This document shows, piece by piece, positions 1 to 64,000 of a DNA stretch of 64,000 nucleotides. Made by a program: the position numbers and the translations under genes. Below the pieces are notes generated by a model, which worked only from the letters and a program-made list of their open reading frames with translations, searched no databases and was not told where the DNA came from. Position 1 is the first letter of the stretch. Every line of letters begins with the position of its first letter. Source of the DNA: Halarchaeum grantii (GTDB taxonomy: Archaea > Halobacteriota > Halobacteria > Halobacteriales > Halobacteriaceae); the NCBI RefSeq assembly GCF_014647455.2, contig NZ_BMPF01000006.1, positions 1 to 64,000 on the forward strand, read 5' to 3'.

Positions 1-62
1 GGCGATTTCAGCCATCAACCAGCAGAAACTCGCACCGCCTCGCTTTTCAGCCTTAACTAAAC
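1..62. mobile_element. Possible insertion-sequence end
   Basis: These bases are less GC-rich than everything to their right and interrupt the reading frame of the gene remnant that follows, with an in-frame stop at 58-60. Read on the minus strand, the edge begins GTTTAGTTAAGGCTG, which looks like a terminal repeat carrying a TATA-like element. About 45 bases further in, an ATG at 15-13 opens a frame (M-A-E-I-A) that leaves the window. This arrangement suits a transposase gene whose outward end lies here. No target-site duplication or second end can be seen, so the assignment is inference from composition and the broken frame. Confidence 0.3.
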
Positions 63-174
63 ACCGCGGGAGGCGCTCGCCCGGACGCTGAAGGAGCGCT
101 ACGACGGCGTCGTCGTGTTGGAGGTGATGCCGCACGCGCAGGCCGACGCGCTCGCGCGCTTCGAGGCGGCTTAG
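61..174 (+). pseudogene. C-terminal remnant of a disrupted gene
   Basis: An open frame of 37 codons has haloarchaeal composition (E, R, A, D rich) and ends in TAG, but it has no start codon and is cut off upstream by an in-frame stop at 58-60. The residues (KERYDGVVVLEVMPH near the middle) look like the last strand and helix of an alpha/beta enzyme. I cannot name the family. Its stop shares a TTAG with the stop of the convergent VOC gene, the same geometry as seven intact gene pairs in this window, which supports it being a true gene end. The 5' part was probably displaced by an insertion or rearrangement. Confidence 0.4.
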
Positions 175-977
175 CGCTCGACGACCCCGAGCCGGTAGTC
201 GAAGCCCTCGACGAAACGGACGCGCTTCCCGAAGAGGGTGCGCGTGGCGTCGAGCGGGTGGCGTGTCGCGGCGTCCTCGACGTCGGCGCTGAGGAGGACG
301 GACGCGGGACACGGTCCGAAGCGCTCGAGGCGTTCGCGGACCGGCCCGCCGTCGGGTTCGCAGAGGACGGCGTCCTGTCCGGGGAAAGCCGCGAGCGTGC
401 CGAAGCGGTCGTCGTAGTCGCGCTCGGGCGCGGGGAGTCGATAGAGCCGAGTGAAGCGCTCGACGGCGGCCTCGAGGTCGTGGACGGCGAGGACGACGCG
501 GCCGATGCCGGAGACGGGCGAGCCGTAGAGGGTGCTGTCGGGGACGCGGTACTCGCGGGGGGTACGGTCGGAGATGACGAACGGGAGGACGCTGTCGTCG
601 CCGCCGAGGAAGCCGACGTCCCACTCGGCGGCGCCGTGCTCCGTCTCGCGGCGGCCGCGAACGGGTCCGTGAACGGTGACGTCGTGGCTGATGGCGCGCT
701 GGAGTTCGCTGTGGACGCTCCCGGCGTCGACGCACCACGCGCAGGGGCCGGCGTCGGCGGCGAGGAACTCCGGCCAGTGGCCGGCCCGTGTGCCGGTATC
801 GACGGGCGCGAGGAGTTCGAGGTAGGAGCCGTCCGGGAGGACGAGCATCGCCATCTCGGTGCCCATCGTCGGGTGCTTACCGCCGTATCGGGGCTCGAAG
901 CCGGCGTTCTCGAAGCGCGTGACGAGCGTGTCGAGGTCGGAGCCGGCGACGGGGACGTGGTCGATGACCGGGCGCAT
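171..977 (-). CDS. VOC-family (glyoxalase-like) protein
   Basis: A 268-residue protein with two vicinal-oxygen-chelate style modules. The first starts at residue 3 (IDHVPVAGSDLD) and runs to about 130. The second starts near residue 157 (GIGRVVLAVHDLEAAVERF). The family includes dioxygenases, epimerases and resistance proteins that bind a metal between paired beta-alpha-beta-beta-beta units. The N-terminal IDHV and a later E in SYLELLAP are the usual metal-ligand positions, but the substrate cannot be told. It starts with ATG and is transcribed alone, divergently from mevalonate kinase about 90 bases away. Its stop overlaps the upstream remnant by four bases. Confidence 0.8.
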   Translation of the reverse strand: MRPVIDHVPVAGSDLDTLVTRFENAGFEPRYGGKHPTMGTEMAMLVLPDGSYLELLAPVDTGTRAGHWPEFLAADAGPCAWCVDAGSVHSELQRAISHDVTVHGPVRGRRETEHGAAEWDVGFLGGDDSVLPFVISDRTPREYRVPDSTLYGSPVSGIGRVVLAVHDLEAAVERFTRLYRLPAPERDYDDRFGTLAAFPGQDAVLCEPDGGPVRERLERFGPCPASVLLSADVEDAATRHPLDATRTLFGKRVRFVEGFDYRLGVVER

Positions 978-1064
978 ACGTCGGGTTGCACGCGGAGGGT
1001 GATAGGCGGCGCGGCCGGGAGGATTCCGAAAGGGTACTTACGGCGGGGCGCCGCGTGTTCGGGT

Positions 1065-2048
1065 ATGCCGACCACTTCGAGCGCTCCCGGGAAGGTCTAC
1101 CTCTTCGGGGAGCACGCGGTCGTCTACGGCGAGCCGGCGGTGCCGTGCGCCATCGAGCGCCGGGCGTCGGTGACGGTCCGCGAGCGGGACGACGACCGAC
1201 TGCGAGTGAGCGCGGACGACTTGACGCTGGACGGGTTCACGGTCGAGTACGGCGTCGACGGCGGGTCGCCGGACGTTGACGTCCCGACGCCGCTCATCGA
1301 GGCGGCGATGGGGTACGTGGACGCGTCGGTGGCGGCGGCGCGCGACGCGGCGGGTCGCCCGCAGGCGGGCTTCGACGTCGAGATCGAGAGCGACATCCCG
1401 CTGGGCGCGGGCCTCGGCTCGTCGGCGGCGGTCGTGGTCGCGGCCGTGGACGCGGCGACGCGCGAACTCGGCGTGGAGCTCGCGCCGGAGGAGGTCGCCG
1501 AGTACGCCTACGAGGTGGAGTACGAGGTGCAGGAGGGGGAGGCCTCGCGCGCGGACACGTTCTGCTCGGCGATGGGCGGGGCGGTCCGCGTGGAGGGCGA
1601 CGCCTGCGAGACGCTGGACGCGCCCGACCTCCCGTTCGTCGTGGGGTACGACGGCGCGAGTCACGACACGGGCGCGCTCGTCGCGGGGGTGCGCGCGCTG
1701 AAGGACGAGTACGACTTCGCCGAAGACACCGTTGAGGCGATCGGCGATCTGGTGCGGCAGGGCGAGGACGCGCTCGCCGAGGGCGACGTCGCGGAGCTGG
1801 GGCGGCTGATGGACTTCAATCACGGGCTGCTGTCGGCGCTCGGCGTCTCCGCGCGCTCGCTGGACGAGATGGTGTGGGCGGCGCGGGACGCGGGCGCGAG
1901 CGGCGCGAAGCTGACGGGCGCGGGCGGTGGCGGCTGTATCGTCGCGCTCGACGCGGGCGATTCGACGGAGACCGCGCTCTCGCTGACGCCGACGTGCGCG
2001 GAGGCGTTCCGCGCGTCGCTCGCCCACGAGGGGGTGCGTGCGGAATGA
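1065..2048 (+). CDS. mvk: Mevalonate kinase
   Basis: A 327-residue GHMP kinase that phosphorylates mevalonate at O-5 with ATP, the first kinase step of the archaeal mevalonate route to isoprenoid lipids. Hallmarks are SSAPGKVYLFGEHAVVYGEP at the N terminus (substrate loop), the ATP loop GAGLGSSAA near residue 115, and the C-terminal GHMP motif KLTGAGGGGC. The open frame continues far upstream, but homology begins only at the ATG at 1065, and a TATA-like GGGTACTTA sits about 30 bases ahead, so the short start is chosen. Isopentenyl phosphate kinase follows in the same direction after about 30 bases, so the two form a mevalonate-pathway pair. Confidence 0.95.
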   Translation: MPTTSSAPGKVYLFGEHAVVYGEPAVPCAIERRASVTVRERDDDRLRVSADDLTLDGFTVEYGVDGGSPDVDVPTPLIEAAMGYVDASVAAARDAAGRPQAGFDVEIESDIPLGAGLGSSAAVVVAAVDAATRELGVELAPEEVAEYAYEVEYEVQEGEASRADTFCSAMGGAVRVEGDACETLDAPDLPFVVGYDGASHDTGALVAGVRALKDEYDFAEDTVEAIGDLVRQGEDALAEGDVAELGRLMDFNHGLLSALGVSARSLDEMVWAARDAGASGAKLTGAGGGGCIVALDAGDSTETALSLTPTCAEAFRASLAHEGVRAE

Positions 2049-2085
2049 TGCACGCTGAACACGTCCGTCGACGGGGGTGCCGGGC

Positions 2086-2832
2086 GTGACGACCGTTCTG
2101 AAGCTCGGCGGGAGCGTCGTTACGGCGAAGGACGAGCCGGAGACGGTGGACGCGGACGCGCTCGCGGCGGCGGCGGACGCGCTCGCGGACGCGACGGACG
2201 CCTCGAACGACGCGGACGTCGTGCTCGTGCACGGCGGCGGGTCGTTCGGGCACCCGCACGCGGCCGAGCACGGCGTTTCGCCGACCGCGGGGACGCACGA
2301 CGCGGGCGCGGTGCGGGAGATTCACGGCGCGATGCGGCGGCTGAACGAACGCGTGTGTGCGGCGCTCGGGGAGCGCGGCGTCCCGGCGGTCCCACATCAC
2401 CCGCACTCGGCGGGATACGTCGACGGCGACGAGACGCTGGCGCTCCCGCCGGACGGCGTCGGCGCGAAGCTCGACGAGGGGTTCCTGCCGGTGTTGCACG
2501 GCGACGTCGTGACGCACGTCGGCGCGGGCGCGACGGTGGTGAGCGGGGACGACCTCGTGGTGACGCTCGCGCGCGGCCTCGACGCGGACCGCGTCGGCGT
2601 CTGCTCGACGGTTCCCGGCGTGCTGGACGACGGTGGCGACGTGATTCCCGAGATAACGGCGTACGCGGACGTCGCGGACGTCCTCGGTGGGAGCGATTCG
2701 ACGGACGTCACCGGGGGGATGGCGGGGAAGGTCCGCGCGCTCCTCGCGCTCGACGCGCCCGTCTCGCTCTTCGGCCCGGACGCGCTCGCGGCGTTCCTCG
2801 CGGGCGATGAACCGGGGACGCTCGTCGACTGA
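2086..2832 (+). CDS. ipk: Isopentenyl phosphate kinase
   Basis: A protein of about 248 residues in the amino-acid kinase fold that makes isopentenyl diphosphate from isopentenyl phosphate, the last kinase of the archaeal mevalonate pathway. Visible motifs are VLKLGGSVVT at the N terminus, VLVHGGGSFGH with the catalytic His typical of this family near residue 52, and VTGGMAGKVRA near the C terminus. The GTG at 2086 gives the usual family length; an in-frame GTG at 2077 would add three residues. It lies just behind mevalonate kinase and is probably cotranscribed with it. Confidence 0.93.
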   Translation: MTTVLKLGGSVVTAKDEPETVDADALAAAADALADATDASNDADVVLVHGGGSFGHPHAAEHGVSPTAGTHDAGAVREIHGAMRRLNERVCAALGERGVPAVPHHPHSAGYVDGDETLALPPDGVGAKLDEGFLPVLHGDVVTHVGAGATVVSGDDLVVTLARGLDADRVGVCSTVPGVLDDGGDVIPEITAYADVADVLGGSDSTDVTGGMAGKVRALLALDAPVSLFGPDALAAFLAGDEPGTLVD

Positions 2833-2917
2833 GCCGCCAAAACACTTGCAACGGTGGGGGGTGGCCGAGAGCGCCTGAGTACGAAGCTTTAACTAGGAAT
2901 CGTTGATCCACCAGACC

Positions 2918-3583
2918 ATGCCACGACAGGACTCGCGGACGGGGCGGCGGGCGTTCCTCGGGACGCTCGGGGCGGGGATCGGTGTCGCTCTCGCCGGTTG
3001 CGGTGGTTCCGGTACGGGGGCCGATGGCCCCTACTTCAGAGATGGGTTCGAGGACGGGACCGACGCGTGGACGGCCGTCGAGGACGGCTGGGGGCGAAGC
3101 GACGAATACGCCCACGAGGGCAACTACGCCGCGAGTATCGATGCCGACGGGACCACGGAGGTTATCGCACGGGCCACGCTCGCGGAGCCGCGACAGCCGA
3201 GCGAGTTCGAGTACGCGTGGCGCGAGACCGCGGGTAGCTACGGCGGCGGCGTTCGGCTCGTGAACGAGAGCGGCGACGTCGAACTCGCGTTCGCGACCGA
3301 TAACCCACAGTGGGTGGTCGGCGACGCGAACTCGACGACGCAGGTCGCGGAGGGTGTCGGCTACGAGACGTGGGTCCGGACGGCCGCGTCGTTCGACTGG
3401 AGGGCGGGGGACGCCGAGGTGACGTTTCAGGACGCGTCGTCGGAGGCGTCGTACTCGGGGCGTCACTCCCTCGCCAGCGTGGAGAACATCGCGGCGATCG
3501 AACTGTACGCCTACACGAGCGAGAACAACTGGATGAACACGTCCTGCGAGATGTGGTGGGACGATATCGTCGTGCACCGCTAG
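2918..3583 (+). CDS. Tat-exported lipoprotein with jelly-roll domain
   Basis: A 221-residue secreted protein of unknown role. The N terminus has a twin-arginine motif (GRRAFLG) followed by a hydrophobic stretch and a lipobox LAGC, so it should be exported folded by Tat and anchored through Cys near residue 27. The mature part (YFRDGFEDG...) has the beta-rich, W- and Y-containing look of LamG or concanavalin-like carbohydrate-binding folds, but this is inferred from texture only. The ATG at 2918 places the Tat motif correctly; an upstream in-frame TTG at 2903 is less likely. A TTTAACTA box lies about 27 bases ahead. Confidence 0.75.
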   Translation: MPRQDSRTGRRAFLGTLGAGIGVALAGCGGSGTGADGPYFRDGFEDGTDAWTAVEDGWGRSDEYAHEGNYAASIDADGTTEVIARATLAEPRQPSEFEYAWRETAGSYGGGVRLVNESGDVELAFATDNPQWVVGDANSTTQVAEGVGYETWVRTAASFDWRAGDAEVTFQDASSEASYSGRHSLASVENIAAIELYAYTSENNWMNTSCEMWWDDIVVHR

Positions 3584-3631
3584 CCCGGCGTCGAGTGCGG
3601 TGTGCGTCCCACTACGACGACGCCGTGGGGG

Positions 3632-4486
3632 TTAGACGTCGTCGAGGGTGGCGCGCTCCTCGTCCGTGAGGTCGATGCCGCTCGCGGCGACGTTCGCCTC
3701 GAGGTGCTCGACGCTCGAGGTGCCCGGAATCGGGAGCGTGACGTCGCTGTGGTCGAGGAGCCACGCGAGCGCGATCTGGTAGACGGAGGCGTCGTGGGCG
3801 TCCGCGACGGATTCGACTGCCTCGCGCGTCTCGCCCTCGAAGCCGCTGCCCCAGCCGACGGGCGCGTAGGGGATGAAGCCGATGTCGTGTTCCTCGCAGG
3901 CCTCGAGCACGTCCTCGTGCTCGCGGTTGCCGACGTTGTACTCGTTCTGGACGGTCGCGACCTCGACGTGCTCGCGTGCGGTCTCGAGCTCCTCGACGGT
4001 GACGTTCGAGAGGCCGACGTGCTCCACGAGGCCGTCGTCCTTCAGCTCGGCGAACGCCTGCACGGACGCCTCGAACTCGGTGTCCGGGTCGGGTCGGTGG
4101 AACTGGTAGAGGTCGATCGTCTCGACGCCGAGGCGGTCGCGGCTCGCGAGCACCTGATTGCGGATGTAGTCGGGGTCGCCGTGCGCGATCCAGTCGCTCT
4201 CGCGGTTCCGGAGGAGGCCGGCCTTCGTGGCGACGACGAGGTCGTCGCGGGACGCATCAAGCGCCTCGCCGATGAGGCGCTCGGAGACGCCGGGGCCGTA
4301 GGAGTCGGCGGTGTCGATGAAGTCGACGCCGACGTCGTCCGCGCACTGGAGGACGTCGCGGGCGTTCGCCTCGTCCTCGGGCGGGCCGATGATGTCGGGG
4401 CCGCAGAGGCGCATCGCGCCGAAGCCGAGTCGGTGGACGGTCAACTCGCCGCCGATGTCGAAGGTGTCGCTCTGGTTGCTGACCAT
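3632..4486 (-). CDS. Aldo/keto reductase
   Basis: A 284-residue NADPH-dependent oxidoreductase of the AKR barrel family. The catalytic set is visible: D and Y in IDTADSYG, K in VATKAG and H in DLYQFHRPD. The C-terminal cofactor loop IPGTSSVEHLEAN is also present. The physiological substrate is unknown. The ATG at 4486 is used because the longer frame adds only low-complexity sequence. Two other AKR genes lie in this window, at about 25.2-26.2 kb and 55.4-56.4 kb; all three are separate transcription units. Confidence 0.9.
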   Translation of the reverse strand: MVSNQSDTFDIGGELTVHRLGFGAMRLCGPDIIGPPEDEANARDVLQCADDVGVDFIDTADSYGPGVSERLIGEALDASRDDLVVATKAGLLRNRESDWIAHGDPDYIRNQVLASRDRLGVETIDLYQFHRPDPDTEFEASVQAFAELKDDGLVEHVGLSNVTVEELETAREHVEVATVQNEYNVGNREHEDVLEACEEHDIGFIPYAPVGWGSGFEGETREAVESVADAHDASVYQIALAWLLDHSDVTLPIPGTSSVEHLEANVAASGIDLTDEERATLDDV

Positions 4487-4645
4487 ACCGCTGCTTGTAG
4501 CGGCCGCCGGTAAGTCGCTGGGAAGGCGGCAGGCCGGGCGGGCTTTCGTCACCCGCGCCGGTACTTTCCTCGGAGGCGCCACCGTTCGCGACGGCGAGGC
4601 GGAGAATCCAAACGAATTTCCTCGTACCCCGGCTATTCTCCCCTA

Positions 4646-6403
4646 ATGGACGAGGACCTCCGCAAGCGGATCCGCCGGGAGGCCGAGGCGAACGCGCTGT
4701 TCAACGCGCTGAAACACGAGAGCGACGCCCAGGTCGGCGCGATCCTCGGGCCGCTGATGGGCGAGAACCCCGAGTTCCGCGAGCACGGCGACGAGGTCTC
4801 AGGCGTCGTCGCGCCCGTCGTGAACGAGGTGAACGGTCTCGACGAGGCGGAGAAACGCGCGCGCCTCGAGGAAATCGCGCCCGAGCGCCTCGAAGAGCTC
4901 GACGCCGAGGACGAGGGCGAGGACCACCCGCTGCCCGACCTCCCGAACGCCGAGGAGTACGAGGAGGTACGGATGCGCTGTGCGCCGAACCCGAACGGCC
5001 CGTGGCACCTCGGACACGCGCGGATGCCCTCGGTCATCGGGACGTACAAGGAGCGCTACGACGGCTGGATGCTGGTGCGCTTCGACGACACCGACCCGGA
5101 GACGAAGCGCCCCGACCTCGAGGCCTACGACGCCATCCTCGACGACATCGACTACCTCGGCTTCGAGCCGGACGAAGTGGTCACGGCCTCCGAGCGGATG
5201 GAGACCTACTACGAGCACGCCCGCGAGCTCATCGAGTTGGGCGGGGCCTACACGTGTAGCTGTTCGGGTGAGGCGTTCTCCGAGCTGAAGAACGACGGTG
5301 AGGCGTGCCCGCACCGCGAGAAGGACGTCGACACCGTCCGCGCGGAGTTCGCGGAGATGGTTGAGGGCGAGTACGAGTCCGGCGAGATGGTGCTGCGCGT
5401 GAAGACGGACATCGAGCACAAGAACCCCGCGCTGCGCGACTTCGTGGCGTTCCGCATGGTGGACACGCCGCATCCGCGCGAGGCGGCGAGCGACTATCGG
5501 TGTTGGCCGATGCTCGACTTCCAGTCCGGCATCGACGACCATCTCCTCGGTATCACGCACATCATCCGCGGCATCGACCTGCAGGACTCCGCGAAGCGCC
5601 AGCAGTTCGTCTACGACTACTTCGACTGGGAGTATCCCGAAGTGGTTCACTGGGGCCACGTCCAAGTGGACGCCTACGACGTGAAGATGAGCACGTCGAC
5701 CATCAAGGAGCGAATCGACGCCGGCGACCTCGACGGCTGGGACGACCCGCGGGCGCCCACCCTGCAGTCCGTCCGCCGGCGCGGCATCCGGGGGGACGCC
5801 ATCGTGGACGCGATGGTCGAACTCGGCACCTCGACGTCGGACGTCGACCTCGCGATGTCGAGCATCTACGCGAACAACCGCGACATCGTGGACGAGGAGA
5901 CCCCGCGAGCGTTCCTCGTCCGCGACGGCTTCGACGCCCGCGACCCCGACGCCGAGACGGCGTACGAGGCCACCGAGGTGCCGGTCGCCGGCGGCCCTGA
6001 CAGCGCGCATCCGCCCGTCCACCCGAACCACGAGGAGCGCGGGACGCGCGACATCCCCGTCGGCGACGCGGTACTCGTCGAGTCCCGCGACCTCCCCGCC
6101 GAGGGCGAGCGCGTCTGGCTGAAGGGGTACGGCCCCGTCCGCTACGACGGCGAGGGGTTCAGCTACACGGACGACGGCATCGACGTCGTTCGCGAGGAGG
6201 GCGTCGACGTCGTTCACTGGGTGCCCGCCGACGACAACGTGCCCGTCCGGATGCGCCGCATGGACGGCGACGTCCACGGCTACGCCGAACCCGGCTACGC
6301 GGCGTACGAACCCGACGACCTCGTGCAGTTCGTCCGCGTCGGCTTCGCGCGCTATGACCGCGAGAACGAGGCGGAGACGGTCGCGTACTTCGCGCACGAG
6401 TAG
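4646..6403 (+). CDS. gltX: Glutamyl-tRNA synthetase (archaeal type)
   Basis: A 585-residue class I aminoacyl-tRNA synthetase. It has the archaeal/eukaryal-type N-terminal extension, the HIGH-like signature PNPNGPWHLGHAR near residue 115-127, the KMSKS-like loop VKMSTSTIKE near 346, and a C-terminal beta-barrel anticodon-binding part. In archaea this enzyme is usually non-discriminating and also charges tRNA-Gln with glutamate for later amidation. It is transcribed alone, convergent with the DUF456/TmcA genes, with about 30 bases between stops. Confidence 0.95.
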   Translation: MDEDLRKRIRREAEANALFNALKHESDAQVGAILGPLMGENPEFREHGDEVSGVVAPVVNEVNGLDEAEKRARLEEIAPERLEELDAEDEGEDHPLPDLPNAEEYEEVRMRCAPNPNGPWHLGHARMPSVIGTYKERYDGWMLVRFDDTDPETKRPDLEAYDAILDDIDYLGFEPDEVVTASERMETYYEHARELIELGGAYTCSCSGEAFSELKNDGEACPHREKDVDTVRAEFAEMVEGEYESGEMVLRVKTDIEHKNPALRDFVAFRMVDTPHPREAASDYRCWPMLDFQSGIDDHLLGITHIIRGIDLQDSAKRQQFVYDYFDWEYPEVVHWGHVQVDAYDVKMSTSTIKERIDAGDLDGWDDPRAPTLQSVRRRGIRGDAIVDAMVELGTSTSDVDLAMSSIYANNRDIVDEETPRAFLVRDGFDARDPDAETAYEATEVPVAGGPDSAHPPVHPNHEERGTRDIPVGDAVLVESRDLPAEGERVWLKGYGPVRYDGEGFSYTDDGIDVVREEGVDVVHWVPADDNVPVRMRRMDGDVHGYAEPGYAAYEPDDLVQFVRVGFARYDRENEAETVAYFAHE

Positions 6404-6431
6404 TCGCGGACTTGAGCGCCACGACGCACGT

Positions 6432-6905
6432 TCACGCGTAGTGGACGAGGAGGAGCGCGCCGAAGACGACGCCCGTGCAGAGGAGCTGGACGAGCGCGGA
6501 CACGAGGATACCGGCGCTCGCCGTGAGCGCCGCCCGAACGCTCTTCTCGCCGTCGCCGTGACGGCGGTACTCGCAGACGACGATGGTGCCGACGACGCCG
6601 ATGGCGATCCCGATGGGGCCGCCGAGCGGGAGCAGGAGGAGGCCGACGACGCCGGCGAGCACGGTGGTCCGCGTCGAAGCGCCGCCCGCGTAGCCGGCGA
6701 GCGCGCCACCGAACCAGTCGACGGCGGTCGCGACGACGCAGAGGGCGACGAGTACCGCGAGGACGAGCGCGCCCGGGTCGCCGGTCTGCCACCAGTAGAC
6801 GGCGACGCCGGCGAGCGAGACGAGGCCGCTCGGGAGGAGCGGGAGGACGCTCCCGACCATCCCGAGCGCGAGCAGGCCGAACGCGAGGATGACGAGCGCG
6901 TCCAT
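6432..6905 (-). CDS. DUF456 membrane protein
   Basis: A 157-residue integral membrane protein with about four hydrophobic segments and the glycine-rich middle segment (GLLLLPLGGPIGIAIG) typical of DUF456. Function is unknown. The start is fixed by context: its ATG shares one base with the TGA of tmcA upstream (TGATG), which implies translational coupling. The longer frame upstream encodes only TmcA antisense-like arginine-rich sequence and is rejected. Confidence 0.85.
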   Translation of the reverse strand: MDALVILAFGLLALGMVGSVLPLLPSGLVSLAGVAVYWWQTGDPGALVLAVLVALCVVATAVDWFGGALAGYAGGASTRTTVLAGVVGLLLLPLGGPIGIAIGVVGTIVVCEYRRHGDGEKSVRAALTASAGILVSALVQLLCTGVVFGALLLVHYA

Positions 6906-9154
6906 CAGCGGTGGCGCTCGCGCTCGCGTTCGGCGACATCGCCGCCCCACGCGTCACAGAGCGGTTGCAGCGCGTCGCCGAACGCCCGCATCGCCTGCCC
7001 CGTCGAGTGATAGCCGAGCTCCTCGGCGACGTCGTCCCACGGCCGACACTGGAGGAGCTTCAGGACGAGGAGGCGCTCGCGGCGCACGGCGTCGCGCCCC
7101 TCGGCGGCGAGCGCCGGTGCGTCCTCGCGGACGAGCGCGCAAACGGCGAGACGCCGGAAGGGTTCGGGGTCGACGCTGTACATCGCGGAGCCGTACGCGG
7201 AGCCGGCGACGACGCGCCACCGGTCGTCGGAGAGGCCGGGTTCGGGGGTGGCGTCGCAGGCGGCGAGCGCGGCGCGCGCGACGTCCGCGTCGAGGTCGGT
7301 GAGGCTGTCCGCGAGCACGCCGGCGATGCGCTCCGTGAACCACGCCTCGTGGCGCGCGGCGAGCGCCTCCCCGCGCTCGCTCAGTGGGTCGAGCATGATC
7401 GCGGAGTACTCGCCGCTCGTGTCGTTTCGCGTGGTGGAGAGGTGGACGGTCGAGAACCCGTTTCGCGCCCAGAAGGAGAGCAGGTCGGGCGTCGCGCCGT
7501 AGCCGACGCCGAGCCAGTCCGCCTCCCGGAACTCCTCTCGAACGCCGTCGAGGAGCGCGGAGCCCAGTCCCCGGGAGCGCGCGGCGTGGTGAGTGGCGAT
7601 GCGGACGATGCGGTGGCCGACGGGCGCGGCGGCCGCCTCGTCGCGGAGTTGGCTCGTGAGGACGTCCGGGAGCATGTTCCCCTTCACGCGGCTCCCGGTG
7701 TACATCGCCTCGCGCGTCTCGGCGTCGAGGCCGCCCTCGCGGGCGAGGAGGCAGACGGCGACGACGTGGCCGTCGTGGCACAGCGCGCGGACGCGGAGGT
7801 TCGGCGCGTCGAGGAGGCGGGCGAGGTCGTCGGGTTCGGTCCGGTAGTGCGCGGCGACGAGCAGGCCGAACGCCTCGCGGAGTAGGTGTTCGTCGTCGGC
7901 GAGCGTCGCCTGCTCGAGGGCGACGTACTCGCAGGCTTCGGGGTCGGCGTCCGCGACGAGCGGGTCCACGGGCGGGCGGGCGTCCAGGAGGAGCGCGCGG
8001 AACGCCCACACCTCGACGGGGTCGCCGACGGCGTATCGGATGGGGTCGTCGAGCCGAACGTCCGCCACGTCGAGGTCGCTCCCCGCGAGCGTCTCCCGGA
8101 AGCGCACGTCGAAGCCGCGTCCGGCGCCCTCGTAGCCGTGGACGGTCGTGGTGAACGCGACGCGGGGGGCGTCGAGGAACGCCTCGAGGAGGCGGACGGG
8201 GAGCGCGGCGGCCTCGTCGACGAGGGCGACGTCCGGGTCGCCGGGTAGGTCGGCGGCCGCCGGCGGCTTGGCGAAGCGGACGCGGCCGCCGTCCGCGAGG
8301 GCGAGTCGCGTCGTCTCCGAGCGGTCGTACTCAGCGTCGAGGCGGTCGCAGACGTCCTCCGCGCGCGCGTAGAGTTCGCGGACGCTCCGGAACGCCGGGG
8401 CGGTGACGAGGACGTCCAGCCCCTCTTCCGCGAGGCAGGCCGCCGCGATGCCGGCCGCGCTCGACTTCCCGCGCCCGCGGTCGGCCTCCGCGACGACCGC
8501 CGATCCCGGGTCGCGGAGCGCCTCGAAGGCGTGGACCGCGTCGACCTGATCGGGAGTACGGCAGGCCTCGTAGGCCGCCCGCGGGAAGGCGTGCTCGTCG
8601 GGCGGCGACGGCTCACGGCGGGCGAGACGCGGCGCCGGATATGTGAGGCCGTCGTCCGCGACGGTTCCGGTGTCGACGTCGACGATGGCGACGCCACGGT
8701 GCGCGCGCAGCGTGGCGACGAGGCGGGCGCGAAAGCGGCCCGCGACGTCGTCGCGGTCGAACGGCGGGACGGCCATCCCCTCGTCGAAGCGGTCGCGTCG
8801 CGCCGACCATTCGTCGAGCGGCGGCGTGACGAGCACGAGGAGGCCGCCGCCGTCGACGGCACCGGTCACGCGCCCGAGGGCGTTCGGCCGGCACTCCTCG
8901 CGCGCGTCGTAGACGACGGCCTCGCGCGTGGTCCCGAGGAGGGCGCCCGCATCGCGCGGCGTCACGTGCTCGCAGGCGAGCGCGTCGCGGTGGCCGACGA
9001 GCGTCGCGTCCGCCATCGCGACGTCGGCGGCGTCCAGCGCCTCGCGCGCGGCGTCGAGGCCCGCGTCACCGGCCCCCGAGAGGACGAGCAGGCGCCGCTC
9101 GTTCGTCGCGCGGGCCTCCGCGCGGAGTCGACTGGCGACGTCCCTGACGGTCAT
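6905..9154 (-). CDS. tmcA: tRNA(Met) cytidine acetyltransferase TmcA
   Basis: A 749-residue enzyme that puts the N4-acetyl group on cytidine in RNA using acetyl-CoA and ATP; archaeal members may also modify rRNA or many RNAs. Domains in order are an N-terminal DUF1726-like part (about 1-180), a RecA-like helicase module with Walker A DRGRGKSSA near residue 224 and Walker B ALVDEAAALP, a GNAT acetyltransferase domain (about 400-560, with the acetyl-CoA loop HHAARSRGLGSALL), and a C-terminal tRNA-binding domain. ATG at 9154 is preferred over GTG one codon earlier. The DUF456 gene overlaps its end. Confidence 0.93.
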   Translation of the reverse strand: MTVRDVASRLRAEARATNERRLLVLSGAGDAGLDAAREALDAADVAMADATLVGHRDALACEHVTPRDAGALLGTTREAVVYDAREECRPNALGRVTGAVDGGGLLVLVTPPLDEWSARRDRFDEGMAVPPFDRDDVAGRFRARLVATLRAHRGVAIVDVDTGTVADDGLTYPAPRLARREPSPPDEHAFPRAAYEACRTPDQVDAVHAFEALRDPGSAVVAEADRGRGKSSAAGIAAACLAEEGLDVLVTAPAFRSVRELYARAEDVCDRLDAEYDRSETTRLALADGGRVRFAKPPAAADLPGDPDVALVDEAAALPVRLLEAFLDAPRVAFTTTVHGYEGAGRGFDVRFRETLAGSDLDVADVRLDDPIRYAVGDPVEVWAFRALLLDARPPVDPLVADADPEACEYVALEQATLADDEHLLREAFGLLVAAHYRTEPDDLARLLDAPNLRVRALCHDGHVVAVCLLAREGGLDAETREAMYTGSRVKGNMLPDVLTSQLRDEAAAAPVGHRIVRIATHHAARSRGLGSALLDGVREEFREADWLGVGYGATPDLLSFWARNGFSTVHLSTTRNDTSGEYSAIMLDPLSERGEALAARHEAWFTERIAGVLADSLTDLDADVARAALAACDATPEPGLSDDRWRVVAGSAYGSAMYSVDPEPFRRLAVCALVREDAPALAAEGRDAVRRERLLVLKLLQCRPWDDVAEELGYHSTGQAMRAFGDALQPLCDAWGGDVAERERERHR

Positions 9155-9267
9155 CACGCGGGGTTGGCGCGCGAGGAGGAAGGGCGTTGCCCTCCGGGCC
9201 GCGACGCGGGCATCGTGACCGCGTCCGGTCCGTGCCTCGCGTTCGCACTCCGGCGGGCTTTGAAAGC

Positions 9268-9277
9268 GTTTTTAACC
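9268..9277 (+). promoter_or_regulatory. TATA box of the rpl7ae operon
   Basis: GTTTTTAACC is the best TATA-like element ahead of rpl7ae. It lies about 120 bases from the start codon, so transcription should begin near base 9300 and leave a leader of about 90 nt, unlike the leaderless genes around it. Confidence 0.5.
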
Positions 9278-9320
9278 GAGGGGTTCGGAATACGGGGTAC
9301 AGCCTTCGGGGGGTCATGAT

Positions 9321-9358
9321 GCTCCTAGTCGCCACGGGACTTCGGTCGGCGGCGGAGC
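9321..9358 (+). promoter_or_regulatory. Structured leader of the L7Ae operon
   Basis: Within the leader, GCTCC (9321-9325) pairs with GGAGC (9354-9358), CGCC pairs with GGCG inside it, and GAC/GTC (9338-9340/9345-9347) closes a very stable C(UUCG)G tetraloop. ATGATG just upstream resembles a box C element. L7Ae binds kink-turns and some archaeal L7Ae mRNAs are autoregulated through their leader, so this could be a feedback site. I could not draw a convincing kink-turn with tandem G-A pairs, so the regulatory role is inference. Confidence 0.4.
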
Positions 9359-9392
9359 GCAAGCCCGCCCGAGGGAGTAGGTGAACGTAAAA

Positions 9393-9755
9393 ATGCCAGT
9401 ATACGTTGATTACGACGTCCCGGCCGACCTGCAGGAGCGAGCGCTCGAAGCGCTCGAGGTTGCCCGCGACACCGGTAGTGTCAAGAAAGGTACGAACGAG
9501 ACGACCAAGGCCGTCGAGCGCGGCAACGCGGACCTCGTCCTCGTCGCCGAGGACGTCTCCCCCGAGGAGATCGTCCTCCACCTCCCCGAGCTCGCCGACG
9601 AGAAGGGCATCCCCTACATCTTCGTCGAGACGCAGGACGAACTCGGCGTCGCCGCCGGTCTCGAAGTCGGTTCCGCCGCCGCCGCCGTCGTCGACGCCGG
9701 CGACGCGGAGGACGACGTCGAGGACATCGGCGCGAAGATCGAGGAGCTGAAGTAA
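9393..9755 (+). CDS. rpl7ae: Ribosomal protein L7Ae
   Basis: A 120-residue kink-turn binding protein of the 50S subunit that also serves in box C/D and H/ACA RNPs and RNase P. The conserved core [20 protein letters not shown] (about residues 34-53) and the loop [13 protein letters not shown] are present. ATG at 9393 gives the standard start; an in-frame GTG four codons earlier is less likely. It heads a four-gene operon with S28e, L24e and Ndk, a standard archaeal arrangement, and has a long structured leader. Confidence 0.97.
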
Positions 9756-9759
9756 CCCC

Positions 9760-9987
9760 ATGAGTGCCGAGGAATCGGAAACCCAGGATTCCACGTCCGC
9801 CGAAGTCATCGAGGTCGTCGGCAAGACCGGGATGCACGGCGAGGCGATGCAGGTGAAGTGCCGACTTCAGGAAGGCTCCAACCAGGGCCGCATCATCACG
9901 CGGAACGTCCTCGGCCCGACGCGGGTCGGCGACGTCCTCCAGCTGCGTGAGACGGCCCGCGAAGCCGACTCCATCGGAGGTCAGTAA
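9760..9987 (+). CDS. rps28e: Ribosomal protein S28e
   Basis: A 75-residue small-subunit protein with an OB-like fold. The family signature is complete: VIGKTG-like [17 protein letters not shown], then [20 protein letters not shown], then the C-terminal LRETAREA. It starts four bases after the rpl7ae stop, and its TAA overlaps the next ATG (TAATG), so the operon is translationally coupled. The acidic N-terminal extension of about 13 residues is usual for haloarchaea. Confidence 0.97.
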
Positions 9988-10181
9988 TGCCCCAGACCCG
10001 AGAGTGTGACTACTGTGGGGCGGACATCGAGCCCGGGACGGGTACGATGTTCGTCTACAACGACGGACGCACCGTGCACTTCTGCTCGTCGAAGTGCGAG
10101 AAGAACGCCGACCTCGGCCGCGAACCCCGCGAGCTCGAGTGGACCGACGAGGGCCACGCGCAGGCCGGCGAGGGCGAATAG
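9987..10181 (+). CDS. rpl24e: Ribosomal protein L24e
   Basis: A 64-residue zinc-ribbon protein of the large subunit. All four ligands are visible: C-x2-C in CDYCG near residue 7 and C-x3-C in FCSSKC near residue 32-36. The start ATG shares its A with the rps28e stop, and ndk starts directly after its own stop. Confidence 0.97.
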
Positions 10182-10664
10182 ATGAGCCACCACGACGAGC
10201 GGACGTTCGTGATGGTCAAGCCCGACGGCGTCCAGCGCGGTCTCATCGGCGAGATCGTCGGCCGCCTCGAAGACAAGGGCCTGAAGATGGTCGGCGGGAA
10301 GTTCATGCAGATCGACGAGGAGCTCGCCCACGAGCACTACGGCGAGCACGAGGGCAAGCCCTTCTTCGAGGGCCTCGTCGAGTTCATCACCTCCGGACCG
10401 GTCTTCGCGATGGTCTGGGAGGGCGCGGACGCGACGCGACAGGTTCGCCAGATGATGGGCGCGACGGACGCGCAGGAGGCCGCTCCCGGCACCATCCGTG
10501 GTGACTTCGGGAACGACCTCGGACACAACGTCATCCACGGAAGCGACCACGAGGACGAGGGCGCGAACGAGCGCGAGATCGCCCTCTTCTTCGACGAGGA
10601 CGAACTCGTCGACTGGGACGCCAACGAGGCGACCTGGGTCTACGAGGACGCGGGCGACCACTAA
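10182..10664 (+). CDS. ndk: Nucleoside diphosphate kinase
   Basis: A 160-residue enzyme that equilibrates NTPs and NDPs through a phospho-histidine. The N-terminal [17 protein letters not shown] and the active-site histidine in NVIHGSD (about residue 119) are intact. It is somewhat longer than bacterial Ndk because of an acidic C-terminal tail, common in halophiles. It is the last gene of the L7Ae operon; a pyrimidine-rich run (TCTCTCCTCTCCGTTCTCTC) follows within 30 bases and may serve as terminator. Confidence 0.97.
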
Positions 10665-10756
10665 CGGTCTCTCCTCTCCGTTCTCTCACGCCCGAGTAGC
10701 GACGCGTGGCGACACGCCGGCGCGTCATCGTCGCACGCGCTCGGGTCGACCGGCGT

Positions 10757-10766
10757 GCGTAAATAG
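10757..10766 (+). promoter_or_regulatory. TATA box of first large paralogue
   Basis: GCGTAAATAG is centred about 27 bases ahead of the GTG at 10789, which implies a leaderless transcript. The identical ten bases stand at the same distance before the second paralogue. Confidence 0.65.
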
Positions 10767-10788
10767 TCACGAGAAGTATCTAGCCGCC

Positions 10789-12849
10789 GTGACGAGACGT
10801 GACGAACCGGTCGCTTTCGAGGCGGACGGTGACCGCCTTGACGTCCACGATACGGTGATGGACGCGACGTGCACCTTCACGGCGAGCGGGCCGCTCGACC
10901 CGGTCCGTGTCTCGACGGATCGGTTCCTCTTCCCCGTCGACGCCGCCGTCTCCGTGGAGACGGACGAACTCACGCTCCCGGCGCACGCGGGTCTGCGCGT
11001 CCGCTCGGAGGCCGGCGACGTCGTGGCGTCCGTCCCGGGCGAGCGCAAGTCCTTCACGCGAGGGGTCTACTACATCGAAGTGTCGTTGGGCTGTAAGCTC
11101 TATCTGAAGATGTTCGACGCCGCGTTCACGCTTCGCGGCGAACCGACGGACGGGCCGACCCCGACGACGGTCGAGTTCGAGGAGACGGCGCGCGTCGCGG
11201 TGGGTGCGCGCTCGCTCCACGAGCGGCCGGCGGCGACGATAACGATGCCGGACGAGCCGAGCGCGCTCCGGGAGGCGTTGCCGTATCTGGCGTCGGGGAT
11301 AAAGGAGTGGTCGTGCGAGCGGTCGTGGCCGACGCTGCGCGGGCACCCGCCACGGCTCGAACGCGGGGACGCGCTCGCCATTCCCGACGCGCTCTCGAGG
11401 CCGGAGACGGGAGTGACGATCGCGGTGCCCGAGACGTACGCCGCGCTCTACACGGTCGCGCCCCTCGCCTACTACCTCGGTGCCGACATCGTTCCCGCCA
11501 CCGACCCCGAACTCCGACTCGACAACGGATACACCGAGGCGTTCGCACAGCACGGAGAGTCGCTCGGGGAGGCCACGCGGGCGCTCCTTCGACACTGTTT
11601 CTTCCTGGACTCGCTGGTGCGCGTCGGTGGCTACTACACGATGGAGCGACAGGAGTACGAGGCCGTCGCGGGCGACCTCCCGTTCTACCCACCGAATCTC
11701 TACGAGGCTTCCATCCCCGAACAGCTGATGGAGTACCTCGAAGTCAAGGCAGAGCTCCTCTCACCCTATCTCCCGATGCATCAGTACGAGGCGACGCTTC
11801 GCGCGGCACCTACGGACGTCGAACTCCTCCCGTTCCTCCTCGACGACTTCGTGCCCGTCCGCGTCTCCGGGGCGCGACGAGCGAGCGCGAGCGACGCGCT
11901 CTACTCGGCCTACAGCACGGACCCGGTCCCGGAGGGAGCGACGAAGCTCTCCGTCGCGGGCTTCGAACACGGCCTCGACGCACCACCCCGGTCGGTCGAA
12001 TCGGAACGCATCGCACTCCTCGGCGTCGGGGGTGACGTGATGGACGCGCTCGCCGCCGTCTTCATCGACCACGATGACGGGTCGTCGTACGAGGCGGCGA
12101 CCATCGACCGCGCGAAGCCGACGGTGGCTGCCGTCGAGGACGCGCTCTCCTCCGACTACGACTTCGTCCACGTCGAGGCGCCCATCACCGCCGACGGAAT
12201 CGAGTGCGTCGACGGCGTCCTCGATCCGGCGACACTCGATAACGTCTCGGCAGGGATCGCCTCGGTCGTCGGCCCGCTGTCCGAGGCGGGCACGGCTCTC
12301 GACGCGCTCGTCGAGCGTGGTGCGACCATGGGTGTCGCCTCCGAATCCATCACGAGCCGTGCGCTCGGCCACGTGCTCGGCCGCCTCCTCTCCGGCGCGC
12401 CGTTCGCGCAGTCCGTCGTCTGGGCCGACCACGACGGTGCGTACCGATTCGCGGGGGACGTCGTGGCGTGTCCGATAGTGCGCGAGGACGGGTCGACGCT
12501 CCCGGAGTACGTGCTTCGGTCGACGGCGCCGGACAGCCACCGGGTCTGGGTCGGGGCGTGGTCGGGGTTCGGCGGCGACAGCGGAACGGCCGTCGGGTTG
12601 GTGTCGGAGCACGTCGTCCAGCCACAGCGCCTCGCCGGAACGCTCCTCGAACAGCCTGCGTCGCTGTCGAGCGAGGAAGTCGCCGACCTCATCGAGGAGC
12701 GCGACAGCGTCTACGTACTGAACGGGGAGACCATCCAGCACGACCACGCACTCACGCCCGCCGACGTCCGCGACTCCGCGCGCCGCGCGCTCGACGACGG
12801 CGAGGCCGGGGTACGGAGTGGGTCCGAGACGACTGACCGCGAAGCGTAA
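10789..12849 (+). CDS. Large haloarchaeal protein of unknown function, copy 1
   Basis: A 686-residue soluble protein without signal peptide or membrane segment, paralogous to the next gene along its whole length. The N-terminal part (to about 130) is beta-rich (TCTFTASG, STDRFLFPVD). The middle (about 137-245, VGARSLHERPAATIT to YYLGAD) is nearly identical to copy 2. The C-terminal third (about 450-600) has an alpha/beta texture. From memory, related proteins of about 680 residues are common in haloarchaea and have no assigned function. The GTG at 10789 is chosen because it aligns with the start of copy 2 and lies at leaderless distance from a TATA box; the longer frame overlaps ndk. Confidence 0.75.
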   Translation: MTRRDEPVAFEADGDRLDVHDTVMDATCTFTASGPLDPVRVSTDRFLFPVDAAVSVETDELTLPAHAGLRVRSEAGDVVASVPGERKSFTRGVYYIEVSLGCKLYLKMFDAAFTLRGEPTDGPTPTTVEFEETARVAVGARSLHERPAATITMPDEPSALREALPYLASGIKEWSCERSWPTLRGHPPRLERGDALAIPDALSRPETGVTIAVPETYAALYTVAPLAYYLGADIVPATDPELRLDNGYTEAFAQHGESLGEATRALLRHCFFLDSLVRVGGYYTMERQEYEAVAGDLPFYPPNLYEASIPEQLMEYLEVKAELLSPYLPMHQYEATLRAAPTDVELLPFLLDDFVPVRVSGARRASASDALYSAYSTDPVPEGATKLSVAGFEHGLDAPPRSVESERIALLGVGGDVMDALAAVFIDHDDGSSYEAATIDRAKPTVAAVEDALSSDYDFVHVEAPITADGIECVDGVLDPATLDNVSAGIASVVGPLSEAGTALDALVERGATMGVASESITSRALGHVLGRLLSGAPFAQSVVWADHDGAYRFAGDVVACPIVREDGSTLPEYVLRSTAPDSHRVWVGAWSGFGGDSGTAVGLVSEHVVQPQRLAGTLLEQPASLSSEEVADLIEERDSVYVLNGETIQHDHALTPADVRDSARRALDDGEAGVRSGSETTDREA
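11198..11510 (+). repeat. Near-identical tract shared by the paralogues (copy 1)
   Basis: These 313 bp match 13287-13599 without gaps, with 11 differences in my hand alignment, most of them silent. Outside the tract the two genes are clearly diverged. This is the expected footprint of gene conversion. Confidence 0.85.
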
Positions 12850-12853
12850 ATAG
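12844..12853 (+). promoter_or_regulatory. TATA box of second large paralogue
   Basis: GCGTAAATAG again, centred about 27 bases before the GTG at 12875. The TAA stop codon of the first paralogue (12847-12849) lies inside this box, so the promoter is embedded in the end of the upstream gene. Confidence 0.65.
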
Positions 12854-12874
12854 GCGAGCGGATTACCAGGAGGC

Positions 12875-14908
12875 GTGACGACGCAGGGGGAGACGCTCGT
12901 CGAGTTCGACGCTGACGGCCGGACGCTCACCGTCCGCGACGTGGTGATGGAGGCCTCGTGTACGTTCACGGCGAGCGACCCGACCGATCCGATTCGCGTA
13001 TCGACCGACCGATTCCTCTTTCCGGTCGACGCAGCCGTCTCCTTCGAGACGGCATCGCTCTCCCTTCCCGCACACGCCGGCGTGTACGTCCGCGATGAGG
13101 AAGGACAGGTGCTCGGTCATCCGACCGAAACATCGACGGAGTACCTACCCGGGACGTACTACGTCGGCATCACGTCGTACTGCAAGCTCTACGTGAAGGT
13201 GTTCGACGCCGCCCTCGAAACCTCGATGGACCTTCACAACGGCACCGGCGCAGTCGACCTCGAGTTTGGCGAGCCCACTCGGGTAGCGGTGGGTGCGCGC
13301 TCGCTCCACGAGCGGCCGGCGGCGACGATAACGGTACCGGACGAGCCGAGCGCGCTCCGGGAGGCGCTGCCGTATCTGGCGTCGGGGATAAAGGAGTGGT
13401 CGTGCGAGCGGTCGTGGCCGACGCTGCGTGGGCACCCGCCACGGCTCGAACGCGGGGGCGCACTCGCCATTCCCGACGCGCTCTCGAGGCCGGAGACGGG
13501 GGTGACGATCGCGGTGCCCGAGACGTACGCCGCGCTCTACACGGTCGCGCCCCTCGTCTACTATCTCGGCGCCGACGTCGTTCCCGCCACCGACCCCGAA
13601 ATCCGCCTCAAAAACGGCTATACGGAGCCACTCGGCGCTCCCGATGGCGCGCTTACGCGCCGGGTGCGTTCGCTGCTCGGTCGATGCCTCTTCTTGGATT
13701 CGCTCGTTCGAACCGCCGGGTATCACTCGGTCGATCGACAGGAGTACGAGGCCGTCGCGGGCAACCTCCCGTTCTACCCGCCGGAACTCTACGATGCCGC
13801 TATTCCCGAACAGCTGATGGAGTACCTCGAAGTCGAGGCGGAACTCCTCGAACGCTACGTCCCGGCGTGGTCCTACGATGTCGTCCTCGATGCTGAGCCA
13901 GCAGACGCCAAGCTCCTCCCGCACGTCCTCAACTCGGTCTCGCCGGTCCGGATGCGGGAAGTCGGGACGGGTGTGGAGTCGATTTGCGACGGGTACGGGT
14001 CGTCTCCTGTTCCGACTGGAGCGACGCACCTCTCTGTCGCGGGCTTCGAACACAACCTCGATGCACCGCCGCGAGAAGTGGCGTCGGAACGCGTTGCGCT
14101 CGTCGGCGTCGACGCCGAGAGCGACGCGATGGACGCGCTCTCGGCGACACTCACGGGAACGGAGCACCGCGAGGTCGAGAAACCGTTCGACGTGAAAACG
14201 GTGGAGGCGACACGCGAGGGCGTTCGAACGGCTCTCGAAACGGAGGCGTACGGGTTCGTCCACATCGGCGTCCCGCTGACCGACGCGGGGTTCGTCTGCG
14301 CGGACGGCGTGCTGCGTCCCGAAGATGTCGAGGAGGTGGCAGCACGCGTAGTGTCGGTCGTCGGCGATCTGTCTGTCACCGGGTCCGCGGTCGACGCGTT
14401 CGTCGAGCGTGGCGCGTGCCTCGCGTTCGCGACGACGGCGCTGCCGAGCCACCTCCTCGGGCACCTGCTCGGGAGACTGCTCTCGGGCGCGCCGTTCGCG
14501 AAGGCGGTGGAGTGGGGCGGCTTCGACGGGATCCGCTATCGGTTCGCCGGGGATGTGGCATCGCGTCTCGTGGCACGCGAAGGGGGGACGTGGATCCCGG
14601 AGTACGCCGTCGAGTCGATGACACCGGACGAGCACCGGCTATCGGTCATCACGTGGGGTGGTGATGTGGGGGCGGTGAGCGCCATCGAGTCGCCGTATAT
14701 CGATTCCGGGCACTGGTTGGCTGGACAGCGATGCGAGCAGCCCGGGACGTTGACGAGCGAGGAGGTCGTCGATCTCGTCGACGACCAGGATGGGGTCTAC
14801 GTGCTGAACGGCGAGGTCGTTCAGCGCGACGGCGTGACTGTGACGGCCGTCCGCGACTCCGCGCGCCGCGCGCTCGACGACGTCGCGTCGTCGGAGACCA
14901 CCGAGTGA
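12875..14908 (+). CDS. Large haloarchaeal protein of unknown function, copy 2
   Basis: A 677-residue paralogue of the preceding gene, 25 bases behind it and with its own promoter. It shows the same layout: beta-rich N terminus, a highly conserved middle (GARSLHERPAATITVPDEPS to about residue 240), a variable central part containing IPEQLMEYLEVEAELLERYV, then FVHIGVPLTDAGFVCADGVL near residue 464 and LLGRLLSGAPFAKAVEW. That last region is reminiscent of a CHAT-type caspase fold, but no catalytic His-Gly or Cys pair is evident, so I do not call it one. The C-terminal VRDSARRALDD is identical in both copies. Function unknown. Confidence 0.75.
   Translation: MTTQGETLVEFDADGRTLTVRDVVMEASCTFTASDPTDPIRVSTDRFLFPVDAAVSFETASLSLPAHAGVYVRDEEGQVLGHPTETSTEYLPGTYYVGITSYCKLYVKVFDAALETSMDLHNGTGAVDLEFGEPTRVAVGARSLHERPAATITVPDEPSALREALPYLASGIKEWSCERSWPTLRGHPPRLERGGALAIPDALSRPETGVTIAVPETYAALYTVAPLVYYLGADVVPATDPEIRLKNGYTEPLGAPDGALTRRVRSLLGRCLFLDSLVRTAGYHSVDRQEYEAVAGNLPFYPPELYDAAIPEQLMEYLEVEAELLERYVPAWSYDVVLDAEPADAKLLPHVLNSVSPVRMREVGTGVESICDGYGSSPVPTGATHLSVAGFEHNLDAPPREVASERVALVGVDAESDAMDALSATLTGTEHREVEKPFDVKTVEATREGVRTALETEAYGFVHIGVPLTDAGFVCADGVLRPEDVEEVAARVVSVVGDLSVTGSAVDAFVERGACLAFATTALPSHLLGHLLGRLLSGAPFAKAVEWGGFDGIRYRFAGDVASRLVAREGGTWIPEYAVESMTPDEHRLSVITWGGDVGAVSAIESPYIDSGHWLAGQRCEQPGTLTSEEVVDLVDDQDGVYVLNGEVVQRDGVTVTAVRDSARRALDDVASSETTE
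13287..13599 (+). repeat. Near-identical tract shared by the paralogues (copy 2)
   Basis: Partner of 11198-11510; see that entry. Confidence 0.85.
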
Positions 14909-14971
14909 CGTCCACTTCTGGGATGCAATCCAAAACCGATAAGCAATGGGGGCGACGAGGGTGACGTACTC

Positions 14972-15733
14972 GTGACGAACGCCCAGATCACTCTCGTCCA
15001 ACTCGACAACTACGGACCGTGGACGGTGACGCCGGAGCCCCGCCGCGAGGCCGACCTCCAGACGATGCAGTCGCGTCTCTTCGCGGACCTCTCGCAGTTC
15101 TTCGGCACCCGCGACGGCTACGTCTTCTTCACGCGCTTCGACAACATGATCGCGGTGACGAACGGCGCCGACCTCGAGGACCACGCGCGGGTGCAGGAGT
15201 CCATCCGGAACCGCTATCCCGTCACCGTGAGCCTCGGCATCGGGACGGGCGCGAGCCCGACGGACGCGCTCGTCGACGCGACCGCACACCTCCAGGCCGC
15301 CGGGAGCGCGCAGGACGCGGAGCGCCGCGAGGTGTTGGGCGGCCAGCCGCTCGCCGACGACGAACGCGCGGACGACGACGTCCACATCGCACACTTCGAC
15401 GTGAATGACGCCACCGGGAAGTACACGGACGAACTCGACGCGTTCTCGACGTTCGTCCGCATCGAACAGGGGTACGCGTCGCTGATGCGCGTCCTCCACG
15501 ACGAGTACGGTGGCCTCGGGTTCTTCGTCGGCGGCGACAACGTCGTCGCGATCGTTCCCGAACTCGACCGCGCGGCGTACGAGGCGGTCATCGAGCACGT
15601 CCGCGCGGAAGCCGACATGTCGCTGAAAGTCGGTGTCGGGAGCGGCCACACCGCGACCGACGCGGGGTTGGCGGCGAAGCACGCGCTCGAACGCTGCCGC
15701 GAGGACGGGACCATCGTCGAGGGCGACGTCTGA
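14972..15733 (+). CDS. gch3: GTP cyclohydrolase III
   Basis: A 253-residue archaeal enzyme that hydrolyses GTP to a formylated pyrimidine intermediate for riboflavin and F420 synthesis. It is built from two polymerase-palm-like halves: the first opens LVQLDNYGPWT (residues 7-17) with the FFTRFDNMIAVTNG hairpin, and the second has LGFFVGGDNVVAI near residue 183. These motifs and the length match the family. The start is GTG at 14972. It is the only riboflavin/F420 gene here apart from RibL at 36.9 kb. Confidence 0.92.
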   Translation: MTNAQITLVQLDNYGPWTVTPEPRREADLQTMQSRLFADLSQFFGTRDGYVFFTRFDNMIAVTNGADLEDHARVQESIRNRYPVTVSLGIGTGASPTDALVDATAHLQAAGSAQDAERREVLGGQPLADDERADDDVHIAHFDVNDATGKYTDELDAFSTFVRIEQGYASLMRVLHDEYGGLGFFVGGDNVVAIVPELDRAAYEAVIEHVRAEADMSLKVGVGSGHTATDAGLAAKHALERCREDGTIVEGDV

Positions 15734-15814
15734 ATTAACTCAGAGCGTACTCCCTAATTTTGTACTCGTTCGGTACTCACACCACGCTTTTACTTCCCGC
15801 GCCCGTCGTCTCCG

Positions 15815-15934
15815 ATGATGTCAATCGACGTCCCGAACACCCTGGCTACGGCGCTCGAGGAGTCCTCCGACGACGAGATCGAACGCGCGCTCTGGGACCT
15901 CGTCTACGAGCAGGGCCGCGACGCGGACCTCTAA
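15815..15934 (+). CDS. 39-residue conserved-looking small protein
   Basis: A short open frame starts MMSIDVPNTLATALEE and ends YEQGRDADL, very acidic with one tryptophan and predicted mostly helical. A GCTTTTACTT box lies about 25 bases before the start, as expected for a leaderless gene, and the frame ends about 40 bases before dinB. Composition and promoter make it a plausible real gene, perhaps a short regulator or antitoxin-like partner, but I recognise no family. The second ATG at 15818 is an equally possible start. Confidence 0.6.
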   Translation: MMSIDVPNTLATALEESSDDEIERALWDLVYEQGRDADL

Positions 15935-15972
15935 GGCGAAGCTATTCCCTCGTCCGACCCGTAGCCTGATGT

Positions 15973-17217
15973 ATGGCGACGGGCGAGCGACTGCCGGGCG
16001 CTCCCGACCCCACCGAGCGCATCGTCCTGCACGTGGACATGGACTGTTTTTACGCCTCCTGTGAGCGCAAGCGAGAGGCGGCGCTCCGGGGCGAACCCGT
16101 CGTCGTCGGCATGGGCTACGAGGCCGGCGAGACGGTGGGTGCGGTCGCGACGGCGAGCTACGAGGCCCGCGAGTACGGCGTCGAGAGCGCGCAAGCCATC
16201 TCGAGTGCGCTCGAGCGCCTCCCCCGTCGCGCAGCCCATCCGAACGACCCCGAGAGCGCGTTCTATCGGCCGGTCGACCTCGACTACTACGAGGACGTCG
16301 CGGCGGACGTGAAGGCCATCCTGCACGACCTCGCCGACACGGTCCGCGAAGTGAGCATCGACGAGGCCTACCTCGACGTCACCGAGCGCACCGACTGGTC
16401 GGTCGCGGAGGGGTTCGCCCGGCACGTCAAACAGCGCATCGATCGGGAGGTCGGCGTGCCCGCGAGCGTGGGCGTCGCGCCGAACATGAGCACCGCGAAG
16501 ATCGCGAGCGACCACGACAAACCGGACGGTCTCGTCGTCGTCCCGCCGGAGTCGGTCGCGGCATTCCTCGCGCCGCTCGACGTCGCGGCCGTCCACGGCG
16601 TCGGGCCGATTCGGGCGCGCGAGCTCGCCGAGATGGGGATCGAGACGGCGGGCGACCTCGCGGATGCCGACCCCTACGCGCTCGTCGACCGCTTCGGCGA
16701 GCGCGGCCGCGAACTCCACGAGCGGGCGAGCGGGCGCGACGACCGCCCGGTCGAGCCGAAAGGCGACCCGAAGAGCTTCAGCCGCGAGTCCGCGTTCGAT
16801 GGCGCCGTCGAGGACCACGACAGCGTCGTCGAGCGGGCGCTCGCGCTCGCGGACGCCGTCGCGGAGCGGGCGACGCACGAGAACGCCCTCTATCGGACCA
16901 TCGGCGTGAAGGTCGTCGTCCCACCGTACGACATCAACACGCGTGCCCGTTCGCTCCCCGGGCCGGTGGACGAACCCGACCTCGTGCGCGACGTCGCAGC
17001 AGAACTCCTCGCGGAGTTCGACGGCGCCCCCGTTCGGAAGGTCGGCGTCCGCGTCTCCAACCTCTCCTTCACCGCGAACGAGCAGGCGAAGCTCGGCGGG
17101 TTCGCGGACGCGACGGCACGCGATGGGACCGGGAACGAGAGTGCGGACGGGGCGAGCGACGGCGGCGGGCCGGAGGACGGTGACGGCGACGCGCAGGCGT
17201 CTCTCGGCGACTTCTAG
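15973..17217 (+). CDS. dinB: DNA polymerase IV (DinB, Y family)
   Basis: A 414-residue translesion polymerase. The palm carries LHVDMDCFYASCE (about residues 18-30) and the catalytic SIDEAYLD near 128. The thumb has the helix-hairpin-helix region HGVGPIRARELAEMG, followed by the little-finger domain. The C terminus, after a linker rich in G, D and S, ends QASLGDF, which fits the QxxLxxF sliding-clamp (PCNA) binding motif. Its stop is inside a CTAG shared with the convergent gene. Confidence 0.95.
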   Translation: MATGERLPGAPDPTERIVLHVDMDCFYASCERKREAALRGEPVVVGMGYEAGETVGAVATASYEAREYGVESAQAISSALERLPRRAAHPNDPESAFYRPVDLDYYEDVAADVKAILHDLADTVREVSIDEAYLDVTERTDWSVAEGFARHVKQRIDREVGVPASVGVAPNMSTAKIASDHDKPDGLVVVPPESVAAFLAPLDVAAVHGVGPIRARELAEMGIETAGDLADADPYALVDRFGERGRELHERASGRDDRPVEPKGDPKSFSRESAFDGAVEDHDSVVERALALADAVAERATHENALYRTIGVKVVVPPYDINTRARSLPGPVDEPDLVRDVAAELLAEFDGAPVRKVGVRVSNLSFTANEQAKLGGFADATARDGTGNESADGASDGGGPEDGDGDAQASLGDF

Positions 17218-17585
17218 CTCGAGCGGTCGAGGACGCGCTCGCACTCGACGACGAACCCAGCGAGGCTCTGTGCGGCCTCGCGCTCGAGCGAGAGGACGAC
17301 GCCGGCCGTCGCGGACTCCTTGATGACGACGAAGACGCCGTGCTCGTAGAGTTCGACGCAGGATTCGAAGTCGCCGAACGGGCTGTCGGGTTCGCGAAGC
17401 GGCTCGCGCTCGCGCGTCCGCTGGACGATATCGGCCGACCGGCGCCGCGAGCGGTCGTTCGGCAGGTCGTCGCGACGATAGATGACCGCCCAGTCGTCGG
17501 CGGTAAATCGGACGGCCGTTCGGAAGTTCTGCCGTGTTCGCTCCGCGACGAATCGCACGAGTCGCTGGTGGCGTCGCTCGACCAT
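17214..17585 (-). CDS. Small haloarchaeal family protein, paralogue A
   Basis: A 123-residue protein of unknown function, related to the next gene and to the one at 53.1 kb. Shared features are a basic helical N terminus (RLVRFVAERTRQNFRTAVRF), an IYRRDD strand, and a C-terminal block ELYEHGVFVVIKES...GVVLSLERE ending in a helix. The ATG at 17585 aligns with the paralogue start; the longer upstream frame is unsupported. It is transcribed divergently from paralogue B, about 100 bases away, and convergently with dinB. Confidence 0.75.
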   Translation of the reverse strand: MVERRHQRLVRFVAERTRQNFRTAVRFTADDWAVIYRRDDLPNDRSRRRSADIVQRTREREPLREPDSPFGDFESCVELYEHGVFVVIKESATAGVVLSLEREAAQSLAGFVVECERVLDRSS

Positions 17586-17683
17586 GAGTCCGCGTACAGC
17601 GCACGCGTTCATACGCCAACCGGAAGCGGGGGCGTGCCGACGCTCCCCTATCCATAAGTCGACAGGGCCGCCTAGGTGCGCCC

Positions 17684-18094
17684 ATGGCCGAGAAGTACGA
17701 GCGACTCGTCCGGCTGGTCGAGAACCGAGCGGGCGACGCCTTTCGCGGCGCGATCCGCTATCACGACGGCGGCCACACAATCCTCTACTTGCGCGACGAC
17801 GTCGCGACGGACGCCTTCCGTGACGCCGTCGACGGCCTCATCGAGCGAGCGCGCGCGTACGAGCCGCTGAGTCACCCGGAGAGCTACCCGAACCTCGGGG
17901 CGACGCAGGCGAGCGTCGAACTCTACGAGGTCGCGGCGGTCATCCACTTCCGCGAGGGCCCGAACACGGGCGTCCTCGTCTCGCTCGACCGGGACGTCGC
18001 ACAGGGGCTCGGCGCGTTCGTCACGCGCTGTACGTCGGTGCTCGTCGAGGACGGCGGTATCGAGGGGTCCGACGGCGTCGAGTCGTCCGACTAG
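17684..18094 (+). CDS. Small haloarchaeal family protein, paralogue B
   Basis: A 136-residue protein of unknown function. It matches paralogue A across its length: [20 protein letters not shown] at the N terminus, LYLRDDVA, and [20 protein letters not shown] with [10 protein letters not shown] in the C-terminal block. The acidic tail is extra. It is predicted to be soluble and cytoplasmic. The divergent A/B arrangement shares one short intergenic region. Its stop overlaps that of tpiA by CTAG. Confidence 0.75.
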
Positions 18095-18738
18095 CGCAGC
18101 GGCGCGACGAGGTCCTCGAGGGCGGCTTTCGGGTCGTCGGCTTTCGCGACGCCGGACGCGAGGAGGACGCCGGACGCGCCGAGGTCGTCGGCGGCTGTGA
18201 GGTCGTCGCCCGTCGAGATGCCGGCGCCGCAGTAGACGTCGACGGCGTCGTCGACGGCTTCGGCGGCCGCGACGGCGTCCGTGACGATATCGGGGTCGGC
18301 GCTCGCGACGGAGACGTCGCCGCCGATGAGCTCCGGGGGTTCGACCGCCACGGAGTCGGGGCCGAGCGCGGCGACGGCGCCGATCTGTTCGGGGTTGTTC
18401 GCACAGACGCACGTCTCGAGGCCGGCGCGCTCGGCGGCCTCGACGGACGCGTCGATGTCCGCGAGCTTCATCCGGTTCTCCGAGTGGTTGAGCAGCGTCC
18501 CTTCCGCGCCCGCGGCGGCGGCGCGCTCGGCGAGCGTGCTCCCGGTGTGACTCCCGTAGCCGTTCGGGCTGACGTGCTGTGCCCACGTCTCGACGCCCGT
18601 GTCGGCGACGGCGGCGATGTCGGCGGCCTGCGGTGCGATGGCGATGCGGACGCCGGACTCCTCGGCGACGTCGTGAGCGGCTCTCGCGACCGCGACGGGG
18701 TCGCAGGGGTACGCCTTCAGGTTGACGAGAACGAACAT
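18091..18738 (-). CDS. tpiA: Triosephosphate isomerase (archaeal)
   Basis: A 215-residue enzyme that interconverts dihydroxyacetone phosphate and glyceraldehyde 3-phosphate. It is the short archaeal type. Catalytic Lys is in LVNLKAY (K8), catalytic His in LLNHSENR (about 92), and catalytic Glu in AVEPPELIG (about 138). The phosphate-binding GAGISTGDD is near 185. It is a single-gene unit. Confidence 0.96.
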
Positions 18739-18811
18739 ACAGCCGGGTTTCGCCGCCGCCGCATTACCGGTTACGGAATCCGCAAAGAGAGAACTACAGG
18801 CGTAGAAAACG

Positions 18812-19336
18812 CTAGTCCTTGCGCTTGACCATGTCGCCGAGCGTCAGACCGCCCTCGCTGGAGCCGCTCTCCCACTCCTCGTCGCCGTCCGTGGCCTCGA
18901 GGAGGCTCACGCCGAGTTTCTTCTCGAGTTTCTTTCGGACGTCGTCGCTCGGGAGGATGTCGCCGCGCTCGAGTTTGCGCACGAGGCTCGCCTTCTCGTT
19001 GAGTTCGGAGGCGAGTTCCTCTTGGCTGAGGCCCGTGTTCTCGCGGGCCTTCCGGATGCGCTCGTCGTAGTCGCCCGCGAGCTCCTGCATCTCGTCGAAC
19101 ATGTCGCGGCGACGGCGCTTCGAGCCGCCCGAGGACCCCCCGGAGTTCGACCCCGAGGAGCCACCGGAGGAAGAGGAGGACGTCGAGTACTTCGTCGACG
19201 TCGAGGAGGAGGACTCCTCAGTGCGTACCTCCGTACCGAAGTCGGTACAGTCGGAACACACGTCGAGTTCTGCCCCCTCGACTTTGATGGTCTTGGGGTT
19301 CTCCGTCTCGGCCCCGCACATCTCGCACTGAACCAT
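18812..19336 (-). CDS. Archaeal multiprotein bridging factor MBF1
   Basis: A 174-residue transcription coactivator homologue. The N-terminal zinc ribbon has four Cys (CEMCG at 4-8 and CSDC near 28). A long Ser/Gly/Thr-rich linker of about 35 residues follows, then a basic [11 protein letters not shown] and an HTH_3 domain ([20 protein letters not shown], then [12 protein letters not shown]). In archaea it is associated with ribosomes or TBP-type transcription. The start is taken at the ATG before the zinc ribbon. The linker is discussed under findings. Confidence 0.93.
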
Positions 19337-19437
19337 ACCGTTGCTTACCGGGCCGCGTGTATAAAGCACACGCCGGAGGCGAGGCGGGCATACGCGCGAA
19401 CGCGCGCGACGAACATGGTCGCCGTTCCGGGACGGCG

Positions 19438-20043
19438 CTACGCGTCTCGTAAATCCCCCCACGCGCCCCAGAAGCGCTGGAGTGCGGTGAGGTGACCGAC
19501 GACAGCGAAGACGCCGAGGAGCCACGCGACGAGGCTGAACCCCCCGACGACGGGAAGTACGGCGGAGAGCACGCCGACGATCCCCACCAGAGCGAGGCGG
19601 TCCGCGCGTCCGAGCAAGCCCCCGTACTGGCGGCCGAGGCCGACCGCCTGAATCTGCGTCCCGAGGTAGGAGGTGAGGAGGACGCCCGTGACGGCGGCGA
19701 AGCCGAGGAGCCACGAGTCGATGCCGGCGGCGAGGCCGGCGAGGATAACGACGTCCGCGTAGCGGTCGAGGACGTGATCGAGGAGGTCGCCGCCCTCCGA
19801 GTCGACGCCGGTCTCGCGCGCGACCGCGCCGTCGAGGAGGTCGAACCAGCCGTTCAGGAAGACGAGGAGCGCGCCGACGACGTACCAGACGGCCGTCCCG
19901 AGGTAGAACGCGCCCGCCGCGCCGACGGCGAGGACGAACGCGAGGACGCTGATCGCGTCGGGCGTGAGGCCGAGGCGGACCGACACGGCGACGAACGGCC
20001 GGAGCAGTCGCGAGGCCAGCGGGCGGAACTGATCGAGCGTCAC
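19438..20043 (-). CDS. CDP-alcohol phosphatidyltransferase family protein
   Basis: A 201-residue membrane enzyme of phospholipid synthesis with about five or six membrane segments. The signature D-x2-D-G-x2-A-R-x8-G-x3-D-x3-D is complete: FDLLDGAVARETG followed by GGDLLDHVLDRYAD near residues 67-94. Substrates are a CDP-activated archaeal lipid and a polar alcohol; an archaetidylinositol-phosphate synthase is plausible but not proven. The start is GTG, overlapping the TGA of the kinase gene by four bases, so it is the last gene of a three-gene operon. Confidence 0.88.
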   Translation of the reverse strand: MTLDQFRPLASRLLRPFVAVSVRLGLTPDAISVLAFVLAVGAAGAFYLGTAVWYVVGALLVFLNGWFDLLDGAVARETGVDSEGGDLLDHVLDRYADVVILAGLAAGIDSWLLGFAAVTGVLLTSYLGTQIQAVGLGRQYGGLLGRADRLALVGIVGVLSAVLPVVGGFSLVAWLLGVFAVVGHLTALQRFWGAWGDLRDA

Positions 20044-20552
20044 AGCAGGTACTCCGTGTAGTCCACCTCGCCCGCGCTCGGCTCGCGCTCGCCGCGCACG
20101 ACGGCGTCGATCTCCGCCGCGACCGCCTCGGGCGTTCGGTCGGTGGTGTCGATCTCGTAGACGCGCTCCTCGCCGTGGCGACGAACCGCCTCAGAGAGGA
20201 TGACGTCGAGCGCCTCGGACTCCGCGTTCTCGCGGGCCTTCGCCTCGGGCTCGCCACGCTCCGTGAGCCGCTCCTCGAGCGTCTCGGGCGCACAGCGCAA
20301 CACGATCACCGCGTCGGCGTCGTCGAGGTGGTGGGCGAGGTGGCTCTCGACGAGCACGTCGTCGGCCTCGGCGTACTTCTCGACGAGCGCGTCGATGTCG
20401 GCGACGAGGCTGTCGCGCGCCTCGTCGCGCTCCGTGTACAGCTCCTCGTCTTTCACGACGTCGTTCAGGTGGACGACGTCGAGGTCGGTGTCGAGGTGCT
20501 CGCTCGCGGTGGTCTTGCCCGTTCCCGGGGTACCGGTGAGGACGACCCTCAT
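20040..20552 (-). CDS. Adenylate kinase family protein (Fap7/hCINAP-like)
   Basis: A 170-residue P-loop NMP kinase of the type involved in small-subunit ribosome maturation in eukaryotes and archaea. The P loop GTPGTGKTT is at residues 7-15, the short lid and LRCAPETLEERLTERG lie near 86-101, and the C terminus has the E-I-D-T-T nucleotide-binding strand. The ATG overlaps the hisC stop by four bases (ATGA) and its own stop overlaps the next gene, so it is coupled on both sides. The longer upstream frame is inside hisC and is rejected. Confidence 0.9.
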   Translation of the reverse strand: MRVVLTGTPGTGKTTASEHLDTDLDVVHLNDVVKDEELYTERDEARDSLVADIDALVEKYAEADDVLVESHLAHHLDDADAVIVLRCAPETLEERLTERGEPEAKARENAESEALDVILSEAVRRHGEERVYEIDTTDRTPEAVAAEIDAVVRGEREPSAGEVDYTEYLL

Positions 20553-21667
20553 TCGCCGATGACCTCGTTGAGCTCGCGGACGGCGCGCTTCGTCTCCGCC
20601 TTCGTCCCGCAGGTGATGCGGACGCACTCGGGGAGACCGAAGCTCGAGCAGTCTCGGACGATGACGCCGCGCTCGCGCATCGCCTCGGCGACGGCCGTCG
20701 CGTCCCCGACATCGACGAGCAGGAAGTTCCCGTGGCTCTCGTAGGTCGGCGCCGCGACGTGCTCGGCCATGTAGTCGCGACTCCAGCGCGCGGTGTCGAC
20801 GGTCCGCTCGACGTGCGCGCCGTCCTCGAGCGCCGCGAGGCCCGCGCGACACGCGAGGAAGCTCGCCGCGAACGGCGTGTTCACGCGCGCGTAGGCGTCC
20901 GCCCACGCCTCGGGGACGAGCGCGTAGCCGAGGCGGAGGCCGGCGAGCCCGTACGCCTTCGAGAACGTCCGCAGGACGGCGACATCGTCACGCGGTGCGC
21001 GACTGGCCGACGAGTGTGACTCGTCGACGTCGTCGCGCTCCCCGAGGAGCGAGACGGCGCTCGGCGCCTCGGTGAACTCGCCGTACGCCTCGTCGACGAC
21101 GACGAGCGTCTCCTCGGCCGTCTCGTCGGCGATGCGCTCGACGTCGTCGAGCGCGAAGCGCCCACCAGACGGGTTGTGCGGGCTCGTGAGGTAGACGACG
21201 CGCTCGCCGTCGTAGGCGTCGAGGACGCGCTCGTCGGAGAGCTCGAAGCCGTCCGGTTTCGAGACGTCGTACTCGCTCACGTCGCCGTGGTGGAAGCGCG
21301 CGCTCATCCCGTAGTAGGAGAAACCGGGCGTCGGGACGAGCACGTCGTCGCCGGGCTCGAGCGTCGCGCGGTGGAGGTAGTCGAGCGCGCCGTCGCCGCC
21401 GTTCGCGAGCCAGACCTGCTCGTCCGTGACGCCCCACTGCTCGGCGAGCGCCGCCGTGAGGTCCTGGTGGTCGGCGGTCGGGTAGTGGTGGACCTCGTCG
21501 GCGCTCGCCTCGATGGCTTCCGTGGCCGCCGGACTCGGCCCGAACATGTTCTCGTTCGACGCGAGTTTGACGAACTCCTCGGGGTCGCGGCCGAGTTCCC
21601 GCGCGACTTCCTCGATGCCGCGGCCCGCGCGGTACTCGACGTGGTCCGAGAGGTCCCGTGGTCGCAT
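20549..21667 (-). CDS. hisC: Histidinol-phosphate aminotransferase
   Basis: A 372-residue PLP-dependent fold-type I aminotransferase of histidine synthesis. Motifs are KLASNENMFGPSP (about 34-46), SPHNPSGG (about 163), the DEAY PLP-ring contact, and the Schiff-base lysine in TFSKAYGLAGLRLGY (about 236). C-terminal R in VRITCGTKAE binds the substrate phosphate or carboxylate. It heads an operon with the Fap7-like kinase and the CDP-alcohol transferase, with four-base overlaps and no evident functional link to either. Confidence 0.95.
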   Translation of the reverse strand: MRPRDLSDHVEYRAGRGIEEVARELGRDPEEFVKLASNENMFGPSPAATEAIEASADEVHHYPTADHQDLTAALAEQWGVTDEQVWLANGGDGALDYLHRATLEPGDDVLVPTPGFSYYGMSARFHHGDVSEYDVSKPDGFELSDERVLDAYDGERVVYLTSPHNPSGGRFALDDVERIADETAEETLVVVDEAYGEFTEAPSAVSLLGERDDVDESHSSASRAPRDDVAVLRTFSKAYGLAGLRLGYALVPEAWADAYARVNTPFAASFLACRAGLAALEDGAHVERTVDTARWSRDYMAEHVAAPTYESHGNFLLVDVGDATAVAEAMRERGVIVRDCSSFGLPECVRITCGTKAETKRAVRELNEVIGE

Positions 21668-21760
21668 GTCCGGTGGAAGCCCCCGACGCGACTTAAACGG
21701 GCCGATGCACCGTGCGCCCGGCCATACCGAGACGGCGGGGCGAACCGTGCGAGCGCCCCG

Positions 21761-22723
21761 TTACCAGCCGTCCGGGGCGACGTCGTTCGCCGGCGCCTCG
21801 CCAGCGAACACGCGCGCGAGGTCGGCGGCGACCGTGGCGTTCGCCTCCCGTCTGGCTTCCTCGGAGTACCACCCCGAGTGCGGGGTCGCCACGACGTCGT
21901 CACGACCCGGGAGCGGCGAATCCGTCGGCGGTTCGTCCGCGAAGACGTCGAGGCCGGCGGCCGCGATGTCGCCCGCGTCCAGCGCCGCCCGGAGGTCGGC
22001 CTCGTCGACGACGCCGCCGCGACCGGTGTTGACGACGACGCCGCGCTCGGGGAGCGCGTCGAGCCACGCGGCGTCGACGAGCCCGCGCGTCTCCTCGGTG
22101 AGCGGCGCGTGCACGGAGAGGTGGTCGGCGGCCTCGCGGAGGCCGCCGGCGTCCGCCTTCTCCACGCCGTGCTCGGCCATCGTCTCGGCGTCCACGTACG
22201 GGTCGTAGGCGGCGACGTCCACGCCGAAGCCCCGGAGGCGCGCGGCCGTCTCGCGCGCGATGTCGCCGAAGGAGACGAGGCCGACGGTGTCCCCGCGGAG
22301 GCGGTGGAGCTCGCGGCCCGCCCACGGGTCCCACGTGCCGTCGGCGACCCGGTCGTCCTGCGCGGGGACGTCCCGGACGCACGCGAGGAGGAGGGACGCG
22401 GCGTGCGTCGCCACCTCGTCGACGCAGTAGTCGGGCGCTCGCAGGACGGTGATTCCCTCGTCCGCGGCCGCCGCGACGTCGACGTTGTCCACGCCGATGG
22501 ACGTCTGGCCGAGCGCGACGAGCGAGTCGAGCCCCGCGAGGACGTCGCGCGTGACCGTGAGGCGGCCGTTCGTCACGACGGCGTCCGCTTCGCGCTCGCG
22601 GACCGCGTCGCGAAACCGCTCGACCGAGGGCATCGCGACGACGTCGACGTCGGCGTCGAGGCGGTCGCGGAAGACGGTGGGCGCGAGCTTCGGGTCGTCG
22701 TCGAGCAGGACGCGGCGCGTCAT
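21761..22723 (-). CDS. D-2-hydroxyacid dehydrogenase family protein
   Basis: A 320-residue NAD-dependent oxidoreductase. The nucleotide fold reads VGLVSFGDIARETAARL (about residues 148-164), a G-x3-F-G-x-I variant seen in CtBP-like members. Catalytic-region motifs NTGRGGVVDEADL (about 236), LDVFADEPP (about 262) and PHSGWYS (about 284) are present. Substrate is unknown. It is transcribed alone. Confidence 0.88.
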   Translation of the reverse strand: MTRRVLLDDDPKLAPTVFRDRLDADVDVVAMPSVERFRDAVREREADAVVTNGRLTVTRDVLAGLDSLVALGQTSIGVDNVDVAAAADEGITVLRAPDYCVDEVATHAASLLLACVRDVPAQDDRVADGTWDPWAGRELHRLRGDTVGLVSFGDIARETAARLRGFGVDVAAYDPYVDAETMAEHGVEKADAGGLREAADHLSVHAPLTEETRGLVDAAWLDALPERGVVVNTGRGGVVDEADLRAALDAGDIAAAGLDVFADEPPTDSPLPGRDDVVATPHSGWYSEEARREANATVAADLARVFAGEAPANDVAPDGW

Positions 22724-22817
22724 GTCGGGCGTTTCGCCCGGTCTGGACTTGGGGTTTCCGCCGGTCGGGCTCGCGGGGACCGCTACGCCTTAGGACCCAC
22801 CGCCCACACGTCCACCC

Positions 22818-23270
22818 ATGGCGACAGCACTGACGGCCGTTTACGCGATTCACCTCCTCGCCGGCGCGCTGTGGGCCGGGAGCGTCTGCTTCTTCACGTA
22901 CAGCTACCTCCCGCTCGCGAAGGGCGGCGACGTCTCCGTGGACGTGCTGGCGTCCGCGACGAGCAAGCTCACGACCGTCTCGCGCGCCGGTGCCGTCCTC
23001 CAGCTCCTGACCGGCGGCTACCTCGCGAGCCCGATGGGCGTCGGGACGACGAGCGCGTACTGGTCGAGCACGAGCGGCTACCTCGTCATCGCGATGGTCG
23101 TCCTCTGGCTCCTGCTCGCGGCGTTCACCGAGATGGCGGCGTCGCGCCTCCGCGACGGCCTCGACGTCGATAAGGTCCGCACGCCCGCCCGCGAGGCGTC
23201 GGCGCTCCTCTACGCGGCGAGCGCCGTCGCCGTCCTCCTCCTCGTGGACGCCGGCCTCCTCCTCGCCTGA
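22818..23270 (+). CDS. Four-segment integral membrane protein
   Basis: A 150-residue protein with four clear hydrophobic helices (about 5-28, 55-75, 85-108, 128-149). An N-terminal YAIHLLAGALWAGSV places a His and a Trp in the first helix, and this looks like CopD/DUF2269-type membrane proteins, where such His residues bind metal or haem. The family assignment is inference. It is followed in the same direction by another small membrane protein after about 60 bases. Confidence 0.7.
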   Translation: MATALTAVYAIHLLAGALWAGSVCFFTYSYLPLAKGGDVSVDVLASATSKLTTVSRAGAVLQLLTGGYLASPMGVGTTSAYWSSTSGYLVIAMVVLWLLLAAFTEMAASRLRDGLDVDKVRTPAREASALLYAASAVAVLLLVDAGLLLA

Positions 23271-23333
23271 ACCTGGCACGGTTTCGATACTTCGGCCCCG
23301 CTGTTTTTCGTCCTCCGCCGTCTCGGGGAGCAC

Positions 23334-23681
23334 ATGGCAAGTGCACTCGGCTCACTCATCCTGTTCGTCGTCAGCCTGCTCGTCGGCGGCCTCGGCATCT
23401 ACGCCGGCGCGCGCGTCGTCGCCGGCGTCGAGGACTACTCGCACGCCCTCGTCACCGCCGTCATCGGCGCCGTCGCGTGGGCGGTGCTCTCGTGGGTCCC
23501 GCTCGTCGGCGGCCTCCTCGCGCTCGTCGCCTACGTCTGGGTGATCAACTGGCGCTACAAGGGCGGCTGGGTGAACGCGATACTCATCGCGCTCGTCGCA
23601 TGGATCGCCACAACCGTCGTCGTCTTCGTCCTCGGCGCCCTCGGCGTCCCCGTCACCGGTATCGGCGTCGTCGGGGTCTAG
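23334..23681 (+). CDS. Small membrane protein
   Basis: A 115-residue hydrophobic protein with three to four membrane segments, rich in V, A, L and G, with a W-rich stretch in the middle (VAYVWVINWRYKGGWVNA). I recognise no functional family. Codon use and composition match the neighbours. Confidence 0.7.
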   Translation: MASALGSLILFVVSLLVGGLGIYAGARVVAGVEDYSHALVTAVIGAVAWAVLSWVPLVGGLLALVAYVWVINWRYKGGWVNAILIALVAWIATTVVVFVLGALGVPVTGIGVVGV

Positions 23682-23689
23682 TAGCAGAC

Positions 23690-24421
23690 TTATTCCTGCT
23701 CCACGTCGACCGCGAGCGTCCCGACGCCCTCGACGTCGGCCTCGACGCGGTCGCCGTCCGCGAGCGGCCCGACGCCCTCCGGCGTCCCCGTGATGATGAC
23801 GTCGCCCGCCTCGAGGGTCATGTACTGGGTGATTTCCGCGACGAGTTCGGGGACGCTGAAGATGAAGTGCCGGGTGTTCGACGACTGTCGCGTCTCGCCG
23901 TTGACGCGGAGTTCGACGTGGGCGTCGTCGGGGACGTGCTCGGGGTCGGCGGCGACGGGGCCGAGCGGGCACGACCCGTCGAAGGCCTTCCCGCGCACCC
24001 AGTTCTGCTCGCGGTCCTGATCGTCGCGGTTCGAGACGTCGATGGCGACGGTGTAACCGGCGATGACGTCCTCGGCGTCCGCCTCCGCGACGTTCCGGCA
24101 CTGCTCGCCGATCACGACGCCGAGTTCCACCTCGTGCTCGACCGTCTCCTTCCCCTCCGGGAGCGAAATCGTGTCGCCGTGGCCCGCGACGGCGTTCGGC
24201 GGTTTCAGGAATAGCAGCGGCCGGTCCGGGACGTCCTCGCCGCGCTCGGCGGCGTGCTTCGCGTAGTTCCGACCGACGCAGACGACCTTGCTCGGCTCGC
24301 TCGGCGGCAGGACGTCGACCGCCGAGAGGTCGTAGTCGCGCCCACCGAAGGAGACGTGCTCGCCGTGGTGTTCGCCCTCGCGCACCGCGCCCGCCGGATC
24401 GCGGAACCTGACGTGTCGCAT
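23690..24421 (-). CDS. Fumarylacetoacetate hydrolase family protein
   Basis: A 243-residue member of the FAH superfamily (hydrolases, isomerases and decarboxylases acting on 2-oxo acids from aromatic degradation). Metal ligands are visible in EHEVELGVVIG (about 92) and IDVSNRDDQD (about 125). KPPNAVAGHGDTI and VIITGTPEGVGPL are family motifs. No aromatic-degradation genes lie nearby, so the substrate is open. Stop codons of this gene and the convergent membrane protein are eight bases apart. Confidence 0.9.
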   Translation of the reverse strand: MRHVRFRDPAGAVREGEHHGEHVSFGGRDYDLSAVDVLPPSEPSKVVCVGRNYAKHAAERGEDVPDRPLLFLKPPNAVAGHGDTISLPEGKETVEHEVELGVVIGEQCRNVAEADAEDVIAGYTVAIDVSNRDDQDREQNWVRGKAFDGSCPLGPVAADPEHVPDDAHVELRVNGETRQSSNTRHFIFSVPELVAEITQYMTLEAGDVIITGTPEGVGPLADGDRVEADVEGVGTLAVDVEQE

Positions 24422-24516
24422 ACGCCGGCGTTCGCCCGCCGGAGGCTAAGCGTTGGGGTTCGTCGGCGGATACCAGAAGCGAGAAACACTGACACGCCCT
24501 ACTACTCCATACGACT

Positions 24517-25218
24517 ATGGTCCGCCTCGCCACGTGGAACTGCAACATGGCGTTCCGGAAGAAGCAGGATGCAATCCTCGCGTGGGATCCCGACGTCCTC
24601 GTCGTCCCGGAGTGCGAGGACCCCGAACGGGTCGGCGAGTGGTCGGAGTTCACCGACTGGCGGTGGACCGGCGAGGACGAGCACAAGGGTCTCGCGGTGT
24701 TCACTCGGAACGATGTGACGATAGACGGCGTCGCATCCGGGCAAACAGAATCGCGGCACGTCCTCCCAGTCGAAATTGACGGCGCACCCGACATCTTCGC
24801 CATCTGGGCGATGAACGCCGAACACGACCCGAAGCGCCGCTACATTGCCCAACTGTACACGGCCCTCATCGAGTACGCGACATTCCTCGAAGGTGATACC
24901 GTCGTTGCCGGTGACTACAACTGGAACCACCAGTGGGACGACTCGCCGAACGGACCGCTCTATGGAACGCTCGAAGACGTCGTCGCTCGCCTCCACGACA
25001 TGGGCCTCGAAAGCGCGTACCATCGGCTCCGCGACGTGACTTACGGCGCCGAGCCGGATCCGACGTTTTTCATGCACAAGAAACGCGACCGAGGCTATCA
25101 CATCGACTACGTGTTCTCGAACCGGGGGCGCCTCAACGGGGCTGAAATACGGATCGGTGATTACGACGAGTGGGTCGATGCGAGCGACCACGTCCCACTG
25201 CTCGTCGATCTCGCGTAG
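24517..25218 (+). CDS. Endonuclease/exonuclease/phosphatase family protein
   Basis: A 233-residue protein of the DNase I/APE1-like fold. The order of motifs fits: ATWNCNMAFRKKQDAI at the N terminus (N as metal ligand), PECEDP (E ligand), VVAGDYNWNHQW near 131 and the terminal DASDHVPLLVDL (D-H pair). It could act on nucleic acid or a phosphoester; no signal peptide is seen. The gene is less GC-rich at third positions than its neighbours, which may mean recent acquisition. Confidence 0.82.
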   Translation: MVRLATWNCNMAFRKKQDAILAWDPDVLVVPECEDPERVGEWSEFTDWRWTGEDEHKGLAVFTRNDVTIDGVASGQTESRHVLPVEIDGAPDIFAIWAMNAEHDPKRRYIAQLYTALIEYATFLEGDTVVAGDYNWNHQWDDSPNGPLYGTLEDVVARLHDMGLESAYHRLRDVTYGAEPDPTFFMHKKRDRGYHIDYVFSNRGRLNGAEIRIGDYDEWVDASDHVPLLVDLA

Positions 25219-25224
25219 TCCTTG

Positions 25225-26208
25225 CTACCAGCGGTGGTGGACGTACTCCTTCACGTACGCCTCGTAGACGTCGCGGGCCGCGCCGTGCTGGCGGTGGCTG
25301 AGCGGCGCGAGCTCGGCGGCGTCGACGTTCTCCGCGATGTGTTCCGGCGACGTGCTTCCGGGGATGACGGTCGACACCGCGTCGTGGTCGAGGATCCACC
25401 GGAGCGCGAACTGCGCGAGCGTCACGTCCGCGGGTGCGTACGCCTCGAGCTCGTCGGCCGCGTGCGCGCCCACGTCCTGCGGGACGCCCGCGAACGTCTC
25501 CCCGACGTCGAACGCCTCGCCCTCGCGGTTGTAGTTCCGGTGGTCGTCTTCGGGGAACGACGTCTCGGCGTCGACCGCGCCCGTCAGCAGCCCGGAGGCG
25601 AGCGGGACGCGCACGATGACGCCGACGTCCTCGCGTTTCGCCCGCTCGAAGAAGCGCTCCGCGGGGCGCTGGCGGAACGGGTTGAAGATGATCTGGACGG
25701 ACTCGACGCCGTCGTACTCGATGGCCTTCAGCCCCTCCTCGACGCGCTCGACGGAGACGCCGTAGTGCGCGACGAGACCGTCGTCGACGAGCGCGTCGAG
25801 CGCCGCGAACGTCTCCGGCTCGTAGTAGACGTCCGTCGGCGGACAGTGCAGTTGGAGGAGGTCGAGCGTCTCGGTGTCGAGGTTCTCGCGCGAGCGCGCG
25901 ACGAAGCGCCGCAGGTTCGCCTCCGTGTAGCCCTCGGCCTCGTGGGGGTCGAGGCGGCGGCCCGCCTTCGTCGCCACCACGGGGTCCGCCTCGCGCTCGT
26001 CGAGCACCTCCGCGATGAGGCGCTCCGAGCGGCCGTCGCCGTAGACGTCGGCCGTGTCGAGGAACGTGATCCCCTCGTCGAGCGCCGCGTGCACGGCGTC
26101 GCGCGCCTCCGCCTCGCCGACCTCGCCCCAGTCGCTCCCGATCTCCCACGTGCCGAGGCCGACCGGCGTCACGTCGAACCCGGTCGAGCCGAGCGTGCGT
26201 TCGTCCAT
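25225..26208 (-). CDS. Aldo/keto reductase
   Basis: A 327-residue AKR with the catalytic D and Y in LDTADVYGDG, K in VATKAGRR and H in LDLLQLHCPP, plus the cofactor motif STVIPGSTSPEHI near the C terminus. The layout resembles AKR families with broad aldehyde or sugar substrates. It is transcribed alone, its stop six bases from that of the convergent EEP gene. Confidence 0.9.
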   Translation of the reverse strand: MDERTLGSTGFDVTPVGLGTWEIGSDWGEVGEAEARDAVHAALDEGITFLDTADVYGDGRSERLIAEVLDEREADPVVATKAGRRLDPHEAEGYTEANLRRFVARSRENLDTETLDLLQLHCPPTDVYYEPETFAALDALVDDGLVAHYGVSVERVEEGLKAIEYDGVESVQIIFNPFRQRPAERFFERAKREDVGVIVRVPLASGLLTGAVDAETSFPEDDHRNYNREGEAFDVGETFAGVPQDVGAHAADELEAYAPADVTLAQFALRWILDHDAVSTVIPGSTSPEHIAENVDAAELAPLSHRQHGAARDVYEAYVKEYVHHRW

Positions 26209-26295
26209 ACGCCCACTCCTCGCGCGTCGCCCCTAACCGTTCGGGTCGCGGACGCGCTCCCCCGCCGCCCCCACGGCATCCGCCCGGCCTCAAGG

Positions 26296-26303
26296 GTTTA
26301 TAC
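26296..26303 (+). promoter_or_regulatory. TATA box of the MBL hydrolase gene
   Basis: GTTTATAC centred about 30 bases before the ATG at 26330 predicts a leaderless or nearly leaderless transcript. Confidence 0.6.
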
Positions 26304-26329
26304 GCTCGCCGTGAGTAGCCGGTCCCGTC

Positions 26330-27058
26330 ATGCAGATTACCTGGTACGGACACTCCACCTTCGGCATCGACGTCGACGGCGAATCGCTGCTCGTCGACCC
26401 CTTCTTCGACAACCCGAAGACCGACACCGACCCCGAAGAACTCGACCCCGACCACGTCCTCATCACGCACGGCCACGCCGACCACATCGGCGACGTCGAC
26501 CGGTTCCGCGGCGCGCACTTCGTCTCCACGCCCGAGATCATCAGCTATCTCACCGACGAGTACGGCATCGAGGACGGCACCGGCATGAACCTCGGCGGCA
26601 CCTTCGAGACCGAGGAGGCCTACGTCACGATGGTGCGCGCCGACCACTCGAACGGCCTCGACACCGACTACGGCGCCAGCGGCGGGATGCCCGCCGGCTA
26701 CGTCGTCTCCGACACCAAGCCCACGCAGGTCGCGGACGAGGCGTCCCAGACCTTCTACCACGCCGGCGACACCAGCCTCCACACCGAGATCCGCGAGGTC
26801 ATCGCGCCCTACCTCGAACCGGACGTCGCCGCCGTCCCCATCGGCGACCACTTCACCATGGGCCCGTGGCAGGCCGCCGTCGCCGCCGACTGGAGCGGTG
26901 CCGACTACGCCATCCCCATGCACTACGACTCCTTCCCCGTCATCGAGCAGGACACCGACGACTTCGTCCGCGAAGTCGACGCCGCCGGCGCGCAGGCCGA
27001 CGTGGTGGTGCTCGACGGCGACGAGACCTTCGACCTCGGCGACGAACTCGGCTACTAA
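26330..27058 (+). CDS. Metal-dependent hydrolase, UPF0173/UlaG-like
   Basis: A 242-residue metallo-beta-lactamase-fold hydrolase. It starts ITWYGHSTF, has the metal motif [10 protein letters not shown] (H-x-H-x-D-H) near residue 47, AGDTSLHTE near 145, and IPMHYDSFP near 196. This is the typical pattern of UPF0173 metal-dependent hydrolases, of unknown substrate. The gene has especially high C in third codon positions. Confidence 0.9.
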
Positions 27059-27136
27059 CGGCCATTCTCTCGTTCTTTCGAGACTAGTGCGGCGATGTCG
27101 CTCGCCCAGCGGAGCAAACGCGTTAGAAAAATGAAG

Positions 27137-27208
27137 TGGACTCGCCGGGATTTGAACCCGGGGCCTCTCCCATGCCAAGGGAGTGATCTACCACTGATCT
27201 ACGAGCCC
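27137..27208 (-). tRNA. tRNA-Ala (GGC)
   Basis: The minus strand folds as a complete cloverleaf of 72 nt. The acceptor stem is GGGCTCG with CGAGTCC and discriminator A. The anticodon stem CTCCC/GGGAG encloses loop TTGGCAT with anticodon GGC, and the T loop is GGTTCAAATCC. No intron is seen and CCA is not encoded. It stands alone between the MBL hydrolase and the S15 operon. Confidence 0.95.
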
Positions 27209-27430
27209 TCGAACGCATCCTTCCGTATCCGGGGGACGTAATTGAACCCTTCGATTCGACCCCATCGAGAGTAGAAACCCTTTACCGGTCGAAGCCCACA
27301 CTCACCCGTAGGGAACTGCACGGCCGCATATCTGACTCGCCGTCCGCTTGGGCGGCTCGGGAGTGTGGCAGTGCTCGGGCGTTTTCGCGCCCAGCGCCGC
27401 ACAGCGGTTCGTGTCGTTCCAATTCACACT

Positions 27431-27895
27431 ATGGCACGAATGCATACCCGCCGTCGCGGCTCGTCCGGTTCGGACAAGCCGGCGGCAGACGAACCCCCGG
27501 AGTGGAGCGACGTGGACGCGGACGCCGTCGAGGAGCGAGTCGTCGAACTGGCAGAGGAGGGCTACGACCCCAGCCAGATCGGCATGAAGCTCCGCGACGA
27601 GGGCGTCCAAGGGACGCCGATCCCCGACGTGAAGCTCGTGACGGACAAGAAGGTCACGACCATCCTCGAGGAGAACGACGCGAAGCCCGACCTCCCCGAG
27701 GACTTCCGTAACCTCCTCGAGCAGGCGGTCCGCCTCCGCGAGCACGTCGAGGAGAACGGTCAGGACCACCAGAACCGCCGCGCGCTCCAGAACACGGAGT
27801 CGAAGATCCGCCGTCTGGCGGACTACTACCGCGGCGACGAACTCGACGAGGACTTCACGTACTCCTACGACGTCGCCGCCGAACTCCTCGAGTAA
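27431..27895 (+). CDS. rps15: Ribosomal protein S15
   Basis: A 154-residue small-subunit protein of the archaeal/eukaryal S13/S15 type. MARMHTRRRGSSGS at the N terminus and PPEWSDVDADAVEE are family marks, followed by the four-helix S15 core (RLREHVEENGQDHQNRRALQ, ESKIRRLADYYR). ATG at 27431 is the homologous start; the frame upstream is spurious. It heads the rps15-RecJ-like-pcc1-rps3ae operon. Confidence 0.97.
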   Translation: MARMHTRRRGSSGSDKPAADEPPEWSDVDADAVEERVVELAEEGYDPSQIGMKLRDEGVQGTPIPDVKLVTDKKVTTILEENDAKPDLPEDFRNLLEQAVRLREHVEENGQDHQNRRALQNTESKIRRLADYYRGDELDEDFTYSYDVAAELLE

Positions 27896-27901
27896 CACCG
27901 A

Positions 27902-29011
27902 ATGTCCACTACGGGTCGCTCCGGGTCGTCCGCCGACGCCGCGACGCTGACGGACTGCCTCCGCGAGGGGGCGTTCGTCCGCGTCGTCGCGCGAGCGGGC
28001 GGTGACGCGCTCGCGGCCGCCGGCCTCCTCGGGCGCGCGTGCTCGGCGACGAACACGCCGTACCAGGTGAGCGTCGCGGCGACGCGCAGCGACGCGAGCG
28101 CCCGCCTCGACGGTCTCGCCGACTCGGACGCCGGGGTCGCGGTCGGCTTCGACGGCCTCGGCGACGCGTCGCTCAGCGGCGGCGTGCTCTCCGAGACGGC
28201 GCTCGACGCCGCCCGCGCCCTCGACGAGTCGCCGAGCGCGGCGCTCGCGCTCGCGGGCGTCCGCGCCGCCGACGAGGCCCCGTCGGGCGCGCTCGCCGAC
28301 CTCGTGGCGCGCCGACCCGGCGTCGGCCTCCCGGTCGCGGACCTCTCGGACGGCCTCGCGCACACGACGCTCTGTCACGCACCGTGGTCGGGCGACGACC
28401 GGCGGACGGGCGCGCTGCTCGCCGAACTCGAGCTCCCAGCGGAACTTGAGGCCGACTCCCACCGGCGTCTCGCCTCGCGGGTCGCGCTCGACGCGACCGA
28501 GGACGCGGCGCCCGACGCCGTGGACGCGCTCGCGCGCGTCCTCCGACCGCACGTCCTCCCGGACGGGCCGTTCGAGACCGCCGAGGGGTACGGGGACGTC
28601 CTCGACTGCCTCGCGTACTCCCGGCCCGGCCTCGCGACGGCGCTCGCGCTCGGCGTCGCGGACCGCGCCGACGCGCTCGACGCGTGGCGCGAGCACGCGA
28701 CGGCGACCCACAACGCCCTCCGGGCGAACGATCCGGCGCGCTACAGCGGCGTCGTCGTCTGCGAAGTCGACGCCCCCGCGTGGCCGCTCGCGCGCCTCGT
28801 GCGCGACGGGCGCTCCCCGGAGTCGCTGGCGCTCGTCGTCGGCGAGTCGGGCGCCGCGCTCGCGAGCACCTCCGACGGCCCGGACGCCAGCGCGGTGTTG
28901 GCGGCGGCCGTCGGCGACGGCGCGGTCTCTGGGAGCGCGACGCGCGCGCTGACGACCGAGACGGACACGGAGGCGCTCCGCGAGGGCGTCCAGGGGGCGC
29001 TCTCGACATGA
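27902..29011 (+). CDS. RecJ/DHH-like protein, probably inactive
   Basis: A 369-residue archaeal RecJ-superfamily protein, as usually found behind rps15 in haloarchaea. The N-terminal fold is kept (AFVRVVARAGGDALAAAGLLG), but where active enzymes have D-x-D-G the sequence reads GGDALAAA, and no DHH motif is present. It therefore looks like a catalytically dead, Cdc45/GINS-associated type homologue rather than a nuclease. It starts six bases after the rps15 stop and overlaps pcc1 by ATGA, so it is coupled to ribosome and tRNA-modification genes. Confidence 0.75.
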   Translation: MSTTGRSGSSADAATLTDCLREGAFVRVVARAGGDALAAAGLLGRACSATNTPYQVSVAATRSDASARLDGLADSDAGVAVGFDGLGDASLSGGVLSETALDAARALDESPSAALALAGVRAADEAPSGALADLVARRPGVGLPVADLSDGLAHTTLCHAPWSGDDRRTGALLAELELPAELEADSHRRLASRVALDATEDAAPDAVDALARVLRPHVLPDGPFETAEGYGDVLDCLAYSRPGLATALALGVADRADALDAWREHATATHNALRANDPARYSGVVVCEVDAPAWPLARLVRDGRSPESLALVVGESGAALASTSDGPDASAVLAAAVGDGAVSGSATRALTTETDTEALREGVQGALST

Positions 29012-29277
29012 GCGCCGACACCGGCGGCGACGCCGATGCCCCGCGTCGGGCGACGGTCCGAACGGAGCACGACGACCCCGCGCTCGTCGCGGCGAGCGTC
29101 CGCCCGGACAACACCGAGTCGATGCGCACCGAGGTCGCGGACGGCGCGGTCGTCACGACCATCGAGCGCGACGACACCGGCGGTCTGCGGGCGACGACGG
29201 ACGACTACGTGGTGAACGTCACGGTGGCCGAGGAACTCGCACAGCTAGCCGAACGACACACGACACGAAACCAATGA
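29008..29277 (+). CDS. pcc1: KEOPS complex subunit Pcc1
   Basis: An 89-residue subunit that dimerises at the core of KEOPS, the complex that makes the t6A modification on ANN-decoding tRNAs. The visible core is an N-terminal extension, VAASVRPDNTESMRTEV (about 31-47), VTTIERDDTGGLRATTDDY and the C-terminal helix. Four-base overlaps on both sides (with the RecJ-like gene and rps3ae) fix the start at ATG 29008. Confidence 0.9.
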   Translation: MSADTGGDADAPRRATVRTEHDDPALVAASVRPDNTESMRTEVADGAVVTTIERDDTGGLRATTDDYVVNVTVAEELAQLAERHTTRNQ

Positions 29278-29906
29278 GCGAACGATCAGTCTCCAAGCGA
29301 AACCAGCAGAAGCGATGGTACACCGTGCTCGCCCCCGAGCAGTTCGACCGGGCGGAACTCGGTGAGACCCTCGCGGACGAACCGGAACAGGTGCTCGACC
29401 GCACCATCGAAACCACCCTCGGCGACATCACTGACGCCCAGGGCGGTGAGAACAACCTCAAGCTCACCTTCCAGGTGACCGACGTCGGCAGCGACTCGGC
29501 GTACACCGAGTTCGTCGAGTCCACGCTCACGCGCGACTACCAGCGCAGCCTCGTCCGCCGGGGCTCCTCGAAGATCGGCGTCGTCCTGACGGTCCGGACG
29601 ACGGACGACTACCGCGTGCGCCTCCAGCCGACCGCGTACACGACGAAGAGCGCGGACGACAGCCAGCAGAAGGCGATCCGTCGCCTCATGATCGACCTCG
29701 TCGAGGAGGCCGCCGAGGAGCGGACCTTCGAGGGCCTCATCGACTCCATCCTCGAGGGCCGCCTCTCCAGCGCCATCTACAGCGAGGCCAACACCATCTA
29801 CCCGCTCCGCCGGGTCGAAGTCGAGAAGGCCACGCTCGAAGCGCACCCCGAGGAGGTCCACGAGGAAGAGGAGACGTCCGCCGTCGACGTCGAGGACGAG
29901 TCCTAA
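29274..29906 (+). CDS. rps3ae: Ribosomal protein S3Ae (eS1)
   Basis: A 210-residue small-subunit protein. KRNQQKRWYTVLAPEQFD at the N terminus, NNLKLTFQVTDVGSDSAYTE (about 63-82) and IYPLRRVEVEKA near the C terminus are family marks. The acidic C-terminal tail is typical for halophiles. Its ATG overlaps the pcc1 stop. It is the last gene of the operon; TCCCGTTTTTCG about 25 bases downstream may terminate transcription. Confidence 0.97.
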   Translation: MSERSVSKRNQQKRWYTVLAPEQFDRAELGETLADEPEQVLDRTIETTLGDITDAQGGENNLKLTFQVTDVGSDSAYTEFVESTLTRDYQRSLVRRGSSKIGVVLTVRTTDDYRVRLQPTAYTTKSADDSQQKAIRRLMIDLVEEAAEERTFEGLIDSILEGRLSSAIYSEANTIYPLRRVEVEKATLEAHPEEVHEEEETSAVDVEDES

Positions 29907-30029
29907 CGCCTCCCCGCACCGGCCAGAAACTCCCGTTTTTCGCGACGCCACACGGCGAGCGGCGGCGCTCTCCCGCGTCCCTCGCCACCGATATAAACAC
30001 GTAAGGACGCCCTCGTCGTTCGACCGCGT

Positions 30030-30761
30030 ATGCCTTCCGGGTCCGACGAGGGACGCCGCGCCGGGTTCCGCCCGCGCTTCGCAGGTCGCCTCGGTATCGC
30101 GGACGTCGCCACGGCGACGAACGCCGGACTCGGGTTCTGCGCGGTCGCGGCGGCGGTGGTCTCGCCCGCGCTCGGCGCGCGCGTGCTCCTGCTCGCCGCG
30201 ATCGCGGACGCCATCGACGGCATCCTCGCGCGTCGCTACGGCGGGACGGACGTCGGCCCGTATCTCGACTCGCTCGCGGACGTCGCGTCCTTCGGCGTCG
30301 CCCCTGCGGCGCTCGCTCTCGCCACCGCGCGCGCCGCGTGGGGCGAGGCCCCGCTCCCCGTCGGCCTCGCCGTCGCCGTGGGCGCCGCGTTCGTCGCGAT
30401 GGCGGTCGTCCGACTCGGCTTCTACACCGCGAACGACGTCGGGAACGCACACACGGAGGGCGTGCCGACGACGCTCGCGGGCACGCTCCTCGCGGCGACG
30501 GTGCTCGCGGGTGTCACGTCCCCGGTGGTCGTCGTCGGCTTCACGGCGCTCCTCGCGCTCGCGATGGTGACGACGCTCCCCTATCCCGACCTGCTCGTGC
30601 GCGACGCGCTCGCGATGGGCGTCGTGCAGGCGCTCGCGCTCCTCGCGCCGGCCGCGTTCGGGCGGGCGTTCCCGCGCGTTCTGCTCGCGTTCGCGCTCGC
30701 GTACTTCCTCCTCGGGCCGTGGGTCTACTGGCGCGAGGCGGGCGAAGGGAAACGCTCATAG
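30030..30761 (+). CDS. CDP-diacylglycerol/archaetidylserine-type synthase
   Basis: A 243-residue CDP-alcohol phosphatidyltransferase with about seven membrane helices. The catalytic signature IDGILARRYG...GPYLDSLADVASF (D-G-x2-A-R-x8-G-x3-D-x3-D) is at about residues 62-91. Arrangement and length fit the phosphatidylserine-synthase group, in archaea an archaetidylserine synthase. A TATA-like ATATAAAC box lies about 35 bases ahead. The second CDP-alcohol transferase of the window is at 19.4 kb. Confidence 0.88.
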   Translation: MPSGSDEGRRAGFRPRFAGRLGIADVATATNAGLGFCAVAAAVVSPALGARVLLLAAIADAIDGILARRYGGTDVGPYLDSLADVASFGVAPAALALATARAAWGEAPLPVGLAVAVGAAFVAMAVVRLGFYTANDVGNAHTEGVPTTLAGTLLAATVLAGVTSPVVVVGFTALLALAMVTTLPYPDLLVRDALAMGVVQALALLAPAAFGRAFPRVLLAFALAYFLLGPWVYWREAGEGKRS

Positions 30762-30784
30762 GCGCGCTGGCGGAAGGACGACGT

Positions 30785-32293
30785 ATGAGTGACGGGGACG
30801 AAGAGCCGGCCGACTCCGAGGCGGCGGAGTCGCCGGCCCCCGACGAGACCGCGGCCGAAGCATCGGCGGACGAACCCGAGGAGGCGGCCGACACCGCAGA
30901 CGCGTCCGAGGCCGAAGAGGCCACGGACACTGCGGAGAGCGCGGACGACGCGGATGCGGTGGACGCGGGCGACGCCGCCGAGGACGTCGAGAGCGACGCC
31001 GAAACACCCGAGGACGAAGCCGACGAAGAGGACGGCGAGGACGACGTTCGGGCGGCCGAGCGCGAGCGCTACGAGGGGCTCGTCGCCGACCTCGAAGCCG
31101 CCGAAGAGGCGCTCGAGGCCGCCGAGACCGAGGCCGACCTCGACGACGTCGAGGCCTCACTGGAGGAGATCGAGTCCGGAATCGAGGACGCGGCGTTCAC
31201 CGACCCCGAGGAGTTCCAGCCGGACGAGGAGGAACTCGGGGAGGACGAGGAACCGGAGGAGCTCCTCGACTTCGAGGAGGAGCTGACGAACGAACTGCAG
31301 GACCTCCAAGACGAACTCGAGGAGCAACGCGGGCCGTACGGCGAGGACGTCGTCTCCGAGATCGAGAGCGCGACGTCGACCGTGGAGGGGACGCGCTGGA
31401 CGGACACGGGCGACGAGCAGGTCGCGGCCGCCATCGAGTCCTTCCTCGCGGACGCCGCCGAGGTACTCGGTACCGACCTCACCGGCGACGACGTCGCGGC
31501 GCTCGAAGCCGCCGCCGAGGCGGTCACGGACGCCTCGCTCGACGCCGACGAGGACGAAGCCGAAATCGCCGCCCTCCTCGAGGCCACGGCCGACCTCCAG
31601 TCCGGCATCGACGACTCGCAGGCGTTCGCAGACCTCTCCTCCCGACAGAAGCTCCAGTACGAGGGGTTCTACGACGTCCTGAACAAGCACAAGGACTACC
31701 CGCCCGAGTGGTCGGCGGTCAAGGAGTGGACGAAGCGTGACAACGCCGAGATGGTCGCGCTCTGCATGGAGCACTTCACCTCCGGCTATATGGAGGAGCA
31801 CTGCCTCGAGGCGTTCGTCCGCATGGGCAACCCCGACGCCATCGACGTGCTGAAGGAGAAGGCCCAGCGGCGCAACCTCACGGCCGTGAAGGCGCTCGGG
31901 AAGACCGGCCACCCGGACGCCGTCGAGGGCGTCGCGGACTACATCGACTCGGAGTCGAACCCGAAACTCCAGCGCGTCGCGCTGCGCGCCATCGGCGAAC
32001 TCGGCGCGACCGAGTACACCGAGGACGTCGCGCAGTGGCTGGTCGCGGAGAACGAGGACGTCCGCAGTCAGGCCGCCCGCGCGCTCGGCCTCCTCGGTGA
32101 CACGCGCGCCGTCGCCCCGCTCCGCGACGTCCTCGAGGACGACGACGAGACGGAGGGCGTGCGCGCGAGCGCCGCGTGGGCGCTCTACCAGATCGGGACC
32201 GCAGAAGCGCTCGCGGCCGCCGCCGAGCAGGCGGAGACGCGGTCCTTCCTCGTGCAGTCGGAGGCGGAGAAGGCGGCGGCGGCGCTGGACTAG
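30785..32293 (+). CDS. HEAT-repeat protein with acidic N terminus
   Basis: A 502-residue protein. The first 95 residues are almost only E, D, A, S and T. Coiled-coil-prone acidic helices (RYEGLVADLEAAEEALEAAE) follow. From about 280 there is a conserved block (RQKLQYEGFYDVLNKHKDYP), and from about 340 come five HEAT/PBS-lyase-type repeats (AVKALGKTGHPDAVEGVADY, ALRAIGELGATEYTEDVAQW, AARALGLLGDTRAVAPLRDV). Such repeats usually bind protein partners. ATG at 30785 is chosen because the upstream part overlaps the lipid synthase in another frame. Confidence 0.85.
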   Translation: MSDGDEEPADSEAAESPAPDETAAEASADEPEEAADTADASEAEEATDTAESADDADAVDAGDAAEDVESDAETPEDEADEEDGEDDVRAAERERYEGLVADLEAAEEALEAAETEADLDDVEASLEEIESGIEDAAFTDPEEFQPDEEELGEDEEPEELLDFEEELTNELQDLQDELEEQRGPYGEDVVSEIESATSTVEGTRWTDTGDEQVAAAIESFLADAAEVLGTDLTGDDVAALEAAAEAVTDASLDADEDEAEIAALLEATADLQSGIDDSQAFADLSSRQKLQYEGFYDVLNKHKDYPPEWSAVKEWTKRDNAEMVALCMEHFTSGYMEEHCLEAFVRMGNPDAIDVLKEKAQRRNLTAVKALGKTGHPDAVEGVADYIDSESNPKLQRVALRAIGELGATEYTEDVAQWLVAENEDVRSQAARALGLLGDTRAVAPLRDVLEDDDETEGVRASAAWALYQIGTAEALAAAAEQAETRSFLVQSEAEKAAAALD

Positions 32294-32535
32294 AGGAAGT
32301 AGGCGAGGAACTGGACCGCGAACCCGGCGGCCGCGAGGAGCGCGCCGACGCGGCCGATCCACGTGTACTGACGCACGTCCTGCGGTGAGAGGTCGACGTT
32401 GTAGCTGTCGAAGTCGGGGTCGTAGTTGATGTAGCTCGGCTGCTGGAAGAACTCGAGGAAGACGAGGAGCGCGCCGAGCGTCGCGAGCGCGTATCCCGCC
32501 ATTCGGACGGACTCGACGAGCGTGAACGCTACCAT
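32290..32535 (-). CDS. Small two-segment membrane protein
   Basis: An 81-residue protein with hydrophobic helices at about 10-28 and 62-80 joined by a polar loop rich in Y and D (QPSYINYDPDFDSYNVDL). The pattern suggests a two-pass protein with an outside or inside loop of about 30 residues. No known function. Its stop shares CTAG with the HEAT gene. Confidence 0.75.
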   Translation of the reverse strand: MVAFTLVESVRMAGYALATLGALLVFLEFFQQPSYINYDPDFDSYNVDLSPQDVRQYTWIGRVGALLAAAGFAVQFLAYFL

Positions 32536-32631
32536 ACGCCGGTCTGTGGGTCGGGGCGGCTAAAACGTGCCGACCGACGGTCGCGACGGGGCACGCCGCG
32601 TGCAGCGACGCGAGCCGAACCTTCTCGTACG

Positions 32632-34284
32632 ATGACGGGGCCACCGCGTGCCGTGTCACGTCGCTTCGCCACGTCGTTCTGTCTCCTCCTCCTCGTCGGA
32701 ACGCCCGCCGCGTCGCTCCCCGTCGCCGCGACTCCCGAACCGGGAGCGGCGACCGGCACGCCGACCATCGTCGCCGTCTACCCGAACCCCGTCGCCGAGC
32801 GCGACGCCGGCGAGTTCGTCACCGTCCGCTTCCCAGAGGAGACGGCGCTCGGGTCGTGCGCGCTCGCGGACGACGAGGGGAGCGTCGCGCTTCCCGAGCG
32901 CACCGTCGCGGGGACGGTGACGCTCAGTACCGCGCCGAATCGCACTCGAAGCCTCGTCACGGGGCGCGTGCTCGCCTCGGCGGTGCCGTCGCTCGCGAAC
33001 GCGGGCGAGGACCTCGTCCTCCTCTGTGACGGTACCGTCGTCGACGCCGCGAGCTATCGGGACGCGCCCGAGGGCGAGGTGTCCCGCGGCGGCGCGTGGC
33101 GGGCGCTCGGTCGGACGGCGTTCGGGGTGTCGAGCGTCGCGAACGCGGACGCGACGGTGTTCGCGCTCCCGGACGCGCCCGAGGCCGTCCGCGAGTCGCT
33201 GCGCGGCGTGGACGAACGGCTCCTCGTCGGCGGCTACACCTTCACGTCCGAGCGCGTCGCCGCGATTCTCGCGAACGCGAGCGCGCGCGGTGTCGACGTT
33301 CGCGTCCTCGTTGAGGGCGGCCCCGTGGGCGGCGTCGCGGCGCGCGAGGCGCGCGTGCTCGACGGCCTCGTCGAGGCGGGGGTCGACGTGACGGTGCTCG
33401 ACGGCCCGCACGCCCGCTACCCGTTCCACCACGCGAAATACGCCGTCGTGGACGACGCGGTGCTGGTCACCTCGGAGAACTGGAAGCCGAGCGGCATCGG
33501 CGGACGCGGGACGCGCGGGTGGGGCGCAGTCGTGCACGACCCGACGCTGGCGGACTCCCTCGCCGCCGTCCACCGCGCGGACAGCGAGTGGGTCGACGGC
33601 GTTCCGTGGCAGCTCTACCGAGCGAACGCGACGTTTCAGGAGTGCGAGCCGTCGAACGCGACGTATCCGCGCGTCTTCGCGCCGCTCGACGCGGACGTGG
33701 ACCGCGTCTCGCTCGTCGTCTCCCCCGACACCTCCCGGGACGCGCTCCTCGGGTTCGTCCGGGATGCGAACGAGAGCCTGCTCGTCGAACAGATGGGCAT
33801 CGGCACCGACACCGTCCTGCTGAACGCGACGATCGCCGCCGCGGAGCGCGGCGTCCGGGTTCGCGTGCTCGTGAGCGGCGCGTGGTACGCTCGCGAGGAG
33901 AACGCCGCGCTCGTCGAGCGCTTGAACGAGCGCGCGCGCCGCGACGGCCTCGACTTGCGCGCGAAACTCGCCGCGCCGCGCGGGCGCTACGGGACGTTGC
34001 ACGTGAAGGGCGCGGTCGCGGACGGGGAGCACGTCCTCGTCGGGAGCGTGAACTGGAACGAGAACGCCGTGAACCGGAACCGGGAGACGGAGCTCGTCCT
34101 CGCCGACCCCGAGGTGGGTGCGTACTACGCGCGCCTCTTTCTGGCCGACTGGCGCGGCGGCGTCTGGACGCTCCCCGTGCTCGTCGCGGGCGTCGCGCTC
34201 GCGGGCGCCTTGCTCGCGGCGTGGTACCTGCGGCGAGAAATCGCGTTCGATCGCGCCGACGCGGCCGTCGGCTGGCGACCGTAG
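32632..34284 (+). CDS. Secreted phospholipase D-like protein
   Basis: A 550-residue exported protein. A Sec-type signal (FATSFCLLLLVGTPAASL) is followed by a lamin-tail-like beta domain (about 40-150) and two PLD modules. The first HKD motif is HHAKYAVVDDAVLVTSENW near 267. The second is HVKGAVADGEHVLVGSVNWN near 457, so both H-x-K-x4-D are present and the enzyme should be active on phosphodiesters. A C-terminal membrane helix (about 505-530) with a positive tail (YLRREI) anchors it. Target is unknown. Confidence 0.88.
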   Translation: MTGPPRAVSRRFATSFCLLLLVGTPAASLPVAATPEPGAATGTPTIVAVYPNPVAERDAGEFVTVRFPEETALGSCALADDEGSVALPERTVAGTVTLSTAPNRTRSLVTGRVLASAVPSLANAGEDLVLLCDGTVVDAASYRDAPEGEVSRGGAWRALGRTAFGVSSVANADATVFALPDAPEAVRESLRGVDERLLVGGYTFTSERVAAILANASARGVDVRVLVEGGPVGGVAAREARVLDGLVEAGVDVTVLDGPHARYPFHHAKYAVVDDAVLVTSENWKPSGIGGRGTRGWGAVVHDPTLADSLAAVHRADSEWVDGVPWQLYRANATFQECEPSNATYPRVFAPLDADVDRVSLVVSPDTSRDALLGFVRDANESLLVEQMGIGTDTVLLNATIAAAERGVRVRVLVSGAWYAREENAALVERLNERARRDGLDLRAKLAAPRGRYGTLHVKGAVADGEHVLVGSVNWNENAVNRNRETELVLADPEVGAYYARLFLADWRGGVWTLPVLVAGVALAGALLAAWYLRREIAFDRADAAVGWRP

Positions 34285-34293
34285 CGTCGCGGT

Positions 34294-36189
34294 CTAGCGC
34301 GTCAGCGTGCTGTGGAGCTCCTCGTCGATCTCGGCGTCCGCCATCTTCTCGACGAGCGCGTCGAGGACCTCCTCGCGCATCCCGTTCACGAAGCGGATGG
34401 AGCCGACGACGAGGTGCCCGCCCCCACTGACGCCGGCGCCGGGGAACTCGTCGTTGAGGTCGCTCACCATCTGCGGGATGTCCATGCGCACCCCATCACT
34501 GCGGAGGACGGCGAAGTCGGGGCCGTAGCCGATGGTGATGACGGGTTCGCCCGTCTCCTCGACCTTCCGGTCGTGTATCTCGCCCGTGGTCTTCCCGGGC
34601 GCGGGGTACGTGAATCGGTGGGCGTAGTTCTCGACGTCGACGCGGTAGAGGTGCGCGCCGGAGTCGACGGTCTCGTGCTCGACGTGTGGCATCGCGGCGT
34701 CGAGCTGGAGGTCGACGTCGCGCTGGGCTTTCTCGGCGAGCCACGGGACGAGCTCGCGGTGGCGTTCGGCGTCGCTCCCGACGTTCAGGACGTCGTTGAT
34801 GAGGTCGCGGCCCGCGCTGTAGCGCAGCCAGAACGCCTCGTAGTCGAGGGCTTCGCTGACGTCGTGGAGGAACTCGTCGTCGTAGCCGGCCGACCGAGCG
34901 AGGTCGAGGTAGTCGCTCATCGCCTCGGCCTTCGAGCGGTCGCTGATGCCGGCGACGGCGGGAACGTGGTCGAGTTCGTCGTCGAGGCTCGGGTCGATCA
35001 TGCGCGCGAGCTCGACGCACATCATGCCGGTGGTGACGCGGTAGTCCTCGCCGTGGAGGTAGGGGTTGACGTGCGCGTCGACGAGCGGGTCGACCGCCTC
35101 GGGGTCGGGGTGGTGGTGGTCGACGACGACGATGGGGATGTCGTAGTGGGTGAGCGTCTCGTAGGCGGGCGTGTCCTCCTCGGTGGAGCCGTTGTCGAGC
35201 ATGAGGAGGAGCGGAAGCTTCTGCCCGTGGCGCGCCTGGTCCTCCAGGGCGAAGTTGAGGTCGCGGGTGGCGTCCTCCATCTCGTAGTAGGGCGCCTTGC
35301 TCGGGAGGCGCTTGAGGAGGTGGCGCTTCGCCTCGGCGTCCTCGTGGGTCTCGTCGATGAAGCGCTCGAGGGCGAGCTGGACGGGGACGCTCGCGCACAT
35401 GCCGTCGCCGTCGGCGTGGTGGCGCATCCGGATGGGCCGGGACTCGAGGACGGTCCGTCGGAGCTGGCGGGCGACCTCGCGGAGGTCGGGGTAGAGCTCC
35501 TGCATCGCCGGCCACTCGACGAGCGGGTCGACGTCGGCGGGCTCGGAGCGCTCGGCGACGGCGGCGGCGAGACGCTCGCGAACGTGTGCGGCCTCGCCCT
35601 CGGAGAGCGCTTCGAGGGAGCTGATCTCGACTTGGAGCGCGCCCTCGCGTTCCTCGACTTCGCCGGTGACGTGGACGACGGCGTCGAGGTCGACGTCGGG
35701 GTAGGCCCGAACGCCCGCCTCCTCGAAGGCGGTGCAGGGGACGGCGCCGGTCTCGTCGCGCACGCGGAAGATGGTGGGGCCGCCGGTCTGCTTCACTTGG
35801 ACGACTTCGCCCTCGAGGTGGACGGTCTCGCCGACGCGCCCGTCGAGGGCGCCGGCGGCGGCGCGCTCGTAGGAGAACGCACGCTCCTCGACCTCGTAGT
35901 CGTCGAGGTCCGCGACCTCGAACCCGAGGTCGCCGTTCTCACGGATCTCGGTGAGCTCGACGACGAGTTCGTCGCCGACGCCGTACTCGTCGTCGTAGTC
36001 CGACGGGAGGACGGACTCGTGGAGCAGTCCGGAGACGTGTTCGGAGAGGTCGACGAAGACGCCGTAGTCCACCACGCCGTTCACGGTCGCGGTGTAGCAC
36101 TCGCCGGCCTCGATGTCCTCGACGGTACACTCGGCGGCGAGCTGGTAGACGACGGAGGTAACGCCTCCGTCGGAAGAACCGTCAGTCAT
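34294..36189 (-). CDS. DHH phosphoesterase with S1 and OB domains
   Basis: A 631-residue archaeal RecJ-like protein. Domains in order are an S1 RNA-binding domain (GECYTATVNGVVDYGVFVDL, about 28-47), a second OB-fold (about 110-190, VGETVHLEGEVVQVKQTGGP), and the DHH domain with intact RHHADGDGMCAS (about 257) and VVDHHHPD (about 356), then a DHHA1-type C terminus containing SGGGHLVVGS. Motifs suggest an active metal-dependent phosphoesterase or exonuclease on single-stranded nucleic acid. A CCTTAAAC box sits 25 bases ahead on its strand. Confidence 0.88.
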   Translation of the reverse strand: MTDGSSDGGVTSVVYQLAAECTVEDIEAGECYTATVNGVVDYGVFVDLSEHVSGLLHESVLPSDYDDEYGVGDELVVELTEIRENGDLGFEVADLDDYEVEERAFSYERAAAGALDGRVGETVHLEGEVVQVKQTGGPTIFRVRDETGAVPCTAFEEAGVRAYPDVDLDAVVHVTGEVEEREGALQVEISSLEALSEGEAAHVRERLAAAVAERSEPADVDPLVEWPAMQELYPDLREVARQLRRTVLESRPIRMRHHADGDGMCASVPVQLALERFIDETHEDAEAKRHLLKRLPSKAPYYEMEDATRDLNFALEDQARHGQKLPLLLMLDNGSTEEDTPAYETLTHYDIPIVVVDHHHPDPEAVDPLVDAHVNPYLHGEDYRVTTGMMCVELARMIDPSLDDELDHVPAVAGISDRSKAEAMSDYLDLARSAGYDDEFLHDVSEALDYEAFWLRYSAGRDLINDVLNVGSDAERHRELVPWLAEKAQRDVDLQLDAAMPHVEHETVDSGAHLYRVDVENYAHRFTYPAPGKTTGEIHDRKVEETGEPVITIGYGPDFAVLRSDGVRMDIPQMVSDLNDEFPGAGVSGGGHLVVGSIRFVNGMREEVLDALVEKMADAEIDEELHSTLTR

Positions 36190-36405
36190 GCTCCGTGATT
36201 CGGCGCCGGTGTGTTTAAGGCTTTATTGTCGCTCTCGCGGGTTTCGGGGCGTCTCGTCGCCGTCACCGGAACGCGGTGAGGTCGGGTCGGCTACCGAGAG
36301 CGTCGCTCTCGTGAACGTCGCGCGCCCCGTCGCGGCGCACGTCGCCGCGAGCGCGCCGACGGTGGCCTCGAAAGGTTTAGCACGCGCCGGCGACCACCTC
36401 GAAGT

Positions 36406-36906
36406 ATGGCGTTTGGCTCGCGGCCGGTGCTCGGCATCGCGGCGGAGACCCTCGACTTCGCGCTCGAGGCGGCCGAGGACTCCCACCCGAACGAGTACCT
36501 CGGCGTCCTCCGAGGGACGCCGGCCGCCGAGTACGACCTCGACGGCGACGGTGACGGCGACCTGATCACGGACGTCCTCTTCATCCCGAAGACGACGTCG
36601 AGTCCCGTACAGGCGACCCTCCAGTCGGACCTCATCCCGAACGATAGCCACACCGTCGGGACGATACATTCCCATCCGAACGGCGTCCTGCGTCCGAGCG
36701 ACGCGGACCGCCAGATGTTCGGGCGCGGCTCCGTGCACGTCATCCTCGGTGCGCCCTACGAGCGCGACTGCTGGCGGGCGTTCGACCGCGAGGGCGAGCC
36801 GACGACGCTCGACGTCTACGACGTGGCGCTCCCCGCGCCCGAGGACTTCTTCGACTTCACGCAGGCGGACATCGACGCCGAGCTCGAGGAGGAGGACCGA
36901 CTATGA
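36406..36906 (+). CDS. JAMM/MPN metalloprotease
   Basis: A 166-residue JAB1/MPN domain protein. The zinc motif is complete: E in HPNEYLGVL (about 29) and [14 protein letters not shown] (H-x-H-x7-S-x2-D, about 87-100). Haloarchaeal JAMM proteins include desampylases that remove ubiquitin-like SAMPs, but I cannot tell whether this is one of them. A GGTTTAGC box lies about 30 bases upstream. Its TGA overlaps the ribL ATG by four bases, which ties it to flavin metabolism for translation at least. Confidence 0.85.
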
Positions 36907-37334
36907 CGGCGCGCGTCGTCGCGCAGGGCACCTTCGACTTGCTCCACCCGGGCCACGTGCATTATCTGGAGGAGGCGGCGGCGATGGGCGAGGCACTCCA
37001 CGTCATCGTCGCGCGCCGCGACAACGTGACGCACAAGGAGTCACCCGTCCTCTCGAACCGCCAGCGTCGCGACATGGTCGCGGCGCTCGACGCCGTCGAC
37101 GACGCGCGCGTCGGCCACCCCACGGACATCTTCGCACCCATCGAGGAGATCGAACCGGACGTGATCGCACTCGGCTACGACCAGCATCACGACGCGGACG
37201 CCATCGAGGCCGCGCTCCGCGAGCGCGGTCTCGACTGCGACGTCCGCCGGGCGTCCGCGCGCGACCCTGCGTACGAGGACGAACTCCTCTCGACGGGCGC
37301 GATCATCGACCGAATCCTCGCCGAGCGCGCTTAG
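36903..37334 (+). CDS. ribL: FAD synthetase RibL (cytidylyltransferase family)
   Basis: A 143-residue nucleotidyltransferase that adenylates FMN to FAD in archaea. Motifs are [17 protein letters not shown] (about 9-25, with the H-x-G-H pair) and the C-terminal signature [12 protein letters not shown]. The RibL-type K in [14 protein letters not shown] is present. The close overlap with the JAMM gene recurs in haloarchaea as far as I recall. Its stop shares TTAG with the convergent cyclase gene. Confidence 0.88.
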
Positions 37335-37978
37335 TCCTCGACGACGGCCACGGCACGCACGGGCGCGCCGTCAGCTTCGACGCGGAGCGGATACGCCGTC
37401 AGGCGGAAGCGCGACGGGAGCGCGTCGAGGTCGCGGAGGTTCTCGAAGACGAGTCGGTCGGCCTCGAAGAGCGCGTGGTGTGCGGAATAGCCCTCGGGGT
37501 CGTCGTCGGTGTCGGCATCGCCCGCAGGCGGCGACGGGTCGGGGCTCGCGGCGTCGAGGGCGACGTGCTGGTCGCGTTCGGCGAGCTCGCGCGCCGTCGC
37601 GGGCGCGAGATACGGGTGGTCGCGGTAGCGCGGCGTCCCCCAGTGCGCGTCGAACCCCGTTCTGAAGACGACGACGTCCGCCGAGCCGTCGGCGGGGAGC
37701 GCGTCGGGCCGTATCGCCTCGCGCGGCCCGGCCTCGACGTCGACGAGGTGGGCGTCCATCGAGAACGTCCCGACATCGTACTCCGCGAGGCTCGGGCCGT
37801 CGGCGAGCAGGTGGCTCGGCGCGTCGACGTGCGTCCCGCTGTGCGTGGAGAGTGCGAGCTCGGTGACGCGGTACCCGTCGGCGGCCATCGTGGCGGCGGG
37901 CGAGACGGAGACGGTGGGGTCGCCCGGGTAGACGGGCATGCCGTCGGTGAGGGGGTGCGTGAGGTCGTGACGAGTCAC
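37331..37978 (-). CDS. Cyclase family protein (kynurenine formamidase-like)
   Basis: A 215-residue metal-dependent hydrolase. It starts [17 protein letters not shown] and has the family signature [13 protein letters not shown] (about 46-58), whose His and Asp bind metal. Members hydrolyse N-formylkynurenine, isatin or related amides; the substrate here is unknown. The start is GTG. An insertion rich in D, P and T (about 145-160) is typical of halophilic loops. Confidence 0.88.
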
Positions 37979-38017
37979 GTCGAGGCGGAGGGGGCGGCGT
38001 CGAGAAAGCGCTCCGGT

Positions 38018-40486
38018 TCAGGTGGCCTCGTAGCGCTCGACGGCGTGCCCCCAGACCGCCATCGCGGAGGGCGTGACGATGACCGACATCAGGTAGGAAA
38101 GGAGGATGCTGAGGCCGGTGACGGCGCCGAACTGCCCGAGGATGGGCGTGATGGCGAGCACGAGCACGCCGATGCCGGTGACGGTGGTGAGCATGCTGCC
38201 GGTGAGCGACCCGCCGGTGCCGCGAACGGCGACCTCGATGGCGTCGTAGAGGTCGCGCTTGCGGTACTCGTCGCCGAAGCGGTGGACGATGTGCGCGGAG
38301 TAGTCGACGCCGAGGCCGATGCTGATGGAGAGGATGGTCGCGGTGAGGGCGTTCAGCGGGATGTCGAAGTAGCGCATCGTCGCCGCGATGAACGCGACCG
38401 TCAACACGATGGGGAAGAGGTTGACGAGGCCGAGCGTCGGCCGGCGCTCGAAGAGCCAGTAGCAGAAGAGCAAGAAGAGCGCGGTCAACAGGAGCGCGAC
38501 GGCGAGGCTCGTCAGCGCCGAGTCGAGGATGCTGTCCGTGATGTACTCGAAGACGACGGCTTGGCCGGTCGCGGTCGCGGTGAGGCGATAGCGGTCCTCG
38601 ACGACTTCGGCGTCCGCGACGACCTCCGCCTGCGTCGCGCTCGATTCGGCGGAGTAGACGACCTTCGCGCCGCGCTGGTCGTGCGAGATGTACTGGCGCG
38701 CCTGGTCGTGGTAGGGCGAGTCGAGCAGGCGGTCGTAGATGAGGCCGAGGTTGTCGTCGGGGACGCCGTCGTCGTCGATGTCGTTGCGCGCGACGAGTGC
38801 CCGGAATTCAGCGTTCTGGTCGGCGTAGCTGTCGATGACGCCGACGATGCTCTGGGTGTCGGCGTAGCGGCTGTCGTCCTCGGTGATGAACGAGCCCGGC
38901 GGGTCGTAGGCGGCGTGATGCATCGACTCCAAGGCGTAGTCTTGGCGTAACGGTCCTCTCACGTACATCGTCACGGAGCTCCCGCCGATGGAGTTGAAGT
39001 TGTCCTCGAGGTAGTTCAGCGTCCCCGTGACCTGGTACTCGTGGGGCGCGAACGGCTCGGGGAGGTCGTCGAGCCACGCGGGCGTGTCCTCGGGCGGGAG
39101 GAAGTCCTCCTGGTTGAACGAGGTGCTGACGCCGGTGCCGTAGCCGGCGACGACCGTCGTCGAGAGGACCATGACGATGAGGAAGACGTAGGGCGCCTTC
39201 CGCGCGATGAGGACGGGATAGCCGAGGAACTTCCCGGTGAGCGACCCCTCGCCGCCGAGGGGCTGGGTGCCGAACTGCCGGATGCCGTTGCGCTCGCGCC
39301 AGAGGTCCGTGTAGACCTTCGCGGCCGGGAGGAAGATGCCGAAGATGAGCACGGTGAACGTGATGCCGATGGCGGCGACGACGCCGAAGTCGCGAATCGG
39401 CCCGAGGCTGCTCGTGAGGTTCGCGAGGAACCCGAGGACGGTAGTCCCGGTGACGATGAAGAACGCGACGAGCAACTGGTCGGTCGCGATCTCCATGGAC
39501 TCGACGACGCCGTGGCCCTCCGTGCGCTCCTCGCGATAGCGGTTGACGGCGTGGATGCCGAAGTCGATACCGACCGCGAGGAGGAGCGGCGGGACGGCGA
39601 TGAGCATCTGGCTGAACGGGATGCCGGCGACGCCCATGAACCCGAACGTCCAGATTATCGCCATGACGAGCGAGACGACGCCGAGCAGGAGGTCGAAGGG
39701 GTCGCGATAGCTGAAGACGAGGAAGACGAGGATGAGCAGCGCGGCGGCGGGGACGACGATGAGCAGCGAGTCCATGATGACGTTCGCGAACTCGGCGGAG
39801 AGGATGCCGCTCCCGAAGACGGTGATGTCGCGCGCGCCCTGCCGGTCGAGCGTGGTCTCGACGCGCTGCTGGATGGTGGAGACCGGACTGGAGCCGCCGG
39901 ACGTGCCGGCGGAGGAGCCTCCCGCGCCGGGCACCTGATGGGTGACGACGGCGACGGTGGCGCTCGCGCTCGCGGCCTGCGAGTTGAAGTCGTCGCTGAG
40001 CGAGGAGGCGAAGCCCGGGCTCTCGGCGGCCCGCCGGACGGCGGCGTCGATCTGCGCGGGCGTCGCGCCCTCGACGGCGTCGATCTTCTCCGCGTACGTG
40101 TCCGCCTGCGGGTCGATGAGGAGCGCGACCGTGTCGGCGACGCTGGACGCGCTCTGCACGCGGAGGCTCTCGCGCGACGCCAACTCCTCTTCGGCCCGGA
40201 GCAGCCGCAGGAGCGCGGGCTTGGCGAGGACGTTCTGGTCGCGCTGGATGAGCTGCGTGCTCGCGACGTCCTCGGAGAACGACTGCCCGAAGACGCGGTC
40301 GACGTCGTTCAGCGCCTCCTGAGCGGGGCTCCCGGATGTGAACTGGCTGGTTCCGGACTCCGTGGAGACGTTCCCGAGGCCGGCGGTGAGCAGCGCCGTG
40401 ACGAGGAGGAACGCGATGATGACCGTTCCCGGTCGCTCCCCGACGAGATGATCGATCCGCTCGATGACGTCCTCGTAGCTAGCCAT
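38018..40486 (-). CDS. RND/MMPL-family transporter
   Basis: An 822-residue membrane protein with two repeats, each an N-terminal helix, a large external loop, and five helices (about 220-400 and 660-820). SSD-like helices carry VGIDFGIHAVNRYREE in the first half and IGLGVDYSAHIVHRFGDE in the second, the typical paired acidic motifs of MMPL proteins. Substrate could be lipid or a hydrophobic compound. It starts ATG at 40486, sharing a base with the stop of the upstream CARDB-like gene, so both form one functional unit. A GTG one codon earlier is possible. Confidence 0.88.
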   Translation of the reverse strand: MASYEDVIERIDHLVGERPGTVIIAFLLVTALLTAGLGNVSTESGTSQFTSGSPAQEALNDVDRVFGQSFSEDVASTQLIQRDQNVLAKPALLRLLRAEEELASRESLRVQSASSVADTVALLIDPQADTYAEKIDAVEGATPAQIDAAVRRAAESPGFASSLSDDFNSQAASASATVAVVTHQVPGAGGSSAGTSGGSSPVSTIQQRVETTLDRQGARDITVFGSGILSAEFANVIMDSLLIVVPAAALLILVFLVFSYRDPFDLLLGVVSLVMAIIWTFGFMGVAGIPFSQMLIAVPPLLLAVGIDFGIHAVNRYREERTEGHGVVESMEIATDQLLVAFFIVTGTTVLGFLANLTSSLGPIRDFGVVAAIGITFTVLIFGIFLPAAKVYTDLWRERNGIRQFGTQPLGGEGSLTGKFLGYPVLIARKAPYVFLIVMVLSTTVVAGYGTGVSTSFNQEDFLPPEDTPAWLDDLPEPFAPHEYQVTGTLNYLEDNFNSIGGSSVTMYVRGPLRQDYALESMHHAAYDPPGSFITEDDSRYADTQSIVGVIDSYADQNAEFRALVARNDIDDDGVPDDNLGLIYDRLLDSPYHDQARQYISHDQRGAKVVYSAESSATQAEVVADAEVVEDRYRLTATATGQAVVFEYITDSILDSALTSLAVALLLTALFLLFCYWLFERRPTLGLVNLFPIVLTVAFIAATMRYFDIPLNALTATILSISIGLGVDYSAHIVHRFGDEYRKRDLYDAIEVAVRGTGGSLTGSMLTTVTGIGVLVLAITPILGQFGAVTGLSILLSYLMSVIVTPSAMAVWGHAVERYEAT

Positions 40487-42066
40487 CACTGACGCCTGTA
40501 GTAGAGGTAGCCGCCAGCGACGACGACGATGAGAACGACGCCGCCGATGAGGGCGATGGGCGGCCCGCTACCCCCCTCGGGTGCCGTTACGGAGAGCGGG
40601 ACCTGATAGTAGTTCGAGAGCTTCGTCTCCCCGCCGGTGTCGTACTGGAAGTCCATCGAGACGGGGTAGGTCTTCTCGAGCGCGGAGCCGGAGGCGGAGA
40701 GCGAGAACGTCACGTTCGTCGTCTCGCCGGCCTCGAGGTGGGAGACGAACGCTTGGTCGTCGCTGGCGGAGATCGGCGCGTCCGCGTACACCTTCGCGTC
40801 CACGTTCGTGACGGCGGTGTCGCCGTTGTTCGTGAGGCGGAAGGTGACGGTCTCGCCCGAGCCGGCCGCGAGCGTGCCGTCGACGGGTTCGACGACGAAG
40901 CGGTCGCGCTCGGGTGCGATGTCGACGGTCGCCGGGAGGTCGTCGCTCTGACGGGTGTCGCCAGCGTCGTTCCTGTAGCGGACGCCGAGGTCGAGTTGCC
41001 GCGGGCCGGCCTCGGCGCTATCGGTGACGTCGACCGGGAAGGAGACGCTGACGCTCTCGCCGGCGGCGACCGAGCCGACCGCGTATTCGTTCCGACCGGG
41101 GACGACGTTCGCGCTGGTCGAAGAGAGCGTGACGACGGCGTTCGAGACGGCCGTCGGGCCGGTGTTCGTGACGGTCGCGTTCAGCGTCCCTTCCTCGCCG
41201 GCGCGGAGGGTGCTCGAGACGTCGCCGAGCTCGAACGTCTGCTCGGGGAGCGGCTTGACGGCGGCGAGGAGGCTGTCGGACCGCTCGGTGTTGCCGTTCT
41301 CGTTCGCGTACGTGACCTGTGCGTCTAGCGTGTAATTCTGCGCGTCCGCGTCGGCGGCGACGGAACTCGAGACGGAGACGGTGCGGTTCTGGCCGACGGC
41401 CCACGAGCCGACGTAGGCGGTGACGGGGCTGCCGTCGCCGACGACGAACTGGGAGCCCTGCGGGCTGACGGTGACGCGGGCGTCATCGGCGGGCTGGGAG
41501 CCGACGTTCTGGAGGGTGAGCCGCGTCGTGCCCGTGTCGCCGACGGAAGCGTTCGTGGACGTGTCGACGACTTCGAAGCGCGGTTCGTCCTTCACTTCGA
41601 GGGTCACGTCGAGCGACTGGGTTACCTTCTTGTCGTCCCGGACGCCGCCGTCGTAGACGGAGTAGATGTACGTCACTTCGACCGGGACGGTGTACGTGCC
41701 GGGCTCGGCGCTCCGGTCGACGGCGACGCGGAAGGAGGTGGGAAGCGCCGCGCCCTCGGTGAGCTGTGATTGGCCGTTCGCCCGGAGGACCTGCGTCCCC
41801 GTCTTCACGTCGATGGGGGCGCTGCCGTCCTCCATCGTCACGCGGACGTTACGGGCCGTCGTGGCCTGACTGAGCTCCGTGCCCGTGTACCCCGACGCGG
41901 AGACGTCCGGGGCGTTCGAGACGACGACCGTCAGGTCGGTCTCTTGACCGGGGGAGACGGTGTCGTCGGCCAGCGCGGCCGTGAGGTTGGGGGCTGGGGC
42001 GGCGGCGGCGATACCACTCGCGGCGACGACGCCGACGAGGAGACACACGAGGAGTGCGCGTTTCAT
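40486..42066 (-). CDS. Exported NEW3/CARDB-like surface protein
   Basis: A 526-residue protein with a Sec signal (RALLVCLLVGVVAASGIAAA), four or so beta-sandwich repeats with the N-T/N-x-G-x-A-V pattern (LQNVGSQPADDARVTVS, VTNTGPTAVSNAVVTLS, RLTNNGDTAVTNVDAKV), several N-glycosylation sequons, and one C-terminal membrane helix (PPIALIGGVVLIVVVAGGYL). It belongs to the COG1361 type S-layer-like proteins. It is coupled to the RND transporter, likely as its external partner. Confidence 0.85.
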   Translation of the reverse strand: MKRALLVCLLVGVVAASGIAAAAPAPNLTAALADDTVSPGQETDLTVVVSNAPDVSASGYTGTELSQATTARNVRVTMEDGSAPIDVKTGTQVLRANGQSQLTEGAALPTSFRVAVDRSAEPGTYTVPVEVTYIYSVYDGGVRDDKKVTQSLDVTLEVKDEPRFEVVDTSTNASVGDTGTTRLTLQNVGSQPADDARVTVSPQGSQFVVGDGSPVTAYVGSWAVGQNRTVSVSSSVAADADAQNYTLDAQVTYANENGNTERSDSLLAAVKPLPEQTFELGDVSSTLRAGEEGTLNATVTNTGPTAVSNAVVTLSSTSANVVPGRNEYAVGSVAAGESVSVSFPVDVTDSAEAGPRQLDLGVRYRNDAGDTRQSDDLPATVDIAPERDRFVVEPVDGTLAAGSGETVTFRLTNNGDTAVTNVDAKVYADAPISASDDQAFVSHLEAGETTNVTFSLSASGSALEKTYPVSMDFQYDTGGETKLSNYYQVPLSVTAPEGGSGPPIALIGGVVLIVVVAGGYLYYRRQ

Positions 42067-42139
42067 GAGTTGACGAGTCTCTGCGCGCGACTTGTGTCGG
42101 GTGTCACATAAGCGGTCCCCAACGGCCAGAAACTCCGCG

Positions 42140-42853
42140 TCAGTTTGTCGTCAGTCTGTCGTCTCCGAGCGCGGCGAGCAGGCGGTCGACGAGCGCCCCG
42201 TCGTACGTCCAGACGCCGTAGAACGCCCCGGGCGTTCGCTCCTCGGCGACGAGCGCGGACTTCTGTTGAGGGTCGGGACCGCCGTCGTAGACGACGAACC
42301 ACGTCTCGGTGACGTCCGGGGAGTCGTCGGCGTGAACGGTGACGCCGTCGATGCGGACGTCGGCATCGGGCGCGCCGTAGACGTGGACGTCGAGGTCGCG
42401 CGTCGCGAGGCGTGCGTAGGTCTCGCGCTGCTCTCGGACCGTGGAGAGACGCTGGAAGCCCGCGTGGAGGGTGCCGGAGCCGGCGCGCCACGCACGGTCC
42501 TCGACTTCGCGCGTCGCGTGGAGCGTCTGGCGGTGGTCGTAGGAGGCGAAGGTCGCGCCGTCGAGCGCTTCGAGGACCGGCTGATAGGGCGCGGGCTCGC
42601 CGACGCGCTTCGGTGGCGCATCGGGGTCGACGAGCGTCCGCAGGGCGGCGAGGCCGACGGCGGCCTCGAAGACGCCGTCGTGGGCGAGGACGGCGTGTTC
42701 GGCGGCGTCGGGGGGACAGCGACTGTAGCGGACGGCGACGTTCTGGGAGGCGAAGTAGTCGCGTAGCTCCGAGACGATGGCGTCGCGCTGGGCGTAGACG
42801 GTCAGCGTCTTCTCGTGACTGCGGACCGTCTCCAGGACGTCTCTGAGTCCCAC
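42140..42853 (-). CDS. DICT-domain sensory protein
   Basis: A 237-residue soluble protein. The C-terminal half shows the DICT signature (WFVVYDGGPDPQQKSALVA, FYGVWTYDGALVD), a domain otherwise linked to diguanylate cyclases and two-component systems and common in haloarchaea. The N terminus (LRDVLETVRSHEKTLTVYA) is also typical. Its GTG start at 42853 lies 24-31 bases from a GATATAGC box read on the minus strand. Signal and partner are unknown. Confidence 0.82.
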   Translation of the reverse strand: MGLRDVLETVRSHEKTLTVYAQRDAIVSELRDYFASQNVAVRYSRCPPDAAEHAVLAHDGVFEAAVGLAALRTLVDPDAPPKRVGEPAPYQPVLEALDGATFASYDHRQTLHATREVEDRAWRAGSGTLHAGFQRLSTVREQRETYARLATRDLDVHVYGAPDADVRIDGVTVHADDSPDVTETWFVVYDGGPDPQQKSALVAEERTPGAFYGVWTYDGALVDRLLAALGDDRLTTN

Positions 42854-42940
42854 GGTGGCCGTCTCTCTCACACACAGATATAGCTGTGGGGGCGGTCGGG
42901 GAGCGGTGACACTATGGGCCGGTCGGCCCTCCCTCCAGCT

Positions 42941-43591
42941 ATGAGTACGCGACGCGACTATCTCGCGACGGCGGGCGCGCTCGGTGTCGGCCTCCTCGCG
43001 GGCTGTCTGGGCTCGGGCGGTGACGGGTCGAGCGTGGACGTCGAGGTGGTGGAGTCGATGCCGACGCCGGTCCGGGGCGACCCGGACGCGGACGTGACGG
43101 TGCAGGTCTTCGAGGACTACGCGTGCCCGCACTGCGCGACGTACGCGACGGAGGTCGCACCGCGCGTCTTCGAGGAGTACGCGACGCCGGGGACGATCCG
43201 CTACGAGCACCACGACTTCCCGATTCCGGTGAGCGAGACGTGGTCGTGGGCGGGCGCGAACGCGGCGCGCGCGGTCCAAGAGCAGGTCGACGTCGAGGCC
43301 TTCTTCGAGTACACGCACGACCTGTTCGCGAATCAGGGCGCGTACGTGGGGCAGGGCGACGCGGGCTACGACTTCCTCGGGTCGACGGCCGAGGAGTACG
43401 GCGCGGACGCGGATGCCGTGGTTCGGGCGGCGAAGGGCGGGAAGTACGACCCCGTCCTCCGGGCGGGCAAGCAGGCGGGTCGGGACATGGGCCTCGACGG
43501 CACGCCCGAGGTGTACGTGAACGGGTCGGCCACCGACGGCTACGAGTACGGGACGGTTCGCGACGCCATCGAGGCGGCCCGCCAGTCGTAG
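42941..43591 (+). CDS. Tat lipoprotein, DsbA-like thioredoxin
   Basis: A 216-residue extracytoplasmic thiol-disulfide protein. TRRDYL plus a hydrophobic run and lipobox LAGC give Tat export and lipid anchoring. The redox motif CPHC is in FEDYACPHCATYA (about 60-63). GLDGTPEVYVNG contains the cis-Pro loop. The family (thioredoxin_4) oxidises or isomerises disulfides of exported proteins. ATG at 42941 puts the twin Arg near the N terminus; an in-frame ATG at 42914 is less likely. The halocyanin gene follows. Confidence 0.88.
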   Translation: MSTRRDYLATAGALGVGLLAGCLGSGGDGSSVDVEVVESMPTPVRGDPDADVTVQVFEDYACPHCATYATEVAPRVFEEYATPGTIRYEHHDFPIPVSETWSWAGANAARAVQEQVDVEAFFEYTHDLFANQGAYVGQGDAGYDFLGSTAEEYGADADAVVRAAKGGKYDPVLRAGKQAGRDMGLDGTPEVYVNGSATDGYEYGTVRDAIEAARQS

Positions 43592-43657
43592 CGTCGGCGA
43601 CGCCATCAGGAAGGAACGGACCGATACGACTTTTCTGTCGGCGTCACAACGTCCGAT

Positions 43658-44083
43658 ATGGACCGACGCAGCTACCTCGCGAGTGTCGGCGCGGCGGGTG
43701 TCGCCGCGCTCGCCGGTTGTGGCGGAAGCTCGGACTCCCAGACGTCGACGACGACGCTCCCGCCGGACACCGTCCAGTGTGACCTCGTCGACTACGCCTT
43801 CGAGCCCGGTACCGACTCCGCCCTCGAAATCGACGCCGGGACGACCGTCCGCTTCGTCTGGAAGACCGGCGGACACAACGTCGTCCCCGAGGAGAAGCCC
43901 GCCGATTCCGACTGGGAGGGCGAACCCGAGATCCTCGGCGAGGGCCACACCTACGACTACGAGTTCACCGTCCCGGGACGCTACCACATCGTCTGTGAAC
44001 CCCACGTCAACATGGGGATGGTCGGCGACATCGTCGTCCGCGACACCGAGTCCACGACGGCCGCGACGAACGACTCCGCCTGA
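43658..44083 (+). CDS. Halocyanin-type blue copper protein
   Basis: A 141-residue exported electron-transfer protein. A Tat motif DRRSYL and lipobox LAGC are followed by a short T-rich linker and a plastocyanin fold. Type-1 copper ligands are visible: H in TGGHNVVP (about 73), then C, H and M in HIVCEPHVNMGMVG (about 112-121). Halocyanins shuttle electrons at the outer face of the membrane. It lies 66 bases after the DsbA-like gene in the same direction. Confidence 0.92.
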   Translation: MDRRSYLASVGAAGVAALAGCGGSSDSQTSTTTLPPDTVQCDLVDYAFEPGTDSALEIDAGTTVRFVWKTGGHNVVPEEKPADSDWEGEPEILGEGHTYDYEFTVPGRYHIVCEPHVNMGMVGDIVVRDTESTTAATNDSA

Positions 44084-44189
44084 GCGACGCGGCCCGGGCC
44101 CGCCCCGGTGACGCGACGGGCGCGCGAGAAACACCGCCCGCGTCTCCGTGCGGCCGCGTCGCACGTCCACTCCTCACAACCGTGCGAAA

Positions 44190-44217
44190 CCGGCACAAAA
44201 CCAGTGAATCGTGCCGG
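44190..44217. promoter_or_regulatory. Inverted repeat upstream of tfb
   Basis: CCGGCAC (44190-44196) and GTGCCGG (44211-44217) form a perfect 7-bp inverted repeat with a 14-base AT-rich centre, about 90 bases ahead of the tfb start and 60 ahead of its TATA box. It could be an operator or a hairpin ending the halocyanin transcript. Confidence 0.35.
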
Positions 44218-44276
44218 AGAGCGCCCGTCCGACGCCGAGACGCCGAAAGAGTACTATGGGGGAATGGGCAAAGGGC

Positions 44277-44282
44277 TTAAAT
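44277..44282 (+). promoter_or_regulatory. TATA box of tfb
   Basis: TTAAAT lies 26-31 bases before the ATG at 44308; the transcript should be leaderless. Confidence 0.65.
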
Positions 44283-44307
44283 CTATCGTTGTTCTTGGTA
44301 AGGATAC

Positions 44308-45270
44308 ATGGTACGCCCCAGCCGCCAGCAGGAGCGAGACGTCGAGGCGGAGACGACAGACGCGGAGCAGGAGGGGACGCGCACGTGTCCGGAGTGTGAG
44401 TCGGAGAACCTCTCGGTGAGTGCGGATCAGGGGGAGCTCATCTGTGAGGACTGTGGCCTCGTTCTGGAGGAGGACAACGTCGACCGTGGACCGGAGTGGC
44501 GGGCGTTCAACCACTCCGAGCGCCAGCAGAAGAGTCGGGTGGGTGCGCCGACCACGCAGACGATGCACGACAAGGGTCTGACCACCCAAATCGACTGGAA
44601 GGACAAGGACGCCTACGGGCGCTCGATCTCCTCGAAGAAGCGCTCGCAGATGCACCGCCTGCGCAAGTGGCAGGAGCGCATCCGCACGAAGGACGCCGGC
44701 GAGCGCAACCTCCAGTTCGCGCTCTCCGAGATCGACCGCATGGCGTCGGCGCTCGGCGTTCCTCGGAGCGTGCGCGAGGTCGCCTCGGTCATCTATCGGC
44801 GCGCGCTCAAGGAGGACCTCATCCGCGGACGCTCCATCGAGGGCGTCGCGACCTCCTGCCTCTACGCGGCCTGCCGCAAGGAGGGCATTCCGCGCTCGCT
44901 CGAGGAAGTCGCGGAGGTCTCCCGCGTCGACCAGAAGGAGATCGGGCGTACGTATCGCTACGTCGCCCAAGAGCTCTCCCTCGAGATGGAGCCCGTGGAC
45001 CCGAAGCAGTTCGTCCCGCGCTTCGCGAGCGAGCTCGGCCTGAACGAGGAGACCATCGCGAAGGCGAACGAGATCATCGACATCTCCGCCGAGCAGGGCC
45101 TCCTCTCCGGGAAGAGTCCCACCGGGTTCGCGGCGGCCGCGATCTACGCCGCGAGCCTCCTCTGCAACGAGAAGAAGACCCAGCGCGAGGTCGCGGACGT
45201 CGCGCAGGTCACCGAGGTCACCATCCGCAACCGCTATCAGGAGCAGATCGAAGCAATGGGGTTCGAGTAG
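44308..45270 (+). CDS. tfb: Transcription initiation factor TFB
   Basis: A 320-residue TFIIB homologue that bridges TBP-bound promoter DNA and RNA polymerase. The N-terminal zinc ribbon has four Cys ([11 protein letters not shown] and [10 protein letters not shown], about 26-50). The B-reader region reads [21 protein letters not shown]-like. Two cyclin folds (about 120-215 and 215-310) carry repeats with [20 protein letters not shown] and [14 protein letters not shown]. The C-terminal helix-turn-helix [11 protein letters not shown] contacts BRE. Haloarchaea carry several TFBs; I cannot say which one this is. Confidence 0.97.
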
Positions 45271-45297
45271 GCCGGCCCGCAGGGGCCGAAAACGCGA

Positions 45298-45319
45298 GCG
45301 GGGAGCGCTAGCGACCCGC
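45298..45319. terminator. CTAG-core hairpin after tfb
   Basis: GCGGG (45298-45302) and CCCGC (45315-45319) enclose the 12-base loop GAGCGCTAGCGA. The loop is the exact reverse complement of the loop in two elements at 58.6-58.8 kb. It stands 28 bases behind the tfb stop, where a terminator would be expected. Confidence 0.45.
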
Positions 45320-45493
45320 GCGCGCCATCGCGAACCGCTGGACGAACGCGCGACGGCCGAGCACTCCCGACTCTCTCCCGTTTCGACGCCACGAGCCGTC
45401 GTTGGGGCACGCGCGGCTCGCGGCGTCGGGCCGGGTCGGTTTCCGACGGGCTGACGCGAGTGGGTCGTCGTCCGGCATCAACGCTCTCTGAGC

Positions 45494-45578
45494 CGTCGAA
45501 CCGGGCGTCGCTTCGCGCCGCTTGCTCGCCGCTCACGCGTCGAACCGGGCGTCACTCCACGCCGCTTGCTCGACGGCT
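45494..45578. repeat. Imperfect tandem repeat in the tfb/oxidoreductase gap
   Basis: Two units beginning CGTCGAACCGGGCGTC and continuing to CGCCGCTTGCTCG start at 45494 and 45538 (period 44) with few differences. The GAGCCGTCGA that precedes unit 1 also recurs at the end of the oxidoreductase gene, so the gap seems to hold duplicated 3'-end sequence. The rest of this 308-base gap (45271-45578) contains the CTAG-core hairpin near tfb and no convincing gene. Confidence 0.6.
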
Positions 45579-45592
45579 CTACGAGCCGTCGA
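45570..45592 (-). terminator. Hairpin across the oxidoreductase stop codon
   Basis: TCGACGGCTC (45570-45579), a 3-base spacer and GAGCCGTCGA (45583-45592) make a perfect 10-bp stem. The TAG stop of the convergent MDR gene (45579-45581) is within it. A stable hairpin at this place suits 3'-end formation or protection. Confidence 0.5.
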
Positions 45593-46598
45593 ACTCGGCT
45601 TCGACGCGCACGACCTGCTTTCCGACGTTCTCGCCTTCGAAGAGGCCGACGAAGGCGTCCGGGGCGTTCTCGAGGCCGTCCGCGACGGTCTCGCGGAACT
45701 GGACGTCGCCGGACTGCACCCACTGTGCGAGGCGCTCGCTCGCCTCCTCGAAGCGCGGGGCGTAGTCGCCGACGAGGAAGCCCTCGACGCGGGCGCGGGT
45801 CTCGACGAGTCGTGGGAGTTTTCGCGGGCCCATCGTGACGCCCTCCTCGTTGTAGAGGGCGATCTGCCCGCAGACGGCGACACTCGCGCGGACGTTCAGG
45901 TGCGCGAAGACGGCGTCCGTGATGTCGCCGCCGACGTTGTCGAAGTAGGCGTCGACGCCTCGCGGGGCGGCCTCGGCGAGCGCGTCCGCGACGTCCGCGT
46001 CCGCGTAGTTGATGCCGGCGTCGAAGCCGAGGTCGTCCGTGAGGTACTCCACCTTGGCGTCGCTGCCGGCGATGCCGACGACGCGACAGCCGTTCAGTTT
46101 CGCGAGTTGGCCGACGACGCTCCCGACGGCGCCGGCGGCGGCGGAGACGACGACGGTGTCGCCGGGGTCGGGGTCGAGGACGTCCGTGACGCCGAAGTAG
46201 GCCGTTCGGCCCGGCATCCCGAGGACACCGAGCGCGACGGAGTCGCGGAGGTCACCGGTCTCGACGGCGACGACGTCGGCACCGTCGGCGACGGCGTAGT
46301 CCGCCCAGACGAGGTTGCCGGTGACGGTGTCGCCCGCCTCGTAGTCGGGGTGGTTCGACTCGACGACTTCGCCGACGACGGCACCGCGGAGGGCGTCGCC
46401 GACCGCCCACGGTTCCGCGTAGGACTCGCCCTCGCGCATCCGGTCGCGCATGTACGGGTCGACGCTGAGGTAGCGCGTGCGGACGAGCACCTCGCGCGGA
46501 CCGGGCTCGGGAACGTCGGTTTCGACGAGGTCGAAGTCCTCGTCGTCGGGGACGCCGTCGGGGCGCTGTGCGAGAACGAACTGCCTGTTTGTCGCCAT
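45579..46598 (-). CDS. NADP-dependent medium-chain oxidoreductase
   Basis: A 339-residue MDR enzyme of the zinc-free leukotriene-B4 12-hydroxydehydrogenase/curcumin-reductase type. Evidence: VDPYMRDRM near 48, GMPGRTAYFGVTDV near 129, the nucleotide fold VVSAAAGAVGSVVGQLAKL near 148, and FDNVGGDITDAV near 219. No catalytic-zinc Cys cluster is present. It reduces activated double bonds in related enzymes; the substrate here is unknown. Monocistronic. Confidence 0.9.
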   Translation of the reverse strand: MATNRQFVLAQRPDGVPDDEDFDLVETDVPEPGPREVLVRTRYLSVDPYMRDRMREGESYAEPWAVGDALRGAVVGEVVESNHPDYEAGDTVTGNLVWADYAVADGADVVAVETGDLRDSVALGVLGMPGRTAYFGVTDVLDPDPGDTVVVSAAAGAVGSVVGQLAKLNGCRVVGIAGSDAKVEYLTDDLGFDAGINYADADVADALAEAAPRGVDAYFDNVGGDITDAVFAHLNVRASVAVCGQIALYNEEGVTMGPRKLPRLVETRARVEGFLVGDYAPRFEEASERLAQWVQSGDVQFRETVADGLENAPDAFVGLFEGENVGKQVVRVEAEFDGS

Positions 46599-46737
46599 AC
46601 GTTACCCGTGGGGCGGGAGCGTGACGTACGTTGTGGCGTCCGCGACGCTCGCTGAAACCGAACGCACGTTGTGCGCCGTTTACGCCGCGTCGGAGCGCGC
46701 CCTCGAACGGACGACCCCCCGCGCGGGCCGTCCCGCG

Positions 46738-47709
46738 TCAGGGGCGGACGCGCTCGCCGGTGGCGGCGGCCTCGTAGAGCGCGTCGATGACGCGCATGTT
46801 CGCGACCGCGGACTCGCCACCGGTCGCGGGCGTCTCGCCGGCCGCGACGCGGTCCGCGAAGTGCTCGACCTCGCGGGCGTACTGGTCGACGGGGTCGAAG
46901 GACTCGGTGACCTCGCGGCCGTCGACGGCGTAGCGGAGTTCGGCGGGCGCGTCGCGCGGGACGTTGAACGCGGGGTCGGGGACCTCGATCCAGCCGTCGG
47001 TCGTCTCGATGCGGTACTGCTGGCGCTCGGGGGCGTCGAACCACGAGCGGAGCGTGGCGCGCACGCCGTCGTCGTACTCGAACGTGCCGACGAGGCGCGT
47101 GTCGACGCCGCAGTCGCGGCTGTCGTACGTGCTCGCGGTGACGGCGTCGGGCTCGCCGAGATACGTCCGGAGCGCGTGGACGGGATAGCAGCCGACGTCC
47201 ATGAGCGACCCGCCCGCGAGGTCGGGGTCGAGGCGGACGTCCTCGGGCGCCCCGTAGAGCGGGAAGCCGAACGTCGCCTCGGCGGAGACGACGTCGCCCA
47301 TCTCGGCGAGCAGGTCGCGGACGCGCTCGGTTCGCGGGTGATAGCGGTACATGAACGCCTCCATGAGGGTGACGCCGGCGTCCGCGCAGTGGTCGGCGAC
47401 GGCGCGGGCTTCGGCGGCGTCGCTCGCGAGCGGTTTCTCGCAGAGGACGTCGAGGCCGGCGTCGGCGGCGCGCGTCGTCCACTCGGCGTGGAGGCCGTTC
47501 GGGAGCGGGTTGTAGACGGCCTCGATGTCCGCATCGAGGAGCGCCGCGTAGCTCCCGTAGGACTCCGGGATGCCGTGGTCCGCGGCGACGGCGGCGGCGC
47601 GCTCGGCGTCGCGCGAGGCGATGGCGACGACGTCGTGGTCGGTGCGCGCGACGCCGGGGAGGAAGGATTTCAGGGCGATGTCGGCCGTGCTGATGACACC
47701 AAAGCGCAT
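46738..47709 (-). CDS. Gfo/Idh/MocA family oxidoreductase
   Basis: A 323-residue NAD(P)-dependent sugar or polyol dehydrogenase. The N-terminal Rossmann fold starts FGVISTADIALKSFLPG, and the signature CEKPLASD (about 90-97, K catalytic) and YRYHPRTERV follow. MDVGCYPVHALR (about 169) holds the D-x3-H pair. The arrangement resembles haloarchaeal D-xylose 1-dehydrogenase, but I would not assign the sugar. It stands alone, with the rhodanese gene 30 bases upstream in the same direction. Confidence 0.88.
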   Translation of the reverse strand: MRFGVISTADIALKSFLPGVARTDHDVVAIASRDAERAAAVAADHGIPESYGSYAALLDADIEAVYNPLPNGLHAEWTTRAADAGLDVLCEKPLASDAAEARAVADHCADAGVTLMEAFMYRYHPRTERVRDLLAEMGDVVSAEATFGFPLYGAPEDVRLDPDLAGGSLMDVGCYPVHALRTYLGEPDAVTASTYDSRDCGVDTRLVGTFEYDDGVRATLRSWFDAPERQQYRIETTDGWIEVPDPAFNVPRDAPAELRYAVDGREVTESFDPVDQYAREVEHFADRVAAGETPATGGESAVANMRVIDALYEAAATGERVRP

Positions 47710-47739
47710 ACGCCCCGGTTGGTCGGAGGCGGGGAAAAG

Positions 47740-48051
47740 CTACTCTTCCGTCGCGACGGGGCCGTCCCACGCGTCGATGCCGCCGGCGACGCTGTACACG
47801 TCGTCGGCGTCGCCGTAGCGCTCGACGAAGCGCGCGGCCTGCTGCGAGGACTTCCCGACGTAGCAGAGGAAGGCGACGGTGTCGTTCCACTCGCGCTCCT
47901 CGACGATTTGCTCGAGCTCCTCGAGCGTGAGGTTCTCCGCGCCGGGGACGTGGCCCTGCTCGTAGGCCTCGGGGTCGCGGATGTCCACGAGCGTGAAGTC
48001 CTCGTCGTCGAGTCGCGATTCGACGTCGTCGGGGTGGAGTTCGGGTGCCAT
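47740..48051 (-). CDS. Rhodanese-like sulfurtransferase
   Basis: A 103-residue single rhodanese domain. The entry strand FTLVDIRDPEAYEQGHVPGA (about 19-38) and the active-site loop FLCYVGKSSQQAA with catalytic Cys near 63 are intact. It would carry a persulfide from thiosulfate or another donor. It follows the TusA-like gene by three bases and is the third gene of a sulfur module. Confidence 0.9.
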   Translation of the reverse strand: MAPELHPDDVESRLDDEDFTLVDIRDPEAYEQGHVPGAENLTLEELEQIVEEREWNDTVAFLCYVGKSSQQAARFVERYGDADDVYSVAGGIDAWDGPVATEE

Positions 48052-48054
48052 GGG

Positions 48055-48348
48055 TCAGTTCTTGCGGAGGTAGATGCGGTAGACGCCGTCGCCGCTGCGC
48101 CAGACGCTCGCGTCGGCGTCGTCGCCGACGGCCTTCGGGACGTTCTCCGTGCAGGGGACGTGGTCGGTCTCCTGCACGAGGAGGTCGCCCGACTCGATCT
48201 CCTGGAGGCCCTTCTGGGCCTCGACCTGCGGGTACGGGCAGACCTCGCCCATCATGTCCTGCGTGAGGTCGGCGGCCTCGTAGAGGTCTTCGGCTGCTTC
48301 GTCGTCCAGTTCGTCCGGGGAGTCGATGACGTCGTCGATGGATGGCAT
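48055..48348 (-). CDS. TusA-family sulfurtransferase
   Basis: A 97-residue sulfur carrier. The conserved C-P-x-P is in GEVCPYPQVEAQKGLQEI (Cys near 39), and a second Cys in HVPCTENVPK occupies the usual position of YeeD-like members. The ATG at 48348 follows the YeeE/YedE stop by about 45 bases. In characterised bacteria a YeeD/TsuB partner takes sulfur from the YeeE/TsuA thiosulfate channel, which suits this order. Confidence 0.88.
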   Translation of the reverse strand: MPSIDDVIDSPDELDDEAAEDLYEAADLTQDMMGEVCPYPQVEAQKGLQEIESGDLLVQETDHVPCTENVPKAVGDDADASVWRSGDGVYRIYLRKN

Positions 48349-48392
48349 TGGTGTGTCGTAGTCGATGGAGTGGTGTCTGTCTGGCGGTTCCC

Positions 48393-49562
48393 TTAGATGG
48401 CGCAGCCGACTTCGCGGTAGATCCAGTGCGTCATCACGTAGACGCCGGCGACGATACCGATGGTCGCGATGAACGAGTGGACGGAGAGCTCGGCGAGCCC
48501 GGAGTAGATGTTCCCGATGTTGCAGCCGGGCGCGAGGCGGGAGCCGGCGCCCATGGCGAAGCCGCCGAGGACGGCGTTGGGGAGGCGGCGCTTGCGCGGC
48601 ATCCGGAGGGAGAAGTCCCCGCTCCAGTAGGCGGCGAGGCCGGCGCCGACGACGAGGAACGTGATCATCACCATGTCGACGGTGAGGCCGACGCCGGCGC
48701 CGCGGAAGAGGACCGAGCCCCAGTAGGTGAACGAGCCGGCGTCGACGCCGACGAGCGAGAGGAGGTAGCCGCTCCAGCGGGCTTCGGGGCCGGTGATGCC
48801 GACGATGGAGACGGAGGTGAACCAGAGGAGCGCGAAGACGGAGATGCCGAGCGCGGCGCTCCGGGGGTCCCACGGGCGCTTGCTCGCGGCGACCGGGTCG
48901 GCCCACGCGTCCCGAACGCCGGCGGCGTAGGCGCGCGTGCCGGCGGCGAGTCGCTGGAGGCCGACGATGGGCGTCCCGACGATGGTCGCGGGGCGGGCGG
49001 ACGCGGCGGTCGCGCGCTCGGCGGTGTCGGCGTGCTCGCGGCCGAGGACGGTGGCGTAGACGAGCGTGGCGACGGCGGCGACGCCGATGGCGAGGAGGCC
49101 GGCGGGCACCGGGGAGATTTCGAAGAGCGAGACGCCCTCGCCGAACGTCAGGGAGGCGAAGTACGTGGACTGGAGCGTCGGGAACGCGGCGGTGAACGCG
49201 ACGTAGCCGACGCCCATGAACAGGAGGGTGATCCAGTACTGGACGTAGCCCTCGCCGGCGCGGTAGAGCGTCCCGGAGGCGCAGCCCCCGGCGTACGTCA
49301 TGCCGATGCCGAAGACGAACCCGCCGACGAGGCCGGTGAGACCCCAGCCGGGCGTCCAGAAGCCCTGATAGTAGCCGAGCTGATAGGCGGTACCCCAGAA
49401 CACCATCGTCACGAGGACGGCGGCGATGACGCCCTTCGTGACGCGGGTGTCCTTGTACGCGAAGAGGTCGCGGAAGGCGTTGACGAAGCAGAACCGGCCC
49501 TTCTGGAGACAGGCGCCGATTCCGAGGCCAACGACGGCCGCGATGGCTAGCTGTGAAACCAT
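48393..49562 (-). CDS. YeeE/YedE family thiosulfate-type transporter
   Basis: A 389-residue polytopic membrane protein with about nine to eleven helices and two homologous halves. Conserved cysteine loops are in LQKGRFCFVNAFRD (about 20), YAGGCASGTLYRAGEG (about 92) and LAPGCNIGNIYSGLAE (about 350), the residues that handle sulfur in TsuA-like proteins. ATG at 49562 is chosen since the frame upstream is polar and unsupported; a GTTAAACC box lies about 30 bases ahead. It leads the operon with TusA and rhodanese. Confidence 0.88.
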   Translation of the reverse strand: MVSQLAIAAVVGLGIGACLQKGRFCFVNAFRDLFAYKDTRVTKGVIAAVLVTMVFWGTAYQLGYYQGFWTPGWGLTGLVGGFVFGIGMTYAGGCASGTLYRAGEGYVQYWITLLFMGVGYVAFTAAFPTLQSTYFASLTFGEGVSLFEISPVPAGLLAIGVAAVATLVYATVLGREHADTAERATAASARPATIVGTPIVGLQRLAAGTRAYAAGVRDAWADPVAASKRPWDPRSAALGISVFALLWFTSVSIVGITGPEARWSGYLLSLVGVDAGSFTYWGSVLFRGAGVGLTVDMVMITFLVVGAGLAAYWSGDFSLRMPRKRRLPNAVLGGFAMGAGSRLAPGCNIGNIYSGLAELSVHSFIATIGIVAGVYVMTHWIYREVGCAI

Positions 49563-49667
49563 CTGGTCGCGACCTATTCGATAGAGCGGTTTAACGGGCC
49601 GCATCGCAGGCGTTCGTGCTGGGAGTCGCGACGCCGCGTCGGACCTAACAGCAACGGTTGCCACCTC

Positions 49668-49982
49668 TCAGCCGTCTGCCTCGTCTCGCGGGAGGTCGAT
49701 GCGGTCGTTCGCGCGGAGGTAGTCGTTCTCCCACTCGCGGCGCGCGCGGAGTTCGCGGCGGCCGCGACGGGTGACCGTGTAGTAGTTCGTGCGCTCGTCG
49801 AGTTGGCCCTTCTCGACGAGGCCCTTCTCGACGAGGGTGTCGAGGTTGGGGTAGAGGCGCCCGTGGTGGATCTCGGACTCGTAGTATTCCTCTAGCTCCT
49901 CTTTCACTTCGAGACCGTTCGGTTCCGCGAGGCCGGAGACGACGTAGAGGAGGTCGCGCTGGAACCCGGTGAGGTCGTGCAT
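49668..49982 (-). CDS. PadR-family winged-helix regulator 1
   Basis: A 104-residue DNA-binding protein. HDLTGFQRDLLYVVSGL opens the winged helix, with HHGRLYPNLDTLVEKGLVEK as recognition helix and wing. The C terminus is a short charged helix. It is close in sequence to the regulator at 50517-50822. It lies just upstream of the YeeE operon in the same direction and is a candidate regulator of it. A perfect AAATATATT box is 26-34 bases ahead on its strand. Confidence 0.88.
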   Translation of the reverse strand: MHDLTGFQRDLLYVVSGLAEPNGLEVKEELEEYYESEIHHGRLYPNLDTLVEKGLVEKGQLDERTNYYTVTRRGRRELRARREWENDYLRANDRIDLPRDEADG

Positions 49983-50007
49983 GCGCGGCCGTTCGTCGCC
50001 CCCGCAC

Positions 50008-50016
50008 AAATATATT
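50008..50016 (-). promoter_or_regulatory. TATA box of PadR regulator 1
   Basis: AAATATATT, strongly AT-rich in this GC-rich DNA, 26-34 bases from the ATG at 49982. Confidence 0.65.
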
Positions 50017-50209
50017 CAGGTATGGAGATGTCACGCGCCGGGGAGTGTGCCCACCGCTGACGCCGCGTACGCGAGTGACGGACCGTCCGCGGCCGGGTCG
50101 AGCGGCACCGTCTCTCGCCGCGACGCCGGGACGTGGCGCGTCGCCGTCGGCGCGGTCCGGATACCTCGCCGGAGAAAGTGTTAACTGGTAGCACACCACA
50201 TAGTATGGT

Positions 50210-50458
50210 ATGAGTGACGCGAGCGCTCCCGGCGGAGGGGAGTTGCGGAGCGCCGACCGAGCGATACTCGAGTTCCTCGTCGACGGCGCGCCGCAGTACG
50301 CCGCCGTCATCGCCCAGCGGACGGGTATCCACACGCCGTACGCGGAGCGGCGCTGCGAGGCGCTCGTGCGCACCGGCCACCTCGAACCCGTGACCGGCGA
50401 AGTCGTCTACCGCATCACCGCGCGCGGCGAGGAGGCCATCGGCCGCCTCCCCGACTGA
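50210..50458 (+). CDS. Winged-helix protein, phage PhiH1 repressor-like
   Basis: An 82-residue regulator: RSADRAILEFLVDGAPQYAA begins the winged helix, TGIHTPYAERRCEALVRTGH is the recognition part, and YRITARGEEAIG the wing. This is the fold of small haloarchaeal repressors including that of phage PhiH1. The upstream 40 bases (AAAGTGTTAACTGGTAGCAC, then ACATAGTATGGT) hold a TTAA box and imperfect repeats suitable for autoregulation. It stands between two PadR paralogues. Confidence 0.82.
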   Translation: MSDASAPGGGELRSADRAILEFLVDGAPQYAAVIAQRTGIHTPYAERRCEALVRTGHLEPVTGEVVYRITARGEEAIGRLPD

Positions 50459-50516
50459 CCAGCCCCCGAGTGGCCACCGGAGTTAAGCGGGGAACGGCCA
50501 TCCTCCCATCCAAGCG

Positions 50517-50822
50517 ATGCACGACCTCACCGGGTTCCAGCGCGACCTCCTCTTCGTGACGGCCGGTCTCGAGGAACCGAACGGGCTCGACATCAAGGAC
50601 GAGCTCGAGGAGTACTACGGGACCGCCATCAACCACGGGCGCCTCTACCCCAACCTCGACACCCTCGTCGAGAAGGGTCTCGTCGACAAGCGAAAGCAGG
50701 ACGAGCGCACGAACGCCTACTCGCTGACGGGACGCGGCCGCCGGGAGGTCCTCGACCGGGAGAGCTGGGAGCACCAGTACATCGAGGAGCTCGTCGAGGA
50801 GGAAGCCGAGCGCGCCCGCTAG
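50517..50822 (+). CDS. PadR-family winged-helix regulator 2
   Basis: A 101-residue paralogue of regulator 1: HDLTGFQRDLLFVTAGLEEP and NHGRLYPNLDTLVEKGLVDK differ from it in only a few positions, while the C-terminal helix differs. GTTAAGCG lies about 30 bases before the ATG. Its stop is within a CTAG shared with mobA. Target genes are unknown. Confidence 0.88.
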   Translation: MHDLTGFQRDLLFVTAGLEEPNGLDIKDELEEYYGTAINHGRLYPNLDTLVEKGLVDKRKQDERTNAYSLTGRGRREVLDRESWEHQYIEELVEEEAERAR

Positions 50823-51430
50823 GGCTCGAAGCGCTCGACTGCCGCGTCGAACGCCGTCCGCGTGTTCAGGCTCTCGAACGACCCGGTCGTGGCGTGCACA
50901 TCGATTTCTTCGGCCGTGACGGAGACGACGTCGAGACCGTCGAGGAGCGCGACTGCCCGGCGCTCGCCGCTGTCGAGCGCGCGCACTGCCGCGTCGGCGG
51001 CCGCGTCCGGTCGATAGACGGCGTGGAGGGCTTCGCGGTACTCGTCGGGTTTCGGGACGGCGGCCTCGTGTGCGGCCGCGCGGTCGAAGAGGTAGCGGAC
51101 GAACGCGGGGTCGACGAACGGGACGTCGCAGGCGACGACGAACGCGCGGTCGGCGTCGGTCGCGCGGAGACCGCAGGCCAGTCCGGCGAGCGGGCCCTCG
51201 TCGGGTCGGTCGTCGAGCGCGTACGTCACGGGGAGGGGATAGTCGGCGAGCGCGTCCGCGATACGCTCGCGCTGGTCGGCCCGACAGTTCACGACGAGTT
51301 CGTCGACGGGGCCGGCGATGCGGTCGGCGACGCGTCGGATCATCGGGGTGCCCGCGAGCTCCGCGACGGCCTTGTCCGCGCCGTCGAAGCGGGTGGAGCG
51401 CCCGCCCGCGACGACGACTCCGGCGTGCAT
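50819..51430 (-). CDS. mobA: Molybdenum cofactor guanylyltransferase MobA
   Basis: A 203-residue nucleotidyltransferase that adds GMP to molybdopterin. The N-terminal signature VVVAGGRSTRFDGADKAVAE (about 5-24) binds GTP, and the metal Asp is in VVACDVPFVDP (about 97). ATG at 51430 matches the family start; the longer frame is spurious. It is a single gene between the regulators and NhaC. Confidence 0.88.
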   Translation of the reverse strand: MHAGVVVAGGRSTRFDGADKAVAELAGTPMIRRVADRIAGPVDELVVNCRADQRERIADALADYPLPVTYALDDRPDEGPLAGLACGLRATDADRAFVVACDVPFVDPAFVRYLFDRAAAHEAAVPKPDEYREALHAVYRPDAAADAAVRALDSGERRAVALLDGLDVVSVTAEEIDVHATTGSFESLNTRTAFDAAVERFEP

Positions 51431-51587
51431 ACCCTCCCTCGGTGCGCCCGCCCCAAGAGCGTCCCGCTCGCGACGCCGCGTCGCAGGTCGCGGCGACGCG
51501 CGCCGGCTCCGCGCCCGCCCCGATGAATGTTCATGGGTATTATCTCGACGTGCTTTAATGCGCGAGGGGCATACGCGGGGGACACGC

Positions 51588-53030
51588 ATGCCCTCGCTGA
51601 ACGTCGACCCGCGTCGCTACGAGGAGTTCGACCCCGAGCGTCGGCCGAGCCTCCGGTGGGCGCTCGTCCCCGTCCTCGCGCTCGTCGTCTTCCTCGGCGT
51701 CGGGTCGGGCTACCTCGGCCTCTCGCCGCACGCACCGCTCCTCTGGACCATCGTCCTCACCGGCCTCGTGGGGTACGCCGTCCTCGGCTTCTCGTGGGAG
51801 GAGCTCTACGAGGGCGTCGCCAGCAGCCTCCTCATGGGCCTGCAGGCCATCCTCATCATCTTCGTCGTCTACGCCGTCATCTCCACGTGGATCGCGGCGG
51901 GGACGATTCCCGCGATCATGTACTACGGCCTCGGCCTCCTCACCCCCGAGGTCTTCCTCCCGATTACCGCGCTCTTCGCGGGCGTCGTCGCGTTCGCCAT
52001 CGGCTCCTCGTGGACCACGGTGGGGACGCTCGGCGTCGCGTTCATCGGCATCGGCCACGGCCTCGGCATCCCGTCCGCCATGACCGCCGGCGCCATCGTC
52101 TCGGGCGCGTACGCCGGCGACAAGCAGAGCCCGCTCTCCGACACCACCAACCTCGCCGCCGCCGTCACCAACACCGACCTCTACGACCACATCGAGCGGA
52201 TGCGCGTCGGCACCGCCGTCGCCTTCGGCCTCGCCGTCGTCGCCTACGCCGTCCTCGGCCTCCGCGCCGGCGGCGCCATCCCCGCCGGCCAGCTCGAAGC
52301 CATCCGTGGCGCGCTCGCGTCCACGTACGACCTCTCCGTCCTCGCGTTCCTCCCGCTCGTCGTCACGTTCGCGCTCGCGCTTCGCGGCTACCCCGCGCTC
52401 CCCACGCTCGTCGCCGGCGTCTTCGCCGGCGTCCTCACCACCGTCGGCCTCCAGGGCGTCGGCTTCGTCGACGCGTGGGGCGTCTTCCTCAGCGGCACCG
52501 CCCCCGAGACCGGCATGGAGCTCGTGAACGGCCTGCTCGTCTCCGGCGGCCTCTCCGGGAGCGCGTGGACCATCACCGTCGTCGTCCTCGCGCTCACCCT
52601 CGGCGGCGTCCTCGAAGCCACCGGCGTCCTCGCCGTCCTCGCGCACCACCTGACGAAACTCGTCTGGAGCGCCGGCAGCCTCGTCGTCGGCACCGAAGCC
52701 GCCGCCATCACCGTCAACGCCCTCAGCGCCCAGCAGTACATGAGCATCGTCGTCCCCGGAATGACCCTCCGGAACGCCTACGACGACTTCGAGTTGGACT
52801 CCTCGAACCTCTCGCGCGCCATCGAAGCCGCCGGCACCCCCACCGGCGTCTTCTTCCCGTGGCACGCCGGCGCCGTCTTCATGGCGGGCGCGCTCAACTT
52901 CGAGACCTCGTGGGCGTTCGCTCCCTACTACTTCTTCGGGATGCTCAGCCCCCTCGTCCTCCTCGCGATGGCCGTCGTCGGCTACGACTTCGTCCCCAAG
53001 ACCGACGCGGCCACCACGAGCGCCGACTAG
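51588..53030 (+). CDS. nhaC: Na+/H+ antiporter NhaC family protein
   Basis: A 480-residue membrane transporter with about 11-12 helices. The NhaC signature SGAYAGDKQSPLSDTTNLAA (about 168-187) is complete, together with GSSWTTVGTLG (about 143) and VNALSAQQYMSIVVPGM near 378. It would expel sodium in exchange for protons, a core task in a halophile, though some NhaC members swap carboxylates. GCTTTAATG lies about 30 bases ahead. The start is the ATG at 51588. Confidence 0.9.
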   Translation: MPSLNVDPRRYEEFDPERRPSLRWALVPVLALVVFLGVGSGYLGLSPHAPLLWTIVLTGLVGYAVLGFSWEELYEGVASSLLMGLQAILIIFVVYAVISTWIAAGTIPAIMYYGLGLLTPEVFLPITALFAGVVAFAIGSSWTTVGTLGVAFIGIGHGLGIPSAMTAGAIVSGAYAGDKQSPLSDTTNLAAAVTNTDLYDHIERMRVGTAVAFGLAVVAYAVLGLRAGGAIPAGQLEAIRGALASTYDLSVLAFLPLVVTFALALRGYPALPTLVAGVFAGVLTTVGLQGVGFVDAWGVFLSGTAPETGMELVNGLLVSGGLSGSAWTITVVVLALTLGGVLEATGVLAVLAHHLTKLVWSAGSLVVGTEAAAITVNALSAQQYMSIVVPGMTLRNAYDDFELDSSNLSRAIEAAGTPTGVFFPWHAGAVFMAGALNFETSWAFAPYYFFGMLSPLVLLAMAVVGYDFVPKTDAATTSAD

Positions 53031-53069
53031 GGGGTAACGTTAACCCCCCATCGGCCCCACGGTGAATGT

Positions 53070-53519
53070 ATGAACGAGGAAGCCGAGTCGTTCGTGGCCG
53101 CGCTTCGCAAGGAGAACGTCGGCCGCATGCGACGCGCCGTCGCCTACGACGGCGAGGAGTACGACATCCTCTACACGCGCGAAGATGTCGAAGCGTCGAT
53201 GACGGCCGAGGAGATCGACGAGACGACCAAGAACCTCATCCTCAAGGGGTTCGACGACGAACTCGACCAGCCCGAGTTCGCCCGCTTCGGCCACCTCGAC
53301 ATGAGCGTGCGCTGGTTCCACGGCGTCGTCGTCCTCCAAGTCCCCCTCGGCGACTGGAGCGGCATCATCGTCGCCTTCGACCGCGACACCGTCGTCGACA
53401 CCGGCGCGTTCACGGATATCGCACTCGACTACATCGAGGACTCCGACACCGAGATGCGCGAGGCGGACATCGACGACGAGGACGACCTCGACGACGCCGT
53501 CGAAGAACAGTTCGGTTAG
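53070..53519 (+). CDS. Small haloarchaeal family protein, paralogue C
   Basis: A 149-residue acidic protein of unknown function, distantly related to the pair at 17.2-18.1 kb. It has the same pattern of helical N terminus (ESFVAALRKENVGRMRRAVA), DILYTREDVE, then a C-terminal block (GVVVLQVPLGDWSGIIVAFD, DRDTVVDTGAF). It ends in a D/E-rich tail. Its stop shares TTAG with the convergent KaiC-like gene. Confidence 0.78.
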   Translation: MNEEAESFVAALRKENVGRMRRAVAYDGEEYDILYTREDVEASMTAEEIDETTKNLILKGFDDELDQPEFARFGHLDMSVRWFHGVVVLQVPLGDWSGIIVAFDRDTVVDTGAFTDIALDYIEDSDTEMREADIDDEDDLDDAVEEQFG

Positions 53520-54166
53520 TACGGCACCCACGCCGTCGGCGACGACTCGACACCGACCACGCGGAGTTCGCGCTCGTCCGCGTCGTTCAGGCGCGTCTGT
53601 ACCATCCCGTCGAAGAGCGGCGCGAAGCGCTCGAACGTCTCCTGATCGCCGAGTTCCGTGAGCGAGACGCCGAGCATCCCCGCCGACTGGACGCGGCCCG
53701 TGTAGACGTGGAGGAAGCGGAACACCCGCCGAGGCTCCGTGTACATCAGCATCGTCGGAATCGACACCAGCCCCGAGCGCACGCGCTCGACGTCGTGCTC
53801 GTCGAGCGCCTGAAACACCCCGGCCATCCGAATCCCGATTTCCGTCACGTCCCCCGGCGAGGACGCATAACGGACCCACTGCGAGTCACGGACGTCCTCG
53901 CCGCGCTCGCGCGTCACGCAGTCCACGACGCCCGCCCGCCCCTCCGAGACCGCGTTCGCCAGCGGCTCCGAGCGCGACAGCAGGCGGTTCGCGCCGTCGC
54001 GCGTCGACACGACGAGCGCACCCTCCTCGCGCCGGCACCCGCTCTCCACGAGCGAGAGCGCGAGCGACAGCTTCCCGGTCATCGGTGGCCCGCCGATCAT
54101 CAAGTTCGTCCCCGCAGGAACGGCGTCCACCGGGAGGATATCGCCGACGTCGTAGGGTTCCGCCAT
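53516..54166 (-). CDS. KaiC/RecA-like ATPase domain protein
   Basis: A 216-residue protein with a RecA-type core. Walker A is GGPPMTGKLSLAL (about 24-36). A Walker-B-like hydrophobic strand ends before SIPTMLMYTEP (about 133). GVFQALDEHDVERVRSGLVS is the usual long helix. Haloarchaea have many such KaiC-like proteins near signal-transduction or uncharacterised genes. ATG at 54166 gives a compact domain. Function is unknown. Confidence 0.78.
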   Translation of the reverse strand: MAEPYDVGDILPVDAVPAGTNLMIGGPPMTGKLSLALSLVESGCRREEGALVVSTRDGANRLLSRSEPLANAVSEGRAGVVDCVTRERGEDVRDSQWVRYASSPGDVTEIGIRMAGVFQALDEHDVERVRSGLVSIPTMLMYTEPRRVFRFLHVYTGRVQSAGMLGVSLTELGDQETFERFAPLFDGMVQTRLNDADERELRVVGVESSPTAWVPY

Positions 54167-54259
54167 CGGACACCGTGTTCGCCCGGCAGGGTGTAAAACG
54201 TACCGACCCCTCTCTCTCACCCACTCCGCACCCGCGGTCTCGCGGCGTCGCTCGTCTTT

Positions 54260-54348
54260 CGCGACGCCTCCTTAGTGGTTTCACCGCGCGCTCCTCGCGG
54301 CTCCGCCGCTCGCCGTTCCGCGACGCCTCCCTAGCGGTCGGCGTCGCG
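54260..54348. repeat. Duplicated gene-end sequence with CTAG hairpin
   Basis: CGCGACGCCTCC occurs at 54260-54271 and 54319-54330, followed by TTAGTGGT and CTAGCGGT. The second copy is a perfect hairpin: CGCGACGCC (54319-54327), 12-base loop TCCCTAGCGGTC, GGCGTCGCG (54340-54348). The stop codon of the epimerase gene lies in the loop. The first copy keeps only the left arm. The remainder of the gap 54167-54330 shows nothing else. Confidence 0.55.
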
Positions 54349-55281
54349 TTCCCCTCGAATCTCCGCCGCGAGCTGTTCGGTCGCCTTTCGGACGGCTTCG
54401 TCGCTCGACTGGCTCGGACGCCAGCCGAGCGCGTCGAGTTTCTCGATGCTGAGACGCATCTTCGGCACGTCGCCCGTCCAGCCGCGCGACCCGCCCGTGT
54501 ACTCGTACGCCGGGTCGACGTCGAGGACGTCCGCGACGACGTCCGCGATGCGGTTCACGGACGTCGTCGTCTTCGTCCCGAGGTTGTACGTGTTCACGTC
54601 CGCGTCGGCGTTCTCGACGACGTACTCGATGGCCTCGACGCACTCCTCGACGTGCATGTAGGACTTCTGCTGGCGGCCGTCGCCGAGGATTTCGAGCGTC
54701 TCCGGGTCGTCGAGGAGTTTCTCGATGAAGTCCGGGATGACGGTGCCGCGCTGGCGCGGCCCGACGATGTTCGCGAACCGGAACGTCCACACCCGGAAGT
54801 CGTAGGAGTGCCCGTAGACGGAGAGCAGGCCCTCGTCGGCGAGTTTGCTCGCGCCGTAGATGCTGATGGGTTCGAGGGGCGCGTAGTCCTCCGGCGTCGG
54901 CATCGGCGCCTCACCGTACACCGTCGAGGAGGACGTGAACGCGATCTTCGAGGCGCCGACCGCCTCCATGCGTTCGAGGACGTTGTACGTCATCTCCTGG
55001 TTCTCCTCGAAAAGCGTGCGGTCGTCGTCGAAGTTCGTGTCCGTGTACGCCGCGAAGTGGAAGACGATATCGGTGTCCTCGGGGATGGCGTCCGCGACGG
55101 CGTCCTCGTCCAGCAGGTCCGCCTCGACGAACTCGACGCCGTCGGGAACGGCCTCGCGCGACCCCTTCGAGAGGTCGTCGACGCCGACGACGCGGTTCTC
55201 CCCGCGGAGGCGCGCCGCGAGGTGTGAACCGACGAGGCCGGCCACGCCCGTGACGACCACTGTCCTGTCTGTCAGGTCCAT
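54331..55281 (-). CDS. NAD-dependent epimerase/dehydratase
   Basis: A 316-residue extended short-chain dehydrogenase of the UDP-glucose 4-epimerase type. Motifs are VVVTGVAGLVGSHLAARL (G-x2-G-x2-G, about 8-25), the FAAYTDT segment, SSSTVYGEA with catalytic Ser/Thr near 118, and YGASK with the catalytic Tyr/Lys near 142. GPRQRGTVIPDFIEKLL is typical for sugar-nucleotide epimerases. It may serve surface glycan or S-layer glycosylation. Divergent from an aldo/keto reductase gene. Confidence 0.88.
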   Translation of the reverse strand: MDLTDRTVVVTGVAGLVGSHLAARLRGENRVVGVDDLSKGSREAVPDGVEFVEADLLDEDAVADAIPEDTDIVFHFAAYTDTNFDDDRTLFEENQEMTYNVLERMEAVGASKIAFTSSSTVYGEAPMPTPEDYAPLEPISIYGASKLADEGLLSVYGHSYDFRVWTFRFANIVGPRQRGTVIPDFIEKLLDDPETLEILGDGRQQKSYMHVEECVEAIEYVVENADADVNTYNLGTKTTTSVNRIADVVADVLDVDPAYEYTGGSRGWTGDVPKMRLSIEKLDALGWRPSQSSDEAVRKATEQLAAEIRGERDADR

Positions 55282-55438
55282 AGCGACTCGTGCGCGAGAC
55301 GGCGCAAGTGTCTTTCCCTTCGGTGGACGAGCGGGCCGCGCCGGCCCGCGACGGCACGCATCGCGGGAGTCGTCCCACTCGCCACCATCGGTTCCGGTTC
55401 CTCCCGATTATTTACCTTCGACCGTCGTGGGTGTCGGC

Positions 55439-56395
55439 ATGGAGGAAGTCCCCCTCGGAACGACCGGCGAGACCGTGAGCCCGCTCTGCCTCGGGACCAT
55501 GTACTTCGGGAGCCGGACCGACCCGGAGACGTCGCGCGCGCTCCTCGACACCTACTACGAGGCCGGCGGGCGGTTCCTCGACACCGCCAACATCTACGCG
55601 ACGTGGGTCGAGGGCTACGACGAGCCGGAGAGCGAACCCCTGCTCGGCGAGTGGATGACCGAGCGCGACAACCGCGACGACATCTTCCTCGCGACGAAGG
55701 TCGGCTTCGAGTACGGCGACGTCCCGAAGTCACTCGACCCGGACGTCATCGAGCGCGAGGTCGAGAAGAGCCTCGACCGACTCGACACCGACTACATCGA
55801 CCTCCTGTACGCGCACGTCGACGACCGCGACACGCCGCTCGCGGAGACGATGGCGGCCTTCGACCGACTCGTCGAGTCCGGGAAAGTACGACACATCGGC
55901 GCGAGCAACTACTACGGGTGGCGGCTCGCGCGCGCCAACACCATCGCCGAGGAGCGCGGACTGACGCCGTTCAGTTGCGTCCAGCCCCGCTTCTCCTACC
56001 TCACTCCGCACCGCAACTCCGACTTCGAGCGCCAGCGTCCCGCGACCGACGAATCCGTCACCTACTGCGACGACAACGACCTCACGATGCTGCCCTACTC
56101 GCCGCTCCTCGGGGGGTGTTACGGCCGGGCGGACAAGCGCATCCCGGAGCGCTACGTCACCACCGAGAACCGCCTGAAGATGGACGCCGTCGCGGACGTC
56201 GCCGAGCGACACGACGTCTCCGGCAACCAGGTCGTCCTCGCGTGGCTCACCCAGCGCGACCCGCCGACCGTGCCCGTCGTCGGCTGTAGCACCGTCGAGC
56301 AACTCGAGGAGAACCTCGCCGCCCTCGACGTCGACCTCGACGAACGCGACTTCGAGCGCCTCGACGGCATCGAGACGCTCGGCGGCCTCCACTAA
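55439..56395 (+). CDS. Aldo/keto reductase
   Basis: A 318-residue AKR barrel protein. The catalytic residues are D and Y in LDTANIYATW (about 47-56), K in LATKVGFEYG and H in LLYAHVDDRD. Its C-terminal VPVVGCSTVEQLEENL is the cofactor loop. The sequence lies closer to the YajO/Tas-like branch than the other two AKRs. A GATTATTTACC box is about 28 bases upstream of the chosen ATG. Its stop abuts directly the stop of the convergent epimerase. Confidence 0.9.
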   Translation: MEEVPLGTTGETVSPLCLGTMYFGSRTDPETSRALLDTYYEAGGRFLDTANIYATWVEGYDEPESEPLLGEWMTERDNRDDIFLATKVGFEYGDVPKSLDPDVIEREVEKSLDRLDTDYIDLLYAHVDDRDTPLAETMAAFDRLVESGKVRHIGASNYYGWRLARANTIAEERGLTPFSCVQPRFSYLTPHRNSDFERQRPATDESVTYCDDNDLTMLPYSPLLGGCYGRADKRIPERYVTTENRLKMDAVADVAERHDVSGNQVVLAWLTQRDPPTVPVVGCSTVEQLEENLAALDVDLDERDFERLDGIETLGGLH

Positions 56396-57283
56396 TCAGG
56401 CGAACGACGGGCCGTCTATGTCCTCGCCCTCGGCGTCGCGCCACGAGTGGGTGGGCGTCCATCCGAGCATCGACTCGGCCTTCGACGTCGAGTACGCGGA
56501 CTCGTCGCCCGCGAGTTCGACGCGCTCGGGGAGCGCGCCGTAGCCCGCCTCGACGGCCGTCGCGGTGTCGACGCCGAGGAAGTTGTCGGCGGCGAACGCG
56601 TTGAACACCTCGTGGCCGTCGAACGCCGCATCGAGCGCCGCCTCGACCAGCGAGACGACGTCGCGGATGTCGATGTACGACCAGAGGTTCCCGAAGCGCG
56701 GCGCGCTCTCCACGTCGAATGACTCCCGGAACGGCGTGATCTGATAGTCGCCGGGGTACTGAATCCACGAGGGCCGAATCGACGCGACGGAGACGCCGAA
56801 CGCGTTCGTCACGCGCTCGGCCGCCGCCTCGCCCGCGAGCTTCGACGTCTCGTAGCCGTTCCACGGGCGCGTTTCGTGGGTCTCGTCGACCGGGAGATAG
56901 TCGGGGAGTCGCGGCTCCGGCCAGTGCGTCCCGTAGACCGTCTCGCTCGACGCCCAGACGACGTCCGCACCGGCCCGACCCGCCGCTTCGAGCGTGTGGA
57001 ACGTGCTCAGCGCGTTGTTCTCGTAGACGCGGCCGCCCGCGTGGTCCTCCTCGTGCGGGATGTTTCCGAAGTGAACGACGTGCGACGGGTCGGCGTCGAG
57101 CACCGTCTCGAACACCTCGCCCTGCTCGGTGAGGTCCACCGCCCGGAAGTCCACGCCATCGACGTCCTGGTCGTCGGGGAGGCACCGGTCGAGCGCGACG
57201 ACGGCGTACTCCGCACGGAGCGAATCGACGATCCAACTGCCGGAGCCACCGAGCGCACCGGTGACGACGACTGTCTCTGTCAC
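56396..57283 (-). CDS. NAD(P)-dependent epimerase, second copy
   Basis: A 295-residue extended SDR. VVVTGALGGSGSWIVDSL is the nucleotide loop, SSETVYGTHW the Ser/Thr site (about 113) and YETSKLAGEAAA the catalytic Tyr/Lys (about 143). IRPSWIQYPGDYQ and SYIDIRDVV follow. It is only distantly related to the epimerase at 54.3 kb. The GTG at 57283 is chosen because GATATAAC stands 22-29 bases ahead on its strand; the longer frame is unsupported. Substrate unknown. Confidence 0.85.
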   Translation of the reverse strand: MTETVVVTGALGGSGSWIVDSLRAEYAVVALDRCLPDDQDVDGVDFRAVDLTEQGEVFETVLDADPSHVVHFGNIPHEEDHAGGRVYENNALSTFHTLEAAGRAGADVVWASSETVYGTHWPEPRLPDYLPVDETHETRPWNGYETSKLAGEAAAERVTNAFGVSVASIRPSWIQYPGDYQITPFRESFDVESAPRFGNLWSYIDIRDVVSLVEAALDAAFDGHEVFNAFAADNFLGVDTATAVEAGYGALPERVELAGDESAYSTSKAESMLGWTPTHSWRDAEGEDIDGPSFA

Positions 57284-57436
57284 ACTCCGAGAACACGAAG
57301 GCGGGATATAACGGTTCAGCTCACCCACCCGGATCGCCGCCGCCGGGGACGGTGTACACACAGCGCATTCGGAGCGGGCGACGCACGCGCCACGCGTTCC
57401 GTAAGCCGTTACCCGGCGGGTCGCGAACGCCGACAC

Positions 57437-58000
57437 ATGCAGGGCGAACACGACGTCGTGGTCTGCCGGCTCGGCCACCGGCCCGGCCGCGACGAGCGCA
57501 TGACGACTCACGTCGGACTGACGGCGCGCGCACTCGGCGCTGACCGCGTCGTCTTCCCGAAGAACGCCGGGCAGTCCCTCGAGACCGTTCGGGACATAAC
57601 GACGAGATTCGGCGGCCCCTTCGAGGCCGAACTCGACGGCGAACAGGGGGCGCTCATCCGCGACTGGGAAGGCGCGGTCGTCCACCTCACGATGTACGGC
57701 GAGCGCGTCCAAGACGTCGAGGGCGAAGTGCGTGAGGCGCACGCCGGCGAACCGCTCCTGGTCGTCGTCGGCGGCGAGAAGGTCCCCTTCGAGGTGTACG
57801 ACCACGCGGACTGGAACGTCGGCGTGACGAACCAGCCCCACTCGGAAGTCGCCGGCCTCGCCGTCTTCCTCGACCGCCTCTTCGACGGCCGCGAACTCGA
57901 GCGCGAGTGGGCGGACGCAGAGCAGGTCGTCCTCCCCGAGGAGACGGGCAAGACCGTCGTCTCGCCGGAGGAGCTAGAGGAGTCGGAACGGGACGAGTAA
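57437..58000 (+). CDS. trm56: tRNA (cytidine(56)-2'-O)-methyltransferase aTrm56
   Basis: A 187-residue SPOUT-class methyltransferase that makes the archaea-specific Cm56 in the tRNA T loop. Typical segments are VVVCRLGHRPGRDERMTTHV at 7-26 (R and H rich), HLTMYGERVQD near 78, VVVGGEKVPFEVY (the knotted SAM-binding site, about 109), and NVGVTNQPHSEVAGLAVFLD. The 3' end overlaps the convergent membrane gene by 27 bases, which is unusual in this window. Confidence 0.93.
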   Translation: MQGEHDVVVCRLGHRPGRDERMTTHVGLTARALGADRVVFPKNAGQSLETVRDITTRFGGPFEAELDGEQGALIRDWEGAVVHLTMYGERVQDVEGEVREAHAGEPLLVVVGGEKVPFEVYDHADWNVGVTNQPHSEVAGLAVFLDRLFDGRELEREWADAEQVVLPEETGKTVVSPEELEESERDE

Positions 58001-58567
58001 CCGCGCGCCGAAGCGCGCCGGGACGTCGGCGAGCGCCGGCCGCCGTGCGCGCTCGGCGAGGCGGTAGCGGCCCGCCGACGCCCGCTCGACGACGCCGCGC
58101 TCGGTCAGTGCGTCGAGCGCGCGCCGGACGCGGGCGGGCGAGCGGTCGAGGTCGGCGGCGACGTTCGCGGGCCGCCGCGGTCCCGCGCGGAGTTCGCGGA
58201 GGAGTTCGCCGGAGAGGGCCGCCTCGACGCCGGCGGCGGTGTCGCGCTCGCTCGCGGCGTCGGCCCCAACGGCGTGCGCGACGGCGTCGAGCAGGAACCA
58301 CGCGACACTCGGGAGCGCCACCGCGAGGAACCAGACGGCACCGGCGGCGATGGCGAGTCCCGCGAACGCGAGGAGCGCGCCGGCGAGCGCGAGCTGGCGG
58401 ACCACCACCGGGTGGCCGTAGCGCTCCCCGGCGAGTTCGGCGGCGTTCACCCCGAGGACGACGAGTGAGACGGCGAGCCCGAGCGCGAGGTCGAACCCGA
58501 CCACGTACGCGAACCCGCCGAGGACGACGGCCTCGGCGGCGCGCCACCCGAGCGTTCGCGTCGGCAT
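57974..58567 (-). CDS. Membrane protein with C-terminal winged helix
   Basis: A 197-residue protein. Three to four hydrophobic helices occupy residues 10-110 (EAVVLGGFAYVVGFDLALGL, LALAGALLAFAGLAIAAGAV). The rest contains an ArsR/MarR-like winged helix (LRELRAGPRRPANVAADLDR, ARVRRALDALTERGVVERAS). Such proteins may sense a membrane signal and regulate transcription; this is inference. The start at ATG 58567 is likely. Its last 27 bases are antisense to the end of trm56. Confidence 0.72.
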   Translation of the reverse strand: MPTRTLGWRAAEAVVLGGFAYVVGFDLALGLAVSLVVLGVNAAELAGERYGHPVVVRQLALAGALLAFAGLAIAAGAVWFLAVALPSVAWFLLDAVAHAVGADAASERDTAAGVEAALSGELLRELRAGPRRPANVAADLDRSPARVRRALDALTERGVVERASAGRYRLAERARRPALADVPARFGARLLVPFRLL

Positions 58568-58624
58568 CACGCGTCCTTCGGCGCGTCGAGCGAAAAGCCC
58601 GGCGGTCGCTCCGCGGCGCGACGC

Positions 58625-58789
58625 CCTCGCTAGCGCTCGGTTGCCGCGTGGCCCGTCACTCACGGGTCACTCCCGCTAGTCGTTCCCCGTTCGTGTGTCC
58701 CGATACCTCACTTCGCTCGGCTCACGGGTCGCTTCGCTCCCCGTTCGCTCTGAACGCGGCGACCTCGCTAGCGCTCGGTTGCCGCGTGG
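58625..58789. repeat. 28-bp direct repeat forming CTAG-core hairpins
   Basis: A 28-bp sequence (CCTCGCTAGCGCTCGG onward to GTGGC) occurs exactly at 58625-58652 and 58763-58790. The second copy sits in an 11-bp stem (58754-58764 with 58777-58787, one G-U pair) around the loop TCGCTAGCGCTC. The first copy has a similar stem with two mismatches. Between them CTCACGGGTC and CCCCGTTCG are also repeated. The 271-base gap before tfe holds these repeats and the tfe promoter and no convincing gene. Confidence 0.7.
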
Positions 58790-58803
58790 CTCGTACCCGA
58801 TGG

Positions 58804-58810
58804 TATTAAG
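58804..58810 (+). promoter_or_regulatory. TATA box of tfe
   Basis: TATTAAG, about 30 bases before the ATG at 58839. Confidence 0.6.
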
Positions 58811-58838
58811 GGTCGTTCGGCCCCGAGTTTCACGTATC

Positions 58839-59354
58839 ATGGCTTTCGAGGGGATGTTGGAGGACCCAGTCGTACAGAAATACCTCCACGAGCTTGTCGG
58901 CCCGAAGGGGATGCCGGTCGCGGCGGCGCCCCCGGACGGGGAGGTGACGGACGAGGAACTCGCGGAGCGATTGGACCTCGAGTTGAACGACGTGCGCCGG
59001 GCGCTGTTCATCCTCTACGAGAACGACCTCGCGACCTATCGGCGGGTGCGCGACGAGGACTCCGGGTGGCTCACCTACCTCTGGACGTTCCGCTACGAGA
59101 ACATCCCGTCGAACCTCCACGACGAGATGAAGCGCCTCCACGAGGCACTCGAGGAGCGCCGCGAGTACGAGCGCGACAACGAGTTCTACCTCTGCGAGGT
59201 GGACTCCATTCGCTTCGAGTTCGGCGAGGCGATGGACTTCGGCTTCGAGTGTCCCGAGTGCGGGTCGCCGCTCGAGGCGATGGGGAACGACGAGATGCGC
59301 GAAGCGATCGACGAGCGCCTCGAGAACCTCGAGTCGGAACTGGGTATCGCCTGA
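58839..59354 (+). CDS. tfe: Transcription factor E, alpha subunit
   Basis: A 171-residue homologue of TFIIE-alpha that helps open promoters. The N-terminal winged helix runs to about 90 (VTDEELAERLDLELNDVRRA), an ERREYERDNEFYLC linker follows, and the zinc ribbon is at about 126-150. The second Cys pair (FECPECGSPL) is present, but the first pair reads LCEVDS, so one canonical ligand is Asp. DUF2110 and a lipoprotein gene follow with minimal spacing, as usual for the tfe locus. Confidence 0.93.
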   Translation: MAFEGMLEDPVVQKYLHELVGPKGMPVAAAPPDGEVTDEELAERLDLELNDVRRALFILYENDLATYRRVRDEDSGWLTYLWTFRYENIPSNLHDEMKRLHEALEERREYERDNEFYLCEVDSIRFEFGEAMDFGFECPECGSPLEAMGNDEMREAIDERLENLESELGIA

Positions 59355-60029
59355 ATGGTCGTCCTCGCAACCAAGCTCTACGTCGAGGGCGACGCCCGCG
59401 AGCGCGCGCTCGACTCGCTGCGCTCGCTCGTCGGGAACGCGCTCGGCGACCTCGACGTCGACTTCGACGTCGGCCTCCGCGACGACGACTTCCCGTCCGT
59501 GACCGTCACCGGCGACGACGAGCGGGTGGCGCGCAACGTCCTCCGCGAGGAGTGGGGCGCGATCACGCCGACGTTCGATGACGGCGAGACCTACACCGGC
59601 ACGCTCGAGGCGTGGGACGCTGAGGGCTTCGTTCTCGACGCCGGGGAGGACGTCCGGATCCCGGCGGACGGCCTCGGCCTCGGTCCGGGGTCGCCCGAGC
59701 AGGTACGCACGCGCTTCGGACTCGTCCAGCACATACCCTTAGAGTTCGTCTACGACGAGGAGTCGGGCCACGAACTCGCCGACGCGACGCGCGACCGGCT
59801 CTTCGAGTGGACGCGCGCGGAGACGGGGCGGGTGAACGTGAACTCGGCGACGCGGGCCGAAGTGCGTGCGACGGTGAACCGCGCGGGGCACGCCCGCGAC
59901 ATCGTCACCGTCGAGCGCCTCGGCCTCCTCGAGCAGAGCATCGTCTGCCGGGAGGAGACGGATCCGCCCGGCCTGCTCGCGAGCATCGGGCAGTACGTGC
60001 CGGCGGAACTGCTCTGCGTGGTCCCCTGA
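59355..60029 (+). CDS. DUF2110 family protein
   Basis: A 224-residue archaeal protein that stands next to tfe; here its ATG follows the tfe stop without any gap. The N terminus TKLYVEGDARERALDSLRSL and the middle GTLEAWDAEGFVLDAGEDVR are characteristic. No membrane segment is seen. The linkage to tfe suggests a role tied to transcription or RNA, but none is proven. Confidence 0.85.
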   Translation: MVVLATKLYVEGDARERALDSLRSLVGNALGDLDVDFDVGLRDDDFPSVTVTGDDERVARNVLREEWGAITPTFDDGETYTGTLEAWDAEGFVLDAGEDVRIPADGLGLGPGSPEQVRTRFGLVQHIPLEFVYDEESGHELADATRDRLFEWTRAETGRVNVNSATRAEVRATVNRAGHARDIVTVERLGLLEQSIVCREETDPPGLLASIGQYVPAELLCVVP

Positions 60030-60031
60030 GC

Positions 60032-60766
60032 ATGCGACGGCGCTGGCTCCTCGTCGCGCTCGCCGTCGTCGCGCTCGCGGCGGGCGCCGGCTGTCTCGGC
60101 TCGGGCACGGTGAGCGACCAGCAACTCGCGCAGAACGCGACCTACGACTGGAACGCCACCGAGGAGGCGAACGCGTCGGTCGTCGTGAACGCGACCGGCG
60201 GGAGCTATCAGGCGGTGCTGAACGTCACCGGGTCGAACGAGAGCGAACTGCGCTTCTCGCAGTCGAGCACGTTCACCGGCGACCAGCCCGTGCCGATCGC
60301 CGCCGTCCAGTTCCGCTACCCGAACGGGACGGTCGTGAACGCCTCCGCGATCAGCGTCTCCGAGGGGCGGGACGCCGTGACGGTGACGCCTCCGAGCGAG
60401 AACGGGACGTTCGCGTACACGGCGCCGATGGGGTCGCGCTCGCTCGGCGTGCCGGTCGTCCTCTCCGGGGCCTCCCACGAGGTCGTCCTTCCGGACGGGA
60501 TGCGCGCGAACCTCCCCGTGTTCGGGCAGGTGAGTCCGAGCGGCTACGAGCGCACCGTCGTCGACGACCGCACGCGTCTCCGCTGGTCGTCGGTGGACGC
60601 GAACCAGCTCAGCGTCCGGTACTACCTCGAGCGTGACGTCTACCTCTTCGCGGGGCTCGTCGCGCTCGCGGCGCTGGTCGCGGTCGGCGGCGTCGTCTAC
60701 TTCCGCCTCCAGATACGCCGCCTCGAACGCGAGCGCGAGGAGAGCGGCCTCGACGTGAACGAGTAA
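60032..60766 (+). CDS. Lipoprotein with C-terminal membrane helix
   Basis: A 244-residue exported protein: RRRWLLVALAVVALAAGAGC is a signal with lipobox (Cys about 21), the external domain is beta-rich and has many N-x-S/T sequons (NATYDWNATEEANASVVV), and a C-terminal helix (about 205-230, FAGLVALAALVAVGGVVYF) precedes a charged tail. It resembles DUF5803. It starts two bases after the DUF2110 stop and completes the tfe operon. Confidence 0.8.
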   Translation: MRRRWLLVALAVVALAAGAGCLGSGTVSDQQLAQNATYDWNATEEANASVVVNATGGSYQAVLNVTGSNESELRFSQSSTFTGDQPVPIAAVQFRYPNGTVVNASAISVSEGRDAVTVTPPSENGTFAYTAPMGSRSLGVPVVLSGASHEVVLPDGMRANLPVFGQVSPSGYERTVVDDRTRLRWSSVDANQLSVRYYLERDVYLFAGLVALAALVAVGGVVYFRLQIRRLEREREESGLDVNE

Positions 60767-60850
60767 CCGTCGCGCCACGCGCGACGACGGTGCGAGTGGC
60801 GCGTCGCCGTCGACGGCGATTTTTTGAGTGGGTGACGACTACGCACCCGT

Positions 60851-61534
60851 ATGGACGTCGCAGTGTTGACGGTCGGTGACGAACTCCTCGCGGGCGACAC
60901 CACGAACACGAACGCGGCGTGGCTCGGCCGCCGCCTCACGGAGCGCGGCGCGACGGTGCGCCGGACGGTCGTCGTCCCGGACGACGTCGAGGTCATCGCG
61001 GCGGACGTCCGCGAGCTCGCCGAGCGCTACGACGCCGTCCTCGTCACCGGCGGGTTGGGGCCGACGCACGACGACGTGACGATGGACGGTGTCGCGGCGG
61101 CGTTCGAGCGCGAGATGGGCGAGCATCCGGACGCGCTCACGTGGTTCGCCGAGCACGGGACCTACTCGCGCGCCGACCTCACCGAGGGGACGACCCACCT
61201 CCCCGAGGGCGCCCGATTGCTCCCGAACGACGAGGGCGTCGCGCCGGGCGCGGTGGTGGAGAACTGCTACGTGCTCCCGGGCGTGCCCGGGGAGATGAAG
61301 GCGATGTTCGAGCGCGTCGCCGGGGAGTTCGCGGGCGAGACGCGCCACGTCGAAGTCGTCCGCGCGGACGAGCCGGAGAGCGCGCTCGTCGAGCGGATCG
61401 AGGGCGTCCGCGAGCGCTTCGACGTCACTGTCGGGAGCTATCCCGGCGACGGCGTCCGACTCAAGCTACAGGGGTCGGACGCGGCGACGGTGCGCGAGGC
61501 CGCCGAGTGGTTGCGCGAGCGGGTCGAGCGCTAG
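60851..61534 (+). CDS. CinA-like molybdopterin-binding domain protein
   Basis: A 227-residue protein of the MoCF_biosynth/CinA N-domain type. It has LTVGDELLAGDTTNTNAAWL (about 6-25) and VLVTGGLGPTHDDVTMDGVA (about 64-83), and lacks the NMN-deamidase C domain. VLPGVPGEMKAMFE is typical. It may act on ADP-ribose or pyridine nucleotides; the exact reaction is unknown. Its stop shares CTAG with a convergent 36-codon gene. Confidence 0.88.
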   Translation: MDVAVLTVGDELLAGDTTNTNAAWLGRRLTERGATVRRTVVVPDDVEVIAADVRELAERYDAVLVTGGLGPTHDDVTMDGVAAAFEREMGEHPDALTWFAEHGTYSRADLTEGTTHLPEGARLLPNDEGVAPGAVVENCYVLPGVPGEMKAMFERVAGEFAGETRHVEVVRADEPESALVERIEGVRERFDVTVGSYPGDGVRLKLQGSDAATVREAAEWLRERVER

Positions 61535-61641
61535 CGGACGGCGTACGCCCACCAGGCGCCGGCGATGACGAGGCCGAGGACGAGGACGATCCAACTGTAC
61601 GCGCCCGTCGAGAGGGGCGCTTCCGCGAGGGGTACGAACAT
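61531..61641 (-). CDS. 36-residue single-pass membrane peptide
   Basis: The frame encodes MFVPLAEAPLSTG, then a membrane helix (SWIVLVLGLVIAGAWWAYA) and a positive end (VR). A GGTTAAGG box lies about 30 bases before the ATG on its strand, and its stop overlaps that of the cinA-like gene in the CTAG geometry used by other real pairs here. Both facts favour a real gene in spite of the size. Function unknown. Confidence 0.65.
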   Translation of the reverse strand: MFVPLAEAPLSTGAYSWIVLVLGLVIAGAWWAYAVR

Positions 61642-61710
61642 ACTCCCGGGTTCTGCGGGCGCGCCCTTAACCGTTACACATGTCCGCGCCGACGGTGGTG
61701 GTCGAACGGC

Positions 61711-61717
61711 CTATAGG
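61711..61717 (+). promoter_or_regulatory. TATA box of the ATP-NAD kinase gene
   Basis: CTATAGG, about 28 bases before ATG 61741, supports that start over the GTG at 61720. Confidence 0.55.
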
Positions 61718-61740
61718 CGGTGCGCGTGAACCCCCGACAG

Positions 61741-62820
61741 ATGCGCACCATCGGCGTCGTCGTGAACCCGGTCGCGGGGATGGGCGGTCGTGTCGGTCTG
61801 AAGGGCACGGACGAGAAGGTCGCTGAGGCCCGCGAACGCGGCGCGGAACCGCGCGCGCCGGAGCGAGCGGTGGCGGCGCTGCGCGCGCTTCGCGCGGCCG
61901 CGGACGACTCGAACACCGACCTCACCCTCCTCGCGTACGGCGGCGTGATGGGGGCCGACGAGGCCCGCGAAGCGGGCTTCGACCCCGCCGTCGTCGGCGA
62001 ACCGGACGGCGCGGAGACGACGGCGGACGACACCGTCGACGCCGTCCGGGCGTTCGTCGAGCGCGGCGTCGACCTGATCCTCTTCGTCGGCGGCGACGGG
62101 ACGGCGGTGGACGTGGCGGGGGCGCTCGAGGAATCCGGGAGCGAGACGCCGATGCTCGGCGTGCCGGCGGGCGTGAAGGTCTACTCGTCGGTGTTCGCAG
62201 TGCGCCCGCGCGACGCGGGCCGGATCGCGGCGACGTTCGAGCGGACGGAGGCCCGCGAGGTGAACGACATCGACGAGGCGGCCTACCGCGACGGCGAGGT
62301 GCGCGCGCGCCTCCGCGCGGTGGCGACCGTCCCGGTCGCGGAGGCACTGCAGGCGAGCAAGCAACTCTCCTCGGGGAGCGTGGAGGCGCTCGCGGAGGGG
62401 TTCGCGGACTCGGTCGAGGACGGCGTGACGTACGTCCTCGGGCCCGGCGGCACGCTCGGAACGATCAAGCGCGAACTCGGCTTCGAGGGGTCGCCGCTCG
62501 GCGTGGACGTCTGGCGGGACGGCGAGGTGCTGGTGCGCGACGGGAGCGAGCGCGACATCCTCGACGCGCTCGGCGAGCGGAACGTCGTCGTCGTCTCGCC
62601 CATCGGCGGGCAGGGCTTCGTCCTCGGGCGCGGGAACCAACAGCTGAGCCCGGCGGTGCTCCGGCGCTGTGACCTCGAGGTCGTGGCGTCGCCGTCGAAA
62701 CTGGAGGGAATCGGCGTCCTCCGCGTCGATACCGGCGACGACGCGCTCGACGCCGACCTCCGCGGGTGGGCGAAGGTCCGGACGGGCCGCTACGAGCGCC
62801 GGCTCGTGAAGGTAGAATAG
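61741..62820 (+). CDS. ATP-NAD kinase family protein
   Basis: A 359-residue protein with the NAD/diacylglycerol kinase fold. It starts IGVVVNPVAGMGGRVGLKGT, has the nucleotide motif FVGGDGTAVDVAGAL (about 116-130), VPAGVKVYSSVFAVRP near 142, and the C-terminal VVSPIGGQGFVLGRGNQQLS. This is the long archaeal type related to AcoX-like proteins. It could phosphorylate NAD or a related nucleotide. It is transcribed alone. Confidence 0.88.
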   Translation: MRTIGVVVNPVAGMGGRVGLKGTDEKVAEARERGAEPRAPERAVAALRALRAAADDSNTDLTLLAYGGVMGADEAREAGFDPAVVGEPDGAETTADDTVDAVRAFVERGVDLILFVGGDGTAVDVAGALEESGSETPMLGVPAGVKVYSSVFAVRPRDAGRIAATFERTEAREVNDIDEAAYRDGEVRARLRAVATVPVAEALQASKQLSSGSVEALAEGFADSVEDGVTYVLGPGGTLGTIKRELGFEGSPLGVDVWRDGEVLVRDGSERDILDALGERNVVVVSPIGGQGFVLGRGNQQLSPAVLRRCDLEVVASPSKLEGIGVLRVDTGDDALDADLRGWAKVRTGRYERRLVKVE

Positions 62821-62983
62821 TCAACTATCGGAGTATAAGGCCGTTCGTCAGGTTCGAGAGCCAGACCGAACCGTATAATGACCGTTCGTCCATCGAGGAC
62901 GGCGTTAACGCGGATATCGATCCGTCCACGTGGGACTCGCCGTGTTGGGCGCGATTTAGTGAATATAATGTATCGAGCGCAAG

Positions 62984-62989
62984 TTTAAG
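62984..62989 (+). promoter_or_regulatory. TATA box of the AbrB-PhoU gene
   Basis: TTTAAG, 26-31 bases before ATG 63015. The intergenic 62821-63014 is unusually AT-rich and has further TATA-like strings (GAATATAATGTAT at 62961-62973), which may be a second promoter or an operator. Confidence 0.55.
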
Positions 62990-63014
62990 GTAGTCGAGTT
63001 GCTAGCAGAGTCGC

Positions 63015-64000
63015 ATGGAGAGTCGGAAGGTACAGCGTCTCGGTCCGTCGACGCTGGCCATGACACTACCGGCGGAGTGGGCGCGTGGGCAGAACGTCGA
63101 GAAGGGCGACGAGGTGACGGTCCGCGAGAGCGGGAAGGGGACGCTGACGGTGACGCCGGCGTCCGCGCGCGACGACGACAGCGAGGCGACGATTCACGCG
63201 GAGAACTTCGACGCCGCCGCCGTCGAGCGCGCCATCGTCGGCCAGTACGTCCTCGGGCGGCGCGTCATCCACGTCACCGACGAGAACACGCTCGACAGCG
63301 CGCACATCAACGCCGTCTACAAGGCCGAAACCCAACTCATGGGTCTCGGCGTCGTCGAGGAGACCCCCGAGCGAATCACCATCCGGTGTTCGGTGGACCC
63401 CGAGGATTTCACGCTCGACAACCTCCTCCGGCGCCTCGAGAACACCGGAAGCACGATGCGCGGCGAGGCCGTGAAGGCGCTCGCGCACGGAAACCCCGAC
63501 CTCGCCCAGCGCGCGCTCAACCGCGAGCGGCAGGCGAACAAGATCTTCGTCCTCTGCCTGCGCCTCATCTTCACCGCCTACGAGAACCCGAACCTCGCGC
63601 GCGCCGTCGGCCTCGACGACGGCTTCCCCCTCATCGGCTACCGGAGCGTCGCGAAGAACCTCGAACTCACCGCCGACAACGCCGAGGACATCGCCGAAAT
63701 CGTCCTCGAAGCCGACGGCCACACCCTCGACGTCGACTCCGCGACGATGCGCCGCATCCGCGAATTCACGGACCAAGTCAACGAACTCACCGCGCTCGCC
63801 GTCGAAGCCGTCGTCGAGCGCGACTACGACAAGCACGTCCAGTGTCGCGAACTCTTCGCGGACATCGGCGACCTCGAGGCGGAGATGCTGAACGACCTCA
63901 CCGAGATGGAGAACACGCGCCTCCTGCGCATCCGCGACGTCCTCGTCAGCCTCCAGCAGACCGCGGAGTACGCGATGCGTAACGCGGAAATCGCCGCGAA
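63015..64000 (+). CDS. AbrB-PhoU phosphate-uptake regulator (partial)
   Basis: At least 328 residues; the frame is open at the right edge of the window. The N terminus is an AbrB/SpoVT-like DNA-binding domain (RKVQRLGPSTLAMTLPAEWA, then VEKGDEVTVRESGKGTLTV). From about 120 onward PhoU-type three-helix bundles follow (LDNLLRRLENTGSTMRGEAV, AEDIAEIVLEADGHTLDVDS, LLRIRDVLVSLQQTAEYAMR). Such haloarchaeal proteins regulate phosphate transport. No pst genes are in view; they may lie to the right. Confidence 0.9.
   Translation, partial: MESRKVQRLGPSTLAMTLPAEWARGQNVEKGDEVTVRESGKGTLTVTPASARDDDSEATIHAENFDAAAVERAIVGQYVLGRRVIHVTDENTLDSAHINAVYKAETQLMGLGVVEETPERITIRCSVDPEDFTLDNLLRRLENTGSTMRGEAVKALAHGNPDLAQRALNRERQANKIFVLCLRLIFTAYENPNLARAVGLDDGFPLIGYRSVAKNLELTADNAEDIAEIVLEADGHTLDVDSATMRRIREFTDQVNELTALAVEAVVERDYDKHVQCRELFADIGDLEAEMLNDLTEMENTRLLRIRDVLVSLQQTAEYAMRNAEIAA

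Follow-up and report, generated by a model that had tools for sequence, protein, structure and literature searches.

Evidence for recent gene conversion between tandem paralogues encoding putative CHAT-fold pseudoproteases in Halarchaeum grantii

Introduction

Two genes of similar length, here named A and B, stand head to tail in the genome of Halarchaeum grantii (3.0 Mb), and they are nearly identical over one short tract and strongly diverged beyond it. The locus raises two questions, namely how the short tract came to be shared and what kind of protein the two genes encode. The window analysed in this study is a stretch of 64,000 nucleotides of contig NZ_BMPF01000006.1. A preliminary description of this window had regarded A and B as genes of no known function and had ascribed their shared tract to recent gene conversion. 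In the present study, A and B were compared with their syntenic orthologues and with a haloarchaeal protein family, and the structure of B was predicted. The results indicated that A and B are very probably tandem paralogues joined by a recent conversion and that they encode CHAT-fold pseudoproteases without a catalytic dyad.

Results

Both open reading frames of the preliminary description, which had given the proteins 677 to 686 residues, were present at these lengths (Table 1). The two proteins shared 58% identity, and the product of gene A gave a full-length HMM match to a haloarchaeal CHAT-fold family. The comparison set within the genus consisted of three other species, H. nitratireducens, H. 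acidiphilum and H. rubridurum. The slot formed by ndk, a gene X, the GTP cyclohydrolase III gene, the DNA polymerase IV gene and tpiA was kept in all three genomes, and X was a single copy in each, which indicated that the A/B pair is either peculiar to H. grantii or was lost in the others. A and B shared 51-57% identity with the orthologues X, whereas most of the syntenic neighbours shared approximately 78-97% and a few shared 62-77%. This low identity relative to the neighbours pointed to fast evolution of the A/B family. In the draft assembly of one sister species, the N-terminus of the orthologue was frameshifted.

A TATA-box-like element was found before each of the two genes, and the sister genes of the three Halarchaeum species carry TAAATA or TAAGTA at the position matching that of the element of A. 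Judged by its sequence, the element before B suggests that this gene has a promoter of its own. As TAAATA lies 28-29 nt before GTG starts of the leaderless type and is similarly placed in the sister genes, A and B are probably each transcribed separately.

Table 1. Features of the A/B locus; positions are those of the window.
Feature	Position	Strand	Description
ndk (nucleoside diphosphate kinase)	10182..10664	+	left neighbour; Pfam NDK, E 5e-56; synteny kept
TATA-box-like TAAATAG	10760..10766	+	29 nt upstream of the start of A; from sequence
Gene A	10789..12849	+	ORF of 686 aa, GTG start; putative dyad-less CHAT-fold protein (pseudoprotease)
Conversion tract in A	11198..11510	+	residues ~137-241; first half of the conserved core; carries the family motif ERSWPTLRGHPP
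Additional short segment of A with increased similarity to B	11659..11748	+	residues ~291-320; 89% nucleotide identity to B; sliding windows
TATA-box-like TAAATAG	12847..12853	+	28 nt upstream of the start of B; overlaps the stop codon of A; from sequence
Gene B	12875..14908	+	ORF of 677 aa, GTG start; putative dyad-less CHAT-fold paralogue of A
Conversion tract in B	13287..13599	+	11 differences from the tract in A; dS 0.08
GTP cyclohydrolase III gene	14972..15733	+	right neighbour; Pfam GCH_III, E 6.7e-90; synteny kept

The tract was recovered at the positions described earlier, and it comprised 313 bp without gaps, with 11 differences between A and B and with sharp edges. The earlier statement that most of these differences are silent was barely right, for six of the 11 are silent and the other five alter four residues (M153V, D194G, A227V and I234V in the numbering of A). 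The strong divergence claimed beyond the tract was also found, since nucleotide identity fell from 97% within the best segment to 63% outside it. Moreover, of the codons for residues shared by both proteins, 4 of 87 differed within that segment, compared with 118 of 384 across the whole pair, and none of 2000 permutations was as extreme. N-terminal residues 61-136 and the CHAT half were strongly different between A and B. The tract had further been described as coding for the most conserved portion of the protein; it does lie within the conserved region, of which (residues ~137-330) it covers only the first half.

Silent sites discriminated between conversion and its alternatives. The dS between A and B was 0.08 in the tract and 0.72-1.24 in the other regions, and the silent divergence of A and B outside the tract equalled that between species. 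Within the tract, the dS values against sister orthologues were 0.77-0.81 (A with G002, A with G003 and B with G003), and nucleotide identity to the orthologues of the sister species was 75-78%. Differing four-fold sites in the tract numbered 3 of 48 between A and B and 19-22 of 38-40 (approximately 50%) against the sister orthologues. An alternative without conversion is that the DNA of the tract, or an RNA in it, is under strong purifying selection, which might be considered because the tract encodes part of the best conserved region of the protein. However, the divergence of the orthologues in this same tract excluded such selection, which we regard as extremely improbable, and an Rfam search of the tract gave no match up to E 1. 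Thus, the comparison of orthologue with paralogue divergence bore out recent conversion over purifying selection. A recent duplication of the whole gene, after which diversifying selection drove all but the tract apart, would agree with the comparatively fast evolution of A and B (51-57% identity to orthologues, against more than 78% for most neighbours). Such a duplication is nevertheless highly improbable, because dS in the flanks (0.7-1.2) is as large as between species whereas that in the tract is 0.08, and selection on the flanks at the protein level would not lift silent divergence tenfold.

Gene conversion between A and B is therefore well supported, as local silent identity is far above that of the flanks and the orthologues are diverged in the same tract. 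Trees of the tract joined A and B with very short branches. The AU test on tract nucleotides favoured A+B, with p values of 0.026 and 0.031 for the alternatives, and none of the three topologies was rejected with the full non-tract set. The best explanation of the dS values (0.08 against approximately 0.8) is that the conversion took place after the lineage of H. grantii split from its known relatives. With regard to direction, codon-usage likelihoods tied, and the private tract changes of A and of B were approximately equal in number. A foreign origin of the tract, considered for its G-rich third positions, was rejected because the orthologues share the same bias there. Collapse in the assembly was considered unlikely, since the 11 scattered differences persist.

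Similar mosaics were present in other haloarchaeal pairs of the family. In the tandem pair of Halospeciosus flavus (G009), one segment was 94% identical and the rest 62%, with a permutation p of 0/2000, and tandem pairs in several other relatives gave values between 5/2000 and 35/2000. The two copies of Halovivax asiaticus also formed a mosaic (p 0/2000), which was located in the CHAT half. No mosaic was found in some other tandem pairs, such as that of G008, by the same permutation test. These p values ignore uneven protein constraint, and the pairs of the window and of Halospeciosus were also compared with related sequences. The mosaics indicated that the conversion itself is recurrent and ordinary for tandem paralogues.

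Neither A nor B was matched by any model of Pfam or NCBIfam. Structure prediction, which the preliminary description had proposed, was run on B and gave a confident AlphaFold2 model (pLDDT 91.8, pTM 0.92) with a CHAT/separase fold. By fold and by the columns of the catalytic dyad, A and B are placed among CHAT-fold pseudoproteases (clan CD, caspase-like), which amends the earlier statement that their function was not known. According to the model, B consists of an N-terminal beta-sandwich (~5-144), a caspase-like core (~145-330), a CHAT/separase-fold half (~331-570) and a small C-terminal cap. The N-terminal 144 residues gave middling structural matches only (Z ~7).

The likeness of B to the CHAT family (PF12770, with SAVED-CHAT and the TPR-CHAT of Craspase) lies in the fold of residues ~331-570, and SAVED-CHAT was matched with a Foldseek E of 1.8e-4 and a Z of 12.2 (rmsd 3.2 over 158 residues). 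In place of SAVED or TPR, A and B carry the beta-sandwich and the caspase-like core. The highest Z, 12.8 (rmsd 3.8 over 203 residues), was obtained with DdvA, a transmembrane anti-sigma factor (8rw5, 8rot); unlike in DdvA, neither a membrane segment nor an anti-sigma part is obvious when the sequences of A and B are read. The protease region of separase, with its pseudo-caspase and active caspase domains, was also among the best matches (Z 11.2, rmsd 4.4 over 207 residues), and some aligned rows covered both the core and the CHAT half of B (model range 162-571). However, A and B lack the active domain of separase, and a sequence relation was not detected; a search of the sequences of solved structures with the family profiles gave no credible match.

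The two intact paralogues of A and B in the same genome keep the CHAT His-Cys dyad, and one of them, at C1:472483, exceeded the Pfam CHAT cut-off (25.4 bits against 24), whereas A and B have neither dyad nor Pfam match. Among dyad-bearing members of the family, 21 of 24 matched Pfam CHAT at E<=1, the best with 1.4e-5. In addition, a relative with the dyad, from Halovivax asiaticus, was modelled (pLDDT 84) and matched gingipain with a Z of 20.4, separase with 17.3, SAVED-CHAT with 16.9 and the TPR-CHAT of Craspase with 14.3.

In an alignment of 116 members of the family, 51 carried both residues of the dyad and 63 carried neither; the two others were truncated or gapped there. The His of dyad-bearing members lies within (Y/F)(I/V)GH and the Cys within LN(A/G)C. 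At these two columns, A has P and P, and B has P467 and D498. With His and Cys gone from the sequence, CHAT-type cysteine protease activity is not expected of the CHAT half of A and B. When the tree was built from residues 9-330 alone, dyad-less members grouped in one clade of 61 with a support of 1.0, and a pair in G013 had lost the dyad independently. The clade includes many genera with full-length open reading frames, and other genomes also carry two or three dyad-less copies.

Core identity (137-330) was 0.61 in the dyad-less clade and 0.50 in dyad-bearing members, and identity of the CHAT half was 0.27 and 0.45, respectively. The low value of 0.27 would suit decaying relics without function, as would the frameshifted N-terminus in the one draft assembly. 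This explanation is very unlikely, because dN was lower than dS in all regions, which indicated constraint on the A and B genes, because the syntenic place is kept, and because full-length reading frames occur across the many genera of the 61-member clade, whose core is more conserved than that of the intact family. Residues invariant in both groups of the modelling alignment were R142, P148, E178-P182, R185, P188-P189, L227, Y230, G232, R279, G282 and G599, and most of them fall inside the conversion tract. The core motif ERS(W/F/Y)PT(L/M)RG(H/Y)PP was kept after loss of the catalytic dyad.

Discussion

A and B belong to a large dyad-less sister clade of dyad-bearing haloarchaeal CHAT proteins. 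A search of the open-access literature for CHAT proteins in haloarchaea found no paper, and this large family with its ancient, catalytically dead clade is apparently undescribed. The chief interest of the locus lies in this family, above the conversion itself. Moreover, the survival of the core motif beyond catalytic loss points to a candidate binding site, and the function of A and B would be carried by the conserved core and not by the dead CHAT half.

With this in mind, A and B may be cytoplasmic pseudoproteases that bind a signal or a partner in common with intact CHAT paralogues in the cell and modulate these as a decoy, a scaffold or an inhibitory subunit. Conversion would preserve the similarity of the common binding core, with drift in the remaining parts. 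A set of 40 genomes was surveyed, of which 32 held the family; dyad-less members were present in 12 genomes, every one of which held dyad-bearing members as well (hypergeometric p ~0.04). This co-occurrence is weak evidence for regulation, and it favours a pseudoprotease modulating intact CHAT proteins. No physical or genetic link was found between A or B and the intact paralogues of their own genome, which lie on another contig. Regulation of intact CHAT proteins through a shared ligand or partner is therefore advanced tentatively, at somewhat less than an even chance, and it is the favoured reading of function, ranked ahead of alternative specificities and of unrelated functions of the core. 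Inactive caspase paralogues of the c-FLIP type served as a working analogy for A and B, and the likeness would lie in a dead paralogue that coexists with active proteins of its own fold; any formation of complexes by A and B would be hypothetical.

The preliminary description had suggested paired or alternative specificities, for which A and B would be kept as a pair and conversion would be selected to maintain a common core. A conserved core beside strongly unlike residues 61-136 and CHAT halves would fit this explanation, as would the separate TATA-like elements and the two or three dyad-less copies of other genomes. However, only one copy stands at this locus in the three other Halarchaeum species, and conversion between tandem genes needs no selection in haloarchaea, in which gene conversion is very efficient (PMC8223754). 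Alternative specificities are thus considered unlikely. The core of the dyad-less proteins might also serve some unrelated activity. With regard to membership in a defence system, A, B and five relatives gave no match at E <= 1 to PADLOC models, although absence from this 2023 library carries little weight, and no recurrent defence neighbour was seen in the neighbourhoods of dyad-less genes.

The family bears on a wider observation. Haloferax volcanii has been reported to show caspase-like activity, while archaea were described as having no clear homologues of caspases (PMC3615174). The dyad-bearing CHAT proteins, such as that of Halobacterium salinarum (L126), and the large dyad-less sister clade of A and B provide concrete haloarchaeal candidates. 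A broader proposal, which we consider doubtful, is that haloarchaea possess a widespread family of caspase-fold CHAT proteases together with an ancient clade of dead paralogues that regulate them, that recurrent conversion homogenises the core, and that the intact proteins are a possible source of the caspase-like activity, to which no gene had been assigned. If true, the system would be an archaeal counterpart of active and inactive caspase pairs.

With respect to the conversion, A and B would have arisen as tandem copies, and ectopic conversion would have overwritten approximately 313 bp of one with the other, the converted stretch being confined to the part in which A and B were already most alike. 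In Haloferax volcanii, conversion between alleles was reported to be very efficient and to have long tracts (PMC8223754). A tract of 313 bp between paralogues 63% identical elsewhere fits ends that were set by heterology. The A-B case may therefore represent a clean haloarchaeal example of ectopic conversion whose extent was limited by heterology, with the reported allelic tracts being much longer. The additional short segment of A with increased similarity to B (Table 1) possibly reflects an older conversion, or protein constraint alone.

Loss and retention of the CHAT dyad in relatives

Dead CHAT copies have a second origin in a tandem pair of the genome G013, in which the His-Cys dyad was lost independently; these two genes carry YIGE and FIGQ where dyad-bearing members have YIGH. 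In G010, another relative, a truncated dyad-less copy (about 236-259 aa) immediately adjoins a full-length one. The H. acidiphilum orthologue of the tandem paralogues A and B is interrupted by a frameshift near the N-terminus, which represents either a sequencing error in this draft assembly (170 contigs) or a decayed copy. Near-identical blocks were found among the three tandem dyad-bearing genes of Halobacterium sp. TGN-42-S1, and these blocks likely arose by repeated gene conversion.

Neighbours of the dyad-bearing genes

A DUF7504 (PF24336) gene was found near dyad-bearing CHAT genes at 16 loci in several genera, lying immediately upstream on the same strand in the loci inspected, and was absent from dyad-less genes in the gene neighbourhoods compared. 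The DUF7504 protein is a possible partner of the intact CHAT proteases. In the H. grantii genome, the CHAT paralogue scoring above the Pfam threshold has a gene for a TbsP-like transcriptional regulator next after it.

Coordinates of the family members and neighbouring genes
Locus	Genome	Feature
L046:6026-8152	G013	Tandem pair, first gene
L046:8204-10294	G013	Tandem pair, second gene
L044:8376-9152	G010	Truncated dyad-less copy
L038:4413-6374	H. acidiphilum	A/B orthologue
L042:6072-13306	Halobacterium sp. TGN-42-S1 (G016)	Dyad-bearing tandem array
L103:5025-5882		Dyad-bearing CHAT locus with DUF7504 neighbour (example)
L052:6789-7475		Dyad-bearing CHAT locus with DUF7504 neighbour (example)
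L035:7030-7845	H. grantii	CHAT paralogue locus with following TbsP-like transcriptional regulator gene
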